DNA of 64,000 nucleotides. Source: Dipodascopsis uninucleata var. uninucleata. Its lineage: Eukaryota > Ascomycota > Lipomycetes > Lipomycetales > Lipomycetaceae. Shown here piece by piece: positions 1 to 64,000 of the stretch; the stretch's first letter is position 1; every line of letters begins with the position of its first letter. The stretch spans positions 62,001 through 126,000 of the forward strand of contig JAJLTO010000006.1 of assembly GCA_030568195.1 (NCBI GenBank). Reading direction: 5' to 3'. A program made the translations under genes and the position numbers. Under the pieces are notes generated by a model. That model ran no database searches, was not told the DNA's origin, and was given only the letters and a program-made list of their open reading frames with translations.

Positions 1-223
1 ATTGTACCATCTGACTATGCCTTATCATGCGGCATCTCCATTTCACTCTAGACCCTTTAATTATGATAATCTAATGCAGATAAACTGATATTAAACTGAA
101 AAGCAAACTTAGCATACATAACATATAAGAATAGAACATTAATTCTAATAACCAAACCATGACTGTAAACTGCGAATAATAGTGCAGCAAAACAGTAAAT
201 GCATCACAAAACAAAATAAATAC

Positions 224-1624
224 TTAATACTTCAATCTGAAACTCCAGCCTTTAGCTACTCCTCGAGCACATATAAAAAAAATCGTAGACAGGATGTAGC
301 AACCACCACAAAATATGATAAGTCCGTTGTAGTTATTGGCTCCTTGAGCACCCAGAATGGCACCAGCAATCGGAACACCGGTAAGAGTTCCTATGCTAGC
401 GAAGGAATATAAAGTTCCATACCGTTTTCCATAATCTTTAGTCTCACAAATTTGCGATAGACAAACTGGAGTAAGCGAAATTCCACTACCACTTCCAAAA
501 CCAAAAAGAATCAAATACACGATATGACCAGCAAGATTTGTACCAGGAATCACAGCCGTTGGAAGCCAGATAGAATAAACGAAAACACTGCACATGATGA
601 TGGTCAATATAATCATGTTATAACGTCCGATGACATCCGCAAAATATCCCGGCATAAACCTTCCAGCAATTGATGCACTGTTCATGATTGCAATCATTTG
701 ATACGCTAAAGACGAACTTATACCTTTAGCTATGGCGAACGAAGTATAGTAAGTCTGTGGTATTTGTAGCGCCCATTCGATTGTAAAAATGGCAGCAGTA
801 GTGAGAACGAAACGTATATCCTTGAAAGCAGATAGATCAATAACTGCACTATCAGTAGATTTACCCTTAAATCTGGAACGAATGAGAAGAGTTGCAAGAA
901 ACGATGTTAAGAGACAAATGAGCCCAATTGACCGAATTGCCCAAGCAAAACCAATTTTTTTGATCAGCGATTGTAAAACTAATGGGAAAACAACACCTCC
1001 AAATCCACCGCCAGTAGCAGCAATTCCAGTTGCGAAACCGCGGCGGACATTGAACCAGTGAGTAATGACAGCTATGGCTGGTGTGAACATCAAGGAGCAC
1101 GAGATACCACCCAAAACGCCAAATGACAAGAAATATTGGTAATACTCTTTGCAAATACTAAAGAGCATCAGAGAAAGAATGAATCCAGTAGATCCAAGTA
1201 TAAGAAGGCAACGAGCACCATACTTGTCAAAAATCGGACCGACTTGGACACCACAAAAGAAAAACAAGAATGAATACACCGAAAAAATCCATGAAATAGT
1301 CCCTTCACTATAGTTTCTGAGATCGTTCTCACTCAACCAAGCTTGAAAAATACCAACGGTGTTCCAAATTCCAAAACAGCCAAAAAGTGCACACCATGAT
1401 CCAAAAACGACTTTCCAAGCTTCAGTGCCACCTTCCGCGAAGACCAGCTCATCATCCATACCATAAGCTGTAACTATAGGCTCCAGACTAGGCGATTCAT
1501 AACCAGAGCCATCGAATATGTCATCAGGATTCTTCTCTTGTTGCTCAATGTCCTCATTCTGATAGAATGTTTTCTCACTCTGGGTGTGAGACAATGCCCT
1601 TTGTCTAACTGAACGATCAGTCAT
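224..1624 (-). CDS. MFS monocarboxylate-type transporter (Mch/MCT family)
   Basis: Intronless, 466 aa from the first ATG at 1624; the frame is open further upstream without an ATG. A hydrophilic N-terminal tail of about 65 residues is followed by a GTEAWKVVFGSW segment, which matches the start of TM1 in fungal monocarboxylate-transporter homologues. About 12 hydrophobic spans follow. The segment HWFNVRRGFATGIAATGGG is the typical MCT TM5 region motif. Members of this family sit in the plasma or vacuolar membrane and carry monocarboxylates, riboflavin or unknown substrates; the substrate here cannot be read from sequence. The tail ends soon after TM12. The gene is transcribed away from a 2.6 kb gene-free stretch that must hold its promoter. 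The family call is firm, the substrate open. Confidence 0.88.
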   Translation of the reverse strand: MTDRSVRQRALSHTQSEKTFYQNEDIEQQEKNPDDIFDGSGYESPSLEPIVTAYGMDDELVFAEGGTEAWKVVFGSWCALFGCFGIWNTVGIFQAWLSENDLRNYSEGTISWIFSVYSFLFFFCGVQVGPIFDKYGARCLLILGSTGFILSLMLFSICKEYYQYFLSFGVLGGISCSLMFTPAIAVITHWFNVRRGFATGIAATGGGFGGVVFPLVLQSLIKKIGFAWAIRSIGLICLLTSFLATLLIRSRFKGKSTDSAVIDLSAFKDIRFVLTTAAIFTIEWALQIPQTYYTSFAIAKGISSSLAYQMIAIMNSASIAGRFMPGYFADVIGRYNMIILTIIMCSVFVYSIWLPTAVIPGTNLAGHIVYLILFGFGSGSGISLTPVCLSQICETKDYGKRYGTLYSFASIGTLTGVPIAGAILGAQGANNYNGLIIFCGGCYILSTIFFICARGVAKGWSFRLKY

Positions 1625-4245
1625 ATTGCAAAACCGTATGTAAATCAAGAATGGTAATAATACACTAAGGTATTGCGTATAAGTAATACTTTAATAAATG
1701 CTTCTGGATATTTAAAAGAAGAAGAAACACTCATTGATATAAGATATTGTCATTCTTGATGGTAGCTACTCTGGCTGTAGAAGCCCGAAGACATTCTTAA
1801 ACTTTTAGAATGAGAAGGCCGGAGGGCCACAGCTCTTCATAGTGAATTGGGTGACGAATTATATCCAAATCCTCTTTGTCTTTTGCTTTCCAAAAGTTGC
1901 GTAAAAATGAATTAGTTCTGCTTGCAAATCTGCTGAGGCGCAACTTGGAAGAAAATACGCAACCTCGCTCCGCAGGGTCTGTTTACTTGTGTTTTCTTCC
2001 CGGCGGTCAAAAGTTTACAAGTATTAAGGTAAAATCAATTAGTTTGGGACTAGGTTCTGACATATACAGGATGTGGCGCCTTAACGAACATTTATGGTAG
2101 AAACCTCTGTCTAAAAAACATTATGCAATAATTACGTGTATCTGCGCTAGTATACGTTCGCTTACTGCCGATTTTAACCAAGAGACTTGAGCTTCGATGT
2201 CATTAAGATGGCATAAGAATATTGAGTGCCTTAAGTGTGACCTTCATAACTGTCAACGTCATATGAGATAGTATCTTACAGGCCGTTACATCTTCGCATG
2301 TAATTAGCTCTGACGCATGCAGCTCCCATATGCTAGTCACATGGTGATAGATCTCAAATTGCTACTAAGACGTGTCCTTGATATTTGGAAGCTCGTTAAG
2401 GCATGATCAGGTTTTGTTTAGTGATTACGTTTTCTTTCGTACACTTCTGTGCAGCGGCGAGTATAACTAACCCGGTTGTCGTGCTGCAGGCTGGTAATAA
2501 ACCTAACCTGATTTAAATTGGCCCGGAGGTAGAGATAGGCTGAGGCGTCGCCGGAGCCACTCGGTTGAAACGTCTTTGCGCGCGAGGAATGGTAATTCTC
2601 AGGGTATGGGTATGTTACTTAAATTACCCTAACATGAGCCAGATGCTTTCTCTCTGTGCAATATGGCATATTAGCCCGTCGGCGGTGGGCTACTGCTATT
2701 CCATCCCACGTAAGACCCGACAATGTCGACATATCAGTCTTTGTCTTACGAGTTCTCACCTAGCTATTATAACAATATATAAAAAATAATACTTTTGGTA
2801 TCTTAAATACATTACATCTTAGTAGTAATAACAAAAATAAAAATAAAAATTAAAAAGATAATTATAATAAAAGATTGGTCAATTGACTTAAAAGTACAAC
2901 TCTGAAAACTAAGTTGTCTGCCATCAATATGAGAGTAGAAAAGTCCAACATGATATGTACTGTCTTTAATATGTCTATTACTTGCCCTTATTTTGGCCGA
3001 CTTTTTTCACTGTAGTCTAAAGAACTAAGTAACTAGAAAAAAAACTAGAAATACGGGTGATTATGTTATCGATGACTAATGAAACTGCTTGCAAAATAAA
3101 AGGTGACAAATACTCGCGCCAGCGGCTCTAACGGTGGAGGATGAGGAAAATCCTTTGCAAGCACATATATAGGTGATATTCACCTTGACATGTGAGATCT
3201 ATGATCACACGTGCATTTCACAGCTCGTTTGTTATTACTTCCCTGCATAACTTGTATTTTGGTAACAATAATTTATTTCTGACGAAGTTGCTATCATCCG
3301 TTAGAGTAAGAACGAGCTATCTCCTTTCAATTAGCTTCACATTCTACTGCGACTGGTTGTAGTTCTTAATTCAGGATCGTGCAATGGTCAGTCTTAACTT
3401 TTATATCCTAACCAACAGTATTAATACAAATGAAGTCTATGTGTATATGGCGTGGCTAAGCATCCAAGCTTCTTGATAACTAACTGTAAGCAATTATTTC
3501 GAAAATAATCATATTATTCAATATTTGTAAAAATTCCTGATATTTGATTCATTTACTTGTCAGTCACTCTAAAAACAACTTATGATCTATGTATATTTCC
3601 GTTTGGATGACCGCAACCTAAGTAATTAAACAGGTCCGTAAGGAAGCTTTCCATAATCATTCATTGGACAAGTCTATGGCTTGCACAGACTGTTCTTCCT
3701 GTCCAACCGCATCGTGAGACAATGATGGTAAACCAAAAGCACTGTGAGTGAAAGGACTATTACCGATGACGACATGGTTAGTTCGCCACAGAAAACTCAA
3801 ATACAGGGTTAGGGTATTAATGCTCCAAGCTGCGTTTTGCAACTTGGTTCAAACCTAAGCCATAGTGAATCGTAAAAACATCCCTGTACTAACTATCCTG
3901 AGTCTATCTTTTTGTCAGATACTATTATATGCCAAAGCCCGTAAATCATCGAAGGAATCCTTATTCTAGAGAATTTTACGGGGTGATCTTATTTGTCTCG
4001 GTACCTTTTTCTCATTTTCGAAAAGCTTATGCATTACTGCGGCTTAAAGATAAAGTCACTTGTTCAAATTTACAGAAGTTGGCAAGGGAGTCTTAAGAAA
4101 TAGCAAATAGAGAGATTATAATAAAACTATTAGTTCGCTTCGCTTTTTGGTAGACGGCTATAATTAGTCTTACTTATTTATCGTCTACTGTATGACAACT
4201 TCATCAATATAATCAAGTATTGATTGATCCAGAATACTTCTCGTA
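1625..4245. other. Gene-free interval, 2.6 kb
   Basis: This divergent intergenic stretch lies between the MFS transporter and the GT8 gene. Only short reading frames without recognisable protein similarity occur (for example 61 codons on the minus strand at 3657-3842). By eye, 1.8-2.8 kb is richer in G+C than the flanks. I found no tRNA B box, repeat array or mobile element. One CACGTG lies at 3208-3213. It may hold long regulatory sequence or a noncoding RNA, with no direct support for either. Confidence 0.5.
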
Positions 4246-5513
4246 ATGGATGGTTCGAAACGACAAGGGAGACTAGCAGGTCTGGCCGGCCTGGTCGTGA
4301 TATTAGTGTGCTTCTTTGTTTTTTACAATGATAGTAAGTTCTTTCCTTCTTTTCGTTGTTGTGCGTTTTGTCCAGTTACAATAATTCTAATTGTACTTAT
4401 CGATAGATGCAGCAAAGTCTGATCAATCGTGGTTGCCACCTGAAATTAGAGCTCTAGACGATTCGTTAACAATTGAGACAGCTCTCAACAACACAAAATT
4501 ATCCGAATTATACAGCTCTAAGCAATTTGGATATCCGCATAACAATATTGTTACACGTCGCACTCCGCGTTATGCAATTTCTTCTAGTGTCATGACTGCA
4601 CGTTTTACTCAATATGCTATGATGCTTGGGTATACTCTGCAAAAGCATAACGATCTGAAGGCGTTGGACGCAGAACTTATTCTGCTAGTTAGAACCGAAG
4701 GAAAGGATGCAGTTACTCCACAGAACATTACTAGATTAGAATCTGTGGGATGGAAGATAATGGTAGCAAAAGATCTTGATTTTGAAGGAGTTGACAAAGA
4801 TAAAATTCGACCATACCATAGATATAACCTCAACAAGTTGTATCTTTGGTCTTATACGCAATATGAGCGTATTGTGTTCATTGATGCTGATACTCTCTGC
4901 AAGGGTTCTATCGCAGAGTTATTCACTATGCCTGGAGGTGAGTTAGTTATCTCTTAAGTGCTGGCTTTTGCAGCTTGATTAAGGGGGATGGTCTACTAAC
5001 AATAATGTGACTTGTAGAAATTGCTGGATCGCCTGATGTTTGGTGGGATATATTGACTGATACAAGATTCAATTCTGGCGTGATTACGTTTAGACCTTCT
5101 ATGGAAGAATTTCTAAACATGGTGAAAGCCGTTTCAGATCCTAATATGCACAAACCTAATGACGCAGATCAAGCATTTTTGAATGCATATTTTAGATTTA
5201 GGTTTCATTCTCTACCTTATAAGTATAATTTCAACATCGTAATGTATCAGCATCATCGAAATGTATGGGATAAGTTCTGGAATGAAGCTGTCATAGTTCA
5301 TTTTACAACAAAGAAGCCGATGCCTGATAAGCATTGTCGCAAGGGATGCAATGAGGTATGTTTATCCATATTGTAGCATTTTAGTGCATCTAAGACATTT
5401 TATAGTAACACAATTCCTAAATCTAGTGGGAACCGTCAGAGTGGTACTCTATGCTCTGTAAAGAGATGTTGGCTTTTTATGGCTATGAGAATGAGTTACC
5501 AGTTCTTGGATAA
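4246..5513 (+). CDS. Membrane-anchored GT8 (glycogenin-like) glycosyltransferase
   Basis: Four exons: 4246-4333, 4407-4937, 5018-5355, 5427-5513, giving 347 aa. Exon 1 supplies a short basic N-terminus and one hydrophobic span at about residues 11-27, a type II signal anchor, so the catalytic domain should face the secretory lumen. The GT8 core follows, with the metal-binding DxD motif in FIDADTL (about residue 190), then DVWWDILTDTRFNSGVITF, a typical GT8 acceptor-side segment, and DADQAFLNAYF. Introns are 73, 80 and 71 nt, and the joins restore continuous GT8 similarity. True glycogenins are cytosolic and lack the anchor, so a Golgi glycan- or glycolipid-modifying enzyme (Gnt1-like or glucuronosyltransferase-like) fits better than glycogen priming. 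Donor and acceptor sugars are unknown. Confidence 0.88.
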
Positions 5514-6046
5514 GCGAATTTGTGAAGTATTTTTTGCAAGCAGAATTGTCATCTTTTATGGCAAGCTACATCGATTCTTGAATTTTTTTAGAATTGACTG
5601 TTTCTTTGTATTATATTTTAATTCACGGTCGATATTCATCGAATAATTGTTACATTTGTTAATTACGTTTGGTGTTTGTGATGCTAAATTTTTTTCACTG
5701 AACAAAGTGTATTATGTCTTTCATGCAATACTATGTAACAAAGTTTTCTAGCAGGACACTAATAGATAATATTAGATGAGTTATTTTTGTATAGACATAA
5801 TGAGAATAATACTATTGAGCTATAATTTGTCTTCTCTTGTATGTCCTTGGTTATTGGTATTTAATAAATTGTAGATAGATCACTTGGGAGTAATTTTAGC
5901 TACAAGAGTATATATCTAATTTCTGTGATTTAAAAATTTTCGATAAATTCTACGACTGGAAGTCATTAAATCTACTTGGATAATCCTTTCTTTCCAGAGA
6001 TTTTCTTAATAATATTCCAGAAAGATAGGAAATATAATCAATAGAC
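5514..6046. other. Intergenic, GT8 3' region and RPA12 promoter
   Basis: AT-rich spacer between two plus-strand genes, holding the GT8 3' UTR and the RPA12 promoter. An AAAAATTTTC tract at 5932-5941, about 105 bp before the RPA12 ATG, resembles the RRPE element of ribosome-biogenesis genes, but such tracts are common in this AT-rich DNA. No ORF of note. Confidence 0.4.
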
Positions 6047-6702
6047 ATGTCAGTAATTGGAAGTCTTATTTTTTGTACTGACTGCGGAAATTTACTGGAC
6101 AATGTCGTTGCGTCGACAGAAATTTTAACTTGTTCTCAGTGTAAAGTGTCTTATCCGTCAAGAGGTATTGTTTGATTCAACGAGTATTTCCGCAGCTTTT
6201 TATTCAGTATTGACTGAATAATGTGGTAGATCTATTTAATAATATAAGCAGGTTTTAATTTTTAAAATTCTAGAATTTCAAAGTCTCTCTGTCACTACAA
6301 GATCATCAGAATCGGCATTACCTTCAAGTCTGAGACAGAAAAGATCTGCTGTGAAAACAATTTTACGACAAGAAGAGCACGAAGAGGAAGGAGCTACTGT
6401 GAGTATATGGGATATCAGACTAAAGCATTGAAAATTCAGATGATATATGAAGCGTGTATAGACCGAACTATAGGTGTCAGCTGGCTAACATGGCTTTCCA
6501 TAATTCAGATTAAAGAGCAATGTCCACAATGTGGAAGAGATGAAATGAGGTATTACTCGTTACAACTGAGGAGTGCAGATGAAGGTGTAAGTACTTGGAC
6601 TTGACATTTGCGGTATTACCATTTTGCTTATGCTTTGTTTTGTAGGCTACTATTTTTTACACATGTACAAGCTGTGGTTACAAGTTCAGTACGAATAACT
6701 AG
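6047..6702 (+). CDS. RPA12: RNA polymerase I subunit A12.2
   Basis: Four exons: 6047-6164, 6274-6398, 6509-6586, 6646-6702, giving 125 aa, the same length as yeast Rpa12. The start MSVIGSLIFCTDCGNLL and the zinc-ribbon pairs CTDC/CSQC match the N-terminal Rpa12 zinc domain. The C-terminal TFIIS-like ribbon shows CPQCGRDEM, then LQLRSADEG and CTSCGYKF. The invariant acidic pair (D,E in RSADEG) needed for RNA cleavage is present. The protein is a core subunit of Pol I, supporting transcript cleavage and termination at rDNA. Introns of 109, 110 and 59 nt interrupt a very small gene, which shows the intron density of this genome. All joins are fixed by the protein match. Confidence 0.97.
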
Positions 6703-7144
6703 GTTTTTATCATTCATAATTGTTTCTTTGAAATATTTCAGCTTATGCAATCACTACTATTATCTAGATAGTAGGATGTAAGAGAGACTCTGATCTTGTC
6801 ACTCTCAAATTTATATATTCTAAGGTGGTCTTTATGGACTCCCAGGCAACGATTTAATAGTATTGATTTGTGTTATCAGCATATAAATTGTGTCTTAGAT
6901 TACTTGCGAATATCTGTCAATAATATCTAAATCCTTCTCCTACAAGATACATTACAAGACCATTAGTTTGAATGAATCATGATAATAAGCTAAAAAAGTC
7001 ATCGTAGGTAACTCCTTTTATGATTTACAACCTTAATAAATTCTCCCTCTAAATCAAGAGTCCAGAGTCCAAAGCCAAAGCCATACAATACTTTTAATAA
7101 AAACAAGAATAACTAATTAAAAGCACAGACCAAATATGAGGAGA
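6703..7144. other. Intergenic, convergent 3' ends
   Basis: Spacer between the converging RPA12 and LIA1 genes, so it should hold two 3' UTRs. AT-rich with no ORF, repeat or RNA gene that I can support. Confidence 0.5.
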
Positions 7145-8215
7145 TTAGGCACTAATGCTCGAAGGAACTGTTGCATATTCAACTTCCTCAGATCGCTCAT
7201 ATTCGTACATATCGAGGGCGACAACAGCGGACTCTCGCACAACTCGCTCCTTATCCTGCAAAAACTTCTGCAGAACAGGCATGCATTCGTCAGTCGCAAT
7301 ACTGCCCAATGCTTCAGCAGCTTCGTGTCTAACCATTCCTTCTTCTTCATCGTTTTCAAGAACCTTAACTAGTGCGTTAACAGAGCGAGGATCACACAGC
7401 TGACCAAAAACATACGCAACTTCATGCCTAAATAACGCAGAAGGATCATTAAATCCAGTTATAAGAGCGTCAATCGCATCGGAGGTTCCTAAATCACGTA
7501 ACCTAAACATGGCACGATATCTTTCAAAGAGAGGAACTGACTGGTCCATAAGTATTTTTCCAAGTTTTTCAATCTGATCTACTTCAGAAGGCATTGGCGG
7601 AGCAGGATCTATACTAGAGAACTGACTCTTCTCAAGGACCTCTTCCACAGGTTTGTTTGAATGCTCCCATTCGATTCTAGCAATCGCTAACTCACACGTT
7701 TGTCTGATCACCTCTAAAGGATCATTATAGTAGTACTTCTTTAGTAGAGCTAGACAATTTTCATCTCCGATGGCACCAAGTGCCTCGGCGGCTTCATGCC
7801 TAACCATCGCATCTTCTTTCTCGTCAGATAAGACATCTTTTAATATAGGCACAGCATGCAGATTTTTCGTCTGTCCAAGGACATATGCAAGTTCGTGCTT
7901 CAATAGGGCCGAATCATCTTTGAAGCCTAAGTGTAGAAGAAATCATGTTAGCTGATCGGAATATTGATGGTACGAATCAACGACTCTAATGTAGTAGTCA
8001 CTATACATATTTTTCTAGAATCTATACGCTCGACAACAATTTCCTGCAAAATACGATATACCTTCTCCAATAATATCAATAGCTTCGTTTACGCCGTCTT
8101 TGCCCAAAGACTTTAAGTTGAAGAGTGCTCTGAAACGATGAGCTAAAGGAACGATTCCCGATTCATTTGTGAGAATGCTCCTTAACTTAGCTAAATCTTC
8201 GATATCGTCCATCAT
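7145..8215 (-). CDS. LIA1: Deoxyhypusine hydroxylase
   Basis: Two exons on the minus strand: 8062-8215 and 7145-7926, giving 311 aa from [13 protein letters not shown]. The 135 nt intron joins IIGEG to [14 protein letters not shown], exactly the Lia1 family sequence. The protein is built of HEAT-like repeats and has all four His-Glu pairs that bind the di-iron centre: [38 protein letters not shown]. It completes hypusine formation on eIF5A by hydroxylating deoxyhypusine. The linker [10 protein letters not shown] between the two half-domains is conserved. The start was set at the first ATG pair, since the frame upstream opens only with a TTG. Confidence 0.97.
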
Positions 8216-8671
8216 TAACAAAGAATTACAGTAAGTTCAGCAAAAATTAAAACCAGTCTCTTTAAGTGTTGTATCGTTGCTGGAAAAATGAATTAGAAAA
8301 GAGCTGAAGAAAATTTCGTTCCACTGATATTGGGATATAACTAATTACGGGAAAGTCTAGAAACTAGTTTTCAGGTTCCTGATTTTCGCCAATCCTCATT
8401 TCTATAAATGGTTCCTAATAGTATATACACTCGATTTGAGAGGTAAATACTTACATACAAAAAATTCTACATAGTGAAACATTCGTTTGTGATATTTTTA
8501 ACAGCATTTATCATTGATTTATAGCCAAACTAAGGGCAGCATGTAAAAAGAAAATTGCACCCACAACCAAAACCTCGTGAAGCCTGATAAATATAAACAC
8601 AAATATACATAACATAAATAGCAATTATCCCACCTCATAGTACGCCAGACCACCAATAATAAACAAAATGA
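8216..8671. other. Intergenic, LIA1 promoter and GID8 3' region
   Basis: Spacer between two tandem minus-strand genes; it should contain the LIA1 promoter and the GID8 3' UTR. AT-rich with nothing else recognisable. Confidence 0.5.
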
Positions 8672-9900
8672 TTATGCAATGTTCTTAAGATCAAGCGAAG
8701 GAAACTCCATTTTTTCTTGCTTCAAGGCGTTCTCACCCCATCCCCAAAGGCGAACTAGACCTCTCATTCTAGCTTCCTTCATAATACCTTGAGATTCTAG
8801 AATAGCCTCATTTACCGAGACAGCTACTTGCCTACGGAGAGAAGGGTCCATCAATTCCCTAAGTTGAGGAATCAGATTATCCTGAGGAAAACAAAGTAAC
8901 GCCATAGTCCGCTCAAGATCCGCCAAAAATGCCGGATTCTTCTGCGACCTACTAGCGAGATGAGTGGTTGCAAAAGTCAATATGGGCTGAATGTCACCAT
9001 TACGCTCAGCTGTGCATTTACGGATCAATTCGATTAACTGCAATCGAAGTAGCTGAAAATGTAACTCAGGATTTGTGTCCAGAAGCTGTCAGGCATATGT
9101 CAATAAATCTCTATCAAATATTACATGACAAATCCATTCATATGATAAGTAGCAATAGGAAAATTTGAACTCATTTTGAAGACTGAAGTAAGGTTTTGTT
9201 TTCTCATCAAAGACTCATCTCTGAGTGGTGCATGAAAAACAATTTAATCATAGTAAAATGTATTCCTTTGCCCCTATACATATTCTAAAATAAATGAAAA
9301 GGTTACTTACTTCCGGATTCAAGTCATTAATCTTCTCGATGGCACTCTGAATATCACCTGCATGAATTGCAGATCGTATTGCCATTCTATCACTAATGGA
9401 ATCTAATGCAACCGAAGAAGAAACATTTGCCTCTTGAGCAAATTTTGCGGCTGCTGACTGATAGCCTTCAATTATAAGGTAGTTCATAACAAGCGCGTTG
9501 AGGTTCCTGTTAAAGTCGTTAGAGAAACTTTTGATATCTCATAATCTTGCTAGGTCTCGAAGCATTCTACAACCATGGCTATTCTTTGATATCAGTGGTC
9601 AAGTAAAATTTGATTCTCTCCATATTGAAGTCAGAGAGATTCCCAACTTGTTAAACAATCATCATGCAACGAATAAATAGTGTAATAGAACACATCAACA
9701 GCGTTCAAATTTACTTACGCTTTGGATATCTTTATGGAATCCATTTTTTGTTCCCATTGCTCCTTATCATACGACTTTTTCAAAACCAAGCTCGTAGATG
9801 AATGATTGGCTGATGAAGTAGTAGACTGCCAAAAAAAAATGTCAGCAAAGCAAATTCTTCAAGCATTTATACATGTCAACCTTAACTAAACCATTACCAT
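8672..9900 (-). CDS. GID8: GID/CTLH E3 ligase scaffold subunit (Gid8/TWA1)
   Basis: Four exons on the minus strand: 9898-9900, 9719-9825, 9311-9506, 8672-9085, giving 239 aa. LisH region: LNALVMNYLIIEGYQSAAAK. CTLH/CRA region: IRSAIHAGDIQSAIEKINDLNPE, then LLDTNPELHFQLLRLQ, continuing into the CRA helices. In yeast Gid8 holds together the ubiquitin ligase that degrades gluconeogenic enzymes. The exon joins at ISKA|NLNALVMNY and LNPE|LLDTNPE match the family. The first coding exon is inferred to be the ATG alone, followed directly by a GTAATG donor: upstream of the 9825 acceptor the frame meets a stop with no ATG, and ATG|TCT fits in phase. That first join is the least certain part. Confidence 0.9.
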
Positions 9901-10910
9901 CTTCAAGAATACTCGTATTATTATCGAGAAATCAAACTATCCTTACGTCAACATATAAGAAGACTATGTTCTTCTGTTAAAACGATTCAGTAGATAAGAT
10001 TTGATTTCTCTTGTACAGTCGAAAAATCGACAGTAAAAAAGTAGCCGGAAGGATGGAAGACATCCATCCACTATGCTATAAACTATGTTGAGCAAATACT
10101 ATTCAACATATGAAACATTAAATACAACACAAATTTATGTTTATGCATTACCTTCTGCTTAAAATCTCAACACTAAACAGTCACACAATAATATGATAGT
10201 CCAGTTCTTTGTTATATATTCTTACGGAGAGAAGACCTAATTCATTCAAGCCAGCACGATGCTATAGCTTGCATTTTGCCATCTACATTTATGATGCTCT
10301 GTTGACGATGAATTGCCGATATTTTAAATTGGTTCCGGTGCCTGGAGTTCTATATGAAGCGATCTAGGTGCTACAATCGATGAATGACCATATATATGTC
10401 TTTAATGCGTCTCAAACAGGGGATATACCGGCTATTTCACAAAGCTTTAGAAATAGAGCCGCTTGTTATTATCTAGGACTTGTTGTAATTCTTAGAACTA
10501 CGAAAATCAGTAAGATATTGAACAGAAACTTTATGTTTGTATAATTAGGCAGTCCTGTAAGAAAACAATAGACGTAAAAAAAGAACTGGTATCTTTTCAG
10601 ATATTAGAAATTGCATTTCTTAATTCAATGTAACTAATTACTAACCTGAATGGTAGCCCAGAACGTACTTAAGGATATCAATGCTTCATTATTGTAGAAA
10701 TAACATGAATTGTACTATTGCTTATTATGTGCATTTCCAGTTGGGAATGTTTAATAACCAAGGTGTATAAGCAGTCCTCGTCATATCTTAATCCAGATAA
10801 GACAACAATTCTCTGTTCTTACGACTACTCTAAGTTCTGCTGAAAGTAGAACGGAAATTTTCAAATTATTCGTATGATAATTTTGTTTAGAGCCTACTGG
10901 CATTGCCATC
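9901..10910. other. Intergenic, divergent GID8/FIG4 promoters
   Basis: One kb between divergent genes. No ORF or RNA gene is evident. A lone CAGTCACA at 10178-10185 matches the fission-yeast HomolD box, but its position gives no reason to trust it. Confidence 0.45.
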
Positions 10911-13900
10911 ATGGACCTTCCTGAAGCAGTAAACTTTCAAGAGATACCTCCAAATTTTGCTGAGGCAGTACAAGAGCTATCACCTTCCGATGAACTTAAT
11001 GATACACGATTTCAGAAATCTTTAGCGACTCTTGGCGGACCTATAAGATCTAGAGACGATGCTAAAAGAAAATCTTCCGGCACAAGATCTCATAATTTGT
11101 TTTTTGAGCAGGAAAACGAAGAAATCGATGAAGGCTCTGAAACGAGTTCCAGCTCTATTAGAGATGCTACGTTAAACCGAATGTGTAAATATACTCTTTA
11201 CGAAACAAAAACCAGATTCTATCTAATAGGATCTAATATTAATGATACAAGGTTTCGAGTCTTGAAGATTGATTTGGCTGTGGAGCAGGATGACCTGTCC
11301 CTAACACAAGATGATACCATATATACATATACTCAAATCATTGAACTGCTAGAAGCGATTCAAGACGGTAATCCTGTCGGAGGTTTAATAAAGAGACTGA
11401 CATTATGGGGCGTTATTGGATTTATACGATTTACACAGTGCTACTACATGGCTGTTATTACAAAACGAAGCGCCGTAGCTCTGCTAGGTGGACATTATAT
11501 TTATCACATTGATGCTACAGAACTTATACCTCTCGCCTCAAGTGCTTCCTATCGTAAACCACATAGGAACTCAAGGGAGGCTAGATTCCTTTCTACTTTT
11601 CAAAACTTAGATCTAAGTAAAACATTCTATTTCAGCTATTCTTATGATATTACGCACACTCTACAGCATAATCTTAATAGGGAAAGGCAGCGTGTCAAAA
11701 ATAATGTTTCTCCCGATGACTGGAAGGTTTATTTAGACTACAATGAAATGTTTGTCTGGAATCATTATCTTCTTAAGCCTGTTTATGAGTCGAAGGTTGA
11801 TGCTATGGCATGGTGTCTTCCTATAATACATGGTTTTATTGATCAGGCAAATATATCTGTTTTTGGCAAAAATGTTTCTATAGCAATTTTGGCTCGTCGT
11901 TCTCATTATTTCGCGGGCGCAAGATTTTTAAAGCGAGGCGCTAATGACGAAGGTTACGTTGCTAATGATGTAGAGACAGAACAAATAGTATCTGACATGC
12001 TATCAACCTCCTTCCATTCTGTGGATGGTAAAGCCTTTGCAAATACTAGATACACGTCATTTGTTCAACATAGAGGAAGTATTCCGTTGTTTTGGACGCA
12101 AGATGTTAGTGGTATGTCTCCAAAACCGCCTATTGAGCTAAATGTTGTGGATCCTTTCTTTAGTGCGGCAGCACTGCACTTTGATGATATGTTTAAGCGT
12201 TATGGGACACCTGTCGTCGTGTTTAACTTAATCAAAACAAGAGAGCGGAACCCGAGAGAGACTATACTGTTACATGAATTTGAACAATGTCTCCAATATC
12301 TCAATCAGTTTCTGCCTGAAAAGGCTAAGATTTTATATACTTCGTGGGACATGAGTAGAGCATCTAAAGGACGAGACCAGGAGGTCATAGAATTTCTAGA
12401 AGAATATGCCGACAAAGTCTTGACCACTATTAAAATATTCCATAATGGGTCCGATCCTATATCTCTTCAGTCAGGAATCTGTCGAACAAATTGCATAGAT
12501 TGTCTTGATCGTACTAACGCGGCGCAATTTGTAATAGGCAAACGAGCACTTGGATACCAGCTTCACGCTCTCGGTATTATCGACGGAACAACCGTTGATT
12601 ACGACACCGATGCCGTCAATTTGCTAACGGAAATGTATCATGACCACGGAGACACTATTGCTCTGCAATATGGTGGATCACACTTGGTGAATACAATGGA
12701 GACATATCGTCGTATTAATCAATGGACTAGTCATTCTCGCGATGTTATTGAAAGTATAAGAAGATATTACAGCAATTCCTTCATTGATAATCAACGACAG
12801 GAGGCGATCAATTTATTCTTAGGTAACTACGTTTTTGAGAAGGATCAACCTATGCTTTGGGATCTAAGTACAGATTACTATTTGCATCATGCTGTCATTA
12901 GCGGTCGTAAGCGCAGAAGGTATGTATGGCACTCGCTCTTTTTAACTAGTTTCTAATCATTTAATAGCTATACGAGATGGTGGACTCCTATCAATATCAT
13001 GAAGTCTTTGAGCGAACGCGAAATACAGAAAATTCCTAATCACTCAACGGCGGATCTAAAATTTCCTTTATATAAGCTTAAGTCAGGATATTTTGATAAC
13101 TATTGGATGGAATACTACAAGCCAAAAATGCTGTCGTCTTTCTCTAAGATATTTCATTTCAACATGAATTCCACACTGAGATATCTACCCTCGGTGTAAG
13201 TATACATATATTTATTTCAAATAATAGATTACATAGGACTGATTTGTTACAGCGCCGTGGGTAATGGGAAGTATAACTTGAGCCCATTTGAATGTCGTCA
13301 GTTACATATTGATCATCAGCCACGGGAATTGATCGATAAGGATCGAATAGCTGATGACAGAAGTAGCATCATTAGTGTCATAAGTAACAGACGAGCCACG
13401 AGAAGGTTTCTCGACATTGGCTTCATTGATTTTTCTTCAAAATTGCCAGAAAGAAGTGCACCACCCTCTCCTCGCGAGGAGCCCGATCTGACTCTTCCTG
13501 CAAACGAAAGCTCCTCGTACCAGATTCCTATTTGTTCTGATGACGAGTTTGACAGCTCCCTATGGTATTATGGAAAAGTTTATGAAAAAAGTGATATATT
13601 TACAGATGTTCCCGATATAAGTGAGATTGTTAACCACAGCATGAAACCATCAGTTTCTCCAAGCGCAACTCAAGATTATAAGAAATATCTAACCAATCTA
13701 GAGATAGCACCATTGTCAAGAAATGAGCGTAAGAACGGCCAAAATAGTCTGCAGCACATGGAATTCGAGAGTTATGTTAAATATTCTAGTTCACCGGATA
13801 GTATACAGCTATTACTTACATCTGAAGATATGGGGCTCTATGAAAACACGGTGTTAATGAACATTACTGATGATGAGCTGACAAAACGAACTAAATTATA

Positions 13901-13955
13901 TCAAATTTGGTCCAAAGGGAAATATGGAACAAAAGTCACTGATATAAAAGCCTAG
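10911..13955 (+). CDS. FIG4: Polyphosphoinositide phosphatase, SAC family
   Basis: Three exons: 10911-12919, 12968-13195, 13253-13955, giving 979 aa. The SAC domain fills roughly residues 80-640 and carries the catalytic CX5R(T/S) motif in CRTNCIDCLDRTNAAQF at about residue 525. The segment RSYTRWWTP across the first intron and the long C-terminal region are typical of Fig4 rather than Sac1, and there is no C-terminal membrane anchor as in Sac1. In yeast Fig4 works with Vac14 and the kinase Fab1 on the vacuole to set PI(3,5)P2 levels. Introns are 48 and 57 nt. The C-terminal tail beyond about residue 760 is serine-rich and poorly conserved. The gene converges on TTI2 with only 95 bp between stops. 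Confidence 0.93.
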
Positions 13956-14050
13956 TGCAAAGAAGCGAGTATTTCATAACCCTTGAACATAATTAAGATA
14001 TATGAAAGATCTTAGATTGACTGAAGCTAATGCATACCGAATCACTATAA

Positions 14051-16034
14051 TCAGTAATTTGTAGTTTCAGATAAAAGATTAGTGAAGTTGTCGTCAGTTT
14101 TCAATAATTCATTTACCATTTCATCCCAAGAATATCCATCTTGGGTACCTTTTTTAGTTGTGTCTTTCAAAAGCTGGACAGACCATTTTAATGAACTTTG
14201 TAAATCTGTTCTTTCTTGATTCTGAGAATCTTCCATTTCGAATGTTCTCTTCCAACAAAACAGAATACCCTTCATAATAGAATATTGATAGCTCCCAATT
14301 CTGGGACTGGTAATGACTATCATGTTATTTAATGTTTGTAATGTCGTAAATAAAAGTGGAATATACATCATTCCGAAAGGATCTGAGAGGATATTTACAA
14401 GCAATGATATGACTTTCTAGAAAAAGACGTTAGATTTTTTAAGCTCTGCACACTGTAAACTAAATAGGATTTTTCTTACTTGCAGATGCTTAATAGAGAA
14501 TATACCCATTTCAGTAACTATTATATTTATCTTAGAAATGAGAAGCCGAGCAAGCTCTACTTTGTCACCACAGACGTCGAATGTCATATATATTCCGTTT
14601 ATCAAAATCAAATCTAATAGTCTCGATTTACGTCTCTCGATAATTTTATCATCGAGATCAATATCTTCCGATTGAGTACGTCTTAGAGAAGCAGACTTTA
14701 CAAATTCTGGTAATCTTGCTCTTATTGAAGCTAGTAGTATGAGATCGTCATATGCGATATCTAGTAGTCGTATAGATTCATCTATCGTTATATTAGACAT
14801 CCCCAAAGGCAGATATGAAAGGCAGCCAACCAAGCTATCCCAAAACAACGGTAATAATCCAGTAATATTTAAGAACCGGATATTCACTTTAGATATAAGT
14901 GAGTGGATACACTCTGCTCCTATTGCTTTGTAATTTGGATTCGCATCACCGAGAATCAGCATCGTGGCAGGAACAATTAGACTCCAGTTTTCAATCAAAA
15001 ATGACTCCTGCGACGAAGATTAGTATCTAATATACACCTATATTGCCATTAAATTACCAACATACTTCCGAAGTAGTTATAATATATAAAAAAAGAGGTG
15101 CGGCTTCAGGATTACTAGAAGTCCACTTCGAGTGCTCTGCATCAATTTTCGTTTGTAAAGACATTGGCAAGTCCGAATCTATCGAAAATCTCCCTGCTCC
15201 TGATACTTTCGGTACTCTGCTCGACTTAAAAATTGGTGTTATTTCTTTTTTAAGAATATCCGAATTAATGTTAGTAAAGTCAAGTAACTCTGAGGGAAGA
15301 AACTCGAGTAACTTTGATGCGGTTTTGGATGCATCTTTTGAAGACCAGGGCCAATCGCTATTTAAGAAAATAGCTGAGGATTTAACCACTCGCAAAAAAT
15401 CAACTCTATCAATATCCGGATACACAAATGTTAGGATTTCCGCTAAAGCTTTAAGCATCTGCGACGCTAAAAGTCTGTAATTTGTTTGTAAAATCCATCG
15501 CGGTTGATCAAGAGCTATTGGATATTAGAAGTTAATACTAATAATTCATGATGTAATCCTGAATCAATTCAATTTTAAAAATAATACCTCCTTCCGCATC
15601 TCTCCATATCCATTCGCCTCGAAGAGGCCTAAGATTCTCACATAGAACCTCAATAATATTATATGCCAGATCATTCCAGGAACTAGGATAATCAAGATCT
15701 TCCTGATTGAAGAACTCAAAAACCCAGCAAAGTTCGCGAACAATTTCTATCTTCTATAAAAGCATTAATATTATATTAGAAATTTAATAGATATTACTCT
15801 CTTAAAAGCATATGTACCTTATTGAGTTCTTCAGATGTGACAGTATCGGATATGACAATGTGATCAGGCTGAAAGATCTCGAGAGAATCTTGACTAGAGC
15901 CAAGTGATCTGAGAAACTCCCTATTACTAATGTCAGCTATATGCGTCTACGATACATGATATGAATACTTACTTCTTTCCGTCTGATAATCCTTCACGAG
16001 GTTGTTTAGCTATCAACGATGAAAACTCACTCAT
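14051..16034 (-). CDS. TTI2: Tel2-interacting protein 2 (TTT complex)
   Basis: Six exons on the minus strand: 15973-16034, 15818-15920, 15588-15753, 15066-15514, 14480-15007, 14051-14416, giving 557 aa. Introns are 52-73 nt and all phases close. The central block shows the Tti2 family pattern: ENWSLIVPATMLILGDANP, then YKAIGAECIHSL, ITGLLPLFWDSLVGCLSYLP and LDIAYDDLILLA. The protein is all-helical and HEAT-like. Tti2 with Tel2 and Tti1 forms the TTT cochaperone that matures PIKK kinases (TOR, ATM/ATR, DNA-PK relatives). The match rests on recalled family patterns in a fast-evolving protein, so the call is good but not certain; the open frame across six exons is itself strong evidence of a real gene. 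Confidence 0.82.
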
Positions 16035-16328
16035 GGAATATTTGAGATTCACAAAAAAATACGCAATACCAAATATCCACAATTTTACTTTATTCCTGTC
16101 ATCAAGATTAGTTCAAATTTGGAAGTGAAAAGAAAAGTAAAAATAAATTTGATGGGATACTATTACACTATTCAAATTATGTACGTTAGCTATCCAACAA
16201 CAATGATTGATCTATTTACATATGATATGAGGAAACAGATAAGTCGAAAAATGCATAAATAGCCCTAATATTATACATAAATCAATTTTTGTTTAAAAAA
16301 ACGAAAATGTGAATTAACAAACTAGCAT

Positions 16329-18590
16329 TTACGACGAGGTGTTAGACTGAACTGCCCGACCATTGGCTGACTCTTCTGATATATCAAGCTCCTCAGAAAT
16401 GCTAGTTTCTACATCTTCATCCAAGTCCTCAGCAACTATGGTCTTTTTTCTTCTAAACTGGATAGAATTGAGACATCGATCAATGAGGTTTTGTACATGG
16501 GAATTGAGCTCCTGCGCACCTCCACGATCGAATAGTATAGATGGAAAACGATACGAGAGCCAAAGATAAAGTGTAATGATTTTATGCAATCGCTCCAGCG
16601 TTTGAAGTGTTTTCGGACGATCAACTCTAGCATCTTCTATAGCTTCCAGGTCAAAGTAGGGAATATCGACGAGCGAGATTGGAGTGCCTTGAGCAATTGC
16701 AGTAGCAAATTCGAACACCACATGTTTCATTATTTTTATCCTAGAACCGACAGGTGCTGTAATTAATCGTAATTTTTCCTCTAATGTAAGCCCTTTTACA
16801 TCGGAGATCATACTAGCGACATCTAGCTGATTCTTTAAGTTGCATGGATCATACAAATTAGAGCCAGATGAGGACTTATAAAACTGTCTCAAGATGTCTT
16901 CCATACTAGTATCGGCAGGAAATTCAAGCGCAAACTTGTAAAGAATATCGTCTTGAGGAATAATTCCAGCCTTCGCTATCTGTCTTGGTTTTCCTGTCAA
17001 GCATCTTGAGAGATAATAATAGTCATCCGAATCAAGGCTAGTAACGTATCCCACTTTATCTGCAGTTTCTTTCTGATTATCGTACTTGACAGCAGCTTGA
17101 TATCTTCCCGCTCTACCAGCAATTTGCTTTACTTGATTAGGATCAATTCTGCGAAACTTCCTGCCATCAAACTTGACAGTAGTTTCAAAGACCACTCGCT
17201 TGATGGAGAGATTAAGGCCCATACCAATGGCATCGGAGGCAATGAGTATATCAACATCTGAGTTCGGATTATTGAAAAGTTGAGCCTGTCGTGATCTCGT
17301 CTCTGGAGGTAACCCACCATAAATAACGGCACACTTTAAGTCAGTCGCTTTGGTTATATTCTGACGCAAAGCAAAAATATTTTCACGTGAAAATGTCACA
17401 ACAGCATCACCCTTTTTCAATCTACCATAATCGGTGTCTAAGGAACTCTTTTCTACTTTGAGAGGGCTCAGTCTTTCATAGTAATTGACAACAGCATCTT
17501 CTCCTAGAGATTTCGCCATAGAAACGAGAAGATTAACGCTTCTTTCTTCTCCACAACAGTGAATCTCTTTTGCTCGTAGACCAAGTAATGCAGCAGTCCA
17601 TGCCCAGCCTCTATCAGGTTCTGCAATCATTTGAATTTCATCAATAACTGCAACCTCCATGTCACGATCCATATCCACCATCTCAACCGTAGAAGCAGAT
17701 AGTGCAGCTTTATTACCATATTGATCTAAGCCTTCTATAACCTCTTCTCCCGTAATCAAATTACACGGATGCCCAGCTGCCTTGAATCTCTCATAAACTT
17801 CTCTTGCCAATAAGCGAAGTGGCCCAGCATAAACACCTGATCCAGATTCTTGAAGGCGTTTCAAAGCATTATATGTCTTCCCACTATTAGTTGGCCCAAC
17901 ATGTAAGACCCATTTTCGCTTCATTCGACGAGCAGCCGGATACCATTCTTCAGGATATCTCATATTAGTTAAGTTCGCAGTGAGATTGTCGTCCGCTGAC
18001 GACTGAAGTTTCTTGCGGGATTCAGTCTGGTGGATGTAATTCACGAAAAATCGACCCAAATAATAATCAAATTCTAAAAGACTTTTGTTGATATTACTGG
18101 GCGACATGAGCCATTCTCTAAGTGTCCCAAGATGTGGTAATATAGGATCTCGTTCGAGATACTCGTCGAGATACGGCGCATTTTCTTCGTAGAATTGCTC
18201 CTCGGGAAGATTAAAAACTGCATTCGAGAACAGCTCTAGTTTATTGAGGAATAGCCATTGCGGTATATTATCTACACCAAGCCGTTTCCTCATTTTGAAC
18301 AGTGATAAATTATCCATTCGTGAGCGTACAAAGTATCTCAGTTGCTTATAAGTGACATCGTCAAATTCATTAGGCAGTAATCGTTTGTCCGCACTCTTTA
18401 GCCTTACGGTGTCATAAGATCTCCTAACGCGGAAATCATTATCGGGTAGTTTTCGTGAAAAAACTTTAGATGAATTCCATCTACTTGAAATCGACAGAGA
18501 CTTGTGAGTTCCTATTATCATACACCTCAGGCTTCTAGCTGACAATATTCCAAACTTTTGGGCGAGGAAAAACCTCAGCGCCGAGCACAT
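16329..18590 (-). CDS. SUV3: Mitochondrial ATP-dependent RNA helicase (degradosome)
   Basis: Intronless, 753 aa from the ATG at 18590. The N-terminus (MCSALRFFLAQKFGILSARS) is basic, lacks acidic residues and is rich in hydrophobic and hydroxylated residues, as expected for a mitochondrial presequence. Helicase motifs: Walker A in HVGPTNSGKTYNAL (about residue 230), DEIQM for motif II, CAVIYGGLPPETRSRQAQLF, and QIAGRAGRY for motif VI. Suv3-family C-terminal segments follow. With an RNase partner it turns over mitochondrial RNA, including intron and antisense transcripts. The acidic, serine-rich tail (about the last 35 residues) is lineage-specific. It shares a divergent promoter region with SEC1. 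Confidence 0.95.
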   Translation of the reverse strand: MCSALRFFLAQKFGILSARSLRCMIIGTHKSLSISSRWNSSKVFSRKLPDNDFRVRRSYDTVRLKSADKRLLPNEFDDVTYKQLRYFVRSRMDNLSLFKMRKRLGVDNIPQWLFLNKLELFSNAVFNLPEEQFYEENAPYLDEYLERDPILPHLGTLREWLMSPSNINKSLLEFDYYLGRFFVNYIHQTESRKKLQSSADDNLTANLTNMRYPEEWYPAARRMKRKWVLHVGPTNSGKTYNALKRLQESGSGVYAGPLRLLAREVYERFKAAGHPCNLITGEEVIEGLDQYGNKAALSASTVEMVDMDRDMEVAVIDEIQMIAEPDRGWAWTAALLGLRAKEIHCCGEERSVNLLVSMAKSLGEDAVVNYYERLSPLKVEKSSLDTDYGRLKKGDAVVTFSRENIFALRQNITKATDLKCAVIYGGLPPETRSRQAQLFNNPNSDVDILIASDAIGMGLNLSIKRVVFETTVKFDGRKFRRIDPNQVKQIAGRAGRYQAAVKYDNQKETADKVGYVTSLDSDDYYYLSRCLTGKPRQIAKAGIIPQDDILYKFALEFPADTSMEDILRQFYKSSSGSNLYDPCNLKNQLDVASMISDVKGLTLEEKLRLITAPVGSRIKIMKHVVFEFATAIAQGTPISLVDIPYFDLEAIEDARVDRPKTLQTLERLHKIITLYLWLSYRFPSILFDRGGAQELNSHVQNLIDRCLNSIQFRRKKTIVAEDLDEDVETSISEELDISEESANGRAVQSNTSS

Positions 18591-19107
18591 GTCGTCTATG
18601 TACAGAATATAAGAGTTAAGTGCCCAAACTAAATACTGTAACACATAGAATATCTTATCTACTGGCAAAATCTATCATCTAGATGAATCAACTAGGACCT
18701 AAATAATTTCCAAGTTATATTTACACTTCATTGAAATAATCAGAATATACTGAAAATTATTTAGGGCTCGTTGGGACGAACAAGATTAATCACGTGATCA
18801 AGATATTTCTTCACGTGATTGAGGAGCAGCACGCTACTATTAGTAAAATTGAATGAGTATCCAGGGAAGACTCCTTTAGAGACTGTACTGTACGTTGGAT
18901 ATAAAGCTTAAAGATCGCGACAGGTCTGATTTTGATCCGAAGTTCGTCTTGATCTACGTGAGTAAAGGGCGCATAGGTATCAAACTTATTCAGCAACGGA
19001 AAGACTTGAAAAGATTTTGCTTTTCTCAGCTGTCCTCATTACACAGTAGTAAGGTCAGACTGTCTGCAATTTCTATCTACAGGTAACCGGAGGGGATCGT
19101 GGCAATA
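18591..19107. other. Divergent SUV3/SEC1 promoter region
   Basis: This 517 bp spacer must serve both divergent genes. It holds two CACGTG boxes 21 bp apart, listed separately. No independent ORF is supported. Confidence 0.6.
18789..18818. promoter_or_regulatory. Paired CACGTG (E-box/Cbf1-type) sites
   Basis: Two copies of TCACGTGA, with cores at 18791-18796 and 18812-18817. Their centres are 21 bp apart, two helical turns, so both face the same side of the DNA. They lie about 200 bp before the SUV3 ATG and 290 bp before the SEC1 ATG. Such boxes bind Cbf1, Pho4 or other bHLH factors in yeasts. Single CACGTG words are not rare in DNA of this composition; the spacing and extended match are what raise interest. 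Confidence 0.45.
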
Positions 19108-21660
19108 ATGGGATTCTCGTTGTTCGATGTCTATAAAAAAAGTAAGTCATACTTATGAAATTTGTGGATACGTGTGACGTTCTAGATGTTTACTGAGATT
19201 ACTAGAAATATACGAGGTGCTAGATTCTATAGTTGTGCAAAACAATGTGAGTGAAGCCGAATAGATTGTTTAGAAGCTGAGGTGAATTGCATGGTTAGTT
19301 CCGACGTGATAATTAACATAAACAATACATGTGCACTATAGTACAAATACCTTGTTCTAGATGACTATACTTCGCGACTAGTAGGAAATGTTGTAGAAAA
19401 TATTGAGCTACTGAAGCGAAATATTTCAGGTATGTAGGTCGCAGACAGCGTCATATGCAACGATAGCGGAGTACATCTCTTGAATTCATATTTATAAGAT
19501 TTTTTCTAATTCATACCATTTCTGTTCCAATAGCTGTGGAAATAATAGAAGAGAAGAGACAGCCCAAAGGCTCTTTTGAAGCTGTGTATATATTAACAGC
19601 AAGACCACATATATTGGAGTGTCTGATATCAGACTATGCTCGAGCAACGCCCCGCTACGCTGCTGCACATGTATTTTTTGTACCGAGTAAGTCTGTTCGA
19701 CTGAATCTACTTCTATAGACTATCAAAAAAGTGGTATCATAAGATAAATGCATTCTAATCATAGTGTTGTGTTTAGTTATTGATGTTGCCGATCGCTCCA
19801 AGTTGTTGAGTTCACCTGCTGGAAAATTTATTCGAACTTGTCTGCCTCTGCTCCTTGATTACTTCCCTAAGGAATCGAATGTATTCACTTTTAACGAATC
19901 GAATGCACCCCCTATATTCTATAATACCGAGTGCCTGAATATTGTATCCAAGACTGTTCGGAAGACAGCAAAGAAGGTCAGTATCCGACAACGAGTCCTT
20001 GATAAAAACTAACTGCGCGGAGCTCTGTGCAATATGTTAACAAATGTTTTGAATATAGCTCGTCAGCGTATGTGCTTCTTTAGGGGAGTATCCCATAGTG
20101 AGATTTTATAGCCCGAGAGAGCCGACACATGATGCATATACTCTTCCATATCTTTTGGCAAATGAATTTCAGAAAGAGCTAGACGAATATGCAAGAGCTA
20201 ATAGAAATTTTCCTTCGGTAGAGTCAAATAGACCCCAATCTGTATTTATAATTGCAGATAGAACTCTCGATTTGAAAGAACCTTTCCTACATGAATTTAG
20301 CTACGAGGCCATGGCTCATGATTTATTGTATATAGAAGATGGAAATAAGTATACATACGATATCGTGGTTGACAATGATAGACGAGAGAAGGTGACAGGT
20401 GTTCTTTCAGAATCTGATCCTATATGGGTTAAGTTGAGACATAAGTACATCGCAGATGCTATGGAAGGTGTACGAGAGAAGATCGTCAAATTTACGGAAG
20501 AAAATTCAACGTTAATCAACATGCAAAATGCATCTGCCTCTCAGCTGAAAGATGTCATGCTCACAATCAAAGTTTTTAGCAAAGAGAAAGACCAATTAAG
20601 TTTGCATAGTAATATGACTGAAACTATATCCGAGCTCTTCTCACGCACTCGACTTTCAGATATTGCGAATATTGAACAGTGTCTTGCTACAGGTCTTAAT
20701 GATGAAGGTAAGCATCCAAGAACAGTCTTGGAAGAGCTAGTGCCTCTATTGGACGATCCCCAAGTATCATCGTGCGACAAAGTTCGTTTGGTAGCCTTAT
20801 ATCTAATGTTTAGAGATGGAATAATTGAGGCTGATTTTAAGAAGCTATGCTATCACGCCAAGCTGAGTAGTGCGGATATCCAATCATTGAGAAATCTTGA
20901 TCTTCTTGGATTTCAGATTATCAAGAAGTCACTCCATGAACGGCGAAAACCTAAGAAAGCACCAAGACCAGATTACGATGATACCAAAGAGTTTACTGAA
21001 ATCTCTAGATATGCGCCTTCTGTTAGACGTATCTTGGATGACATTGTACAAAATAGCTTAGATAGTCAAGATTTTCCATTGATGAAAGACCAACATGACG
21101 ACGTCAGTGTCATTTCTGAAACGTTGACCCCAGCACCTACCGGTACGTCTAGTACAAGCAGACGAAATAAGGCTACATGGCATGATAGATCGGCTGGTAT
21201 ACAGACTCCCGCTCAAAGGATTTTTATTTTTATTGCAGGAGGTGTGACCTACGGAGAATGCAGGGCTGCATACGACATATCGCATACGTATAATAAGGAA
21301 GTCATAATTGGTTCCGAAGAAATTTTAACACCACAAATGTGGTTGCAAAATCTCTTCAAGATCAGGGCACCTCGGAAATCTCTCAATTTGATAGAGGATC
21401 AGCCTGAGGTCAAAGCACCGGCCCATCTTTTTGAACCTGACGTTGTCACTACTGCATCATCAATAAAGACCGCTGCATCTAGTGGTGCGAGCAAAATAGG
21501 CAAGCCAGCGGCATCGTCAGGACATGCTGTCCCATCTTCTGCTCCTAACAAACTTTCCAGAAATCCAGAACATTCTCACCACAAACCGTCCGGAAACCCT
21601 CCCGGTCATTTTAATGTGGAAAAAAAGAAGAGCAGTAAGCTGGGAAAGCTATTTAGATAA
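19108..21660 (+). CDS. SEC1: SM protein for exocytosis
   Basis: Six exons: 19108-19141, 19206-19246, 19342-19429, 19534-19686, 19777-19976, 20059-21660, giving 705 aa. The five 5' introns (64-104 nt) crowd the first 950 bp. Junctions rebuild Sec1/Munc18 sequence: YKYLVLDDYTSRLVGNV, GSFEAVYILTARPHILECL, YAAAHVFFVP, then LVSVCASLGEYPIVRFYSP across the last intron. Later blocks SVFIIADRTLDLKEPFLHEF, SYEAMAHDLLYI and RIFIFIAGGVTYGECRAAYD fit the Sec1 branch rather than Sly1, Vps45 or Vps33. Sec1 binds assembled exocytic SNARE complexes at sites of polarised secretion. A basic, serine-rich tail ends in KKSSKLGKLFR, as in yeast Sec1. Exons 1 and 2 (34 and 41 nt) are inferred from phase and weak similarity. 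Confidence 0.94.
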
Positions 21661-22235
21661 TTGCGGAGAGTCAAGTGCTCATTTGTATCTTTAACCTTTT
21701 TCCCTAAAGTACTTGATATAACTGCTATTGACTCAATTTATTGTTTATATTCTTCCTCCTCCATTATTATTATTATTAGTTTTATTATTACTATTTTTGA
21801 TTTGTACTGACTCTTTGGTAGTTTATGGCATTTTATGTATTATATTGTAGACATTAATTTTAACCTTCACGTGACTAATTCGTGCATTTTGTATATATAT
21901 ATATATATATTATTTAATGGAATCAAATACGTACATTAATTTTACCTCTATTATTTCGTTCTTATTTATTAGTAGTCTTAGAGAAGGACGTGCTGGAAGT
22001 GGCTATTTCTAACATAAGTGTCTACCATGGCTGATAGCTTATAGTGTCATAACTAGACATTAGTGCTATAAGGGTTTGTACCACGCGTTTATAACCCAAA
22101 CAATTTATTAATTTACGCGTCGTCGTATTTATTTCTCTCTTCAGTCTCCATTTCGTAAAGCAGTACTTGTCACTTATACTTCAGTAGCATATATCACTGA
22201 GTCATTTCCATAATTATTATAAGTCTAGAGAGAAG
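21661..22235. other. Intergenic, SEC1 3' region and RFA2 promoter
   Basis: Contains a (TA)n tract at about 21892-21911, TTATTA-rich runs near 21765-21800, one CACGTG at 21868-21873, and two ACGCGT boxes closer to RFA2 (listed separately). No ORF. Confidence 0.6.
22083..22120. promoter_or_regulatory. Two ACGCGT (MCB) boxes upstream of RFA2
   Basis: Perfect MluI cell-cycle boxes at 22083-22088 and 22115-22120, 153 and 121 bp before the RFA2 ATG and 32 bp apart. In yeasts MBF binds this word and drives G1/S transcription of replication genes, RFA genes among them. The word and position are seen; binding is inferred. Confidence 0.7.
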
Positions 22236-23373
22236 ATGTCGTATGATTCTGGATATGCTGCTGTATCCTATGGAGGCTATGGAAGTAACAGTGGGGGTGG
22301 TTTCGTAACTACCGGATATGGAGCTACTGAGTCTGTATCTAATAATGAAACAAAATTCAGCTCGCCTAGTGGTGGCGATCGAGTAAGTAGAACTGACATA
22401 AATCAGAGTACATTTGAATACAGAAATTGGTATACTAATAAACACCTAGACACTTCCAGAAGCGAAGACAAGATCAAGGCCTGTGACAATCAAACAAATT
22501 AATAGTGCCACACAAGTACATGCAGACGCGGAATTCAATATCGACGACGTAGAGGTCGCTATTGTGAGTATGATTGTCAATTAACTTCAGTATTGCACGC
22601 TAATTTTTAAATCTTAGGTCACATTTGTTGGGATTGTGCGAAATGTACTAAGTCTGGCGACGAATTCAGTTTATAGGATTGAAGATGGTACGGGAACTTG
22701 CGAAATCAGACAATTTAGATCACCACAGCAACAGAACCAACGCGATCAAGAGGTCCAATTGTATGTAAAGGATTCTCTTTCGCTTCGGTTTGCTAGTTAA
22801 GCATGAAGAGAATATTGTGTTACTGACTTGAGAATCTAGTCCTCAGCCTGGAGATTATGTGCGAGTGATAGGTGAACTAAAAACGTTTGGTGGCAAGAGA
22901 CACATTGTTTGTCATAGAATACGTCCAATTAAAGACTACAACGAAGTCATTTATGCTCAATTGGAGGCTCTGTATGTTCATTTACAATATAAGGGAAAGA
23001 GAACGAACGACAGTACAGAAATGAATGTTTCGACAATAAATAATATGACTGACTCTATGACGACATCTCGAAGTTATGTTAATGAAGATCTCACTGCCCT
23101 TCAGAAAAAAATTATGGATATTATGACTACTGCACAAGAACAAAGCTCAAATGAGGGAGCACATATTCACATCATTGCAGACAGAGCTGGTGCTAGTATT
23201 GCGACCATTCAACGTACTTGCGAGGAATTATCTGAGATGGGTCTTGTCTATACCACCATTGACTATGATCATGTAAGTAGCATTATTTTCACTCAAGCTT
23301 TTAAATCTTGTTTATACCAATGTTATTTTCCCGTTTCTAACCAAATGACGATATATAGTATAAATTGACTTAA
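22236..23373 (+). CDS. RFA2: Replication protein A, 32 kDa subunit
   Basis: Five exons: 22236-22382, 22450-22563, 22618-22760, 22840-23272, 23359-23373, giving 283 aa. The N-terminus is rich in Gly, Ser and Tyr, the phosphorylated tail of RPA32. It leads into RSRPVTIKQINSAT, the OB fold (VTFVGIVRNVL, YRIEDGTGTCEIRQF, GDYVRVIGELKTFGGKRHIV, IRPIKDYNEV), and a C-terminal winged helix (HIHIIADRAGASIATIQ). RPA binds single-stranded DNA in replication, repair and checkpoint signalling. The last exon is only 15 nt, coding YKLT plus stop; it restores the DHFK(S/T)-type end found in the family, and without it the frame would run on into the intron. Confidence 0.96.
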
Positions 23374-24164
23374 ATAAATTTCTATGCTCTTTGTATCCGA
23401 GATTCAAGTTACTCTTTATCTTTTTCAGTATGTGTAAACCGTAATTGGGACTATTAGTTAGCAAGTTGATTTGGATAGTAATATCAATCCCCATGATTTC
23501 TCTAATCAATCAACACTCATTATGACCCATTTCTATGATTTTTGAAGTTCATCTCTATTTGTAAAACTCCTCATGACAGATGGTTTGTGACTTTACCTTA
23601 GCTGTTTTACATCCGGGTAAGTAAGACTAGTTTACCCGGTGTTGTGAATATACAAGCTGATGTTCTGGACTAATTATTCCCTTTTTAAGTGCGGTCCCGG
23701 TCACGTTATCATTTAATAATCATCATCATATGCGATCATTCCATAATTGAATTTGATAAGATTGACCTAATTTCGGTTGAATATAGAGTGATTGGATGTG
23801 TTCAAAATTTAATAGTATACCTACCCATATCGTATAAACTCCTTATATAGGCGGACTAAGTATTGTCTTAGATATTTTAATTTTAGATATTTAACGTTGG
23901 AACCACTGGGTGCTCGCTGAGAAATCCAAGTTTGTCTATTGTGGTACGCCGATTCATAAACGAAATAGCAGTATTCTAAGGCATAGCATATTGAAGGTCT
24001 AGCAGAGACACTAATTGAAGACATAAGCTACGGTCCTTCCTGTCCTTACGCCACGTAAATTATATTTGAAGAAAGGCAGTTTGCGTTTATATATTATTGG
24101 CGAACTTTCCTTTATTGCAGCTAAAACCTGTGGCCAGATTCGGGTTTGAGTTGAGGAAACACAA
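23374..24164. other. Intergenic, RFA2 3' region and FAD1 promoter
   Basis: An AATAAA at about 23375, just past the RFA2 stop, could serve as polyadenylation signal. The remainder is AT-rich with short meaningless reading frames. Nothing else is seen. Confidence 0.45.
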
Positions 24165-25126
24165 ATGACACAGCTTACTGATAGTTCGACACCCACTCTC
24201 GGCAGCCAGCCTTCGGTTCTTCATGGGCCTGGACTATCTACTACTCCATCTATGATTCCGCTTGTGAATCTCTGTGCTGAAGTTGCTCATAAAGTGGACG
24301 TCTTTTTGGATAAGACCGTTGAAAATGAAGATCCGAACAAGACTGAGTTGCGGAAGCGGACAAAAACTAGCGTCAGAGACTCACTGGACGTAATCAGCGA
24401 AGCGCTTCGAAGGTATAGGTACGTTTGAACTCATTTTGTCTCATTGCCTCTTTTCTTTCACATATACTTATGTTGCATTCTATATCCCGGAATTTTGGAA
24501 GTGTCTAATGTTATATAATATGTAGTTTTGAAGAGTTAGCAATATCCTTCAATGGAGGTAAGGATTGCCTGGTAATGTTGATACTTCTATTGGCAAGTAT
24601 CTATTATCACTCCTCTGAGTATCGACCGCAAAGAATTCATACAGTCTACGTCCATTCGATAAATTCGTTCGCAGAGGTAGATCGGTTCGTAAATGAGTGT
24701 GCCTCAACTTACTCACTTGACCTTATCCGTCTTCCAACACCTATGAAAGAGGCTTTTCAGAAATTCTTAGATGCTAAGCCTCATATAAAGGCTATTATGG
24801 TAGGAACTCGCCGAACGGATCCTAACGGTCATGACCTTACATTCTTTGATGAAACAGATCATGGCTGGCCCAAGTTCATGAGAATACATCCTATTGTCGA
24901 CTGGCATTATGCCGAAATTTGGCATTTTCTCTTGGAGCTTGATGTTAAATACTGCCCTTTATATGACATGGGTTATACTTCACTTGGTGGAACAACTGAC
25001 ACATTTCCTAATCCTGCACTTTCTACAAGTTCAGACGATTGCAATGGGGATACCATTAAATATCGGCCGGCATATACACTCATGGATGACGACAAGGAAC
25101 GCTTAGGAAGAGAAAAAAAAATTTGA
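24165..25126 (+). CDS. FAD1: FAD synthase (FMN adenylyltransferase)
   Basis: Two exons: 24165-24418 and 24526-25126, giving 284 aa. The join gives RRYSFEELAISFNGGKDCLV, the PP-loop of the PAPS-reductase-like fold used by Fad1. Diagnostic blocks follow: VGTRRTDPNGHDLTFFDET, GWPKFMRIHPIVDWHYAEIW and LYDMGYTSLGG. The enzyme makes FAD from FMN and ATP in the cytosol, downstream of riboflavin kinase. The length is close to yeast Fad1. The last residues, REKKI, follow the conserved RPAYTL(x)DDDKERLGR end. Confidence 0.97.
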
Positions 25127-26052
25127 AGTATTCAGAGGGAATTCTTTCTTCTTTTGCATTATATACAATATCACTTAAAAATGTAGTTTTTTACAAGTTT
25201 TATGCAGAAATTTTGCATGATATTGGTAGTTCTGCCGTGAACTAATGGTCTGTAAAAGGCTATTGTCAACAGAGCATAAACTGACAAGGAGTGACTATCA
25301 TAACGATCTGCTTTATTTTACTAGTGCTTCTGGTTCATTGACCCTTGACTTTCTCTACCAGCTGGTGGCTGAGCGCAGCGCTTAATTTTTTTTTGATTCT
25401 TTCTATCTATTGTTTGTATTCGTCTTAATATTCACAGTTCGGGAGATATTGTTTTATTTCCAGTGATCATACTATTCTCTTCGACATACCAAATTCTATC
25501 TAAGCTCTATATATGGACAGCCAAGATCGCGAATAATATGACAGCTGACATTACTTTATATGTGCAAGTATGAACAGCTCATTACTATAGAAATAGAAAG
25601 TATCAATATAATTGAAGATTGTAACTAAAGCTGATGAAATGCGACCAATGATGTAATTGAGGAACCCATTTGCTTTATAATTATGCCATACATAAGTATT
25701 ATCGTTTGTTGCTACTTTTAAGGCACAAATGTAATTCTAACCGTTAATTTTTACTGATAACGTTGAAGCAGATCTGAGAATAGCATAAATAAAGTAATAT
25801 TATATATTTAGAGCCATAAATTTGACAGTATGTATAGCGTTAGAGCACTAAGGAGCTTTTGGCTTGATACTTATGCTACAGAGGGGCTATCAGCGAAAAA
25901 TTTTCCTAATTCTTGCCGCAATCGAATTTAGGGGAGGAGCAGCATCTGGTCACAAAACCAAAATTAAACAGCTGTGATAATTTTCGTTTTCTTTCTAAGC
26001 CGATAAAGAGCCTTCTTGTTGATCAGAAAAGCCCCAAAGCCTGGTCACAACC
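25127..26052. other. Intergenic, FAD1 3' region and ESA1 promoter
   Basis: A 926 bp tandem spacer. It is AT-rich, with no ORF of note, repeat array or tRNA signal seen. Confidence 0.45.
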
Positions 26053-27995
26053 ATGTCGTCCGAGGCTTCTACTAATCCATCGGTCGACCAGCAATCATCG
26101 GTACATACTGAAAATGATCAGCAGACGCTCATATCATCGACAACTGCTCCTCAAGGTCAGCTTGTAGGATCGCAGTCACCACCTCCTACATCTATTGCCA
26201 CTGTGACTCAGCTACGAGTGGGTTGCAAGGTTTGGGTCTTAAAAGACGAAGAGCATCGCTTTGCAGAACTATTGTCCATCCACAGTAAAAAAGGACAACC
26301 AATTTTTTATGTCCATTACGTGGAATTCAACAAGGTATTTGATTCTATTATTTATTTGTTTGTTTTTCGATAACTCGATGAAAGAGGATCTTGCATTGTC
26401 CTTTCAACAGTCGGCCAGTCTATCTCATGATTTTGTGATTTTGTGATTTGTTACTCCCGTCCTGGTTTATTAGTAGTCACAGTTGAAAATTACCCTATAT
26501 GAATAGTCCGCATGTTGTTTAGGGTATTAAAAAAGAAGATAGTCTGCTATATGCAAGTAGCTCAGTAGTGTTGTACAGAATGCTGCGAAAGTCGAGAAAT
26601 GGCGATATCATAAAGATACATGATTGTGATATATAAGATCGGGGTAATCGCTAACAACTTTTAAAGCGTTTAGATGAGTGGGTGAGCGTTGATCGTCTTG
26701 ACCTGTCAAAGCCAGTTGAATGGCCGCGACCTGAGAAACCCAAGAAAGCACCTGGTGCAGCAGCAAAGGATTCGCCGTTGTCTCGAGATCGTAAAAATAA
26801 AAAGACAAAAGGCCCTTCGAAGCTTTCAAAAGTAGCAAAACAAAAGGCAAGAGGAAAAGAAAATATTGAAGATCCAGCATTGACTTCTTTGAAAGAAGAA
26901 TCAGGTGCAGATTCCACAGGCAATGGCGTTACACCAGATATTTCTTTGGAGGCTCCGTCTGGAGGTTCTGCAGACTCCGATAAGACAGGTCTTGCGGATA
27001 ATGACTTGATGGACTTAGATAGTACGCAGCCAGAAACGACTGGTGGTCAAGAGCCAGAAGGATATTCTCGCGAAGAAGAGATCGAAAAGCTTAGAACTTC
27101 AGGTTCCATGACGCAAAATGCACATGAGGTTGCTCGTGTTCGTAATTTCATGAAGATTCAGTTCGGACAGCATGAAATAGAGCCGTGGTATTTCAGTCCG
27201 TATCCCATTGAACTGACTGAAGAAGATTGCCTGTATATATGCGAATTTTGCTTGTCATATTATGGTTCATTAAAGCAGTTCCAACGACATCGTGTTAAAT
27301 GCCAGCTACAGCATCCTCCGGGTAACGAAATATACCGTGATGAGAATGTCTCGTTTTTCGAGATTGACGGTAGACGTCAGCGAACATGGTGCCGAAACTT
27401 ATGTCTGTTTTCTAAGCTATTTTTGGATCATAAAACACTTTATTATGACGTTGATCCTTTTCTTTTTTATTGCATGACACGACGGGATGAACTTGGACAT
27501 CATCTATTAGGTTATTTTTCAAAGGAAAAGGAGTCTGCCGAACAATATAATGTCGCTTGTATCTTAACTTTGCCTCAATATCAAAGATTAGGATACGGAA
27601 AACTTCTGATTGCATTTTCCTATGAGTTATCTAAGAAAGAAGGAAAGCTTGGATCTCCAGAGAAGCCCCTTTCCGATCTAGGACTTCTCTCCTACAGAGC
27701 ATATTGGTCTGACACGATCATTGACTTGTTGACGGATGAGCAAAAGGAAATGAAAGAAACATCTATTGAGGAAATAGCTAGTACGACAGCAATGACAACA
27801 ACTGATGTTTTACACACACTTCAAACACTCAACATGTTGAAGTATTACAAAGGTCAGCATATTATATGCCTGACTAATGGTATCTTGGAATACAGAGACA
27901 AGATGCGGAAGCGTAGACGCCGTATTCTTGATCCCCAAAAATTGCAGTGGAAACCGCCTGTGTTCACACCCGCACAGCTTCGATTTGCATGGTAG
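26053..27995 (+). CDS. ESA1: MYST histone acetyltransferase, NuA4 catalytic subunit
   Basis: Two exons: 26053-26334 and 26667-27995, giving 536 aa. The join rebuilds the chromo-barrel (LRVGCKVWVLKDEEHRFAEL, then YVHYVEFNKRLDEWV). A basic linker with GKEN and acidic stretches follows. The MYST domain has a C2HC finger (CEFCLSYYGSLKQFQRHRVKC spans about residues 287-307), the catalytic-region Cys in YNVACILTLP (about 390), the acetyl-CoA loop QYQRLGYGKLLIAF and the general-base Glu in GSPEKPLSDLG (about 425). As the NuA4 subunit it acetylates H4 and H2A, supporting transcription and repair. The linker makes it longer than yeast Esa1 (445 aa). The 332 nt intron is the longest inferred in the window. 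Confidence 0.96.
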
Positions 27996-28319
27996 ATGCC
28001 ATATTTTTGGATTCTCTACAGAGCCTTTTTAATGAACTTTACTGGACTTGGCTGTTTCTTACATACCATCCTATCGTAGTCCTTATGAAGACAGGAGTTA
28101 TCATTTTAATATCGGAGTTTGTTGGCGTTAAATGATTATTATTGTTACCTTAGATCTATCATATTACTATACTCATATACAAACTTTTTACCTTTTCATA
28201 CATTGGTTTTATTAAATAATAGAGAAGTAATGATAATCTGACCTTATGTACACTAGTGTAACGAATGAATTCGTGTTCAAGTTTGATTTGGAATGCAAGC
28301 GACGTATGTACTAATTTAT
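27996..28319. other. Intergenic, convergent ESA1/DBP10 3' ends
   Basis: A 324 bp spacer between converging stops, carrying AATAA-type words that may serve polyadenylation. No gene. Confidence 0.5.
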
Positions 28320-31300
28320 CTATTTTCGCCCTTTACGACTTGGTCTAGCATTTTTCTCTCGTCTCTTCTCCTGTAATTGACGCATCTTTCTGATTTGATC
28401 CGTAGATCTAAGCTCACCAGACATAGGAGCCTTCTTATCCTTAACTAAGCCTTTTTCTTTTGCTTCGTTAAATCGTTTCTGTCTAGATCTGAAATCATTT
28501 CGTAACTTATCTGCAGGCTTTGGCGCTGCAATAGATTTATGTCTAAACTTGCGCTCTTTCAGACCTGGACCGATAAGTCCTCCCTTTACATCACTTAATG
28601 CTGCAGTAGGTTCTTCTATATTGCGAGCTTTCTTTTTATTAGCCTGTTTCCAAGCCTCGAAGCGGCCAGACTTATAAGATGCTGGGAGTCGAACTCCATT
28701 CTCGCCTCGTATCATCTTTCCTTTCTTTCCTCCCTTCGTCGCGTCTTCGTCCAAGGAATTGCGTGTGATATATTTCCCTTTCTTTTTATCCCAGTGGGTG
28801 AACTTTGTGCGGTTGCTACCAATAACACCGCTACCTTGCTGCCTCTCATCCGCCACAAGATCAAACGTAGCGCTAGGGGCCGCATCCATAAATGATATAA
28901 CTGACGATGTATTGACTCCATATCCACGATCTTGCGCCATCTCAGATGGTGCATAATGAGAAATATAGTGTGACTCATCTTTAAACGATGTCCTCTTTGA
29001 TTTCTTCGGTAAATTTTCACGATTAACAGCTTCTGAATTATCTCGCTTTCTTTTCGAGTTCTTTTCTGATATTGCCTTAAAAGTACTCGATATTTCATCT
29101 TCTGTGGCTGAAATTAGATCTGCATCATTAATATTACTACATTCAATATCGCCATCGAATCCATTAAAAGCTCTATCTGATCTTTCATCATCTCTACTTT
29201 CATCATCTCTAGAAGATTTAATAACTTGCGGTTCATTAATATCGAGTCTCTTGACAGTACCCTTCTCGATAGCATGCTGTTTGATAGGCGCAACTTGCTG
29301 TCTTCGTCGCTTCATTAAACTTGCACTTGAATGAATAGCAATGCCACCTTTATGGGTTACTTCAAAGATTGTTTCTGAAGGTCTGAAATTAGCCAGTCTT
29401 TGAAGCATAGTTTCACGCTCAACAAACCTATGCTCCCTAAAGATCGGATTAAGATCATCCCATCCTTTCGCTGACAGTCCTTTTGATCTTTTCACACTCT
29501 CCATTGATGCAGACCCTCTCGTCTTCAAGTAAAGTTTTTCTCCCTTTTTAGCAACCTGTAATAATGCAGAGAGATCATAATCTTTATTCAGGATATTTTG
29601 CACATCTTCACAAGAGCGTTCAATATCATCTCTAGGAAAGCTCCCCAGGTACATATTTTCAGTGAAACTCAAATCATCTCTAGTTTGATCTTCCGGTACT
29701 TCAGATGGAAGAATAAGCTTCTTGCCCAAGAAAAGCTCTAGATCAAGTAGATATGGAAGGTCGGATTCCTTAATAAGTGAATAAGCACGACCGCGCTTAC
29801 CAGCGCGCGCTGTTCGGCCCACTCGATGAATAAAAACTTTAGGTGAAGCCGGGAATGAATAGTTAATGACATTAGATAATATGGGAATATCAATACCTCG
29901 TGCAGCAACGTCTGTTACAACAAGAATAGAGGTATACCCTCCTCTAAACTCAGCTAATTGCTCACGACGAGCATGTTGATCAAGAGAGCCGTAAATATAA
30001 GACACTGCATAGTTAAATGAACGTAACAACCCCGCAACGTACTCGACATGATGTCTAGTTGGAGTAAAGATTATTGTAGCATAAGGAGAGGTAATTTCGT
30101 TCCCTTTAGGAACTCTTACACTGAGATTACCTTTTTTGTCCTTTTTTTTCCCCTCCGTGACAATCTTTTTGAATTTCATACTGTCTTTATTACTGTTTAG
30201 TTTAATATACTTGCCTTTTGATGCTTCAATCTCAATATCTGAATCATTACCACTTGTCTGTCTCTCTTTTTCTTCATATTCTTCTTCTTCCCCATCTTCT
30301 CTGTAATAATCATTATGAGCTGTTACTGGTTTCACTCGTTTTGGCATTTGGTCTTTGGTTGGCATTTTGATTATTTCTCTGAGCATGTGAGCCAAAGCGC
30401 CATCTAATTCTGCACTTTTGATTCCAAAAAAAAATGATTCTAGCTCACTTGAAATTTTAGATTCCGCATCTAAACGAACAAGGACGGGATCATGAAGACC
30501 AGCACGAGCAAATTCAACAAGTGATTTCGGAAGTGTAGCAGAGAAAAGTAAAGTTTGACGTGATGCTGGTAGACTTGCGAGAAGGGATGTAAGTTGGGTA
30601 GAAAAACCAAGCTCAAACAATCTGCGAAGTCAAAGTTAATATATGTAATATTTCGAGATAAATAATGTAATGGCTACTAACCTGTCCGCTTCATCGAATA
30701 CAATGTATTCAACGGATCGTAAGTCAAGATCCATTTCCACTTTAAGATGAAGTAGACGACCTGGAGTTGCAATAATTATATCAGGATTGCTCATCATCCA
30801 TCCGAATTGATCGTCTAAACTGTCACCACCAACAAGTAACACACTACGCAAATCTGTACCCTTGCTGAAGTCCTTTACTACTTTTATAGTCTGTAATGCT
30901 AGTTCTCTGCTAGGTGACAGAATAATTGCTCGAGCACCCACTTTTGCGCTGTGAGTCTTCAATTTCTCGATCATAGGAAGTACGAATGCTGCTGTTTTCC
31001 CTGAACCAGTTCGAGCCATACCCACAACATCTAGACCATCCAATACTAATGGCAAAGTCTTCCTTTGAATTGGAGTCGGTGTGTTAAATCCTTTCTTCTG
31101 TATATTTTTCAACAAGTTTTGCGAAAGTCCAAATGATTGGAATTTTCCTGGATTGGTTCTCTTGATCTTTCCCGACTGCCCCACCTTCGTCGTAGGAATA
31201 GAAAGATTACGAAAAAAATCGTCGTCAGAACTTAGATAACTCTCATCCTCTTTATTTGTGTACTGTGGTACAGCTTTGGAAATTAATCTGATATCCTGTA

Positions 31301-31448
31301 CTTTATTTGGTCTCTTCACCTCTGGACCACTATGTAGGATGTTTTTGAAATCATCATCCTCCAGTTCTGATTCACTAGTAACAGCTATATCTTCTCTCAA
31401 AGACGCAATAGCATTCGTGATATCATAATCGTCTTCACTATCCGACAT
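28320..31448 (-). CDS. DBP10: Nucleolar DEAD-box RNA helicase for 60S assembly
   Basis: Two exons on the minus strand: 30682-31448 and 28320-30621, giving 1022 aa (yeast Dbp10 is 995). Motifs in order: Q motif region with [40 protein letters not shown] in [11 protein letters not shown] in [17 protein letters not shown], and [13 protein letters not shown]. The 60 nt intron cuts the Arg codon just after DEAD. The DBP10 C-terminal domain is seen in [17 protein letters not shown] and [15 protein letters not shown], with a Lys/Arg-rich end. An acidic insert with EEEEYEEKE lies between the two RecA lobes. A 15 nt unit repeated twice at 29183-29212 codes [11 protein letters not shown]. The start was set at MSDSEDDYD because the upstream frame has no ATG. 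Confidence 0.96.
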
Positions 31449-31919
31449 TTTGATAGTTAATCGATATCTCAATCCAAAAAGATACTGAAGTGAGAAATTT
31501 GATACTCAAATGACATACAATGACACACTCTAAATTTTTTTTAGATGAATTAAAAAATGGGAGAAAAATTTCTCTAAATTTCGAGCCGCACTATATTCAT
31601 ATATATACTATAGTTAATAATATCTACAAACCTAGCTGTGCTTTAAACATATAATACTTTTAAGAATAGTTGCCATTAAACCGGTCGTTACTGATATACA
31701 AGATTACAAGTTCATAGTTTATCTATTTATCTCACCGGAGAGATAAAATTAATCCATGCTTTACGATTCTCAAACACACGTTGTACTACACATTACAACT
31801 CGCATTTAGCGTGACAGAACTTTCATTTTATGATAAATACCAACATGAGGGAAACTTAAAAACACATATAATAAATTATTAGCTTGCATCACGACACATA
31901 ACATCAATTATTGTGCGCT
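31449..31919. other. Intergenic, DBP10 promoter and UBA1 3' region
   Basis: Spacer between tandem minus-strand genes. A GAAAAATTTC word at 31563-31572 on the DBP10 side resembles RRPE, the ribosome-biogenesis promoter element, but may be chance. No gene. Confidence 0.4.
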
Positions 31920-34900
31920 CTATTTCAGTTTCAAGCAAATGTATGGGACCTCAACATCCTCATCATTGGCATCATCAGCACAAATCTCAAATATAAGAGT
32001 CTTAGCATGATCTGGAACGGCTTTCTTAGAAACAGATTCTATAAGTTTTGTCAAAGGAAGACTAAGCTTATCTTGAAGTTTCTTGGGAGGGAAGAAACTA
32101 GCATATAACAGAGATACTCCATAAGACAGCATTGTGATTGTGAGTCCTTCTTTTTCGCTGAAATAATCAAGCAACTCTTGTAATGTAATATCACCCACTA
32201 TATCAAACCTATCCCAAATCTTGTCTACTTCCTTGTCATTGTATTTAAGTTTAGGGGAAGCAATAGGCTCTGAGAATCCCAAAAATGGCAAAGACAAGTT
32301 CACGAAACCATTTTTGTATGCTTCTAACTTGGTCTTGTTGTCCGCGACCTTGTAAAGCTCAAGGTTGACTAGACCGGTAACCAGCGCAGTAGTTGTGGCA
32401 ATCGCAGGAATAATGCGACCAGCGATAAGTTTTGTGCGGAGCCGATTGGCTGGCGCTATCGAATAGTTCATTGCTCGAAGATTCGAAGCTGCTGTAATGA
32501 AATCAATGTGATGATTAGTATCATCGTCCTTTTCAAACTCAACAGGCATCATTCTATAGCCTGCAAGTGATGAAGGTGGCGGTAAGCTCTCTGCGAGCTT
32601 CTTAAGCTCATCATCTTCGAATCCGTCAGCAGCACCACCATCAACAGGTTCATTGTCATTAACTTGAATTTTGACACCAGATTTCGGTGAAAATTCTGGA
32701 ACCATGATGTCATCAAGCACTTTACAGAAAGTTTCCATATCATCACATCCTTTAAGTCCATAGTTGAATGCATGAAGGTTGGCAGCAGCAACAATGAAGC
32801 CCATATGAGTTGGATCGTTACGGTCAAAGGTGAGAGGTGTGGGAGCACGCTTTGGACCAGACCAAAAAGGCGACCCAGAAGAAGTAAGGGCATCACGAGG
32901 GAAGTTGTAGAGCAGTTGCTGAATTTCATTGTTGTACTTTCTCTCGAATTCCATTCGAGCCCAAACTATACACTCGTCAAACGTGAGAGGTTTCGCGGTA
33001 ACCAAATATGACTGCAAAGACTCGAGAATGGCCTTTTGATCACCACTTTGCTTGAGAGTACTTTCCACAAAATCTGGCTGCGATAAGTAAAGATTAACAT
33101 TTTCAGCAGGCAGAACGAAATATTCCTGGAACAAGTTCTTTGCCCACGCAATAGTATGCTCGATCTGATTTGGAAAGCTTCGTAGAGTGCAGAGTGGGAT
33201 GCTCTTTTCTGGTGGATCTTGACTAGACGAGTAACTTTCTGTGAGACGAGGGAGAACAACCTGAGTATTACCCTTAGTACCCAAAGTCCCACTTTCAAGC
33301 AATGGCTTTCGATAAAAGACACATCGACGATCAACGTAAGTTCGAGCATCAACGTTATCGAGAGCATTTGTGACAACGTCCAGCCCATTCCAGAAATCAT
33401 CGTTGAAAATGTGTTCAGTCTCAACACCAACCTTTTCCTGCTTGGCTTCAATATGGCCCTCAAGCTCTGGGTTCATAGCGACAACAGCTCTAGCAGCAAC
33501 TTCTGACTTCTGCTGCCCGACATCACCAGGCCTAAACAAGAACTGACGATTCAAGTTAGACCTTTCAATGGAGTCCATATCAGTGACAACAATTTTACCA
33601 TTAGGTCCGGTACCTAGACCCATCAATGCCCAGTTCTTGAGCATCTCACAACCAATAGCACCTGAACCAACAAGAAACTGCTTCATATTACGGATCTTTT
33701 CATGGAACTCCCTGCCAAGAACAGCAATTTGACCATCATATCTAGATCCATTTGGAGCGGTTGTTTCTGCATTCCGAGAAAAATTTTCGGGAAGAGACTC
33801 TAATGAATCAAAATAAAAATACTGCTTAATTGGACCAAACTTGCCTGAAGAAGCCTTGAGAACTTCCTGGGCAACAATACCACCCAAAACAGCATTCATA
33901 GGAGGTAAGTCTCCTCGCGCTTGATATGCTAATTCTTTGATGAGCTTAATATTAAGCTCAGATCCGTCCAAAATCGACGGATTCTGTTCTGCAAGAGTGC
34001 GAGCTAGGTGAACAAGCTCATTAGCATCTTCCTCATTACAAGATCTCGGCAATTGGCCGTCATGCTTATTGCAAAATCCGTGAAGTGCCTGGAAACCAAT
34101 GTGATACTGGGGGGGACGATCCATCTTAGCGAAATCAGAAATGAGATACTCTGGCTTCTCGAGTTGCTTTATCAACGGCTCGAAGTCGGTGGTAAAAGGA
34201 ACATTAACTTGACTGAACAGACCGCCCTTGACGTAAGAGCCAAGCCCTTTAAGAGAGCCGATATTAAACGCGAATGGACCTAAAACAGTGACCTTTCGAG
34301 GAATACCATCGTTAAGAGAAGGGATCCCCTCAACTTCCGTAAACTTGACATAATCACCGTCTTCCAACCCATGGCGAGACTCATCGAGCACAGAAATATT
34401 ACCATCCTCATCAATGTCAGAAACAATTCCATGAGCAGGCTCATTCCCTGTAGCATCGACTATCTGGAACTTTGTACCGAAATCATTGAATGCCATACCA
34501 AAGAGGCCACGGACATCAGCTGCAATAAACGCAATGCTGTTTTTATGAGTAAATTCATTGATTCTGACCTGCATCTCTAAGGATGTCTCTGTCAGAACCA
34601 CTACCTGGAACTGGCTTAGAGCGGAATCATCAAGTGGTCCATCGAGAACTGAAACAGGCACATATTGGTTTAGCTCGGCAAGTCTTGGAGCTGTAACCTT
34701 TGCTCTAGGAGATCCAATATCAGACTCTCTCAAGAAGAACTGAGAGGAAAGATCTGAAATCTTAGCTGGTTCAGGATCATATAAAGTGATACTCTTGACA
34801 CCGGCTAGCGCTACATTCTTAGCTATCTCAACTCCAAGACCTTTCATACCAACAATCAAAATGTTCGAGTGGTTTAATCTCTTCATTGCTTCTTCGCCGA

Positions 34901-35234
34901 GGACATATAATTGTCGGGAGTACAAAGACTCGTCGATAGTTGATTCCTCAGGCTTATCAACTTGCATACTGTTTGCGTCCTATCATTCAAAAAATCATCA
35001 GATACTTAAACATTCAATTTTATGGAATCCCATCGCCACCATATTGACAATATGCATGACCATAGTTTCTTCATCTATCTTCATCTCTCCTATTCGCATA
35101 GGTAGTCTTCGTAAACAAACCAGGAAATTCCATCCATGATCCACCATAATGCACATCCCAGTCAATCATAGTAGAGTTGGCTACTTCTGATTACCTCAGG
35201 AGATATATATATAAAATGCAACACTTACCGACAT
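31920..35234 (-). CDS. UBA1: Ubiquitin-activating enzyme E1
   Basis: Two exons on the minus strand: 35229-35234 (ATG TCG only) and 31920-34979, giving 1021 aa (yeast Uba1 is 1024). The large exon alone offers an internal ATG at 34967, but splicing a 249 nt intron with GTAAGT donor and TAG acceptor gives [14 protein letters not shown] in frame before [14 protein letters not shown], which fits the family better. Domains: inactive adenylation half, first catalytic-cysteine half, active adenylation domain ([23 protein letters not shown]), catalytic cysteine in [12 protein letters not shown] (about residue 597), second catalytic-cysteine half, and C-terminal ubiquitin-fold domain. It activates ubiquitin for all E2 enzymes. 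The two-codon first exon is inferred; the rest is certain. Confidence 0.97.
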
Positions 35235-36514
35235 GATGTTAAAATTATGTGATGGGTTTTGTAATAGAAAAATCAGACCAAACAAACAGCTCACCACGAA
35301 ACTCGGTATGATTTACTGTGCAATCTCCAGTTAAACGAGTATCACTTTCCTGGTAAAGTACAGACAACGCGCGTAATAAAATAGACTATACAAATATCAA
35401 TGTTAATAAGAATCCTATATATATATATATATATATATGTCTATCTATATATATCTGTATATGTATATATGCATGTAGAAGATAGAGACTGACTAAATAA
35501 AATACAAATAATTGTGCTGTCAAGTCGCTTTCTCGTTTCTAAGTTGTGCATATAAATTCTACAGTGACATATTTTTAGTAGCAGCAAACACTATATATAA
35601 TATACCTCGTATTACTATAAAATGCTATTTCTAAAGCTCGTTGCTGATTAATGATTAATCCTCAAAGATTTCGACAATAGTATCTTGTAAATAACTGGCA
35701 GATCCGACTAATAATGTTACGGTTTACTACCGCTTACTAATTATTCAATCACGTCCTTATTGCCGTGTTAAGTTTGACAAAATCGTCCGCTTTTACTAGA
35801 TCGATCTTCTCAATGAGTTACTCTTTAAGTCTCCGTTAAGTATATGAGATATACTATTCTGTTGTTTGATTTTACCGCTTTACTGATAGCCTTCAATTGA
35901 TCACTACACGCTATTTCTATATCCCTGCTACGTGCATTGGCATGTAGACGAAACCAGTCAACAATGCCCTAACATCAAAGATACTTAAAGAACCAAATAG
36001 AATGTGAGCCGCATATAACATATACCCTAATTTGTGTACATAGTAAGGCCAGTTGAGTGCGGCTGTATTATGAAACGGCATGAGAACGTGAAAGAGAAAA
36101 AATTTATCATATTAGAGTAACGTAATCGAAAGGCAGAGGTGACAACAGGACCGGAGAAAAGAAGCAGAAATACTGTTGTGACCATAGCTGAAGGAGTATC
36201 CATTGAATGAGTAAATATTAGGAGAGCAGAAATAAGGTTCTTATTCTTTTACGGAACTACGAAGATCCATTTTAACTCATTAGAAATCGAAGTTATTGAA
36301 TACAGCTCTAGTATAAAAAATCGAGGTCGAGAAAGGAGAGATCAGGCTTGGTCTTATAGGAAATAACTGGAACTAAAAGCCAAATAATATATTTTAATTG
36401 GGATTACAGTCAGCATATTGAGCTAGAGCATAATACGAAGCTATAAAGGACAGTCTTTATGTAAATTCGAGATCAAGGTTCGACGAAGCGCAAACAACCT
36501 ATAGGTCGTATAAA
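35235..36514. other. Divergent UBA1/MTR3 intergenic region
   Basis: About 1.3 kb upstream of both genes. It carries a long (TA)n tract at about 35416-35439 flanked by TATCTA-type repeats. No reading frame, RNA gene or mobile element is supported. Confidence 0.5.
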
Positions 36515-37468
36515 ATGTTGCTTTCGGATAGACGGAGAATCCTGGTACCGCCATCAGCGAGGCCATTGGCAGTTGTAGAGGATGAAAGTAGTCTTCAAGA
36601 AAGCACTAATAAGAATGACAGTAAGACTGGACATGACCGAGAAGATCTAGAGCGAGTTCAAAGAAATAAACTGTTTATTCGTGCTAGTTTAATAAGGGAT
36701 GCTGCAGGATCAGCGTATTTAGAATATAGAGGGCAAAAAATCCTAGTTTTGGTTTCTGGGCCGAGTCCAGTTAAGTCCCTTTTTTCTCCGACAGCAAAGC
36801 TGTCAGTAGATGTCAAATTCACTCCGTTCAGTGCTTCTGCAACTGGGAGCGCAACGAACGAGATTGGATTTGGATCAGCCGATTTAGAGCGCTCACTAGC
36901 TGATTTCGTGTTTACATCCATTAATCCTTCTATCCGTCTTGCACAGTATCCAAAATCTGGAATATCTGTTAATGTGATCGTAATTTCTAGCGGGTATTTG
37001 TCTAGTGGAGCACTTGCCAAGCAAACAGCTGCCTCGATCGTCACGGCAACGAGCATGGCATTGGTAGATGCTGGTATAGAATTGATTGATATTGTGACAA
37101 GTTGTGCTGTGAAATTTATTGGCTCCGTTTCTTCGCTGGATATAGATAGTGAGCCTAAATCATCTGAGCTGATAAATTCATCGTTGGGAACAGATGAGAT
37201 GAATGTCGATACCAGTTTGAACAGTTCAGCTTCAAGCACAATCCGAGGTGTGGTTAGCTACATGGCTAGTCGCGATGAGGTCACTGGATTTTGGATTGAC
37301 AGTATGAATACTCGAAGACAGTCCGATAGTGAAGGTGAGAAATATGATGCCTCATATATTGATGATAGAACTACTTTACAACTGGTCCAAATGGGTTGTG
37401 AAGGAGCAAAAGAGATCCGAAAAACAGTCAATCTTGCATTTATGCAGAAGCTGTCAAACGATTCTTGA
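36515..37468 (+). CDS. MTR3: RNA exosome core ring subunit, RNase PH fold
   Basis: Intronless, 317 aa. The start LLSDRRRILVPP, then LFIRASLIRDAAGSAYLEYR and ILVLVSGPSPVK, then ERSLADFVFTSINPSIRLAQYP and a helical ATSMALVDAGIELIDIVTSC segment, follow the Mtr3/EXOSC6 layout. Catalytic phosphorolytic residues are lacking, as in all eukaryotic ring subunits. Mtr3 helps form the six-subunit RNase PH ring that channels RNA to Rrp44 and Rrp6. A Ser-rich insert of about 40 residues near residues 205-245 lies before the last conserved strands. Rrp46 and Rrp43 were considered; the DRRRI start and the YLE pattern favour Mtr3. Confidence 0.85.
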   Translation: MLLSDRRRILVPPSARPLAVVEDESSLQESTNKNDSKTGHDREDLERVQRNKLFIRASLIRDAAGSAYLEYRGQKILVLVSGPSPVKSLFSPTAKLSVDVKFTPFSASATGSATNEIGFGSADLERSLADFVFTSINPSIRLAQYPKSGISVNVIVISSGYLSSGALAKQTAASIVTATSMALVDAGIELIDIVTSCAVKFIGSVSSLDIDSEPKSSELINSSLGTDEMNVDTSLNSSASSTIRGVVSYMASRDEVTGFWIDSMNTRRQSDSEGEKYDASYIDDRTTLQLVQMGCEGAKEIRKTVNLAFMQKLSNDS

Positions 37469-38205
37469 ATAGTTATTTCATGAAAAATAACGATTAGCAT
37501 TTATTTTTTGTTTAATTGAATTGCTTTACGGTACTATTAAAGCATCTAGAATCGATATCATAGTTAACGTCATTTGGCTCTGACTAACCGATAAACTAAG
37601 GATTGGAATAATGGAAACCAATCAATGTATTGCCACAAATATGGAAGTCATAGTAAAATCAAATAATTTGTTTCACTTTTGTAAATATATAAGAGCCTAA
37701 AATGAAGTATCAAAGACTATTCTAAGATAACATAGTAAAAAGCAAGTACATATAGTGGATTAAGTTAAAAGGTCAAGATTCGTAAGAAAAATGCACGATG
37801 CGTTTCTTTTCGAAATTGTATAATAATTGTTGATGTTCAACGATCTGCTAGCTTCAGACAAGACGATACCAAATCTCAGAAAAACAAAAATGACTCTAAA
37901 CAATAGCTAGTTTACTATTCCGCCAACATTGAAAATATAAAAATTATTAAGATAGAAAATAAATAAGAATTTTGTCGATAAAATAAATCCGAAAGTCGTT
38001 CGTAAAAGATAAACAGAGACTAGACTCAGCAACATCAGTTTACCAATACGCTCTTGAAGTGGCATGTAATGCGTATTTTCTGGCTATTCTTTCGTACTCA
38101 TTCGGTAAATTAAAGAGAAGAAGGTGTAATCAAAGAAAGAATCTATTCCGTCACGTATTTTTAGTTCTGGTATCTCCTTTTTCCTCGCAATCACGTCACG
38201 GAATT
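37469..38205. other. Intergenic, convergent MTR3/CHO2 3' ends
   Basis: A 737 bp AT-rich spacer. I looked here on the minus strand for the missing second half of CHO2 and found no long frame: only a 38-codon open stretch directly after the CHO2 stop in another frame, without transmembrane character or resemblance to Cho2. Confidence 0.6.
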
Positions 38206-39658
38206 CTATTTTGTTGTCTTTGGTACTGGTGGATATGTTTTAGCTATGTGCGGTTCCTCAACAAGGTAGAGGAAAGCAAACTGACAAGCATGTGCAGTTA
38301 GTGAAACAAAAAATAATGGCCAACTAGCAGCAATCAAAGAAATCCCATAGTATCCAACATATCCAACAGAGTACATGGGATGAGGAAAGAACTCAAAAAC
38401 TCCATCGAAGGAGAGCTCGAGATCCTCCAGGAAGAAAAAGTCACCCCAGTACCAAGCATAGTCCTTGACAACTCTATGGGCATCAAGCTTGACCCAGAGA
38501 TTGAACAAAAATAAGAAAACACCAACGGTCCATCTGGCAACATGCATCTTCATGCTCATCTGTGGAACATTAAAGCAGTAGCCGGCAAAGAGCATATACG
38601 ACACGAAGTCAGACATAAGGACAAAATCGACTAGCCGTCGGAACAGCAACCAGGTATTGTACTCAATAGGAACAGTCTCGAAATTATAGTCTATTCCCAT
38701 TTTCGAAGACAACTCTTGTCTAACTACATCATATAATTGCTTGCGGAGCATTGTTGCATTAGGACCAGGCTTGCTGAAAATCTTGGTCTTAGCAGCCCAT
38801 TTAGTGAGCTTTTTATTGAACGATTGTTGATATAAAAGATAGCCAAGACCACCATTGTACATCGATCTAGAGAGAGCATAAATGGCAAGGATAATCCATT
38901 TGCCATACTTAGATGGAAATGTTACAACTAAGAAGACATAAAAACTTAATAGCGACAGAGTCATAATATCAGCTGTGGACTTTGGCTGGCGAGGATCAAA
39001 CAAAGCCGAAACCATATCTTCGGTTCTTGGGACAGCAAATACTATAGGTACAAATACAAAAATGTTAGAATTATGTCACACAAATCAATTTTCAGCACCC
39101 GATAGCCATAATTCAACATTCTGCTGCTACCATTAAGCATTCTTTTAATTCATTGCATATCATGTTGTCCTTATGACGCTTTCCTTTCCTTTCTCTTCTG
39201 CACTGAAATATTCCGTTCTTACTCTACCTCTATTATATCCATTGTACTATCACTACACAACTCCAGGTCTCAGAATCCTTCAGATTAATATCTGAATGCT
39301 TTTCAGATAAGAATACAAAAAAATACTCACCAGAACCGTCGTTAGCTTTACCATAGGTGACTATATTAGATTCGTTCTTCAAATACTGGCTGACTTTGAT
39401 CTTTTTGAACTTCTGGAGCTGCACACCTTTCTGCATAAGATACGCCTTTCTCTGAGCATATTTCTTAGCAATGATTTCTTTGTTTGTCATAAGCTTCTTC
39501 TTCGATCTAATTAATAAAGATGCCTTAAATCCAGTTGTTGCTGCCTTAGACTCTGTCTGTATCACGCCTGTAGCTCCTGCCTTCAGATTCTGGTGCATAA
39601 CGATATCCTCCGACAACGCCGGAGATGGAAGCCGCGAACGAACTGGATCTGCTTTCAT
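38206..39658 (-). CDS. CHO2: Half-length phosphatidylethanolamine N-methyltransferase
   Basis: Two exons on the minus strand: 39331-39658 and 38206-39041, giving 387 aa. The join (289 nt intron, GTGAGT donor) gives GSVFAVPRTEDMVSALFDP, the conserved entry to the Cho2 membrane domain. Diagnostic blocks follow: NVWLIF-type NTWLLFRRLVDFVLM, NLWVKLDAHRVVKDYAWYW, GDFFFLEDLELSFDGVFE, HPMYSVGYVGYYG and the SAM-site segment LVEEPHIAKTYP. The stop comes nine residues later. Yeast Cho2 is about 870 aa with a second tandem methyltransferase domain and a soluble C-terminus; both are absent here. The enzyme converts PE to monomethyl-PE in the ER. About 105 basic, poorly conserved residues precede the domain. 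The start was set at the first ATG (39658). Confidence 0.9.
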
Positions 39659-40490
39659 AAGTGCGATTACTTCAATCAATCAATCAATCCTATATCTGTG
39701 ACAGAGACTTCCTTTTCACCCTTATTTCCTTCGCTATCCGTAGTATTCTGCGAGATTGAGTGCTCGTGACCCTCTTTTCTAAGCTGTCGACGCTAGGAAA
39801 AAGTTATTTGGGTTGGCTTTTCAGCTATCAATCACAGGCTCGTTTTCTTAGTAAAATTGCCTAGGTCCACCAAGTGCACTCAAAGTCAGGTTTAACCCTA
39901 ATATGGTATATTAATAATAAATTACGTAATAAATATAGTCACAAAATGGCATTACTGTAGCAGCAAGATATGTGAATGCTCTCAGCGATATATAGGAGAG
40001 AGAGAAATATCAGAGGATCGGAAGAAAAGAAACAAGGGAGACTGGAGCAAGCATAGGCACATACAGATGTATATCACGTTGCTTTGAGAAATTTACGTAA
40101 AAGTATGTATATATATATATTGTTTGAATGCTCGCAGCTCGGAAGATAGGTATTAATCATAATTAGAGGACGCTACAAAACAACCAGCCCGCTGCACTTT
40201 ACGAATCTGTGCTTTTTCCAGTAACAATAGAAGAAAAACAGAAGTGCTATATATACAAATATATATAATATATAATGTTGATAACCAAGTAAGCCAGGTG
40301 TAGATCGAAAATATAATAGTAGTTAGGCGAATGAAGTAAATAACTGACTCGATAAGAAATTGAGCACGCACAAAAAAAAATTTGAATTGTGTTCATTTTT
40401 CATAATCATCAGTATTTGGAGAAGATGGTAGAAACTTAGGATAAGAGAGGCCGAATCAATAAAAATAAATGCGTATCAGCTATAGCTTAT
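39659..40490. other. Intergenic between OPI3 and CHO2
   Basis: An 832 bp spacer holding the OPI3 3' UTR and CHO2 promoter, with an ATCA microsatellite (CAATCAATCAATC) near 39673. No perfect inositol-response element (CATGTGAA) was found; TATGTGAA at 39969-39976 is one base off. No gene. Confidence 0.5.
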
Positions 40491-41474
40491 CTACTCTTCT
40501 TTCTTTCCGCTAGCACGCTCACGGTCACGCTTAGCATATATCTCAGCTGTGAAGGGCCTAAAGTGATTAAAAAATAGTGTTAGTTACTCTGCTTGATCTG
40601 GAGCGCGATATGCATATCTCAAATACGTGACGCTGTAAACTTACTCTTCAAAACGTAGAGCAATGAGGTACATAACAAGAACCAAACCAGACAACACTAT
40701 GCCGGCAGGTTTAGCAAACCTAAATAGACAAATTCAGATTGTTAGATATATTAGACGAGCCGAAACTAGAACAATCAATACTTACCACAAGGCAGTGCCG
40801 AGGAAAGAAAGAAAGCTTCCATAATACATTGGGTTGTCGGTGATGTTGAAGGGGAATCCGGTTACTCGGGACTCCATCAAGATTCCAAAGTAATCACCTA
40901 GATATGTACCAGTGACACCAAGAGCCCACATGCTAGAGACAACAAGAACATTTCCATAAATAAAGCTGATTACTGCAAGAATCTTAACGGGAATAATACT
41001 CAATATCTCAAGGGTTGGCTGCTCACGAAGAGCTTTTTCGTACCTGTTGAGTTTCGAAATTTTAAGTGTTAGCTATAATGTTTGTGAATCGACAGAAAAT
41101 ATTAACATACAAGAAATCTCTTAAGATACCGAGAGAGAATATAGTTATGGCTAGGAAGTAGCATCCAAGTTTGGCATTGCCTCCAGCAAGTTTGGTGAGA
41201 ATATGAGTGCGATATTCTTTAGAGTATGTTATCAGCTACTTTTCTTATTATCTCATTACCATTATAAGAATATACCTGCTCTGGCCACAATATTCCAGAA
41301 AGTAGGATTAAATAGGATAGAAGCAGCAGAAACTGTGCGTTAAGCTACATTAGTAAGTGCGATCCCAGACAAACTATTTGATACTAATATAGGTTCAACC
41401 GATATTGTTCATGTTTACTCACTCGCTAGTGACAATTTCGAGAAGTCAACGAATTGTTCGCAGACGCAAGTCAT
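40491..41474 (-). CDS. OPI3: Phospholipid methyltransferase (PMME/PDME to PC)
   Basis: Six exons on the minus strand: 41423-41474, 41276-41332, 41111-41216, 40786-41043, 40645-40719, 40491-40557, giving 204 aa (yeast Opi3 is 206). Introns are 59-90 nt. Joined sequence follows Opi3 throughout: ILFNPTFWNIVARAEYRTH, GGNAKLGCYFLA, LYEKALREQPTLEIL, ALGVTGTYLGDYFGILMESR, VTGFPFNITDNPMYYGS, then ALRFEEPFTAEIYAKRD. Both SAM-binding segments (NPMYYGS and the RFEEPF acidic pair) are present, with about four hydrophobic spans. It carries out the last two methylations of phosphatidylcholine synthesis in the ER, on the product of CHO2, which lies 832 bp downstream on the same strand. Confidence 0.96.
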
Positions 41475-41924
41475 TTTATATATCTAGATATAGAATAATA
41501 GATCAGTGAAAGCTCTCGTCTCAAGTATTTTTTTTGAATATTCAGCCCTGTGAAGTTCTTCCAAGTGCATACTGGCTGACTATATTTGCCCCTTTTCTTC
41601 CATATGATTAGTAAAATTCAAACATACCTGTGAATTGAATCCCGCTTCAGGAATTTTAAATATATTTTGATTTTTTGGTAGATTTCTGAAAGTATACAAT
41701 TATTTAAAAGAGACGATTGGAAAAATTATATACTTTGATTGAATTTTCGTAGCGCCTCGAAACCCATCTTTCCTAGACTTACATTAAGATTTCGTAAGCA
41801 ACCCCTGCTCCGACGCGTGCTAGAGATTCATCGGCATCCACTTTTTATTGTCGCTCTCTGCGTTAGGAGATCTAGTAAGCCTGGATTCATATGTTACTGA
41901 TATTATTTACTACCCAGGTATTTA
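41475..41924. other. Divergent OPI3/RNH203 promoter region
   Basis: A 450 bp spacer with one ACGCGT box near the RNH203 side (listed separately). No gene. Confidence 0.5.
41813..41818. promoter_or_regulatory. ACGCGT (MCB) box upstream of RNH203
   Basis: A single perfect MluI cell-cycle box 107 bp before the RNH203 ATG. Its distance resembles that of the RFA2 boxes. Function is inferred from the MBF regulon of yeasts. Confidence 0.5.
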
Positions 41925-42680
41925 ATGACAAATTTAAATAAGTCAATGAGTTATGAGATTAAGGTCGGCGATGCAGAAAAAGTGTCAACTCATGTTATGC
42001 CATGCAAGATCTCGACCGAGGGTTCGATAAACAGCCGACAGTATTTTTTTGTCAATAGACAACAAGATGATTCAATTAAAGAATTTGATCTCGTCGTTAA
42101 TTCAGAAAGCACAAAGGATATACGTAATGAGCCGTCATTGAAAGATACAAAGAGCTTGGAGCAGCCAGATACAAATCTACTGATGTCAGATTCAGATGAA
42201 CTATATATCACGTACTTTAGGGGCAGAAGACTTGTCGGACAAAAGCTAGATTTTGAAGACAAATACGAAGGTAAGTTGGCTATACGGTATACCTGATATG
42301 CTATTATTTTGTATAGTTCTAGCAATGAACTATCGCAATTCAGTCATTGATTCTTTTTTCAATGGGATAGGTCTCGTATTACCGCCATCATCATCTGCTA
42401 CGACAAAAGAAATAAATTACAAGTGTGAGATGATTGGAGAAGATCAGGAGGACGAGTCTCATATGGATATCAAAGATTGGGGAGTGGCATATAAATTCAA
42501 AGATATGTATGTGTGGGATCAAGACACAGCTCCTGATACGACTATGAATCCCTGGATATCATCGATACAGGAATGGATGTCCTTTTCAGAAATGGTAAGT
42601 AAGCATTCTGTAGTTGATATAAGTAGTGTTACATGATTAGATATCTAATAAGCAAATAGATGCATAACTTGGAAGATTGA
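41925..42680 (+). CDS. RNH203: Ribonuclease H2 subunit C
   Basis: Three exons: 41925-42270, 42317-42594, 42660-42680, giving 214 aa. The hallmark YFRGRRLVGQKLDF matches the RNase H2 C-subunit (Ylr154c/RNASEH2C) family. The C-terminal DMYVWDQDTAPDTTMNPW segment, followed by WMSFSEMMHNL, matches its fTvWgHe...W..lae.iH end. The second intron (65 nt) leads to a 21 nt final exon coding MHNLED plus stop. The subunit is noncatalytic and supports the enzyme that removes ribonucleotides from DNA and resolves RNA-DNA hybrids. It converges on the F-box gene with 246 bp between stops. Yeast Rnh203 is only 110 aa; the extra length here is an N-terminal extension and a middle insert. Confidence 0.82.
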
Positions 42681-42926
42681 ATACTATAACGCAAACGTTG
42701 ATGAATGGAAAGGCTATCTAGATTGTTATCATATGTTTAATATATTAATTGGTTACTTCTTATTTGATGCTCATTTCGCCAAATGCTACCTTTGTAAAAT
42801 AAAAGGTCTTCTGAATTGCCAATACGCATTGAATGTAAATTAAAAATCTATCAATGCACTGGTTATATTACTTCAGTTGGCCAAAATCCATAGGTTGTCC
42901 CAATCAGCCCAGACTTGTCTCGCCTT

Positions 42927-44445
42927 CTAAGAATATTCAACTATTCCGTTTTCTTTGATTCCAATATATTGATAATCATACAAGTTGAAGGAGAAGACCA
43001 AAATGCCAGTCTCCATTCGTGCACATATATAATGACCATCACCTTGAAGATCAAACATTCTTGACGTTTTATCTAGTGAAAATAAGATACCAAAGTAAGA
43101 CCATTTGTCATCAATTTCACTATATGTTGTTAATGTGAGTCTCGTAAGATACGATCCTTCAAGCATGAATATTGAGTCTTTATATGGAACTCCAATTAAA
43201 GAATCTCCCGTGGTAAGGAAGCCGCCAATATCCTCAACAGAAAAGTCATTGAGGTTAATCTTGGTCAAAGAACGAATACCTGAGCAGGTCACATACACAC
43301 AATCTTGCTGTATTGGTACATATAAGCGGGATTCCAGCTTAAAAGCAACATCTTGCTTAAATATCAACTTTTGTTCAAAATTAAAAATGAGAATACATGA
43401 ACAGACATCGTGCTTCACATCGCGTGAAGCCAGTAAAATTATGTATTCTCTACTAGCATTAATACTGATCTTATATAATATAAGCTTCTCCTTTTCAAGA
43501 TAATCAGTAATATAACCAGTAGATAGTTCCTCATTTTGCTCAGTATCCCATATCGTGATTTCTCTGTCTGCGGTTATCATACCAGTAATCTTTTTTGAAG
43601 AAGCTAAGTCTCGTACGTTTGCAGACAATAACTGTCGCTCTTGACATGTAGATGGATTTTTAAGATTCCATACCTTGCACTTTCCTAACGAAGTGATTCC
43701 TACACATATATCCTCCGACAGTGTTAAATTATACCAACTTTCCCTGCTTTGCAAAAGTTTGGATCGCTTATCAGAATATAAATCATATAGCATAGTGTAT
43801 CTTAGATCTGATCCGACCATTATACCTGACGTCACTAATCTTCCTCCCCAATAAGCCATAATATAAGGTCGTAGATCTGAAATTTCACGGCGTGTACATA
43901 GTTTATTGGACTGCTTGATAGCAATACTTCTAAAAACATTCATTCGTAGAGAGTCATACTTAGATAAGATGCTATCCTGCGGCCTCAAACTAGGAACATC
44001 CGATGGGAATTCCAGTCTGTTTATATGACTACAGATAACTTCCTCGCTCAGGCGATCTTTCCAACGACGACTCACTCTCTGCCATTTGAGTACCTCCTGT
44101 GCACTCACGTAGGACAAGATATTTATTAGCAGTTCCGATGGTAAGAGAGATATGATATCTACAAAGAGCTGACGTTCTGAAAGTATTCTCGTGAGATACC
44201 ATACATCAGATGGTTGTAAATTTGCGAATAGCTCGTCTAAACTTCATTTACATGACATTATACAAAGTCAGCAAGAGAATGCCAATAATTGAGACGTAAT
44301 TTATATCAGTACCATATCAGCTGAATAAGATAAGTAACTTGTATACTTACAGTTTTTGTCTCGTGGATACAGATTCTATATTTCTGAACTTATCTAGGGA
44401 GCGGGAAATTTCCATATAGTTCTCTCCTGTCTGTGGACCCTTCAT
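42927..44445 (-). CDS. F-box protein with putative beta-propeller
   Basis: Two exons on the minus strand: 44351-44445 and 42927-44241, giving 469 aa. The F-box is seen at about residues 58-105: ISLLPSELLINILSYVSAQE followed by VLKWQRVSRRWKDRL. The remainder is beta-strand rich with degenerate WD-like pieces such as CKVWNLKNP and ITADREITIWDTEQNEEL, suggesting a propeller that recruits substrate to an SCF ubiquitin ligase. The 109 nt intron uses an AAG acceptor (GAAG|T), chosen because the TTTAG alternative breaks the frame. I cannot match it to a named yeast or fission-yeast F-box protein. The second methionine (residue 11) is another possible start. Confidence 0.75.
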
Positions 44446-44973
44446 AATGAGATAATTCTTGTTGTCTTATTCCTTTCTCTATAAACAATTATCATTGCTA
44501 GACCATTGTCTTATTAATTTCAATGTAAGGCTGTCATTGTTGCTTTAATATGTTGAATTTCAGCAAGTAGAGAGTGTATGATACAATACCAATAATTGAT
44601 CGAAATGTAGTAGACTGGAATAAGCCGCACGATTATAGGATCTGCTAGTGAACAATTTTCCGCAATATCTCAATTAGACTGCTGCAAGCTATATTATATA
44701 TGCTAGAACCGCAAAAAGCAAACCAATCTACATTTTGATAGAGATGTTTATAAGTTTGGTAACAGCTATGTAATTATTGAATTTAACTCTACTTACAAAA
44801 TCTTAGATCGAAATTGATTAAAACCTCAATTATAAAATTGCTACACTTAGTATCATTGCATTGGAATGTATAAAAAGAATACATTGTCAACTGCTAAAAA
44901 TGAATACATATCTACGACAAACATGAAACTATTCAGAGAACAAATCCATCGACCAATCCTGTAACCATAAGAG
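44446..44973. other. Intergenic, F-box promoter and TSC1 3' region
   Basis: A 528 bp AT-rich spacer between tandem minus-strand genes. Nothing recognisable beyond likely UTR and promoter sequence. Confidence 0.45.
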
Positions 44974-47900
44974 CTAATTTTTATTCTTGCTCTTAAGATC
45001 CAGTATCTGGTGCTCTAAAATACTTAATTTACTCTCATAGTCTCGTCGTAAGTCTTCAGTCTCCTTTTCAGCAGAGGAAAGCTTCATTTGCAATTTTATT
45101 ATCTGACTCTGATCACTTGTCAATTGTGAGTCAGCTGAGTTATCACCGAAGTGGCCCTTAGTGTACTTGTCCAAAGCTACGAGTTGCATTGATGCATATT
45201 TCTCGCGTAGTTCCTTTACTTCAGCTGCCGCACTGCTAACATCTTTTAATCGTCTTTGCAGAGCTTCTATCTCTGCATCCCTGTCTATTAGTTTGGATTT
45301 CAATGTCTCCTTCTCTGCCTTAGTCATCTTCAAATTTTCACGAACAGATTCCTCTTCCGATTTCCAAGTTTCTCTCTCTGCCTTCAAATCTCTGTTCTTT
45401 TGCAGTAGTTGATTTGAATATTTCGCACGGTCGGTGGCCAATCTTGATAAAGATTCATGTTGCTTGCGTGCTTCGGTTTGGAGACGGTTGATTTTTGTCT
45501 GGAGCATACGATTGGAGAGTAATAAGCCTTGAACATTGGCATCGTCTCGAACTAACGTAGAAAACTGCTCTTTGACTTGTCGTAGATTTCGAAGACGGAG
45601 CTGTTTCAGATATCGCTCGAAATTCAGTTCATTCCTGAGCATCAAATTTTGTCGTTGAAGGATCTCCAACTTACGTTGAAGTTGGGTTTTGCCTGTAGCT
45701 TTTCCTCCAGATTTTCCTCCAGAAGCATGCAAATTGAAAGAGTCTTCGGTCAGACCAACTGTTAAAATGAGTGGATCAGAGATAGTACGAGCTGGTCCAA
45801 GCTGCATGTAACTCAACGGACTTGATATATTCTGCACTCGGGATGTAACTGGTGGAGACAAAGGCTGTGATCTAACTGACGAAATTGGTCCTAAGGAGGG
45901 TGACCTCAGTTCAGTCTTCAGTTCAGTCTTTGGCTCAGTTCGTTCACTACGAGAGCTTACTCTGCTGAGTGGGGATGTTACCCCTTCGGTCACTGTATCT
46001 CCTGAAACTGCATGACTATGGCTCCCCGATAAAGAGCTTGGTGTCCTCTTGTGAGATGCATGTAAAGAAACCTGTGGCATAGTAGAAGAACTCGTCTCAT
46101 CACTTGTGGAGGCGCGTCGAGGCGCGATTCGGCCGCTATTAATATCCTTATGATTCTCCAAAATAGCAGTTATATCTTCACTGGTGCTCTTCTGGACTAG
46201 TTTCCCGGTTGACGCCGGAGTCGTTTCTATACTATTATTGAAAGACGATACAGAAGCCATCAGAGGAGTGAATGACTTCACCTTGCCATCTATAGAAACT
46301 ATTGATTTACGCCTAAGGAGAGCGTCATCCTGATTTGACCCACTTACATGGACTGAACCGGACTCAGAACCACTAGGGTGGTCATAACTGACGTCATTCG
46401 ATGCGAAAAGAAAGCTATCTGAAGATAAATCATCAGGCGCATATAACTCATTAGGAGCAGAGTGAACGGAATCGTCATGGTGTTTGAGCTCCTCTGACGG
46501 AAGATTACCGTCTAGGGAAAGATAGACAGGATTTTGGTCAGTCGATTCAACCTGGTCATGAAAGCCCCTAAATATGACAGCGGGTTCATCAATTTCGGGC
46601 ATCTCCAGATTTCCAGTATCAAGTGTAATACAGTAAGCAGCAATTTCTTCAGCAGTTCCTGCCAAGTCCCATCTTTGAGGATCAGTTACCTCTGTCTCAA
46701 AAGTATACCTAAAAAAGTTTGGGTGAACTAAATGTCTCTTGGATAAATTCTGAGATCTTAGTGAAATATCATCTATATCGTACTTTATATAATCAGAAAG
46801 CTCGAGACCACGAATTCGAAAATATCTTCGGGGATTGGTAAGAAATGTTAAAAACTGTATAGGATAGGTGCCATAAATAAATGTGAAAAGCTTTGAATAG
46901 TTGACCGGAGTTGGCTCTATTTCACTAGAATCTTCAAGAATCTGCCATTCAGTCTCAGCAACAGTACTTATCTTCGACTCGATTACAGTGTCTGGTCCAA
47001 GGCGCTTTCCATCTGGATCATCGTAGTAGTAATAGCCGCCATATGGATCGTCATGGTCAAACTTTCTTAAATCAGCAGCTTTTTTGTCTTTACTCGAGGC
47101 CGGTCTAGGTTCATCAGGTGCAATATCGCTAAGACTAGGTAACGCTGATAGCTCTTCATCATTCTGCTTATTATAAAGAATATCCCAATATATAAGTCTA
47201 GAATATACAGAAAATACTCTCGGGAGTTGAGGACCCAAAACACTGCAAAAATATGGAATTAAAATGACAAATATTGTTGATGCAATGTTAATAGCGACAG
47301 TAGAACGATCAAGAAGGAGGCATTGATATAAGTGACTAACCAGCTCTGTACTATGAGTTTCAAATAGATAGGGCGGCTGAGACTGTACAAATGTACAAAG
47401 CAACTGAAGCACCAATATTCGATATTTTGGCTTCACAAAGTATTTGTCAAGTGCATTAAAAAAATGCTTTGGTCGACGCTGGCCAAATTGTCGCAATAAT
47501 ATTTCAGCATTATGATCAACGACGACCTGACGTTCGCTGTCATTAAAATCTCCTGAAGTTGAATCGTTGTGACTTTGCTTACTAAAATGTAATTTCTTTC
47601 TACCGATGTAGATCTGAACCAAGAGGTCCGCAACGGCAGCCGATAGCTTTTCACGTTCTTTCAAAAACCTGTCATTGTCATCTGATCCATGAACCATCAC
47701 CATCAATAGGAACTGACGCGCACTATCGACTACAATACGATACTTTCCAGAAGAATCTAGTGCAGTTATTAGAAAGATCTCAGCCCAATACGCAAGCGAA
47801 TCACGACAAGCAATCAAATTAGCCCCAATCTCCAAGAGAACATTAGTAAAAAGTGCTAACTTTGCCATATCATTCTTGACATGATTCTTATAAACGCTGA

Positions 47901-48156
47901 CTAGTTCATCATGAAGTCTTTGTGCATCGCTGGTGTCCGCTTCATCATGCTTTCCAAGATAAGCTGAAATATTGTCTGACAGATTTGATGGGATATCAAT
48001 TCGCTGGATATCAAAATCATTTATTTCAGAAGAGTCAATAGCACTTGCTAATGCCTTCGCAAAATCACGTAAAGACCTTATGAGAATTTTATTAGTATTT
48101 GATTATTTATTCCAAAAGAAATTAATCGATAATAAGTAGTTCACGAACCCTGACAT
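44974..48156 (-). CDS. TSC1: Hamartin (TSC1) homologue
   Basis: Two exons on the minus strand: 48149-48156 (8 nt) and 44974-48076, giving 1036 aa. The N-terminal 350 residues are helical and HEAT-like, with the hamartin pattern at YLFETHSTELVSHLYQCLLL and the IPYFCSVLGPQLPRVFSVYS, RLIYWDILY blocks. A low-complexity Ser-rich middle (about 480-760) and a long C-terminal coiled coil (about 785-1030, rich in Leu, Glu and Lys heptads) follow, as in Tsc1. With Tsc2 it forms the GAP that restrains Rheb and TORC1. The first coding exon (MSG) has a GTTCGT donor, weaker than others here, and is inferred from phase and lack of another ATG. A 12 nt unit is repeated twice at 45907-45930 (KTEL). Confidence 0.78.
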
Positions 48157-48461
48157 GTTGTTCGATAAGATATTTGAACTGTTGCCAGATAATAAATACT
48201 ACTGTTCTTCTAATATCTAGACATATGTAAGAATAACTTAACGTGACGAGATAATCAGTGCCCATTAAGATATAAATTTTGTATTTAGAGAAATAATACT
48301 TTTATGTCCTCTCAGTTTGTAGATTTCACTCTCTATCGTTAGTCTCGAGTCAAATCAAATCAATTTCGTTCATCGTTATGCAAGTGAGTTTTATCAGACC
48401 ACTAGAAGCAAGTCCGCATTTTAGTGACCAGCTTGATTTAACGTAATAAAAGTATTTTATA
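48157..48461. other. Intergenic upstream of TSC1 and the small ORF
   Basis: A 305 bp AT-rich divergent spacer. No distinct feature is seen. Confidence 0.4.
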
Positions 48462-48656
48462 ATGGAAATTAGGATCAATTATTTGACAGAATCGCAGGAT
48501 CGTTTTTACTATCCACTGCAGAAGAAGCGAATGACTGATTCGCTTTACGATTTTGGAAGATCTCAAAATGCCGAAAATATGAGAGGGCTAGGTTTTGTGG
48601 AGTTGCAGGAAGACGTATATGTATGGGCTCGAAGAATTAGGTCAATCTTCATATAG
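48462..48656 (+). CDS. Small ORF of unknown function (64 aa)
   Basis: Starts with a clear ATG and codes 64 residues that look protein-like: charged and aromatic residues are mixed, with no low complexity and no membrane span (for example DSLYDFGRSQNAENMRGLGF). It lies on the plus strand between two minus-strand genes, TSC1 and the SET-domain gene, with 300 bp upstream and 64 bp before the next stop. A possible 42 nt intron (48619-48660, GTATAT donor and TAG acceptor) would replace the tail with KNYKLAASYLFSKY. I do not recognise the protein. It could be a conserved small complex subunit or chance. Confidence 0.35.
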   Translation: MEIRINYLTESQDRFYYPLQKKRMTDSLYDFGRSQNAENMRGLGFVELQEDVYVWARRIRSIFI

Positions 48657-48720
48657 AAAAACTACAAACTAGCGGCAAGCTATTTATTTAGCAAATACTA
48701 AATCTATTATTATATGTATA

Positions 48721-50229
48721 TTATGCGTTCTCCAATGCAGAGCGACACCGCTTGAGAGCTTTTTCAAGCATGGATTTTTCATTCGCGAGGATAGTCATTG
48801 CGAAGCGTTTTCTAATGTTGTTTATCGTAGAAGTTTCCAAATCGTCTGACGTAGAGAGAAGATAGTCGTACTCAGAAGAGGAAACGTTGCCGTCCTCATA
48901 TCTTTCTCTGCGTTGTTCTAAGATACTAAGAATGACGCCAATAACAGGTGATGCTTCCGATGGTATTTTGGAAGGCGCCGTATTCAATAGATGAAGTGTC
49001 TTCATCGATTTACTGTTTCTTGAAACATCAATATCACCAAACATCAACCTCACTGTTCTGTTCCAAAACGAAGTACTTATCCGACCACTAGCATCTATCT
49101 TTGGGTATTCACCTAGGGGCCATTTTTTTTGTTTTCGGCGGAAATATGCTCGTAGTTCTCGTTCGACAGAAAGATAATCATGCTTATTCCCTCGAATAGC
49201 AAACCCGTATTTTGCTAAAAGGCTCGCCGAACAAATATCGCCATAAGTATTATATAATTCTTGACCATCGCCGAATATTCCATTTTGTTTAACTTTAATC
49301 TTTTTACATGTTACAACGTCGCAGTTTGTCTCCTCACTGGAAGATTCTGATTCCCCATCACTGACAAAAGAGAGCGAATTTTCACTACCGTCCTCATCAG
49401 GATCATCATCACTTCGCCACTCGTCTTCTAATTCTGGTGGCTCAGTATCCGAACTCTCGCCTTCGGAAATATTTCCTTCCGCACGAGCCTGCTCACGCGC
49501 CTGATGTGCTAGATGCTCACAGTAATCAGAATCCCCACAGTACTCGCAAACTTCAAAGAGAGATTCAAAAGCAACGTTATTGTTATCAGAATGATTAAAA
49601 AGGTCTGCAACGGGGCATAATCCAAGCCCTCTAAAAGCATCAATTTCAAAGCATCTTGCAGCTACAATACTAAGTGCATCTGCAAAGACATTGAAGCTAG
49701 TAAGATGCGTCCAGTCCTCAGAAGAGTGATAATGTCCTAATAGTGCAGTGAGTTCTAGCTTATTTTTCTTATAGAATGGTTCGATAATATCTTCATACAA
49801 AGATTTGATCTCCATCTCGGAAGCATTCAGAGTATCAATCGCATCAGTGCCGCTAAGCCATTCAAGTTCAGATTTATGCCAGTATCGTAAGCAGTTGGAC
49901 TCTCTTGCAGGAAACATGTCCAAATAGGCGTACCACGGAGAACGATTCCCCACTGCCCTTTCAAAGATAAAACTTAGGACAATACCAGCTATTGACGTGA
50001 CCAAATCATCAGTGAGTAAATTAGCTATGACAGAGCAACTTGTGCATAAAACTGCATCTTTTGGTACTCTAACAAGAAGAGTATCTTGATCTATGTATTT
50101 CGGTACTGATTTATTTGGCGAGATTGTAACATGATAACCTAAGGATTTTGAGTATGATATGGTAATTAATTCTGATACTAATACTTTATTGTCCGATAGA
50201 AATTTTAGAAAAGCTGGAAGCTTATCCAT
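48721..50229 (-). CDS. SET-domain protein lysine methyltransferase (Rkm/SETD6 type)
   Basis: Intronless, 502 aa. An N-terminal SET half gives LVRVPKDAVLCTS. The iSET region follows, then the SAM-binding NHSD motif in CPVADLFNHSDNNNVAF (about residue 205), and the catalytic-Tyr segment ELYNTYGDICSASLLAKYGF (about 325). Between these lie a CEYCGDSDYCEH cysteine cluster and a 70-residue acidic, Ser-rich insert. A Rubisco-LSMT-like substrate-binding domain makes up the C-terminus. Relatives methylate ribosomal proteins or elongation factors (Rkm1/3/4, Efm1, S. pombe Set10); the layout does not let me choose among them. Confidence 0.82.
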   Translation of the reverse strand: MDKLPAFLKFLSDNKVLVSELITISYSKSLGYHVTISPNKSVPKYIDQDTLLVRVPKDAVLCTSCSVIANLLTDDLVTSIAGIVLSFIFERAVGNRSPWYAYLDMFPARESNCLRYWHKSELEWLSGTDAIDTLNASEMEIKSLYEDIIEPFYKKNKLELTALLGHYHSSEDWTHLTSFNVFADALSIVAARCFEIDAFRGLGLCPVADLFNHSDNNNVAFESLFEVCEYCGDSDYCEHLAHQAREQARAEGNISEGESSDTEPPELEDEWRSDDDPDEDGSENSLSFVSDGESESSSEETNCDVVTCKKIKVKQNGIFGDGQELYNTYGDICSASLLAKYGFAIRGNKHDYLSVERELRAYFRRKQKKWPLGEYPKIDASGRISTSFWNRTVRLMFGDIDVSRNSKSMKTLHLLNTAPSKIPSEASPVIGVILSILEQRRERYEDGNVSSSEYDYLLSTSDDLETSTINNIRKRFAMTILANEKSMLEKALKRCRSALENA

Positions 50230-51669
50230 TGATGATAAAAAAGGAGAGAGTTTACGAGAATATGCTGGTTGTTCAAGAATGAATGTTCGAGATTGTGAAA
50301 AAAATTTTTGACACTTTATGTTGAAATCCCAAACCTAGATTTAAGGATGCCAGCCCAATTTGTGTAGTAAGAACCTTTCCACAAGCACAAAACAGCAACG
50401 AAAAATAATCTAAACATAAACATCTTTTTAGTTTCAGCAAACAGCCCAGAGGCCATTAATCTCTATATGTTTATAGATACATAAATACGAATATAGCGCA
50501 CTGAATAGTATGGTACGGATGCTATCCATCACATTAAAGCTGTTTATTCGTGTCTCAACACCACTAATGATTTTTAGGGCTAGCCAATTGTATTTTATTT
50601 GCTCTGAAATCCTCTGATTTGCGAAATATATATATAAATAGTATTTAACACAGGGTGCTGCGAAATCTGATCGATTTAATTTTGATGTTTCATTTGAAAT
50701 AAGCTTTTGTGACAGCTCTTCCGCTAATGCACTTAATATACTTAAATTAAGCAGGGTCCGGTTCTTACTTCACATAAAGTTTCCATAAAATAGCTGAAGG
50801 GATACTATCGGTGCCAATCAGCAATTGTGATGTAGATGGTAATCATTCAATATGTACGAGGCAGTGATCTTAAGGACTACTGAAAATCAATATTTTTTAT
50901 TATTCTGTGATATACCTACTGATTTCAAACCAATATGTGGTGAGCAACCTAAAATGAAATGCTGGCCTCAGTATGGCATTGATATGAGTAGAGTAGTTAG
51001 CATTACTAAAGTAATGTTTGTTGCAATTGAACATGCTGCTGTAACAAACGGCATCTGCTTTAGGATAAATAACTCGTAATTTTTGTCAAAGAATAAGGAA
51101 ACATCGTATATCGTAGACATAAATTCATTTTGTGCCTACTAAGCTGTTGCAAGCTCAATTTATCGTTTACAAGAAATTCTCTAAACGGAGGAGATATATC
51201 GAACTGAGTTTGGAAAGTAGTTGGTGACAACAAATTTGACTACTGCGATAGGGATGTACACTTATATCAATGGCAGAGCTCAATGTACGCATAGGTTAAA
51301 GCTGGGTATAAATCACATAAAGCTGTAGTGTTTTTCAAAATTTTAGATAAAATTCTTTTCTTATCATCTTTAGTTACTGAACTGTCAGCATTCAGATAAT
51401 AATCAAGTAGAGATGTATTAATTAACTTAAAAGGAACTCAAGGAAAGTCATTTATTGAACTCGTAATCATGATAGACAAATTGTTTACAAAACACAAGAA
51501 AAGATGCTTTTAATCATGACGTATCACAATCCATCAGGAAGAGATTCATACACGTCATTTTTCAGTTGTGAACTATGAATGACTAGAGAAAACGAGATAT
51601 AAAAGAGTAATAATATATTTCAAGGGAAGGCATTAACTTCAATAACAAAAATATCATTAGATACAGCAA
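50230..51669. other. Intergenic, SET promoter and ATG26 3' region
   Basis: A 1.44 kb AT-rich spacer between tandem minus-strand genes. The longest ATG frame (75 codons, plus strand, 50852-51079) has no family resemblance and is not called. No RNA gene or repeat is evident. Confidence 0.45.
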
Positions 51670-54600
51670 TCAAGTTTGCTCGGTCTCAGATTCCTCTGCC
51701 GAACGAGTCTCATCTACCATAAACCAGCCATCGTCCTTCTCTGACGCCTTCTTACTTTCATTGATCTCATCATTATCCTTACTACTGATTGAACGAATAA
51801 GACTTCTAGCATAATGAATGTCACGGTAGATCGTCTCCACAGCAGTAGCAACGCCATTTTCTTTCTGAATTTGCTCTCCAATCAGTCGAGCTTTTGCAAT
51901 AATTCGTTCATTATGAGTAGCTTCCCACAACGCTTTTGCGAATTGGCGAGTAGTCAGTTTCTTTAAATGAATTCCAGCACCCAAGTCCTCAACACGACTA
52001 GCGTAAAAGAATTGGTCTCCAAAAAATGGCTTGATCACTGTTGGAACACCTGCTCGGAGGCTCGCCCCCGTTGTTCCAGACCCACCATGATGGACAGCTG
52101 CATCTATTTGTGGGAATAGCCAATCATGTGGAGCAGACTTTATCTGGTAAATAGAGTCACTGGGAATAGGAACCTCTGTCTTATGCGCATCAGGATTGTT
52201 AAGACGATCTGACCATCCTTTGGATAGAATACACCGAACATCGGCCTTTATCACGGACTCAACAACTGCTTGTGTAAGCTCACGAGGATGAGCTACCACT
52301 ATAGATCCAAATCCAATATATACCAGTTTCTTTCCATCACTTCTGGCATCTTGGATAAACTTCACGAGATTTGGATCAGGTTCATACGTATTTCCTCCCT
52401 CATCTAAGAACCAATAACCAGTAACTTTAATCCAATCTGAGTAGTCCAATGGTGGCGGCACCACCGTAGGTGAAAAATTATAGAGAAATGGCACTTTATT
52501 CTGCTGCATCTTTTCAAGATTAGTCCGAGGTAAATGAAGGGTATGAATTCTCCATTTATTAACTTGACCAGATATCCCTTTCCAGAATACATTGTCAAAC
52601 ATGACGTATGTAAAATAATTGTATGATCCACCCATTTTCTGTTCTGGGACAGCAAATGCGTGCGGATATGCCCTCGTTCTCGTCCATGGCATTGTAAATG
52701 CACGTATATAAGGGATGCGAAGTGCTTCAGCTATATGAAGTCCCGCCATAGCAGATGGGGATTCAATGAGGACATCAGATCCCTGACAAGCAACCCAGGA
52801 AGTCTCAAGAAGATCAGAAATCCACCCTCTAAATTTTGTCGATGCTTCTTTCAAGAAAGAGTACGTAAACATACCATGCTCCACGCTAATACGCATAAGT
52901 TCTGCAGGGTCACCCGCAATTGCGTGAAATTCTATACCGTGACCTTCAACCCAATCCTTGAATTCCACATGAGTTGCAATACGAACACGATGACCATCAG
53001 CCATTAAGCCTTTTGCCAAAGCAATATACGGTTGAACATCCCCTCGTGAGCCAATTGTCAGACAAGTGAAAAGATACTTTTCTACAGGCTTTATCGAGAT
53101 GTCTTTCAGCAGTCGGGAAGATTCAAATATGAGTGGAGTGGTGTCAAATATGTCACGGCTACGAAGCAATCGACGTTCAGCTCGTAATATGCTCTGCTTC
53201 TTTTTTTTATTACTCTTGATTAATGAGCACTCCTCAGGGGTAGGTACAGGCGTGCCTACCTGATCATCTGCAAGAGTACGATATTCTTCTAGCTCCCGTA
53301 ACAAGGTGACTGCGCAGTCATCACGAGTTTCTGCGGATCGAAACTCAAAGAATATTTCCTCGTGGCCATGTATCACGACTACAAGACCAGAATAACCAAA
53401 TCTAAACCCTCGTTCCTTCTCTGCGTTCTCTAAGTCTTGATAAGGTAGGATCATCTTAGTTTTAGTCCCTGGTAACAGAGAACGGAAACATAAGTGCCTG
53501 TTTCCAAGATATATTTTGCCATACAATGGGAGTACTCGGTGCAGATAACCATAAAAGCTTGCCACCAGTCTTTCTGAATCCGGAAGCGAGAAGTGAGTAC
53601 GAAATCTTTCCGCACTTTCCTTATCAGACTCAGTGGCTTCGTTCTCTGCATCATGTTCTTCCATACTTCCAGGAGAGCGGCCATCAAAATGCTTCGAATT
53701 ACCGATCCACATTTCAGTTACTTTACCGACATATTGCGTAGGAACATTTACAGTAGGTAGCAAACTTTGAACCTTTTTACTACCTTTCTTGACCCAATCA
53801 GACCAGTTATTATCTCTAGATCGCGAAATTAGGGTGTTATCAGACGAGGCCGAGACTATATCAGCATCATTCACAAAATTATTTTCGCCATCTCCACTTA
53901 ATAAATGGTTATCCGATATCGAGTTCCTTCTCGATAAATGATTACTCCGTGAAAGCGGTCGGACTATTGGTGAACTAGACTGACTTACAGCAACCTCTAC
54001 CATATCCTCGGAAGTATCTGTAAGAGGGGTTCTAGTAGAGATTTCCAAACTTCCTTTCTTTTCTCCTGCTGTTATAAGATCTATCACTTTACCTCCTATA
54101 GCCTTTAAGGGACTTGAAGAACGTTTCCATGAACTTCCAGTTGATGAAGAACGATGCACAGGCTTAGGTGACTTTATCCTAGGTGAAGTTCTATCATTTT
54201 CAGCAGGTATCTGTAGTGACTGCTGATTATTGCTTGATACTGGTGGATTAGACGATCGTCCACGAAGAAATCCTGACCGATTTGGTGAGGTAGGACTTGA
54301 ACTTGCAGGAGATTTTATAGGCTCTAAATGACTAAGAAGCTTAGCTGATGGTCTTCCACTACTCTCAGTGGAATCTCTGATTGGCTCTGTATGTGGACGA
54401 GTAATGAAATCAGATTTAGCCGGATCAGTTTCTGCACCATTATCATCATCACCATAAACCGATCCGCTGTAATAGTTAGTCGCCTGACTATTGATATGAT
54501 CATCTGTAGGACCATATTTGACTAAGTTGCACAGATCAGTAAATGCTTCTCTACCATTACTGAAGAAAGAAAAAAAATATTCATCAATAGTGTATGTAAC

Positions 54601-56241
54601 CTCATCGTTATCAGCATCAACTGCTTTAATTTTGAAAGTATCTGCGCAGTCAAGGAAGGGCGACTCTTCGACGTCAATAATGTTCTCAGATGGAATCACA
54701 ATCTTAACAGAATCGCCATCATTATGTGCTCGAAAGATTGCACGCTGTAGAGCTTTTATCCATTCCTGAGCGAAAATGTAGGAGTCGGCCTTGAATTGAT
54801 GCTTTCTTGTCTGAGTGTGAATGACAAATGCTACCGGATTTCCACCAGCAGTCTCTTCTGTAATATCAATATCAGCAAATTCCACACTTTGCGCGTAACG
54901 TAAGTCTATTGACCCGACAGGAAAGTATAGGTCAGACGCAGAGTTGTAGTATGATAATACATTATCTCTGATAACACACCAAAATCGTGAATATCTAGTT
55001 GTTGTTCTGTTTCTCTTGCTTAAACTCCCAGATTTCAAAACTGAATTTGTCTTATGCGGAACATAGGCGAAAAATGATACATGGCTCTGAGTAATGAAAA
55101 GATGGCCCTGTAATAGTACACTTTTTAAGAGATAACATGGATATTCAGCAATGACATCTTCACGCTGTGAGAAGCCAAAAACTTTCATTAATTTCTCTGA
55201 TAGGAGGCTTGAACGTGAAGCTTCAACAGACGAAGAAGCAAGAGACTGCGAGTCCGTAGTATCGTCCGCAAGGCGAGAACTGCGAGTAGATACTGCATCT
55301 TGCGAATCTCCTGAAGTATGCTTTGATGTCGCATCATTAGCGGCAGTAGATAATAAAAAGGAAGAGGCCATTGGAACCAAGGGAGCGCTATGTTGTCTTC
55401 TAGGTCGAAGGGTGGCTGATCCCGACCCGGACAACTCTTCAGAAGAGTCACGAAGTTGGCCGCTTAAAGATGTAGCTTTTGTCGGAGCAACGCTCATTGT
55501 AGCAAACTGATCGCTAATTCTTTGACCACCTAGGTCACTCTCAATGCTATCACTACTAGTGGCAGCATGACCAGCACGATCGTGAATTTCTCTATTTACT
55601 TCAGCATCAATTTCAGCATCAATTTCAGTATCAATTCCCCTTTCCTCCTCTTCCGAGTCCTCAGTATCATCGTCATCATCATCACCTTCCAAGTCCTCGT
55701 CAGAAGCAAGTTTAGAGAACTTTGCACGCGACGCTGCGGTGATCAGCGAAAATACCGAGCGTCCGAGGTTAGATGGCCGTGCGACATCAACAGACGATTG
55801 GCGCTTGACTTTAGCACCGGAACGGCTGGAAAGCATTTTGCGGCCTCTATCTGGAGACCAGAGATCTGGCTGAGTTTGTGCAAGATCCTCTTCATCGTCA
55901 GTTCTTGTGCCAGTATTCGTGTTTACACCACTAGCGGACTCATCAGCATCAGATACGTTGGAGTTGTGTCGAGAGTGGTTGCCGCGACCCAAACGACCAG
56001 CTTTCGATAAAGCAGTCGAAGGCGACGGTAAAAAGGAGGATATTGACATTAATTGGTTCTTTGCCTTTGCAGACGGAGATAATGACTCCTTTCTCGGCGA
56101 GTTAGTGTTGCCATTATCGCTGTTGTGAGGACTACTGCGACCAGGTTTAAGTGTAGAGACGTCGTCTTCGGAACCGGAATATAGTACGGAACTATGCGGC
56201 AAAGACAATTCAGTCCGTTCCTGAGGTGAACTACTTGGCAT
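51670..56241 (-). CDS. ATG26: Sterol 3-beta-glucosyltransferase
   Basis: Intronless, 1523 aa; an in-frame stop lies upstream of the ATG. Layout: a disordered Ser- and Asp-rich N-terminus (1-345), GRAM (from about 350, LMKVFGFSQREDVIAEYPC), PH domain inserted in it (about 400-500, RYSRFWCVIRDNVLSYY), a second disordered stretch (570-870), second GRAM (about 880-990, GYLHRVLPLYGKIYLG), then the GT1 catalytic domain with TIGSRGDVQPY (about 1057) and the sugar-nucleotide motif AVHHGGSGTTGASLRAG (about 1383). It transfers glucose from UDP-glucose to ergosterol; the GRAM and PH domains recruit it to PI4P membranes, and in some fungi it serves pexophagy. A 12 nt repeat at 55601-55635 codes EIDA units. 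Confidence 0.96.
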   Translation of the reverse strand: MPSSSPQERTELSLPHSSVLYSGSEDDVSTLKPGRSSPHNSDNGNTNSPRKESLSPSAKAKNQLMSISSFLPSPSTALSKAGRLGRGNHSRHNSNVSDADESASGVNTNTGTRTDDEEDLAQTQPDLWSPDRGRKMLSSRSGAKVKRQSSVDVARPSNLGRSVFSLITAASRAKFSKLASDEDLEGDDDDDDTEDSEEEERGIDTEIDAEIDAEVNREIHDRAGHAATSSDSIESDLGGQRISDQFATMSVAPTKATSLSGQLRDSSEELSGSGSATLRPRRQHSAPLVPMASSFLLSTAANDATSKHTSGDSQDAVSTRSSRLADDTTDSQSLASSSVEASRSSLLSEKLMKVFGFSQREDVIAEYPCYLLKSVLLQGHLFITQSHVSFFAYVPHKTNSVLKSGSLSKRNRTTTRYSRFWCVIRDNVLSYYNSASDLYFPVGSIDLRYAQSVEFADIDITEETAGGNPVAFVIHTQTRKHQFKADSYIFAQEWIKALQRAIFRAHNDGDSVKIVIPSENIIDVEESPFLDCADTFKIKAVDADNDEVTYTIDEYFFSFFSNGREAFTDLCNLVKYGPTDDHINSQATNYYSGSVYGDDDNGAETDPAKSDFITRPHTEPIRDSTESSGRPSAKLLSHLEPIKSPASSSPTSPNRSGFLRGRSSNPPVSSNNQQSLQIPAENDRTSPRIKSPKPVHRSSSTGSSWKRSSSPLKAIGGKVIDLITAGEKKGSLEISTRTPLTDTSEDMVEVAVSQSSSPIVRPLSRSNHLSRRNSISDNHLLSGDGENNFVNDADIVSASSDNTLISRSRDNNWSDWVKKGSKKVQSLLPTVNVPTQYVGKVTEMWIGNSKHFDGRSPGSMEEHDAENEATESDKESAERFRTHFSLPDSERLVASFYGYLHRVLPLYGKIYLGNRHLCFRSLLPGTKTKMILPYQDLENAEKERGFRFGYSGLVVVIHGHEEIFFEFRSAETRDDCAVTLLRELEEYRTLADDQVGTPVPTPEECSLIKSNKKKKQSILRAERRLLRSRDIFDTTPLIFESSRLLKDISIKPVEKYLFTCLTIGSRGDVQPYIALAKGLMADGHRVRIATHVEFKDWVEGHGIEFHAIAGDPAELMRISVEHGMFTYSFLKEASTKFRGWISDLLETSWVACQGSDVLIESPSAMAGLHIAEALRIPYIRAFTMPWTRTRAYPHAFAVPEQKMGGSYNYFTYVMFDNVFWKGISGQVNKWRIHTLHLPRTNLEKMQQNKVPFLYNFSPTVVPPPLDYSDWIKVTGYWFLDEGGNTYEPDPNLVKFIQDARSDGKKLVYIGFGSIVVAHPRELTQAVVESVIKADVRCILSKGWSDRLNNPDAHKTEVPIPSDSIYQIKSAPHDWLFPQIDAAVHHGGSGTTGASLRAGVPTVIKPFFGDQFFYASRVEDLGAGIHLKKLTTRQFAKALWEATHNERIIAKARLIGEQIQKENGVATAVETIYRDIHYARSLIRSISSKDNDEINESKKASEKDDGWFMVDETRSAEESETEQT
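55601..55635. repeat. 12-nt tandem repeat inside ATG26
   Basis: About three copies of a TTCAGCATCAAT-type unit (minus strand: EIDA) in the acidic part of the disordered N-terminus. The period is a multiple of three, so copy changes would keep the frame. Confidence 0.8.
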
Positions 56242-58880
56242 TATTGTCGATATCCAGTTGATATTTTGCCGAAGTTGAAGAAGTCTAAGCGGCTAGATAT
56301 GAAGCAAACGACGGCTGATGATAGTAGTACAAGTTTGTCGGCCGATTGCCACCAGAAAGAAGTCGATAATAGTAATTTATTAAATCCGACCGAGTAGGTG
56401 CCTGTTATACAGTTGAAATATATAAATGCGTAACAGTGCTAACACTCATATGCCGAGGCGATAAATATAGTGATAGATGATTGTGGCAGTGATCTAGTTT
56501 AGATATATTTAGCTGTGAAGTAACGTCAATCCAGAGATTGAAAATACTGAATGATGTGCTATGAAGCCAGATCTCTAAAAGTCCGACATGAGACGCTCAA
56601 AATAGCAAACAGAAATCCAACTGAAACGTGACTTTGAAACCGTAAAAATTTTGAAGATAAGATCCGCACGCAGTTCAAAATGGTCTCGTTCCTTGGGCGT
56701 AGCAACTGACTGGCTGAGATCGCGATTTCAAGACAAATGTAAAAGAGCCGTAATCTCGACTTAAAAACACATCTGCTGGAAATATAAGCATATAAAATTG
56801 CACTGGATATTTTCCTTATAATTCAGATACGTATCGGCTGAAGTTGTAGACATTTGTCAAATTAGTTGGGTAGATGAAATTGATCAGTCAAAAGAGTTAG
56901 TCGTCGTTGACGTCGACAACACTTTTTTAGCGATCGCGGCTCACTTTCACCTGGCTGCTAGTAAGCAGATATCAGCGTCTATCTTTCTACGAACTAAACC
57001 TATAAATAAACGGACCTTTTATGGAGAAGCACTGGTTCAACTTTTGGTTTAGATAGGCGTATTAAGAATAAAAGTAGGGTACAGACTACAAGAATTGTTA
57101 TAAGTAGGTAGTCGTCTATCTGATAAGGTCCATCCATTATTTTTATTTGATGACTGTGCTCTATTCATTTCTCAGAATACTCGGCACTAAAGGCTCGCTT
57201 TCTTCAACGTTATAGCAGAAAATTTTCAGCGATATTGAAGACTTGCGCGTACGTACTATACTGTACTTGCTTTGCTGTCTAGTATGGTGCACGACAGTTT
57301 GTTGTTCTGCTCTGCTTGCCAATTTTAGTCTGATTCAGTCTTTTGCTGTGAGATATTGGTTCCCTAAACACCTCGTTACGGCTGGCGAGCAGTTGATTAG
57401 GAAAATAACATCACTTTCTTCAGCCAGAAATTTTCGTTTCGTCCATCCTCCGCGCAACTCATACAAGTAGTCCCAAACATTTTGATTTCAGCCCTTAGTT
57501 ATCTTTCCATTAAGTTCACGATACCGAATGGGTAGCTGGTAACGTCTGACGTGCCTCGGCTCTCTCAGGGACCGTCGTCAGATTTGCCCCTAGACATTTG
57601 CAATCGCACCCCTTACACCCTAAATATGCGTGTACATTTCCGTTAGAGGCATATTCGTATGTTATGGTGCGGAGTTACTCCATATAGTAATACCCACCGC
57701 ACGACATATGTTCTGCTATTGCCATACAGTTAGCACCATATTGCCGTCCCTGCAGAGTCCTCGTACAAGGCTACCTCAAACACAGATATATACATCATAT
57801 ATCGGGTAAGGGCTAATTTTAAAAATTTGAAGCATGTGTTTTAAGTAATATCTTACTTAATGTTTAGAGAGCACAAAATAGCGACGATATCGCGGCTGAG
57901 GTAATCGGGAGAAGAGCTTGAGTACCTCGGGAAGACTAGACAGGATGCGGAGAAGGTTTACAATGAAGACCAGATGCTGGCTACAGATTTGAAGTGCGGA
58001 TGAACATAAACAAATACCGTACGGACGAAAGGGATTGGGGATTGGATAGGTGATTGGCAGGTGCATTCAATTAGTTTTGGCTGTGCGGAGAACAAGATCT
58101 CAAGTTTGCGTAATAATTGAGTCATAGATAGTTTAGCGTGCTTTGGGGCAGTTACTTGTACGCAAGCTTCGTGCATAGTGTGGAGAGTATAAATCTATAT
58201 ATATATGCAATACATGTGAATATGGAGCAATGGAATTATGGAGTACATAGCCGCTAGAATTGCCATGAGCTGCACTTCCTGGGGAGTTTCCGTTGTACCG
58301 TCCGGAGCCGGTGCGGAAAGGATGTACCGACATAGGTAATTTTCCGACGGATCTAATCTGCATATTCTGCATCACAGTACCGAGACAGAGACTGTTTACC
58401 GAGTATGGGCCCGAGTTTTGCCTATATTCGTGTAGCAGCAAACTTTCCGATTAGAATTTATAGCACTGGCGATGGTCGTAGTCCTAATGATCTCGTGAAA
58501 CTAGCCGGGCATGGACTGGTTGACAATGTGAACTTAAGCTCAAGACGACATATGTGTGTAGTGCGTAGGGAGCAGCATTTGTGGGGGGCTAGGAGAGAGG
58601 GGCCGAGGAGGGGAAGTGATAGTAGTACGAAATATCCGGTGGGATAGCGTGCAGGGCCACATTAGGATACATGACCGAACGCCATGAAGCTATCCTAATT
58701 GCAGTGACTTGAAATGAGATCAGACCCGTTTGCCTTATGTAATGATTTTGGTTCCATAATGTTGCTATGTTGTAAGCACTAGCATAATCTTCCTCGCACT
58801 ACACGTTGCTGCGCCAGCGATGGCATACTGCTAATGTATTCCCTAATTCGGTTGTCAAACTTCCGTCAACCAGTAATGGA

Positions 58881-58911
58881 ACTGAGGTGCGCTTATTAAG
58901 CGCACCTCAGT
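58881..58911. repeat. Perfect 15-bp inverted repeat, 1-nt spacer
   Basis: The left arm ACTGAGGTGCGCTTA (58881-58895) and right arm TAAGCGCACCTCAGT (58897-58911) are exact reverse complements around a single T. It overlaps a second small palindrome GTACGTAC (58910-58917). A perfect 31-bp near-palindrome is not expected by chance in 64 kb. It could be a dimer-binding site, a cruciform, or an RNA hairpin with a small opened loop; no duplicated flanks or transposon remains are seen. Confidence 0.9.
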
Positions 58912-59117
58912 ACGTACCTCGAAACAACATGGTTCTATACACATGGCGTATGCATTGCAGAGACGAGATACTTTGCTCAGCTAAACCAAAAGAGACAACG
59001 ACGCGAGCATGTGCAGATACTAATATATCCCGAATAGTCTCAAGGGTCGTTGTAATCATTAGAGTACTGTTTGTCGAACACAACTACAGTAGAGAAGAAT
59101 GGGCTTGTCCAGGTCTC

Positions 59118-59156
59118 GTTTCGCGTTTAACTGCTGCATGCAGATTCACGCGAAAC
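59118..59156. promoter_or_regulatory. Inverted pair of ACGCGAAA cell-cycle-type boxes
   Basis: GTTTCGCGT at 59118-59126 and its exact reverse complement ACGCGAAAC at 59148-59156 surround a CTGCATGCAG palindrome (59134-59143). ACGCGAAA fits both the SCB core (CRCGAAA) and the MCB core (ACGCG), the sites of the SBF and MBF G1/S factors. It lies about 1.46 kb before the cyclin ATG. Binding is inferred. Confidence 0.45.
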
Positions 59157-60615
59157 AGGTGGCGTTAACGTTGTATGTACCTAATTTTGCTGCGTATAAG
59201 AGCAGCCGCCACGGCTGTGCACTATGCACCCACCGACAAGCCGCGTTTTCGTAGCTCGCTACATTGTGTAGGGTAAAAGTCCTTTATCCTGCCATAGACT
59301 TGGCTATGACCCAGCCTTCTTAAGCAGAGCGGCACGAGGACTAGCATATGACAGTGATTGCCATCAGCTGTGCATGTAGTGGCGGGAAATACAGTAAACA
59401 GTAATAAAAATAGCAGCAAGGCAGAGAGCGACTCAATTCTTTGGAAAGAACTACAAGATCTGGACGCGAGCAGCAATCGTGCTGCGCACAACTAGGTAAA
59501 GAGAAACGAGAAGTAAATGAGAATAATGCGTATAAGCATACCTAAAGAGAGTAGAACGAACGGATCTCTAGCCTAAAACAAACAAGGAGGACTATGCTGA
59601 AAAACCGGATTTCTGACGAGCGAGATTCGTGGAAAATCGGTTTATCGTGTAGTCGTCGGCGTTAATGCCCAAAATCTCTTTTGGTAGTACATCCTTCATG
59701 GCTTTTTGAATTTTGCGTTTTCCCACTTTTGACTTTTTGCGGCAATACCATATACTCTGGCAATGTGCGAAAATAGTACCGAGAGAGCAACCCTGCTCCC
59801 GTTACACACTTATGCTAATTTTGGCTCTTTTTGCCTATTTTATCCACCGCATAACCCCTTTGGCCGGGCAACCCTCCTGACTGCAAAATGGCCATAAAAT
59901 TGTCGGTGAGTTTGCTTTTTGGTTTCTGATTCTAATTACTATTAGTGTCGTTCCTGTCATAAAATACATTTTCGTTCTATGTTTCGATTCCTCTTCCTCT
60001 TCCTCTTCTTTTTTCTACTTATTCTATATATTTTCTTGTCTGATATCTGATATAGAACCACCTATCTATATATTATCGGTCTGCACTTGTCCATACTTCT
60101 TGTTGACCATATCTAGTTTTCTTGTGTGCATTACCAGTAGAATAGTGCTAGTACATAGAATAGTACATTGAGTGTTGCTACTGCATCTTCCATTACACGC
60201 GCCCGTCACATATGCGCTGCATTTTCACAAACCACGAGCTTTCATCACGGTTTTATTTCCTTTGCGGTCGACTATTATACTGCTGAAACATTTACTTATT
60301 CTCGGCACTGTTCTGCGCGCTACTGATTTATTTCGCTTTGCGTCATCTCGCCTTTTGAGTGCACTACTCAACATCACTGACTCACTCTCCGTCATCGTAA
60401 AATTTAGCCTCTGCAACTAACTAGTATGCGAATGAATGATAATCATATGATATAGAAGCAAAAGTAAGTCTTCCAATTCATTCGTACACTATATTCACTC
60501 TGGCTCTGCTAGTAAAATTTGCTATTTGCATATATCACCATTAGAAGCGGTATCAGCAGCAGCGACTAAAACAACAGCGTCATATTTCACCTGCTATCTT
60601 GTCTTAGCCGACCCA

Positions 60616-61491
60616 ATGATGTTGTCACCGGTTTCATCACCAAATTCCCCTCACTGCCACAAGGTAGACAAAGTTGAGCGGATACCAATAGGCTCACTTT
60701 CTTCTGAAGATGCCCTCGATCTGTTGATAACTGGCCTTCAGCAAATGATCTCTCTTGTTCCTACGGACGTGGAATCTTGGGTTCAGGCATATATTCTCAG
60801 CGGTCATCATGATTTAATGGTAGGACGCTCGCAGGTCCCAACAGCACCACCATCACCTCCTCTAGACGTTCCGGATGACTCTACCAAGTATGCCAATTTC
60901 ACTGATAGTGTATCAGACGCTAGAAAACAGTCACTTGTATCTACAGATTATTCTGAATCAGTATCTTCAAGTGCTGTGGATTCGACGTCATCAGTGTCAG
61001 GGTCGTCATATTCTTCTCCAGCATCTTCTCCATTATCATCAGTAGCATCTTCATGTCCATCTGTTCAGCCGCCGACTGACAGAATGAGCCAGCAATCAAT
61101 AATATCGCGGAGATTTTGGTCGAAAACTGCACCTGATATTGACATACAGAAATATTTAAAGCGCGTGCATCAGTACTGTCCAAATTCTACTGCAGTATAC
61201 CTAGCTACAAGTTTATATATCTATAGGTTATGCATTGAACGGCATTTAATTCCACTAACTAAGCTTAATGTGCATCGCCTCGTTATTGCTGGTCTTCGAG
61301 TCGCATGTAAGTCGCTTGAAGATGTCAACTATCCACAGCGTCGATTTGCAAAGGTTGGTGGACTCAGCGAACCAGAACTTTCCAGGTTAGAAATTGGTTT
61401 TCTTTTCCTGCTGGACTTTGACTTAAAGGTCGACCTTGATGTCCTGGAAGCCCAAGCGGCATATCTGAATCGTCTGGCTACAGTACAGTAG
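60616..61491 (+). CDS. Pho80/Pcl-type cyclin
   Basis: Intronless, 291 aa from the ATG pair at 60616; the frame is open upstream to about 60451 but has no ATG there. A helical N-terminal segment (SSEDALDLLITGLQQMISLV) and a Ser/Pro-rich linker precede the cyclin box, which runs from DIDIQKYLKRVHQYC through AVYLATSLYIYRLCIERHL and LNVHRLVIAGLRVACKSLED to LSRLEIGFLFLLDFDLKVD. This is the PHO80-like cyclin pattern; partners are Pho85-type kinases acting in phosphate, glycogen or cell-cycle control. I cannot assign it to Pho80, Pcl6/7 or Pcl1/2. The 4.4 kb upstream region suggests complex regulation. A 5' UTR intron is possible: GTGAGT follows an upstream ATG frame near 59905, but no in-phase acceptor was found. 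Confidence 0.88.
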   Translation: MMLSPVSSPNSPHCHKVDKVERIPIGSLSSEDALDLLITGLQQMISLVPTDVESWVQAYILSGHHDLMVGRSQVPTAPPSPPLDVPDDSTKYANFTDSVSDARKQSLVSTDYSESVSSSAVDSTSSVSGSSYSSPASSPLSSVASSCPSVQPPTDRMSQQSIISRRFWSKTAPDIDIQKYLKRVHQYCPNSTAVYLATSLYIYRLCIERHLIPLTKLNVHRLVIAGLRVACKSLEDVNYPQRRFAKVGGLSEPELSRLEIGFLFLLDFDLKVDLDVLEAQAAYLNRLATVQ

Positions 61492-62489
61492 TGGCCATGA
61501 TTCTTTCTCATATTTTCTTTAACTTGTATATTACTATAATTAGTGGGATTTAAATTTGTTTTCGGGGTTTGTAATATTGTTTTTTAATCAGAAATTGTGT
61601 CCGCTTGCTGTCATACGTATACTATATGGCCATTCATGTATATCTATATTGTATAACTGCTAGTTTATACTAGTTATATTCGAAGTCTTGATGGACACCG
61701 GTTGAGATAAGGAAGGTTGTTTGTTTTGTTTTTTGATGGTATGGGACAATCGATTAACGAGGTATATAATGATAAATTTTCATAACGACAATGCTTGCCA
61801 TCTAATATTTCCAGATATCTCCAACTAATTCATTGATCACAGCTGTCATTTATCAACCACATCTTCAGAGTAGTTGCTATCTTCTGTCATTGTTTCACAT
61901 ATTATTTCTCCTGTAGTTATATAAGGCTTTCTTGTGCTATTATTTGTTTGTCTATTGATCATTTCTTGCATATACTGCCTGTCCTCCAAGACGAATTAGT
62001 GAACCTGGTTCACGAACTGGACAGTCATTGGTTCACGTGGGAGCCGCATCCTATTTGAGTATGCGCCATTCTTGACGTAGCCATAGGGTTTAATGCATTT
62101 GCCATGGTACAATCCCCTCGTTAAGTAGCAATTGTGTGTGCCTGTCGGAGACGCCTGCATTTCTCTAGTATTATTGAAAAAGATTTGATGAGAAATCAAA
62201 TAGACCTAAGCATAGTTTCGAACATCTCGCTCTGGTGAGTTTTAGATTATATATTAAAAGAACATAATTCAAGCGGTTGTATAAAGCTTTCATCAGCTAG
62301 TAAAATTCAGCTTACTCTCTTGTAGATGTTATCTCTGACCTGTTGCTATAGCAAGTATCCTGATTATAGAGGAAGAGCATTTGATTGCAGCAGCAGAGCA
62401 GTATCGCGTGGGTGGCTGATTTGCATAATAATTTTCTCAGATAATAGATTATTTTAAACGTACAACTAGTGGATTAGTAGGTCTACTTA
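61492..62489. other. Intergenic, cyclin 3' region and AKR1 promoter
   Basis: A 998 bp tandem spacer. One CACGTG lies at 62034-62039, 451 bp before the AKR1 ATG. No gene or repeat array is seen. Confidence 0.45.
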
Positions 62490-64000
62490 ATGGCGAAGTT
62501 ACCAGATTCTCTTCAGCCAACTACTGAGCTGCAGACTGTCACTGGTCGGAGAGATTCAGACGTACGCCCGGCAAATGGTGGTATCAATGAGACCGGAGAA
62601 GAAGGGCCAAATGGCGTCCCAGCACAGTGTATGTGATGATTTTAAAATAATTCAAGTTGGAAGTGTTAAATGGAGTATCTGAGGTGTAAAATCGGATGAT
62701 ATGATAGTGCTGGGTGCAGAGATAATGCTGACCAAGACTGCGATCTATTCGCATATAATAACAGTATCCGAGTTGATGACAGCTGCCCAGCAAAATGATG
62801 TTTCTGAAATTAGTCGGTTGATCGAATCAGGAGAATACAGTATTCAAGATACATCTCCTGATGGAGCCACTGCGCTACATTGGGCGGCTATCAACAATGG
62901 AATAGAATCGATAAAATATTTAATAGAGCATGGCGCTGAAGTGGACAGAAAGGGAGGCGATCTTTTAGCAACTCCTCTTCACTGGGCCTGTCGGGTAGGT
63001 CTCTCATACGCTGTAAATCTTCTGATACAGTATGGTGCAGACCCACTGAGGACGGATTCACAAGGATTTAATGCACTACATATAGCTGTTCATTCGTCCA
63101 ATGTAATGCTCATCGTTTATCTACTCCATCAAGGAATGCCAGTCGATAATACAGATCCACAGGGTCGTACTGCTCTTCACTGGGCAGCCTACCAGGGTGA
63201 TGCACTTTCTGTGGATATCCTTCTCCGCTGGGGTGCAGATGTCAAACTACGTGATGTCACAGGGTTCACCGCGTTGCATTGGGCAGTCGTCCGAGGAAAT
63301 ATGGCTTCCATGCGTCGACTAATAGAAGAGGGTTCAGAAGTCAAGGCTGAAACAAATGATGGTAAAACACCGGCCATGATTGCTCGTGAGATGATGTGTC
63401 ATCCTGTTTGGCTTCACGCACTAAAGAGAGCAGGCCGTGACGCTGATGGAGTAGTTATTCCTAAACGGTTATCTAAGGATGCCCTGAACTCTATCGTTTT
63501 TTTCTGGCCTTGGCTTACTCTTTGGATGGCACTTTGGCTTTTTACTCATTTCATATCTTTCGTTTCGATACCAGCGGCGATTTTATCAGTATGGGGTCTA
63601 CATACAGGTCTTACAAAATTTATTAGCTATTCACGCTCCAATTCTACTAATCTTTATAAAACTCCATATCTTTGTGGAATATTTTCTGGATCCGCTTTCT
63701 TTGTTGCAGTCATATGGATTACACGGGTCCTTCCACACACATATGAGCTACATCCTATTTTGAATTTTGTATTTTTTGTCGTCTTCGGTCTCTCTATGTT
63801 TTTCTTTGTTAAAAGCGCTCGTATGGATCCGGGATATGTACCAAAGCCATCTGGCGTGTCGGAGCAACGGCAAATTATTGAAGACTTAATTGCTGTTGAG
63901 GAGTATGATTCGCGGCATTTTTGCATTTTCTGCTTTACTCGCAGACCACTTCGAAGCAAGCATTGCCGGTCGTGTGAGCGTTGTGTTGCTCGTTTAGATC
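62490..64000 (+). CDS. AKR1: Ankyrin-repeat DHHC palmitoyltransferase (partial, 3' end outside window)
   Basis: Exon 1 is 62490-62628; exon 2 starts at 62765 and runs off the window end, giving 458 residues so far. The 136 nt intron has a GTATGT donor and CAG acceptor; the join gives QLSELMTAAQQNDVSEI in frame. Five or six ankyrin repeats follow (TALHWAAINNGIESIKYL, TPLHWACRVG, NALHIAVHSSN, TALHWAAYQGD, TALHWAVVRGN). Then come hydrophobic spans from FFWPWLTLWMALWLF, and MDPGYVPKPSGVSEQRQIIE. Last, the start of the cysteine-rich domain appears, with HFCIFCFTRRPLRSKHC; the DHHC tetrad itself lies past the edge. Akr1 palmitoylates casein kinase Yck2 and other cargo at the Golgi and endosomes. 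Confidence 0.95.

What the first reader, a model, noticed from the sequence alone, without database searches (positions are those of the whole stretch)
38206..39658. CHO2 reduced to its first methyltransferase domain
The protein matches yeast Cho2 through the first PEMT domain, including both SAM-site segments (HPMYSVGY and LVEEPHIAKTYP), and then stops nine codons later. Cho2 proteins normally carry a second tandem PEMT domain and a soluble C-terminus, about 450-500 more residues. I read the 700 bp downstream on the same strand and found no continuation or decayed remains. This looks like a natural one-domain Cho2, which would show that domain 1 suffices for PE methylation, or that a partner (perhaps OPI3 next door) supplies the rest.
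Basis: partly seen in the sequence, partly recalled or inferred. Interest (0 to 1): 0.75.

Follow-up and report, generated by a model that had tools for sequence, protein, structure and literature searches.

The report
Yeast Cho2 with only domain one
In this probably yeast DNA, the gene for the enzyme that starts turning one membrane lipid (PE) into another (PC) appears to encode only the first half of the usual protein, ending cleanly after its first methyltransferase domain; if no second half exists elsewhere in the genome, it would help show which half of the enzyme does the work.

Summary
A two-exon gene on the minus strand (39658-39331, 39041-38206; 289-nt intron) encodes 387 residues: a Cho2 N-terminus plus one complete PEMT domain (PF04191, E = 4.5e-21, profile 3-103 of 105). 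It is 41% identical to S. cerevisiae Cho2 residues 12-319 (yeast sequence recalled). The stop is the ninth codon after the conserved EEPHIAKTY, where the Cho2 linker would begin. The 737 bp to the next, convergent gene hold no detectable remains even allowing frameshifts (61 of 100 shuffles score as high). Among 2626 stop-to-stop frames of the window, the second half of Cho2 matches only domain 1 itself. OPI3 lies next door, intact over its resolved exons. A natural one-domain Cho2 is therefore the preferred reading, but it is not proven: the genome is not held, no fungal relatives could be searched, and there are no transcripts or reads. A separate second-half gene, a full-length copy elsewhere, or a misjoin remain possible. 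A single-domain PE methylator is known (mammalian PEMT), so the novelty lies within the Cho2 family: a new variant of a known kind.

The parts
39331..39658 (-). CHO2 exon 1: N-terminal extension, first 109 codons and one base
   Evidence: hexamer coding score 0.368
39042..39330 (-). CHO2 intron, 289 nt, GTGAGT...TTCTAAC...CTATAG
   Evidence: splicing predicted from the sequence, restores the Cho2 frame (SVFAVPRTEDM)
38206..39041 (-). CHO2 exon 2: membrane region and first PEMT domain, with stop TAG 38208-38206
38227..38529 (-). PEMT domain (protein residues 280-380), with HPMYSVGYVGYYG and VEEPHI segments
   Evidence: (Pfam PF04191), alignment; coordinates converted from residues
37469..38205 (-). 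737-bp downstream tract without detectable second-half remains
36434..37468 (+). Convergent neighbour with RNase PH domain (exosome-type)
   Evidence: PF01138, 3.1e-17
40491..41332 (-). OPI3, five exons read by eye (41332-41276, 41216-41111, 41043-40786, 40719-40645, 40557-40491); first exon(s) not resolved

Best explanation
This is a genuine CHO2 orthologue that has lost everything after its first PEMT domain. It most likely still works as the membrane phosphatidylethanolamine N-methyltransferase of the pathway: domain 1 binds SAM and PE, makes monomethyl-PE, and the neighbouring OPI3 enzyme completes PC. The second PEMT domain and the soluble C-terminal (CoCoA/SKICH-like) domain were removed by deletion or rearrangement at the domain boundary, not by a fresh nonsense mutation. 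Shown: gene structure as predicted from sequence, complete domain 1, clean end, no detectable remains nearby, OPI3 intact over the resolved exons. Inferred: catalytic activity, absence of a second half elsewhere, and loss by deletion.
For: Complete PEMT domain. 41% identity over the Cho2 N-terminal half, with the run WVKLDAHRVVKDYAWYWGDFFFLE unchanged. Both SAM-site segments kept, with an EE pair as in both Opi3 proteins, where recalled yeast D1 has EN and recalled yeast D2 has ET and HPEA in place of HPMY. Open frame with a coding hexamer score up to the stop: last 150 nt 0.389, exon 2 overall 0.336 in frame against -0.31 and -0.361. No GT donor of the forms scanned in the last 150 nt of the CDS. 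No second-half similarity downstream even with frameshifts or in the 2626 frames of the window. Precedent: mammalian PEMT does all three PE methylations (PMC12139422, passage).
Against: The genome is not held, so a separate second half or a full-length copy cannot be excluded. The Cho2 proteins whose domains I saw described, A. oryzae PemA and yeast Pem1, have two PEMT domains (PMC11111764, passages). No relative was found in the two collections scanned (viral and prokaryotic, so expected), hence no test of selection or of a shared short form. Two 150-nt downstream stretches have hexamer scores (0.458 minus, 0.477 plus) slightly above the best of the other non-coding tracts (0.431) and above three of five CHO2 exon-2 segments (0.15-0.23); neither gives Cho2 similarity. 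The single-sequence AlphaFold model failed (mean pLDDT 40.8).
Confidence: 0.58

Rival explanations
1. Split gene: the second PEMT domain and C-terminus are encoded by a separate gene elsewhere in the genome, and the two products assemble into a Cho2 of the usual kind.
For: The end lies at a domain boundary, as expected of a viable split; a rearrangement would leave no remains next door, as seen.
Against: No second half among the frames of the 64 kb window. No precedent known to me.
Confidence: 0.14
2. Fragment: this is a partial duplicate of CHO2, and a full-length copy elsewhere does the work.
For: Cannot be excluded without the genome.
Against: The copy has its own intron, an intact frame, intact motifs and an OPI3 neighbour, with no sign of decay.
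Confidence: 0.12
3. Assembly misjoin or sequence error at or near the stop hides a normal CHO2.
For: Only one assembled sequence was available; no reads.
Against: A simple base or frame error is excluded as the whole cause, since no second half follows in any frame; a misjoin would have to fall at the domain boundary. The repeats found around the end are short, 14-24 nt.
Confidence: 0.09
4. Inactive relic: the truncated protein no longer methylates PE; OPI3 alone or the Kennedy pathway supplies PC.
For: Activity of a lone Cho2 domain 1 has not been shown in anything I read. From general knowledge, Opi3 has some activity on PE.
Against: 387 residues of open frame with conserved motifs and 41% identity suggest selection on domain 1, though no close relative was available to measure it.
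Confidence: 0.07

Closest known systems
Cho2/Pem1 of ascomycetes (S. cerevisiae YGR157W; A. oryzae PemA, 971 aa)
   Same: N-terminal membrane region and first PEMT domain, 128 of 310 identical to the recalled yeast protein over residues 12-319
   Different: Lacks the second PEMT domain and the C-terminal CoCoA/SKICH-like domain; 387 residues instead of 869 (recalled) or 971 (PMC11111764, passage)
Opi3/Pem2 and mammalian PEMT (single-domain phospholipid methyltransferases)
   Same: One PEMT domain; EE acidic pair in the second segment, as in the two Opi3 proteins aligned
   Different: The sequence is of the Cho2 domain-1 type: recalled yeast Opi3 matches this locus only at E = 0.040, recalled yeast Cho2 at 3.4e-61; a separate OPI3 is next door

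Membership tests
Cho2 (class II phospholipid methyltransferase) | Cho2-type N-terminus and first PEMT domain | tested here: met
   (yeast yardstick recalled)
Cho2 (class II phospholipid methyltransferase) | Second tandem PEMT domain | tested here: not met
   One PEMT stretch in the protein, none downstream or elsewhere in the window except OPI3; recalled Sc Cho2 gives two stretches
Cho2 (class II phospholipid methyltransferase) | C-terminal soluble domain (CoCoA N-terminal-like; SKICH) | tested here: not met
   Absent from the protein and not found in the window; domain described in PMC3153492 (passage)
Cho2 (class II phospholipid methyltransferase) | Catalyses PE to monomethyl-PE | not testable with these tools
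   Needs an enzyme or complementation assay
Opi3/PEMT single-domain (class I) | Opi3-type sequence | tested here: not met
   Opi3 matches this locus at E = 0.040 only; Cho2 matches with 41% identity
PEMT domain family (PF04191) | Complete PEMT domain with both SAM-site segments | tested here: met
   that the segments bind SAM is recalled

The most novel reading that the evidence does not exclude
A natural, functional one-domain Cho2 in which domain 1 alone performs the first PE methylation. It would show that the second PEMT domain and the C-terminal domain, present in yeast and Aspergillus Cho2, are not needed for catalysis but serve regulation or assembly, possibly replaced here by self-pairing or by pairing with the neighbouring OPI3 product.
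Probability: 0.4. Interest if true: 0.65.

Novelty: new variant of a known kind. Interest (0 to 1): 0.48.

Why it matters
A 2024 study states that the catalytic mechanism of Cho2 is still unknown even in S. cerevisiae (PMC11111764, passage seen). It is not clear why fungi use a two-domain enzyme for one methyl transfer when mammalian PEMT does all three. A working one-domain Cho2 from nature would be a minimal enzyme for structure and kinetics and would assign catalysis to domain 1. It would also separate catalysis from whatever the second domain and the CoCoA-like C-terminus do.

Tried and rejected
Considered and rejected: (1) splicing past the stop into a second half: no GT donor of the forms scanned (GTRNG, GTRAG, GTATG) in the last 150 nt of the CDS (weaker donors not scanned) and no target in the window. 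(2) Decay of the second half in place: the tract is 737 bp and has no detectable similarity. Against this, a hexamer scan gave two 150-nt downstream stretches of apparent coding score (0.458 minus, 0.477 plus), slightly above the best of the other non-coding tracts (0.431); neither gave Cho2 similarity, and the test separates poorly at this length (three of five exon-2 segments score 0.15-0.23). (3) The missing half between OPI3 and CHO2 (39659-40490): nothing in the stop-to-stop searches.

Led nowhere: scans of viral and prokaryotic contigs (9 and 31 pattern matches, none confirmed); PDB sequence searches with this protein and with recalled Opi3 (no match up to E = 10); NCBIfam (two matches far below cut-off, best E = 0.039); tRNA scan of the window (none); repeats around the locus (6 direct families and 12 inverted pairs, all 14-24 nt, nothing telling at the stop); a crude hydropathy scan, too coarse to count helices; single-sequence AlphaFold of exon 2 (mean pLDDT 40.8, pTM 0.26, so no fold search was made); scan for the inositol/choline element TYTTCACATG (17 matches with up to one mismatch against 13.8 expected, none between 29615 and 43638).

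Literature: ten searches (two searches returned no paper; the lists were cut at 20 of 30, 15 of 3434, 15 of 20 and 8 of 9). None of the listed titles or abstract starts describes a one-domain Cho2. I saw passages only of PMC9865325, PMC3153492, PMC8982615, PMC11111764 and PMC12139422. This is no proof that it is not in print; subscription journals are mostly not held.

Errors corrected: one search scored exon 2 out of frame (-0.363); one search repeats it in frame (0.336). Output was cut in the middle, so statements on absence rest.

Full report
What was checked. The finding lies on the minus strand of a 64 kb window with 38.8% GC. I read 35500-41500, listed open frames, and rebuilt the gene: exon 1 39658-39331, a 289-nt intron with GTGAGT donor and CTATAG acceptor, exon 2 39041-38206, 387 residues.

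What the protein is. Pfam gives one PEMT domain (PF04191, E = 4.5e-21, residues 280-380, profile 3-103 of 105), so the domain is complete, not cut. It is therefore Cho2 domain 1 with the Cho2 N-terminus. The recalled sequence behaves as expected: 869 residues, two PEMT stretches and a weak, below cut-off SKICH match, and it contains the DWIGLYKV motif that PMC3153492 reports in the Cho2 C-terminus (passage seen). It remains a recalled sequence.

How it ends. The last aligned residue is the Y of VEEPHIAKTY; eight residues follow, then TAG. In the recalled yeast protein 550 residues follow: linker, second PEMT domain, C-terminal domain. The coding signal continues to the end: the last 150 nt score 0.389, exon 2 as a whole 0.336 in frame against -0.31 and -0.361 out of frame, with 150-nt segments from 0.15 to 0.6.

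What lies downstream. The next gene (RNase PH domain, plus strand, 36434-37468) converges on CHO2 and leaves 737 bp. A frameshift-tolerant alignment of recalled Sc Cho2 320-869 to this tract scores 36, and 61 of 100 dinucleotide shuffles score as high; for 38205-36434 and for 36433-34980, 20 of 40 shuffles each. As a control, the same query against exon 2, an ancient paralogue at 22% identity, scores 113 with 0 of 100 shuffles as high, so an orthologous second half should be seen. In 2626 stop-to-stop frames (15 aa or more) of the whole window, a PEMT profile finds only CHO2 exon 2 and three OPI3 frames (next best E = 1.4), and the second half of Cho2 finds only exon 2 (1.3e-8; next 0.53). The profile and query rest on recalled yeast sequences together with the window's own. 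Two downstream 150-nt stretches have hexamer scores slightly above other non-coding tracts (0.458 and 0.477 against 0.431); I have no explanation for them and no match to Cho2.

OPI3. It lies upstream on the same strand, with its stop at 40493-40491, 832 bp before the CHO2 start codon. Five exons were read by eye, supported by tblastn with recalled yeast Opi3 (three pieces, E = 9e-47) and Pfam (PEMT 7.7e-23 for the longest exon); the first exon or exons were not resolved.

Motifs. In an alignment of five PEMT domains the window's D1 has HPMYSVGYVGYYG and VEEPHI; yeast D1 HPMYSIGYLGYYG and VENPHI; yeast D2 HPEAVLGVVGVWG and IETPHV; both Opi3 proteins NPMY and EEPF. So the retained domain carries a full form of the motifs and the lost one, in the single yeast sequence compared, the most altered. 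That the two segments bind SAM is recalled knowledge.

Organism. UBA1 matches yeast E1 chains best (3cmm, 4nnj, 5tr4; 1484-1486 bits) ahead of 4ii2 (1424.5 bits); that these are S. cerevisiae and S. pombe is recalled. Of nine CTG codons in UBA1, five face leucine in that alignment (codons 533, 689, 866, 951, 957), none serine, one each alanine, isoleucine and aspartate, and one lies outside it (read by eye), so CTG most likely reads as leucine. Introns, a hamartin (TSC1) gene and a sterol-glucosyltransferase-like gene fit an early-branching ascomycete yeast; this is inference, and I could not name it. No whole genome is held.

Mechanism. Most likely domain 1 is the catalytic unit, makes monomethyl-PE in the membrane, and OPI3 finishes PC. 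In yeast Cho2 makes the first methyl transfer and Opi3 the next two, and mammalian PEMT does all three (PMC12139422, passage); that mammalian PEMT has a single domain is general knowledge. PMC11111764 (passages) states that A. oryzae PemA (971 aa) is predicted to have two methyltransferase and ten transmembrane domains, features conserved in yeast Pem1, that A. niger Cho2 (1077 aa) differs from PemA by a large C-terminal stretch, and that the catalytic mechanism of Cho2 is unknown. So the C-terminus varies in length among fungi, but I saw no loss of domain 2. Against my reading stand the lack of genome, reads, transcripts and fungal relatives, and a structure model that failed (mean pLDDT 40.8).

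Verdict. A real, clean, one-domain CHO2 locus; the strong claim (domain 1 suffices) is a good hypothesis that a genome search and one complementation test could settle.

Noticed in passing
41904-42633, plus strand: Two overlapping open frames each match part of RNase H2 subunit C (PF08615, profile 2-60 and 70-132), so one gene with an intron or a frame break between them.
   Followed up: partly
44980-48102, minus strand: Hamartin (TSC1) homologue (PF04388, 4.2e-12), a gene that S. cerevisiae lacks (recalled).
   Followed up: no
51676-56292, minus strand: GRAM/PH/glycosyltransferase 28 protein like the sterol glucosyltransferase Atg26 (the name Atg26 is recalled).
   Followed up: no
39331-39658, minus strand: The Cho2 N-terminus has 109 residues before the conserved core, rich in lysine, against 32 in the recalled yeast protein.
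   Followed up: no
39659-42900: No match to the inositol/choline element TYTTCACATG (one mismatch allowed) around OPI3 or CHO2, although yeast regulates both genes through such elements (recalled).
   Followed up: partly
38206-41332: OPI3 and CHO2, consecutive steps of one pathway, are neighbours on the same strand, 832 bp apart.
   Followed up: no
37469-38205: Two 150-nt stretches, one on each strand, have hexamer coding scores slightly above other non-coding tracts of the window without any protein match found.
   Followed up: partly
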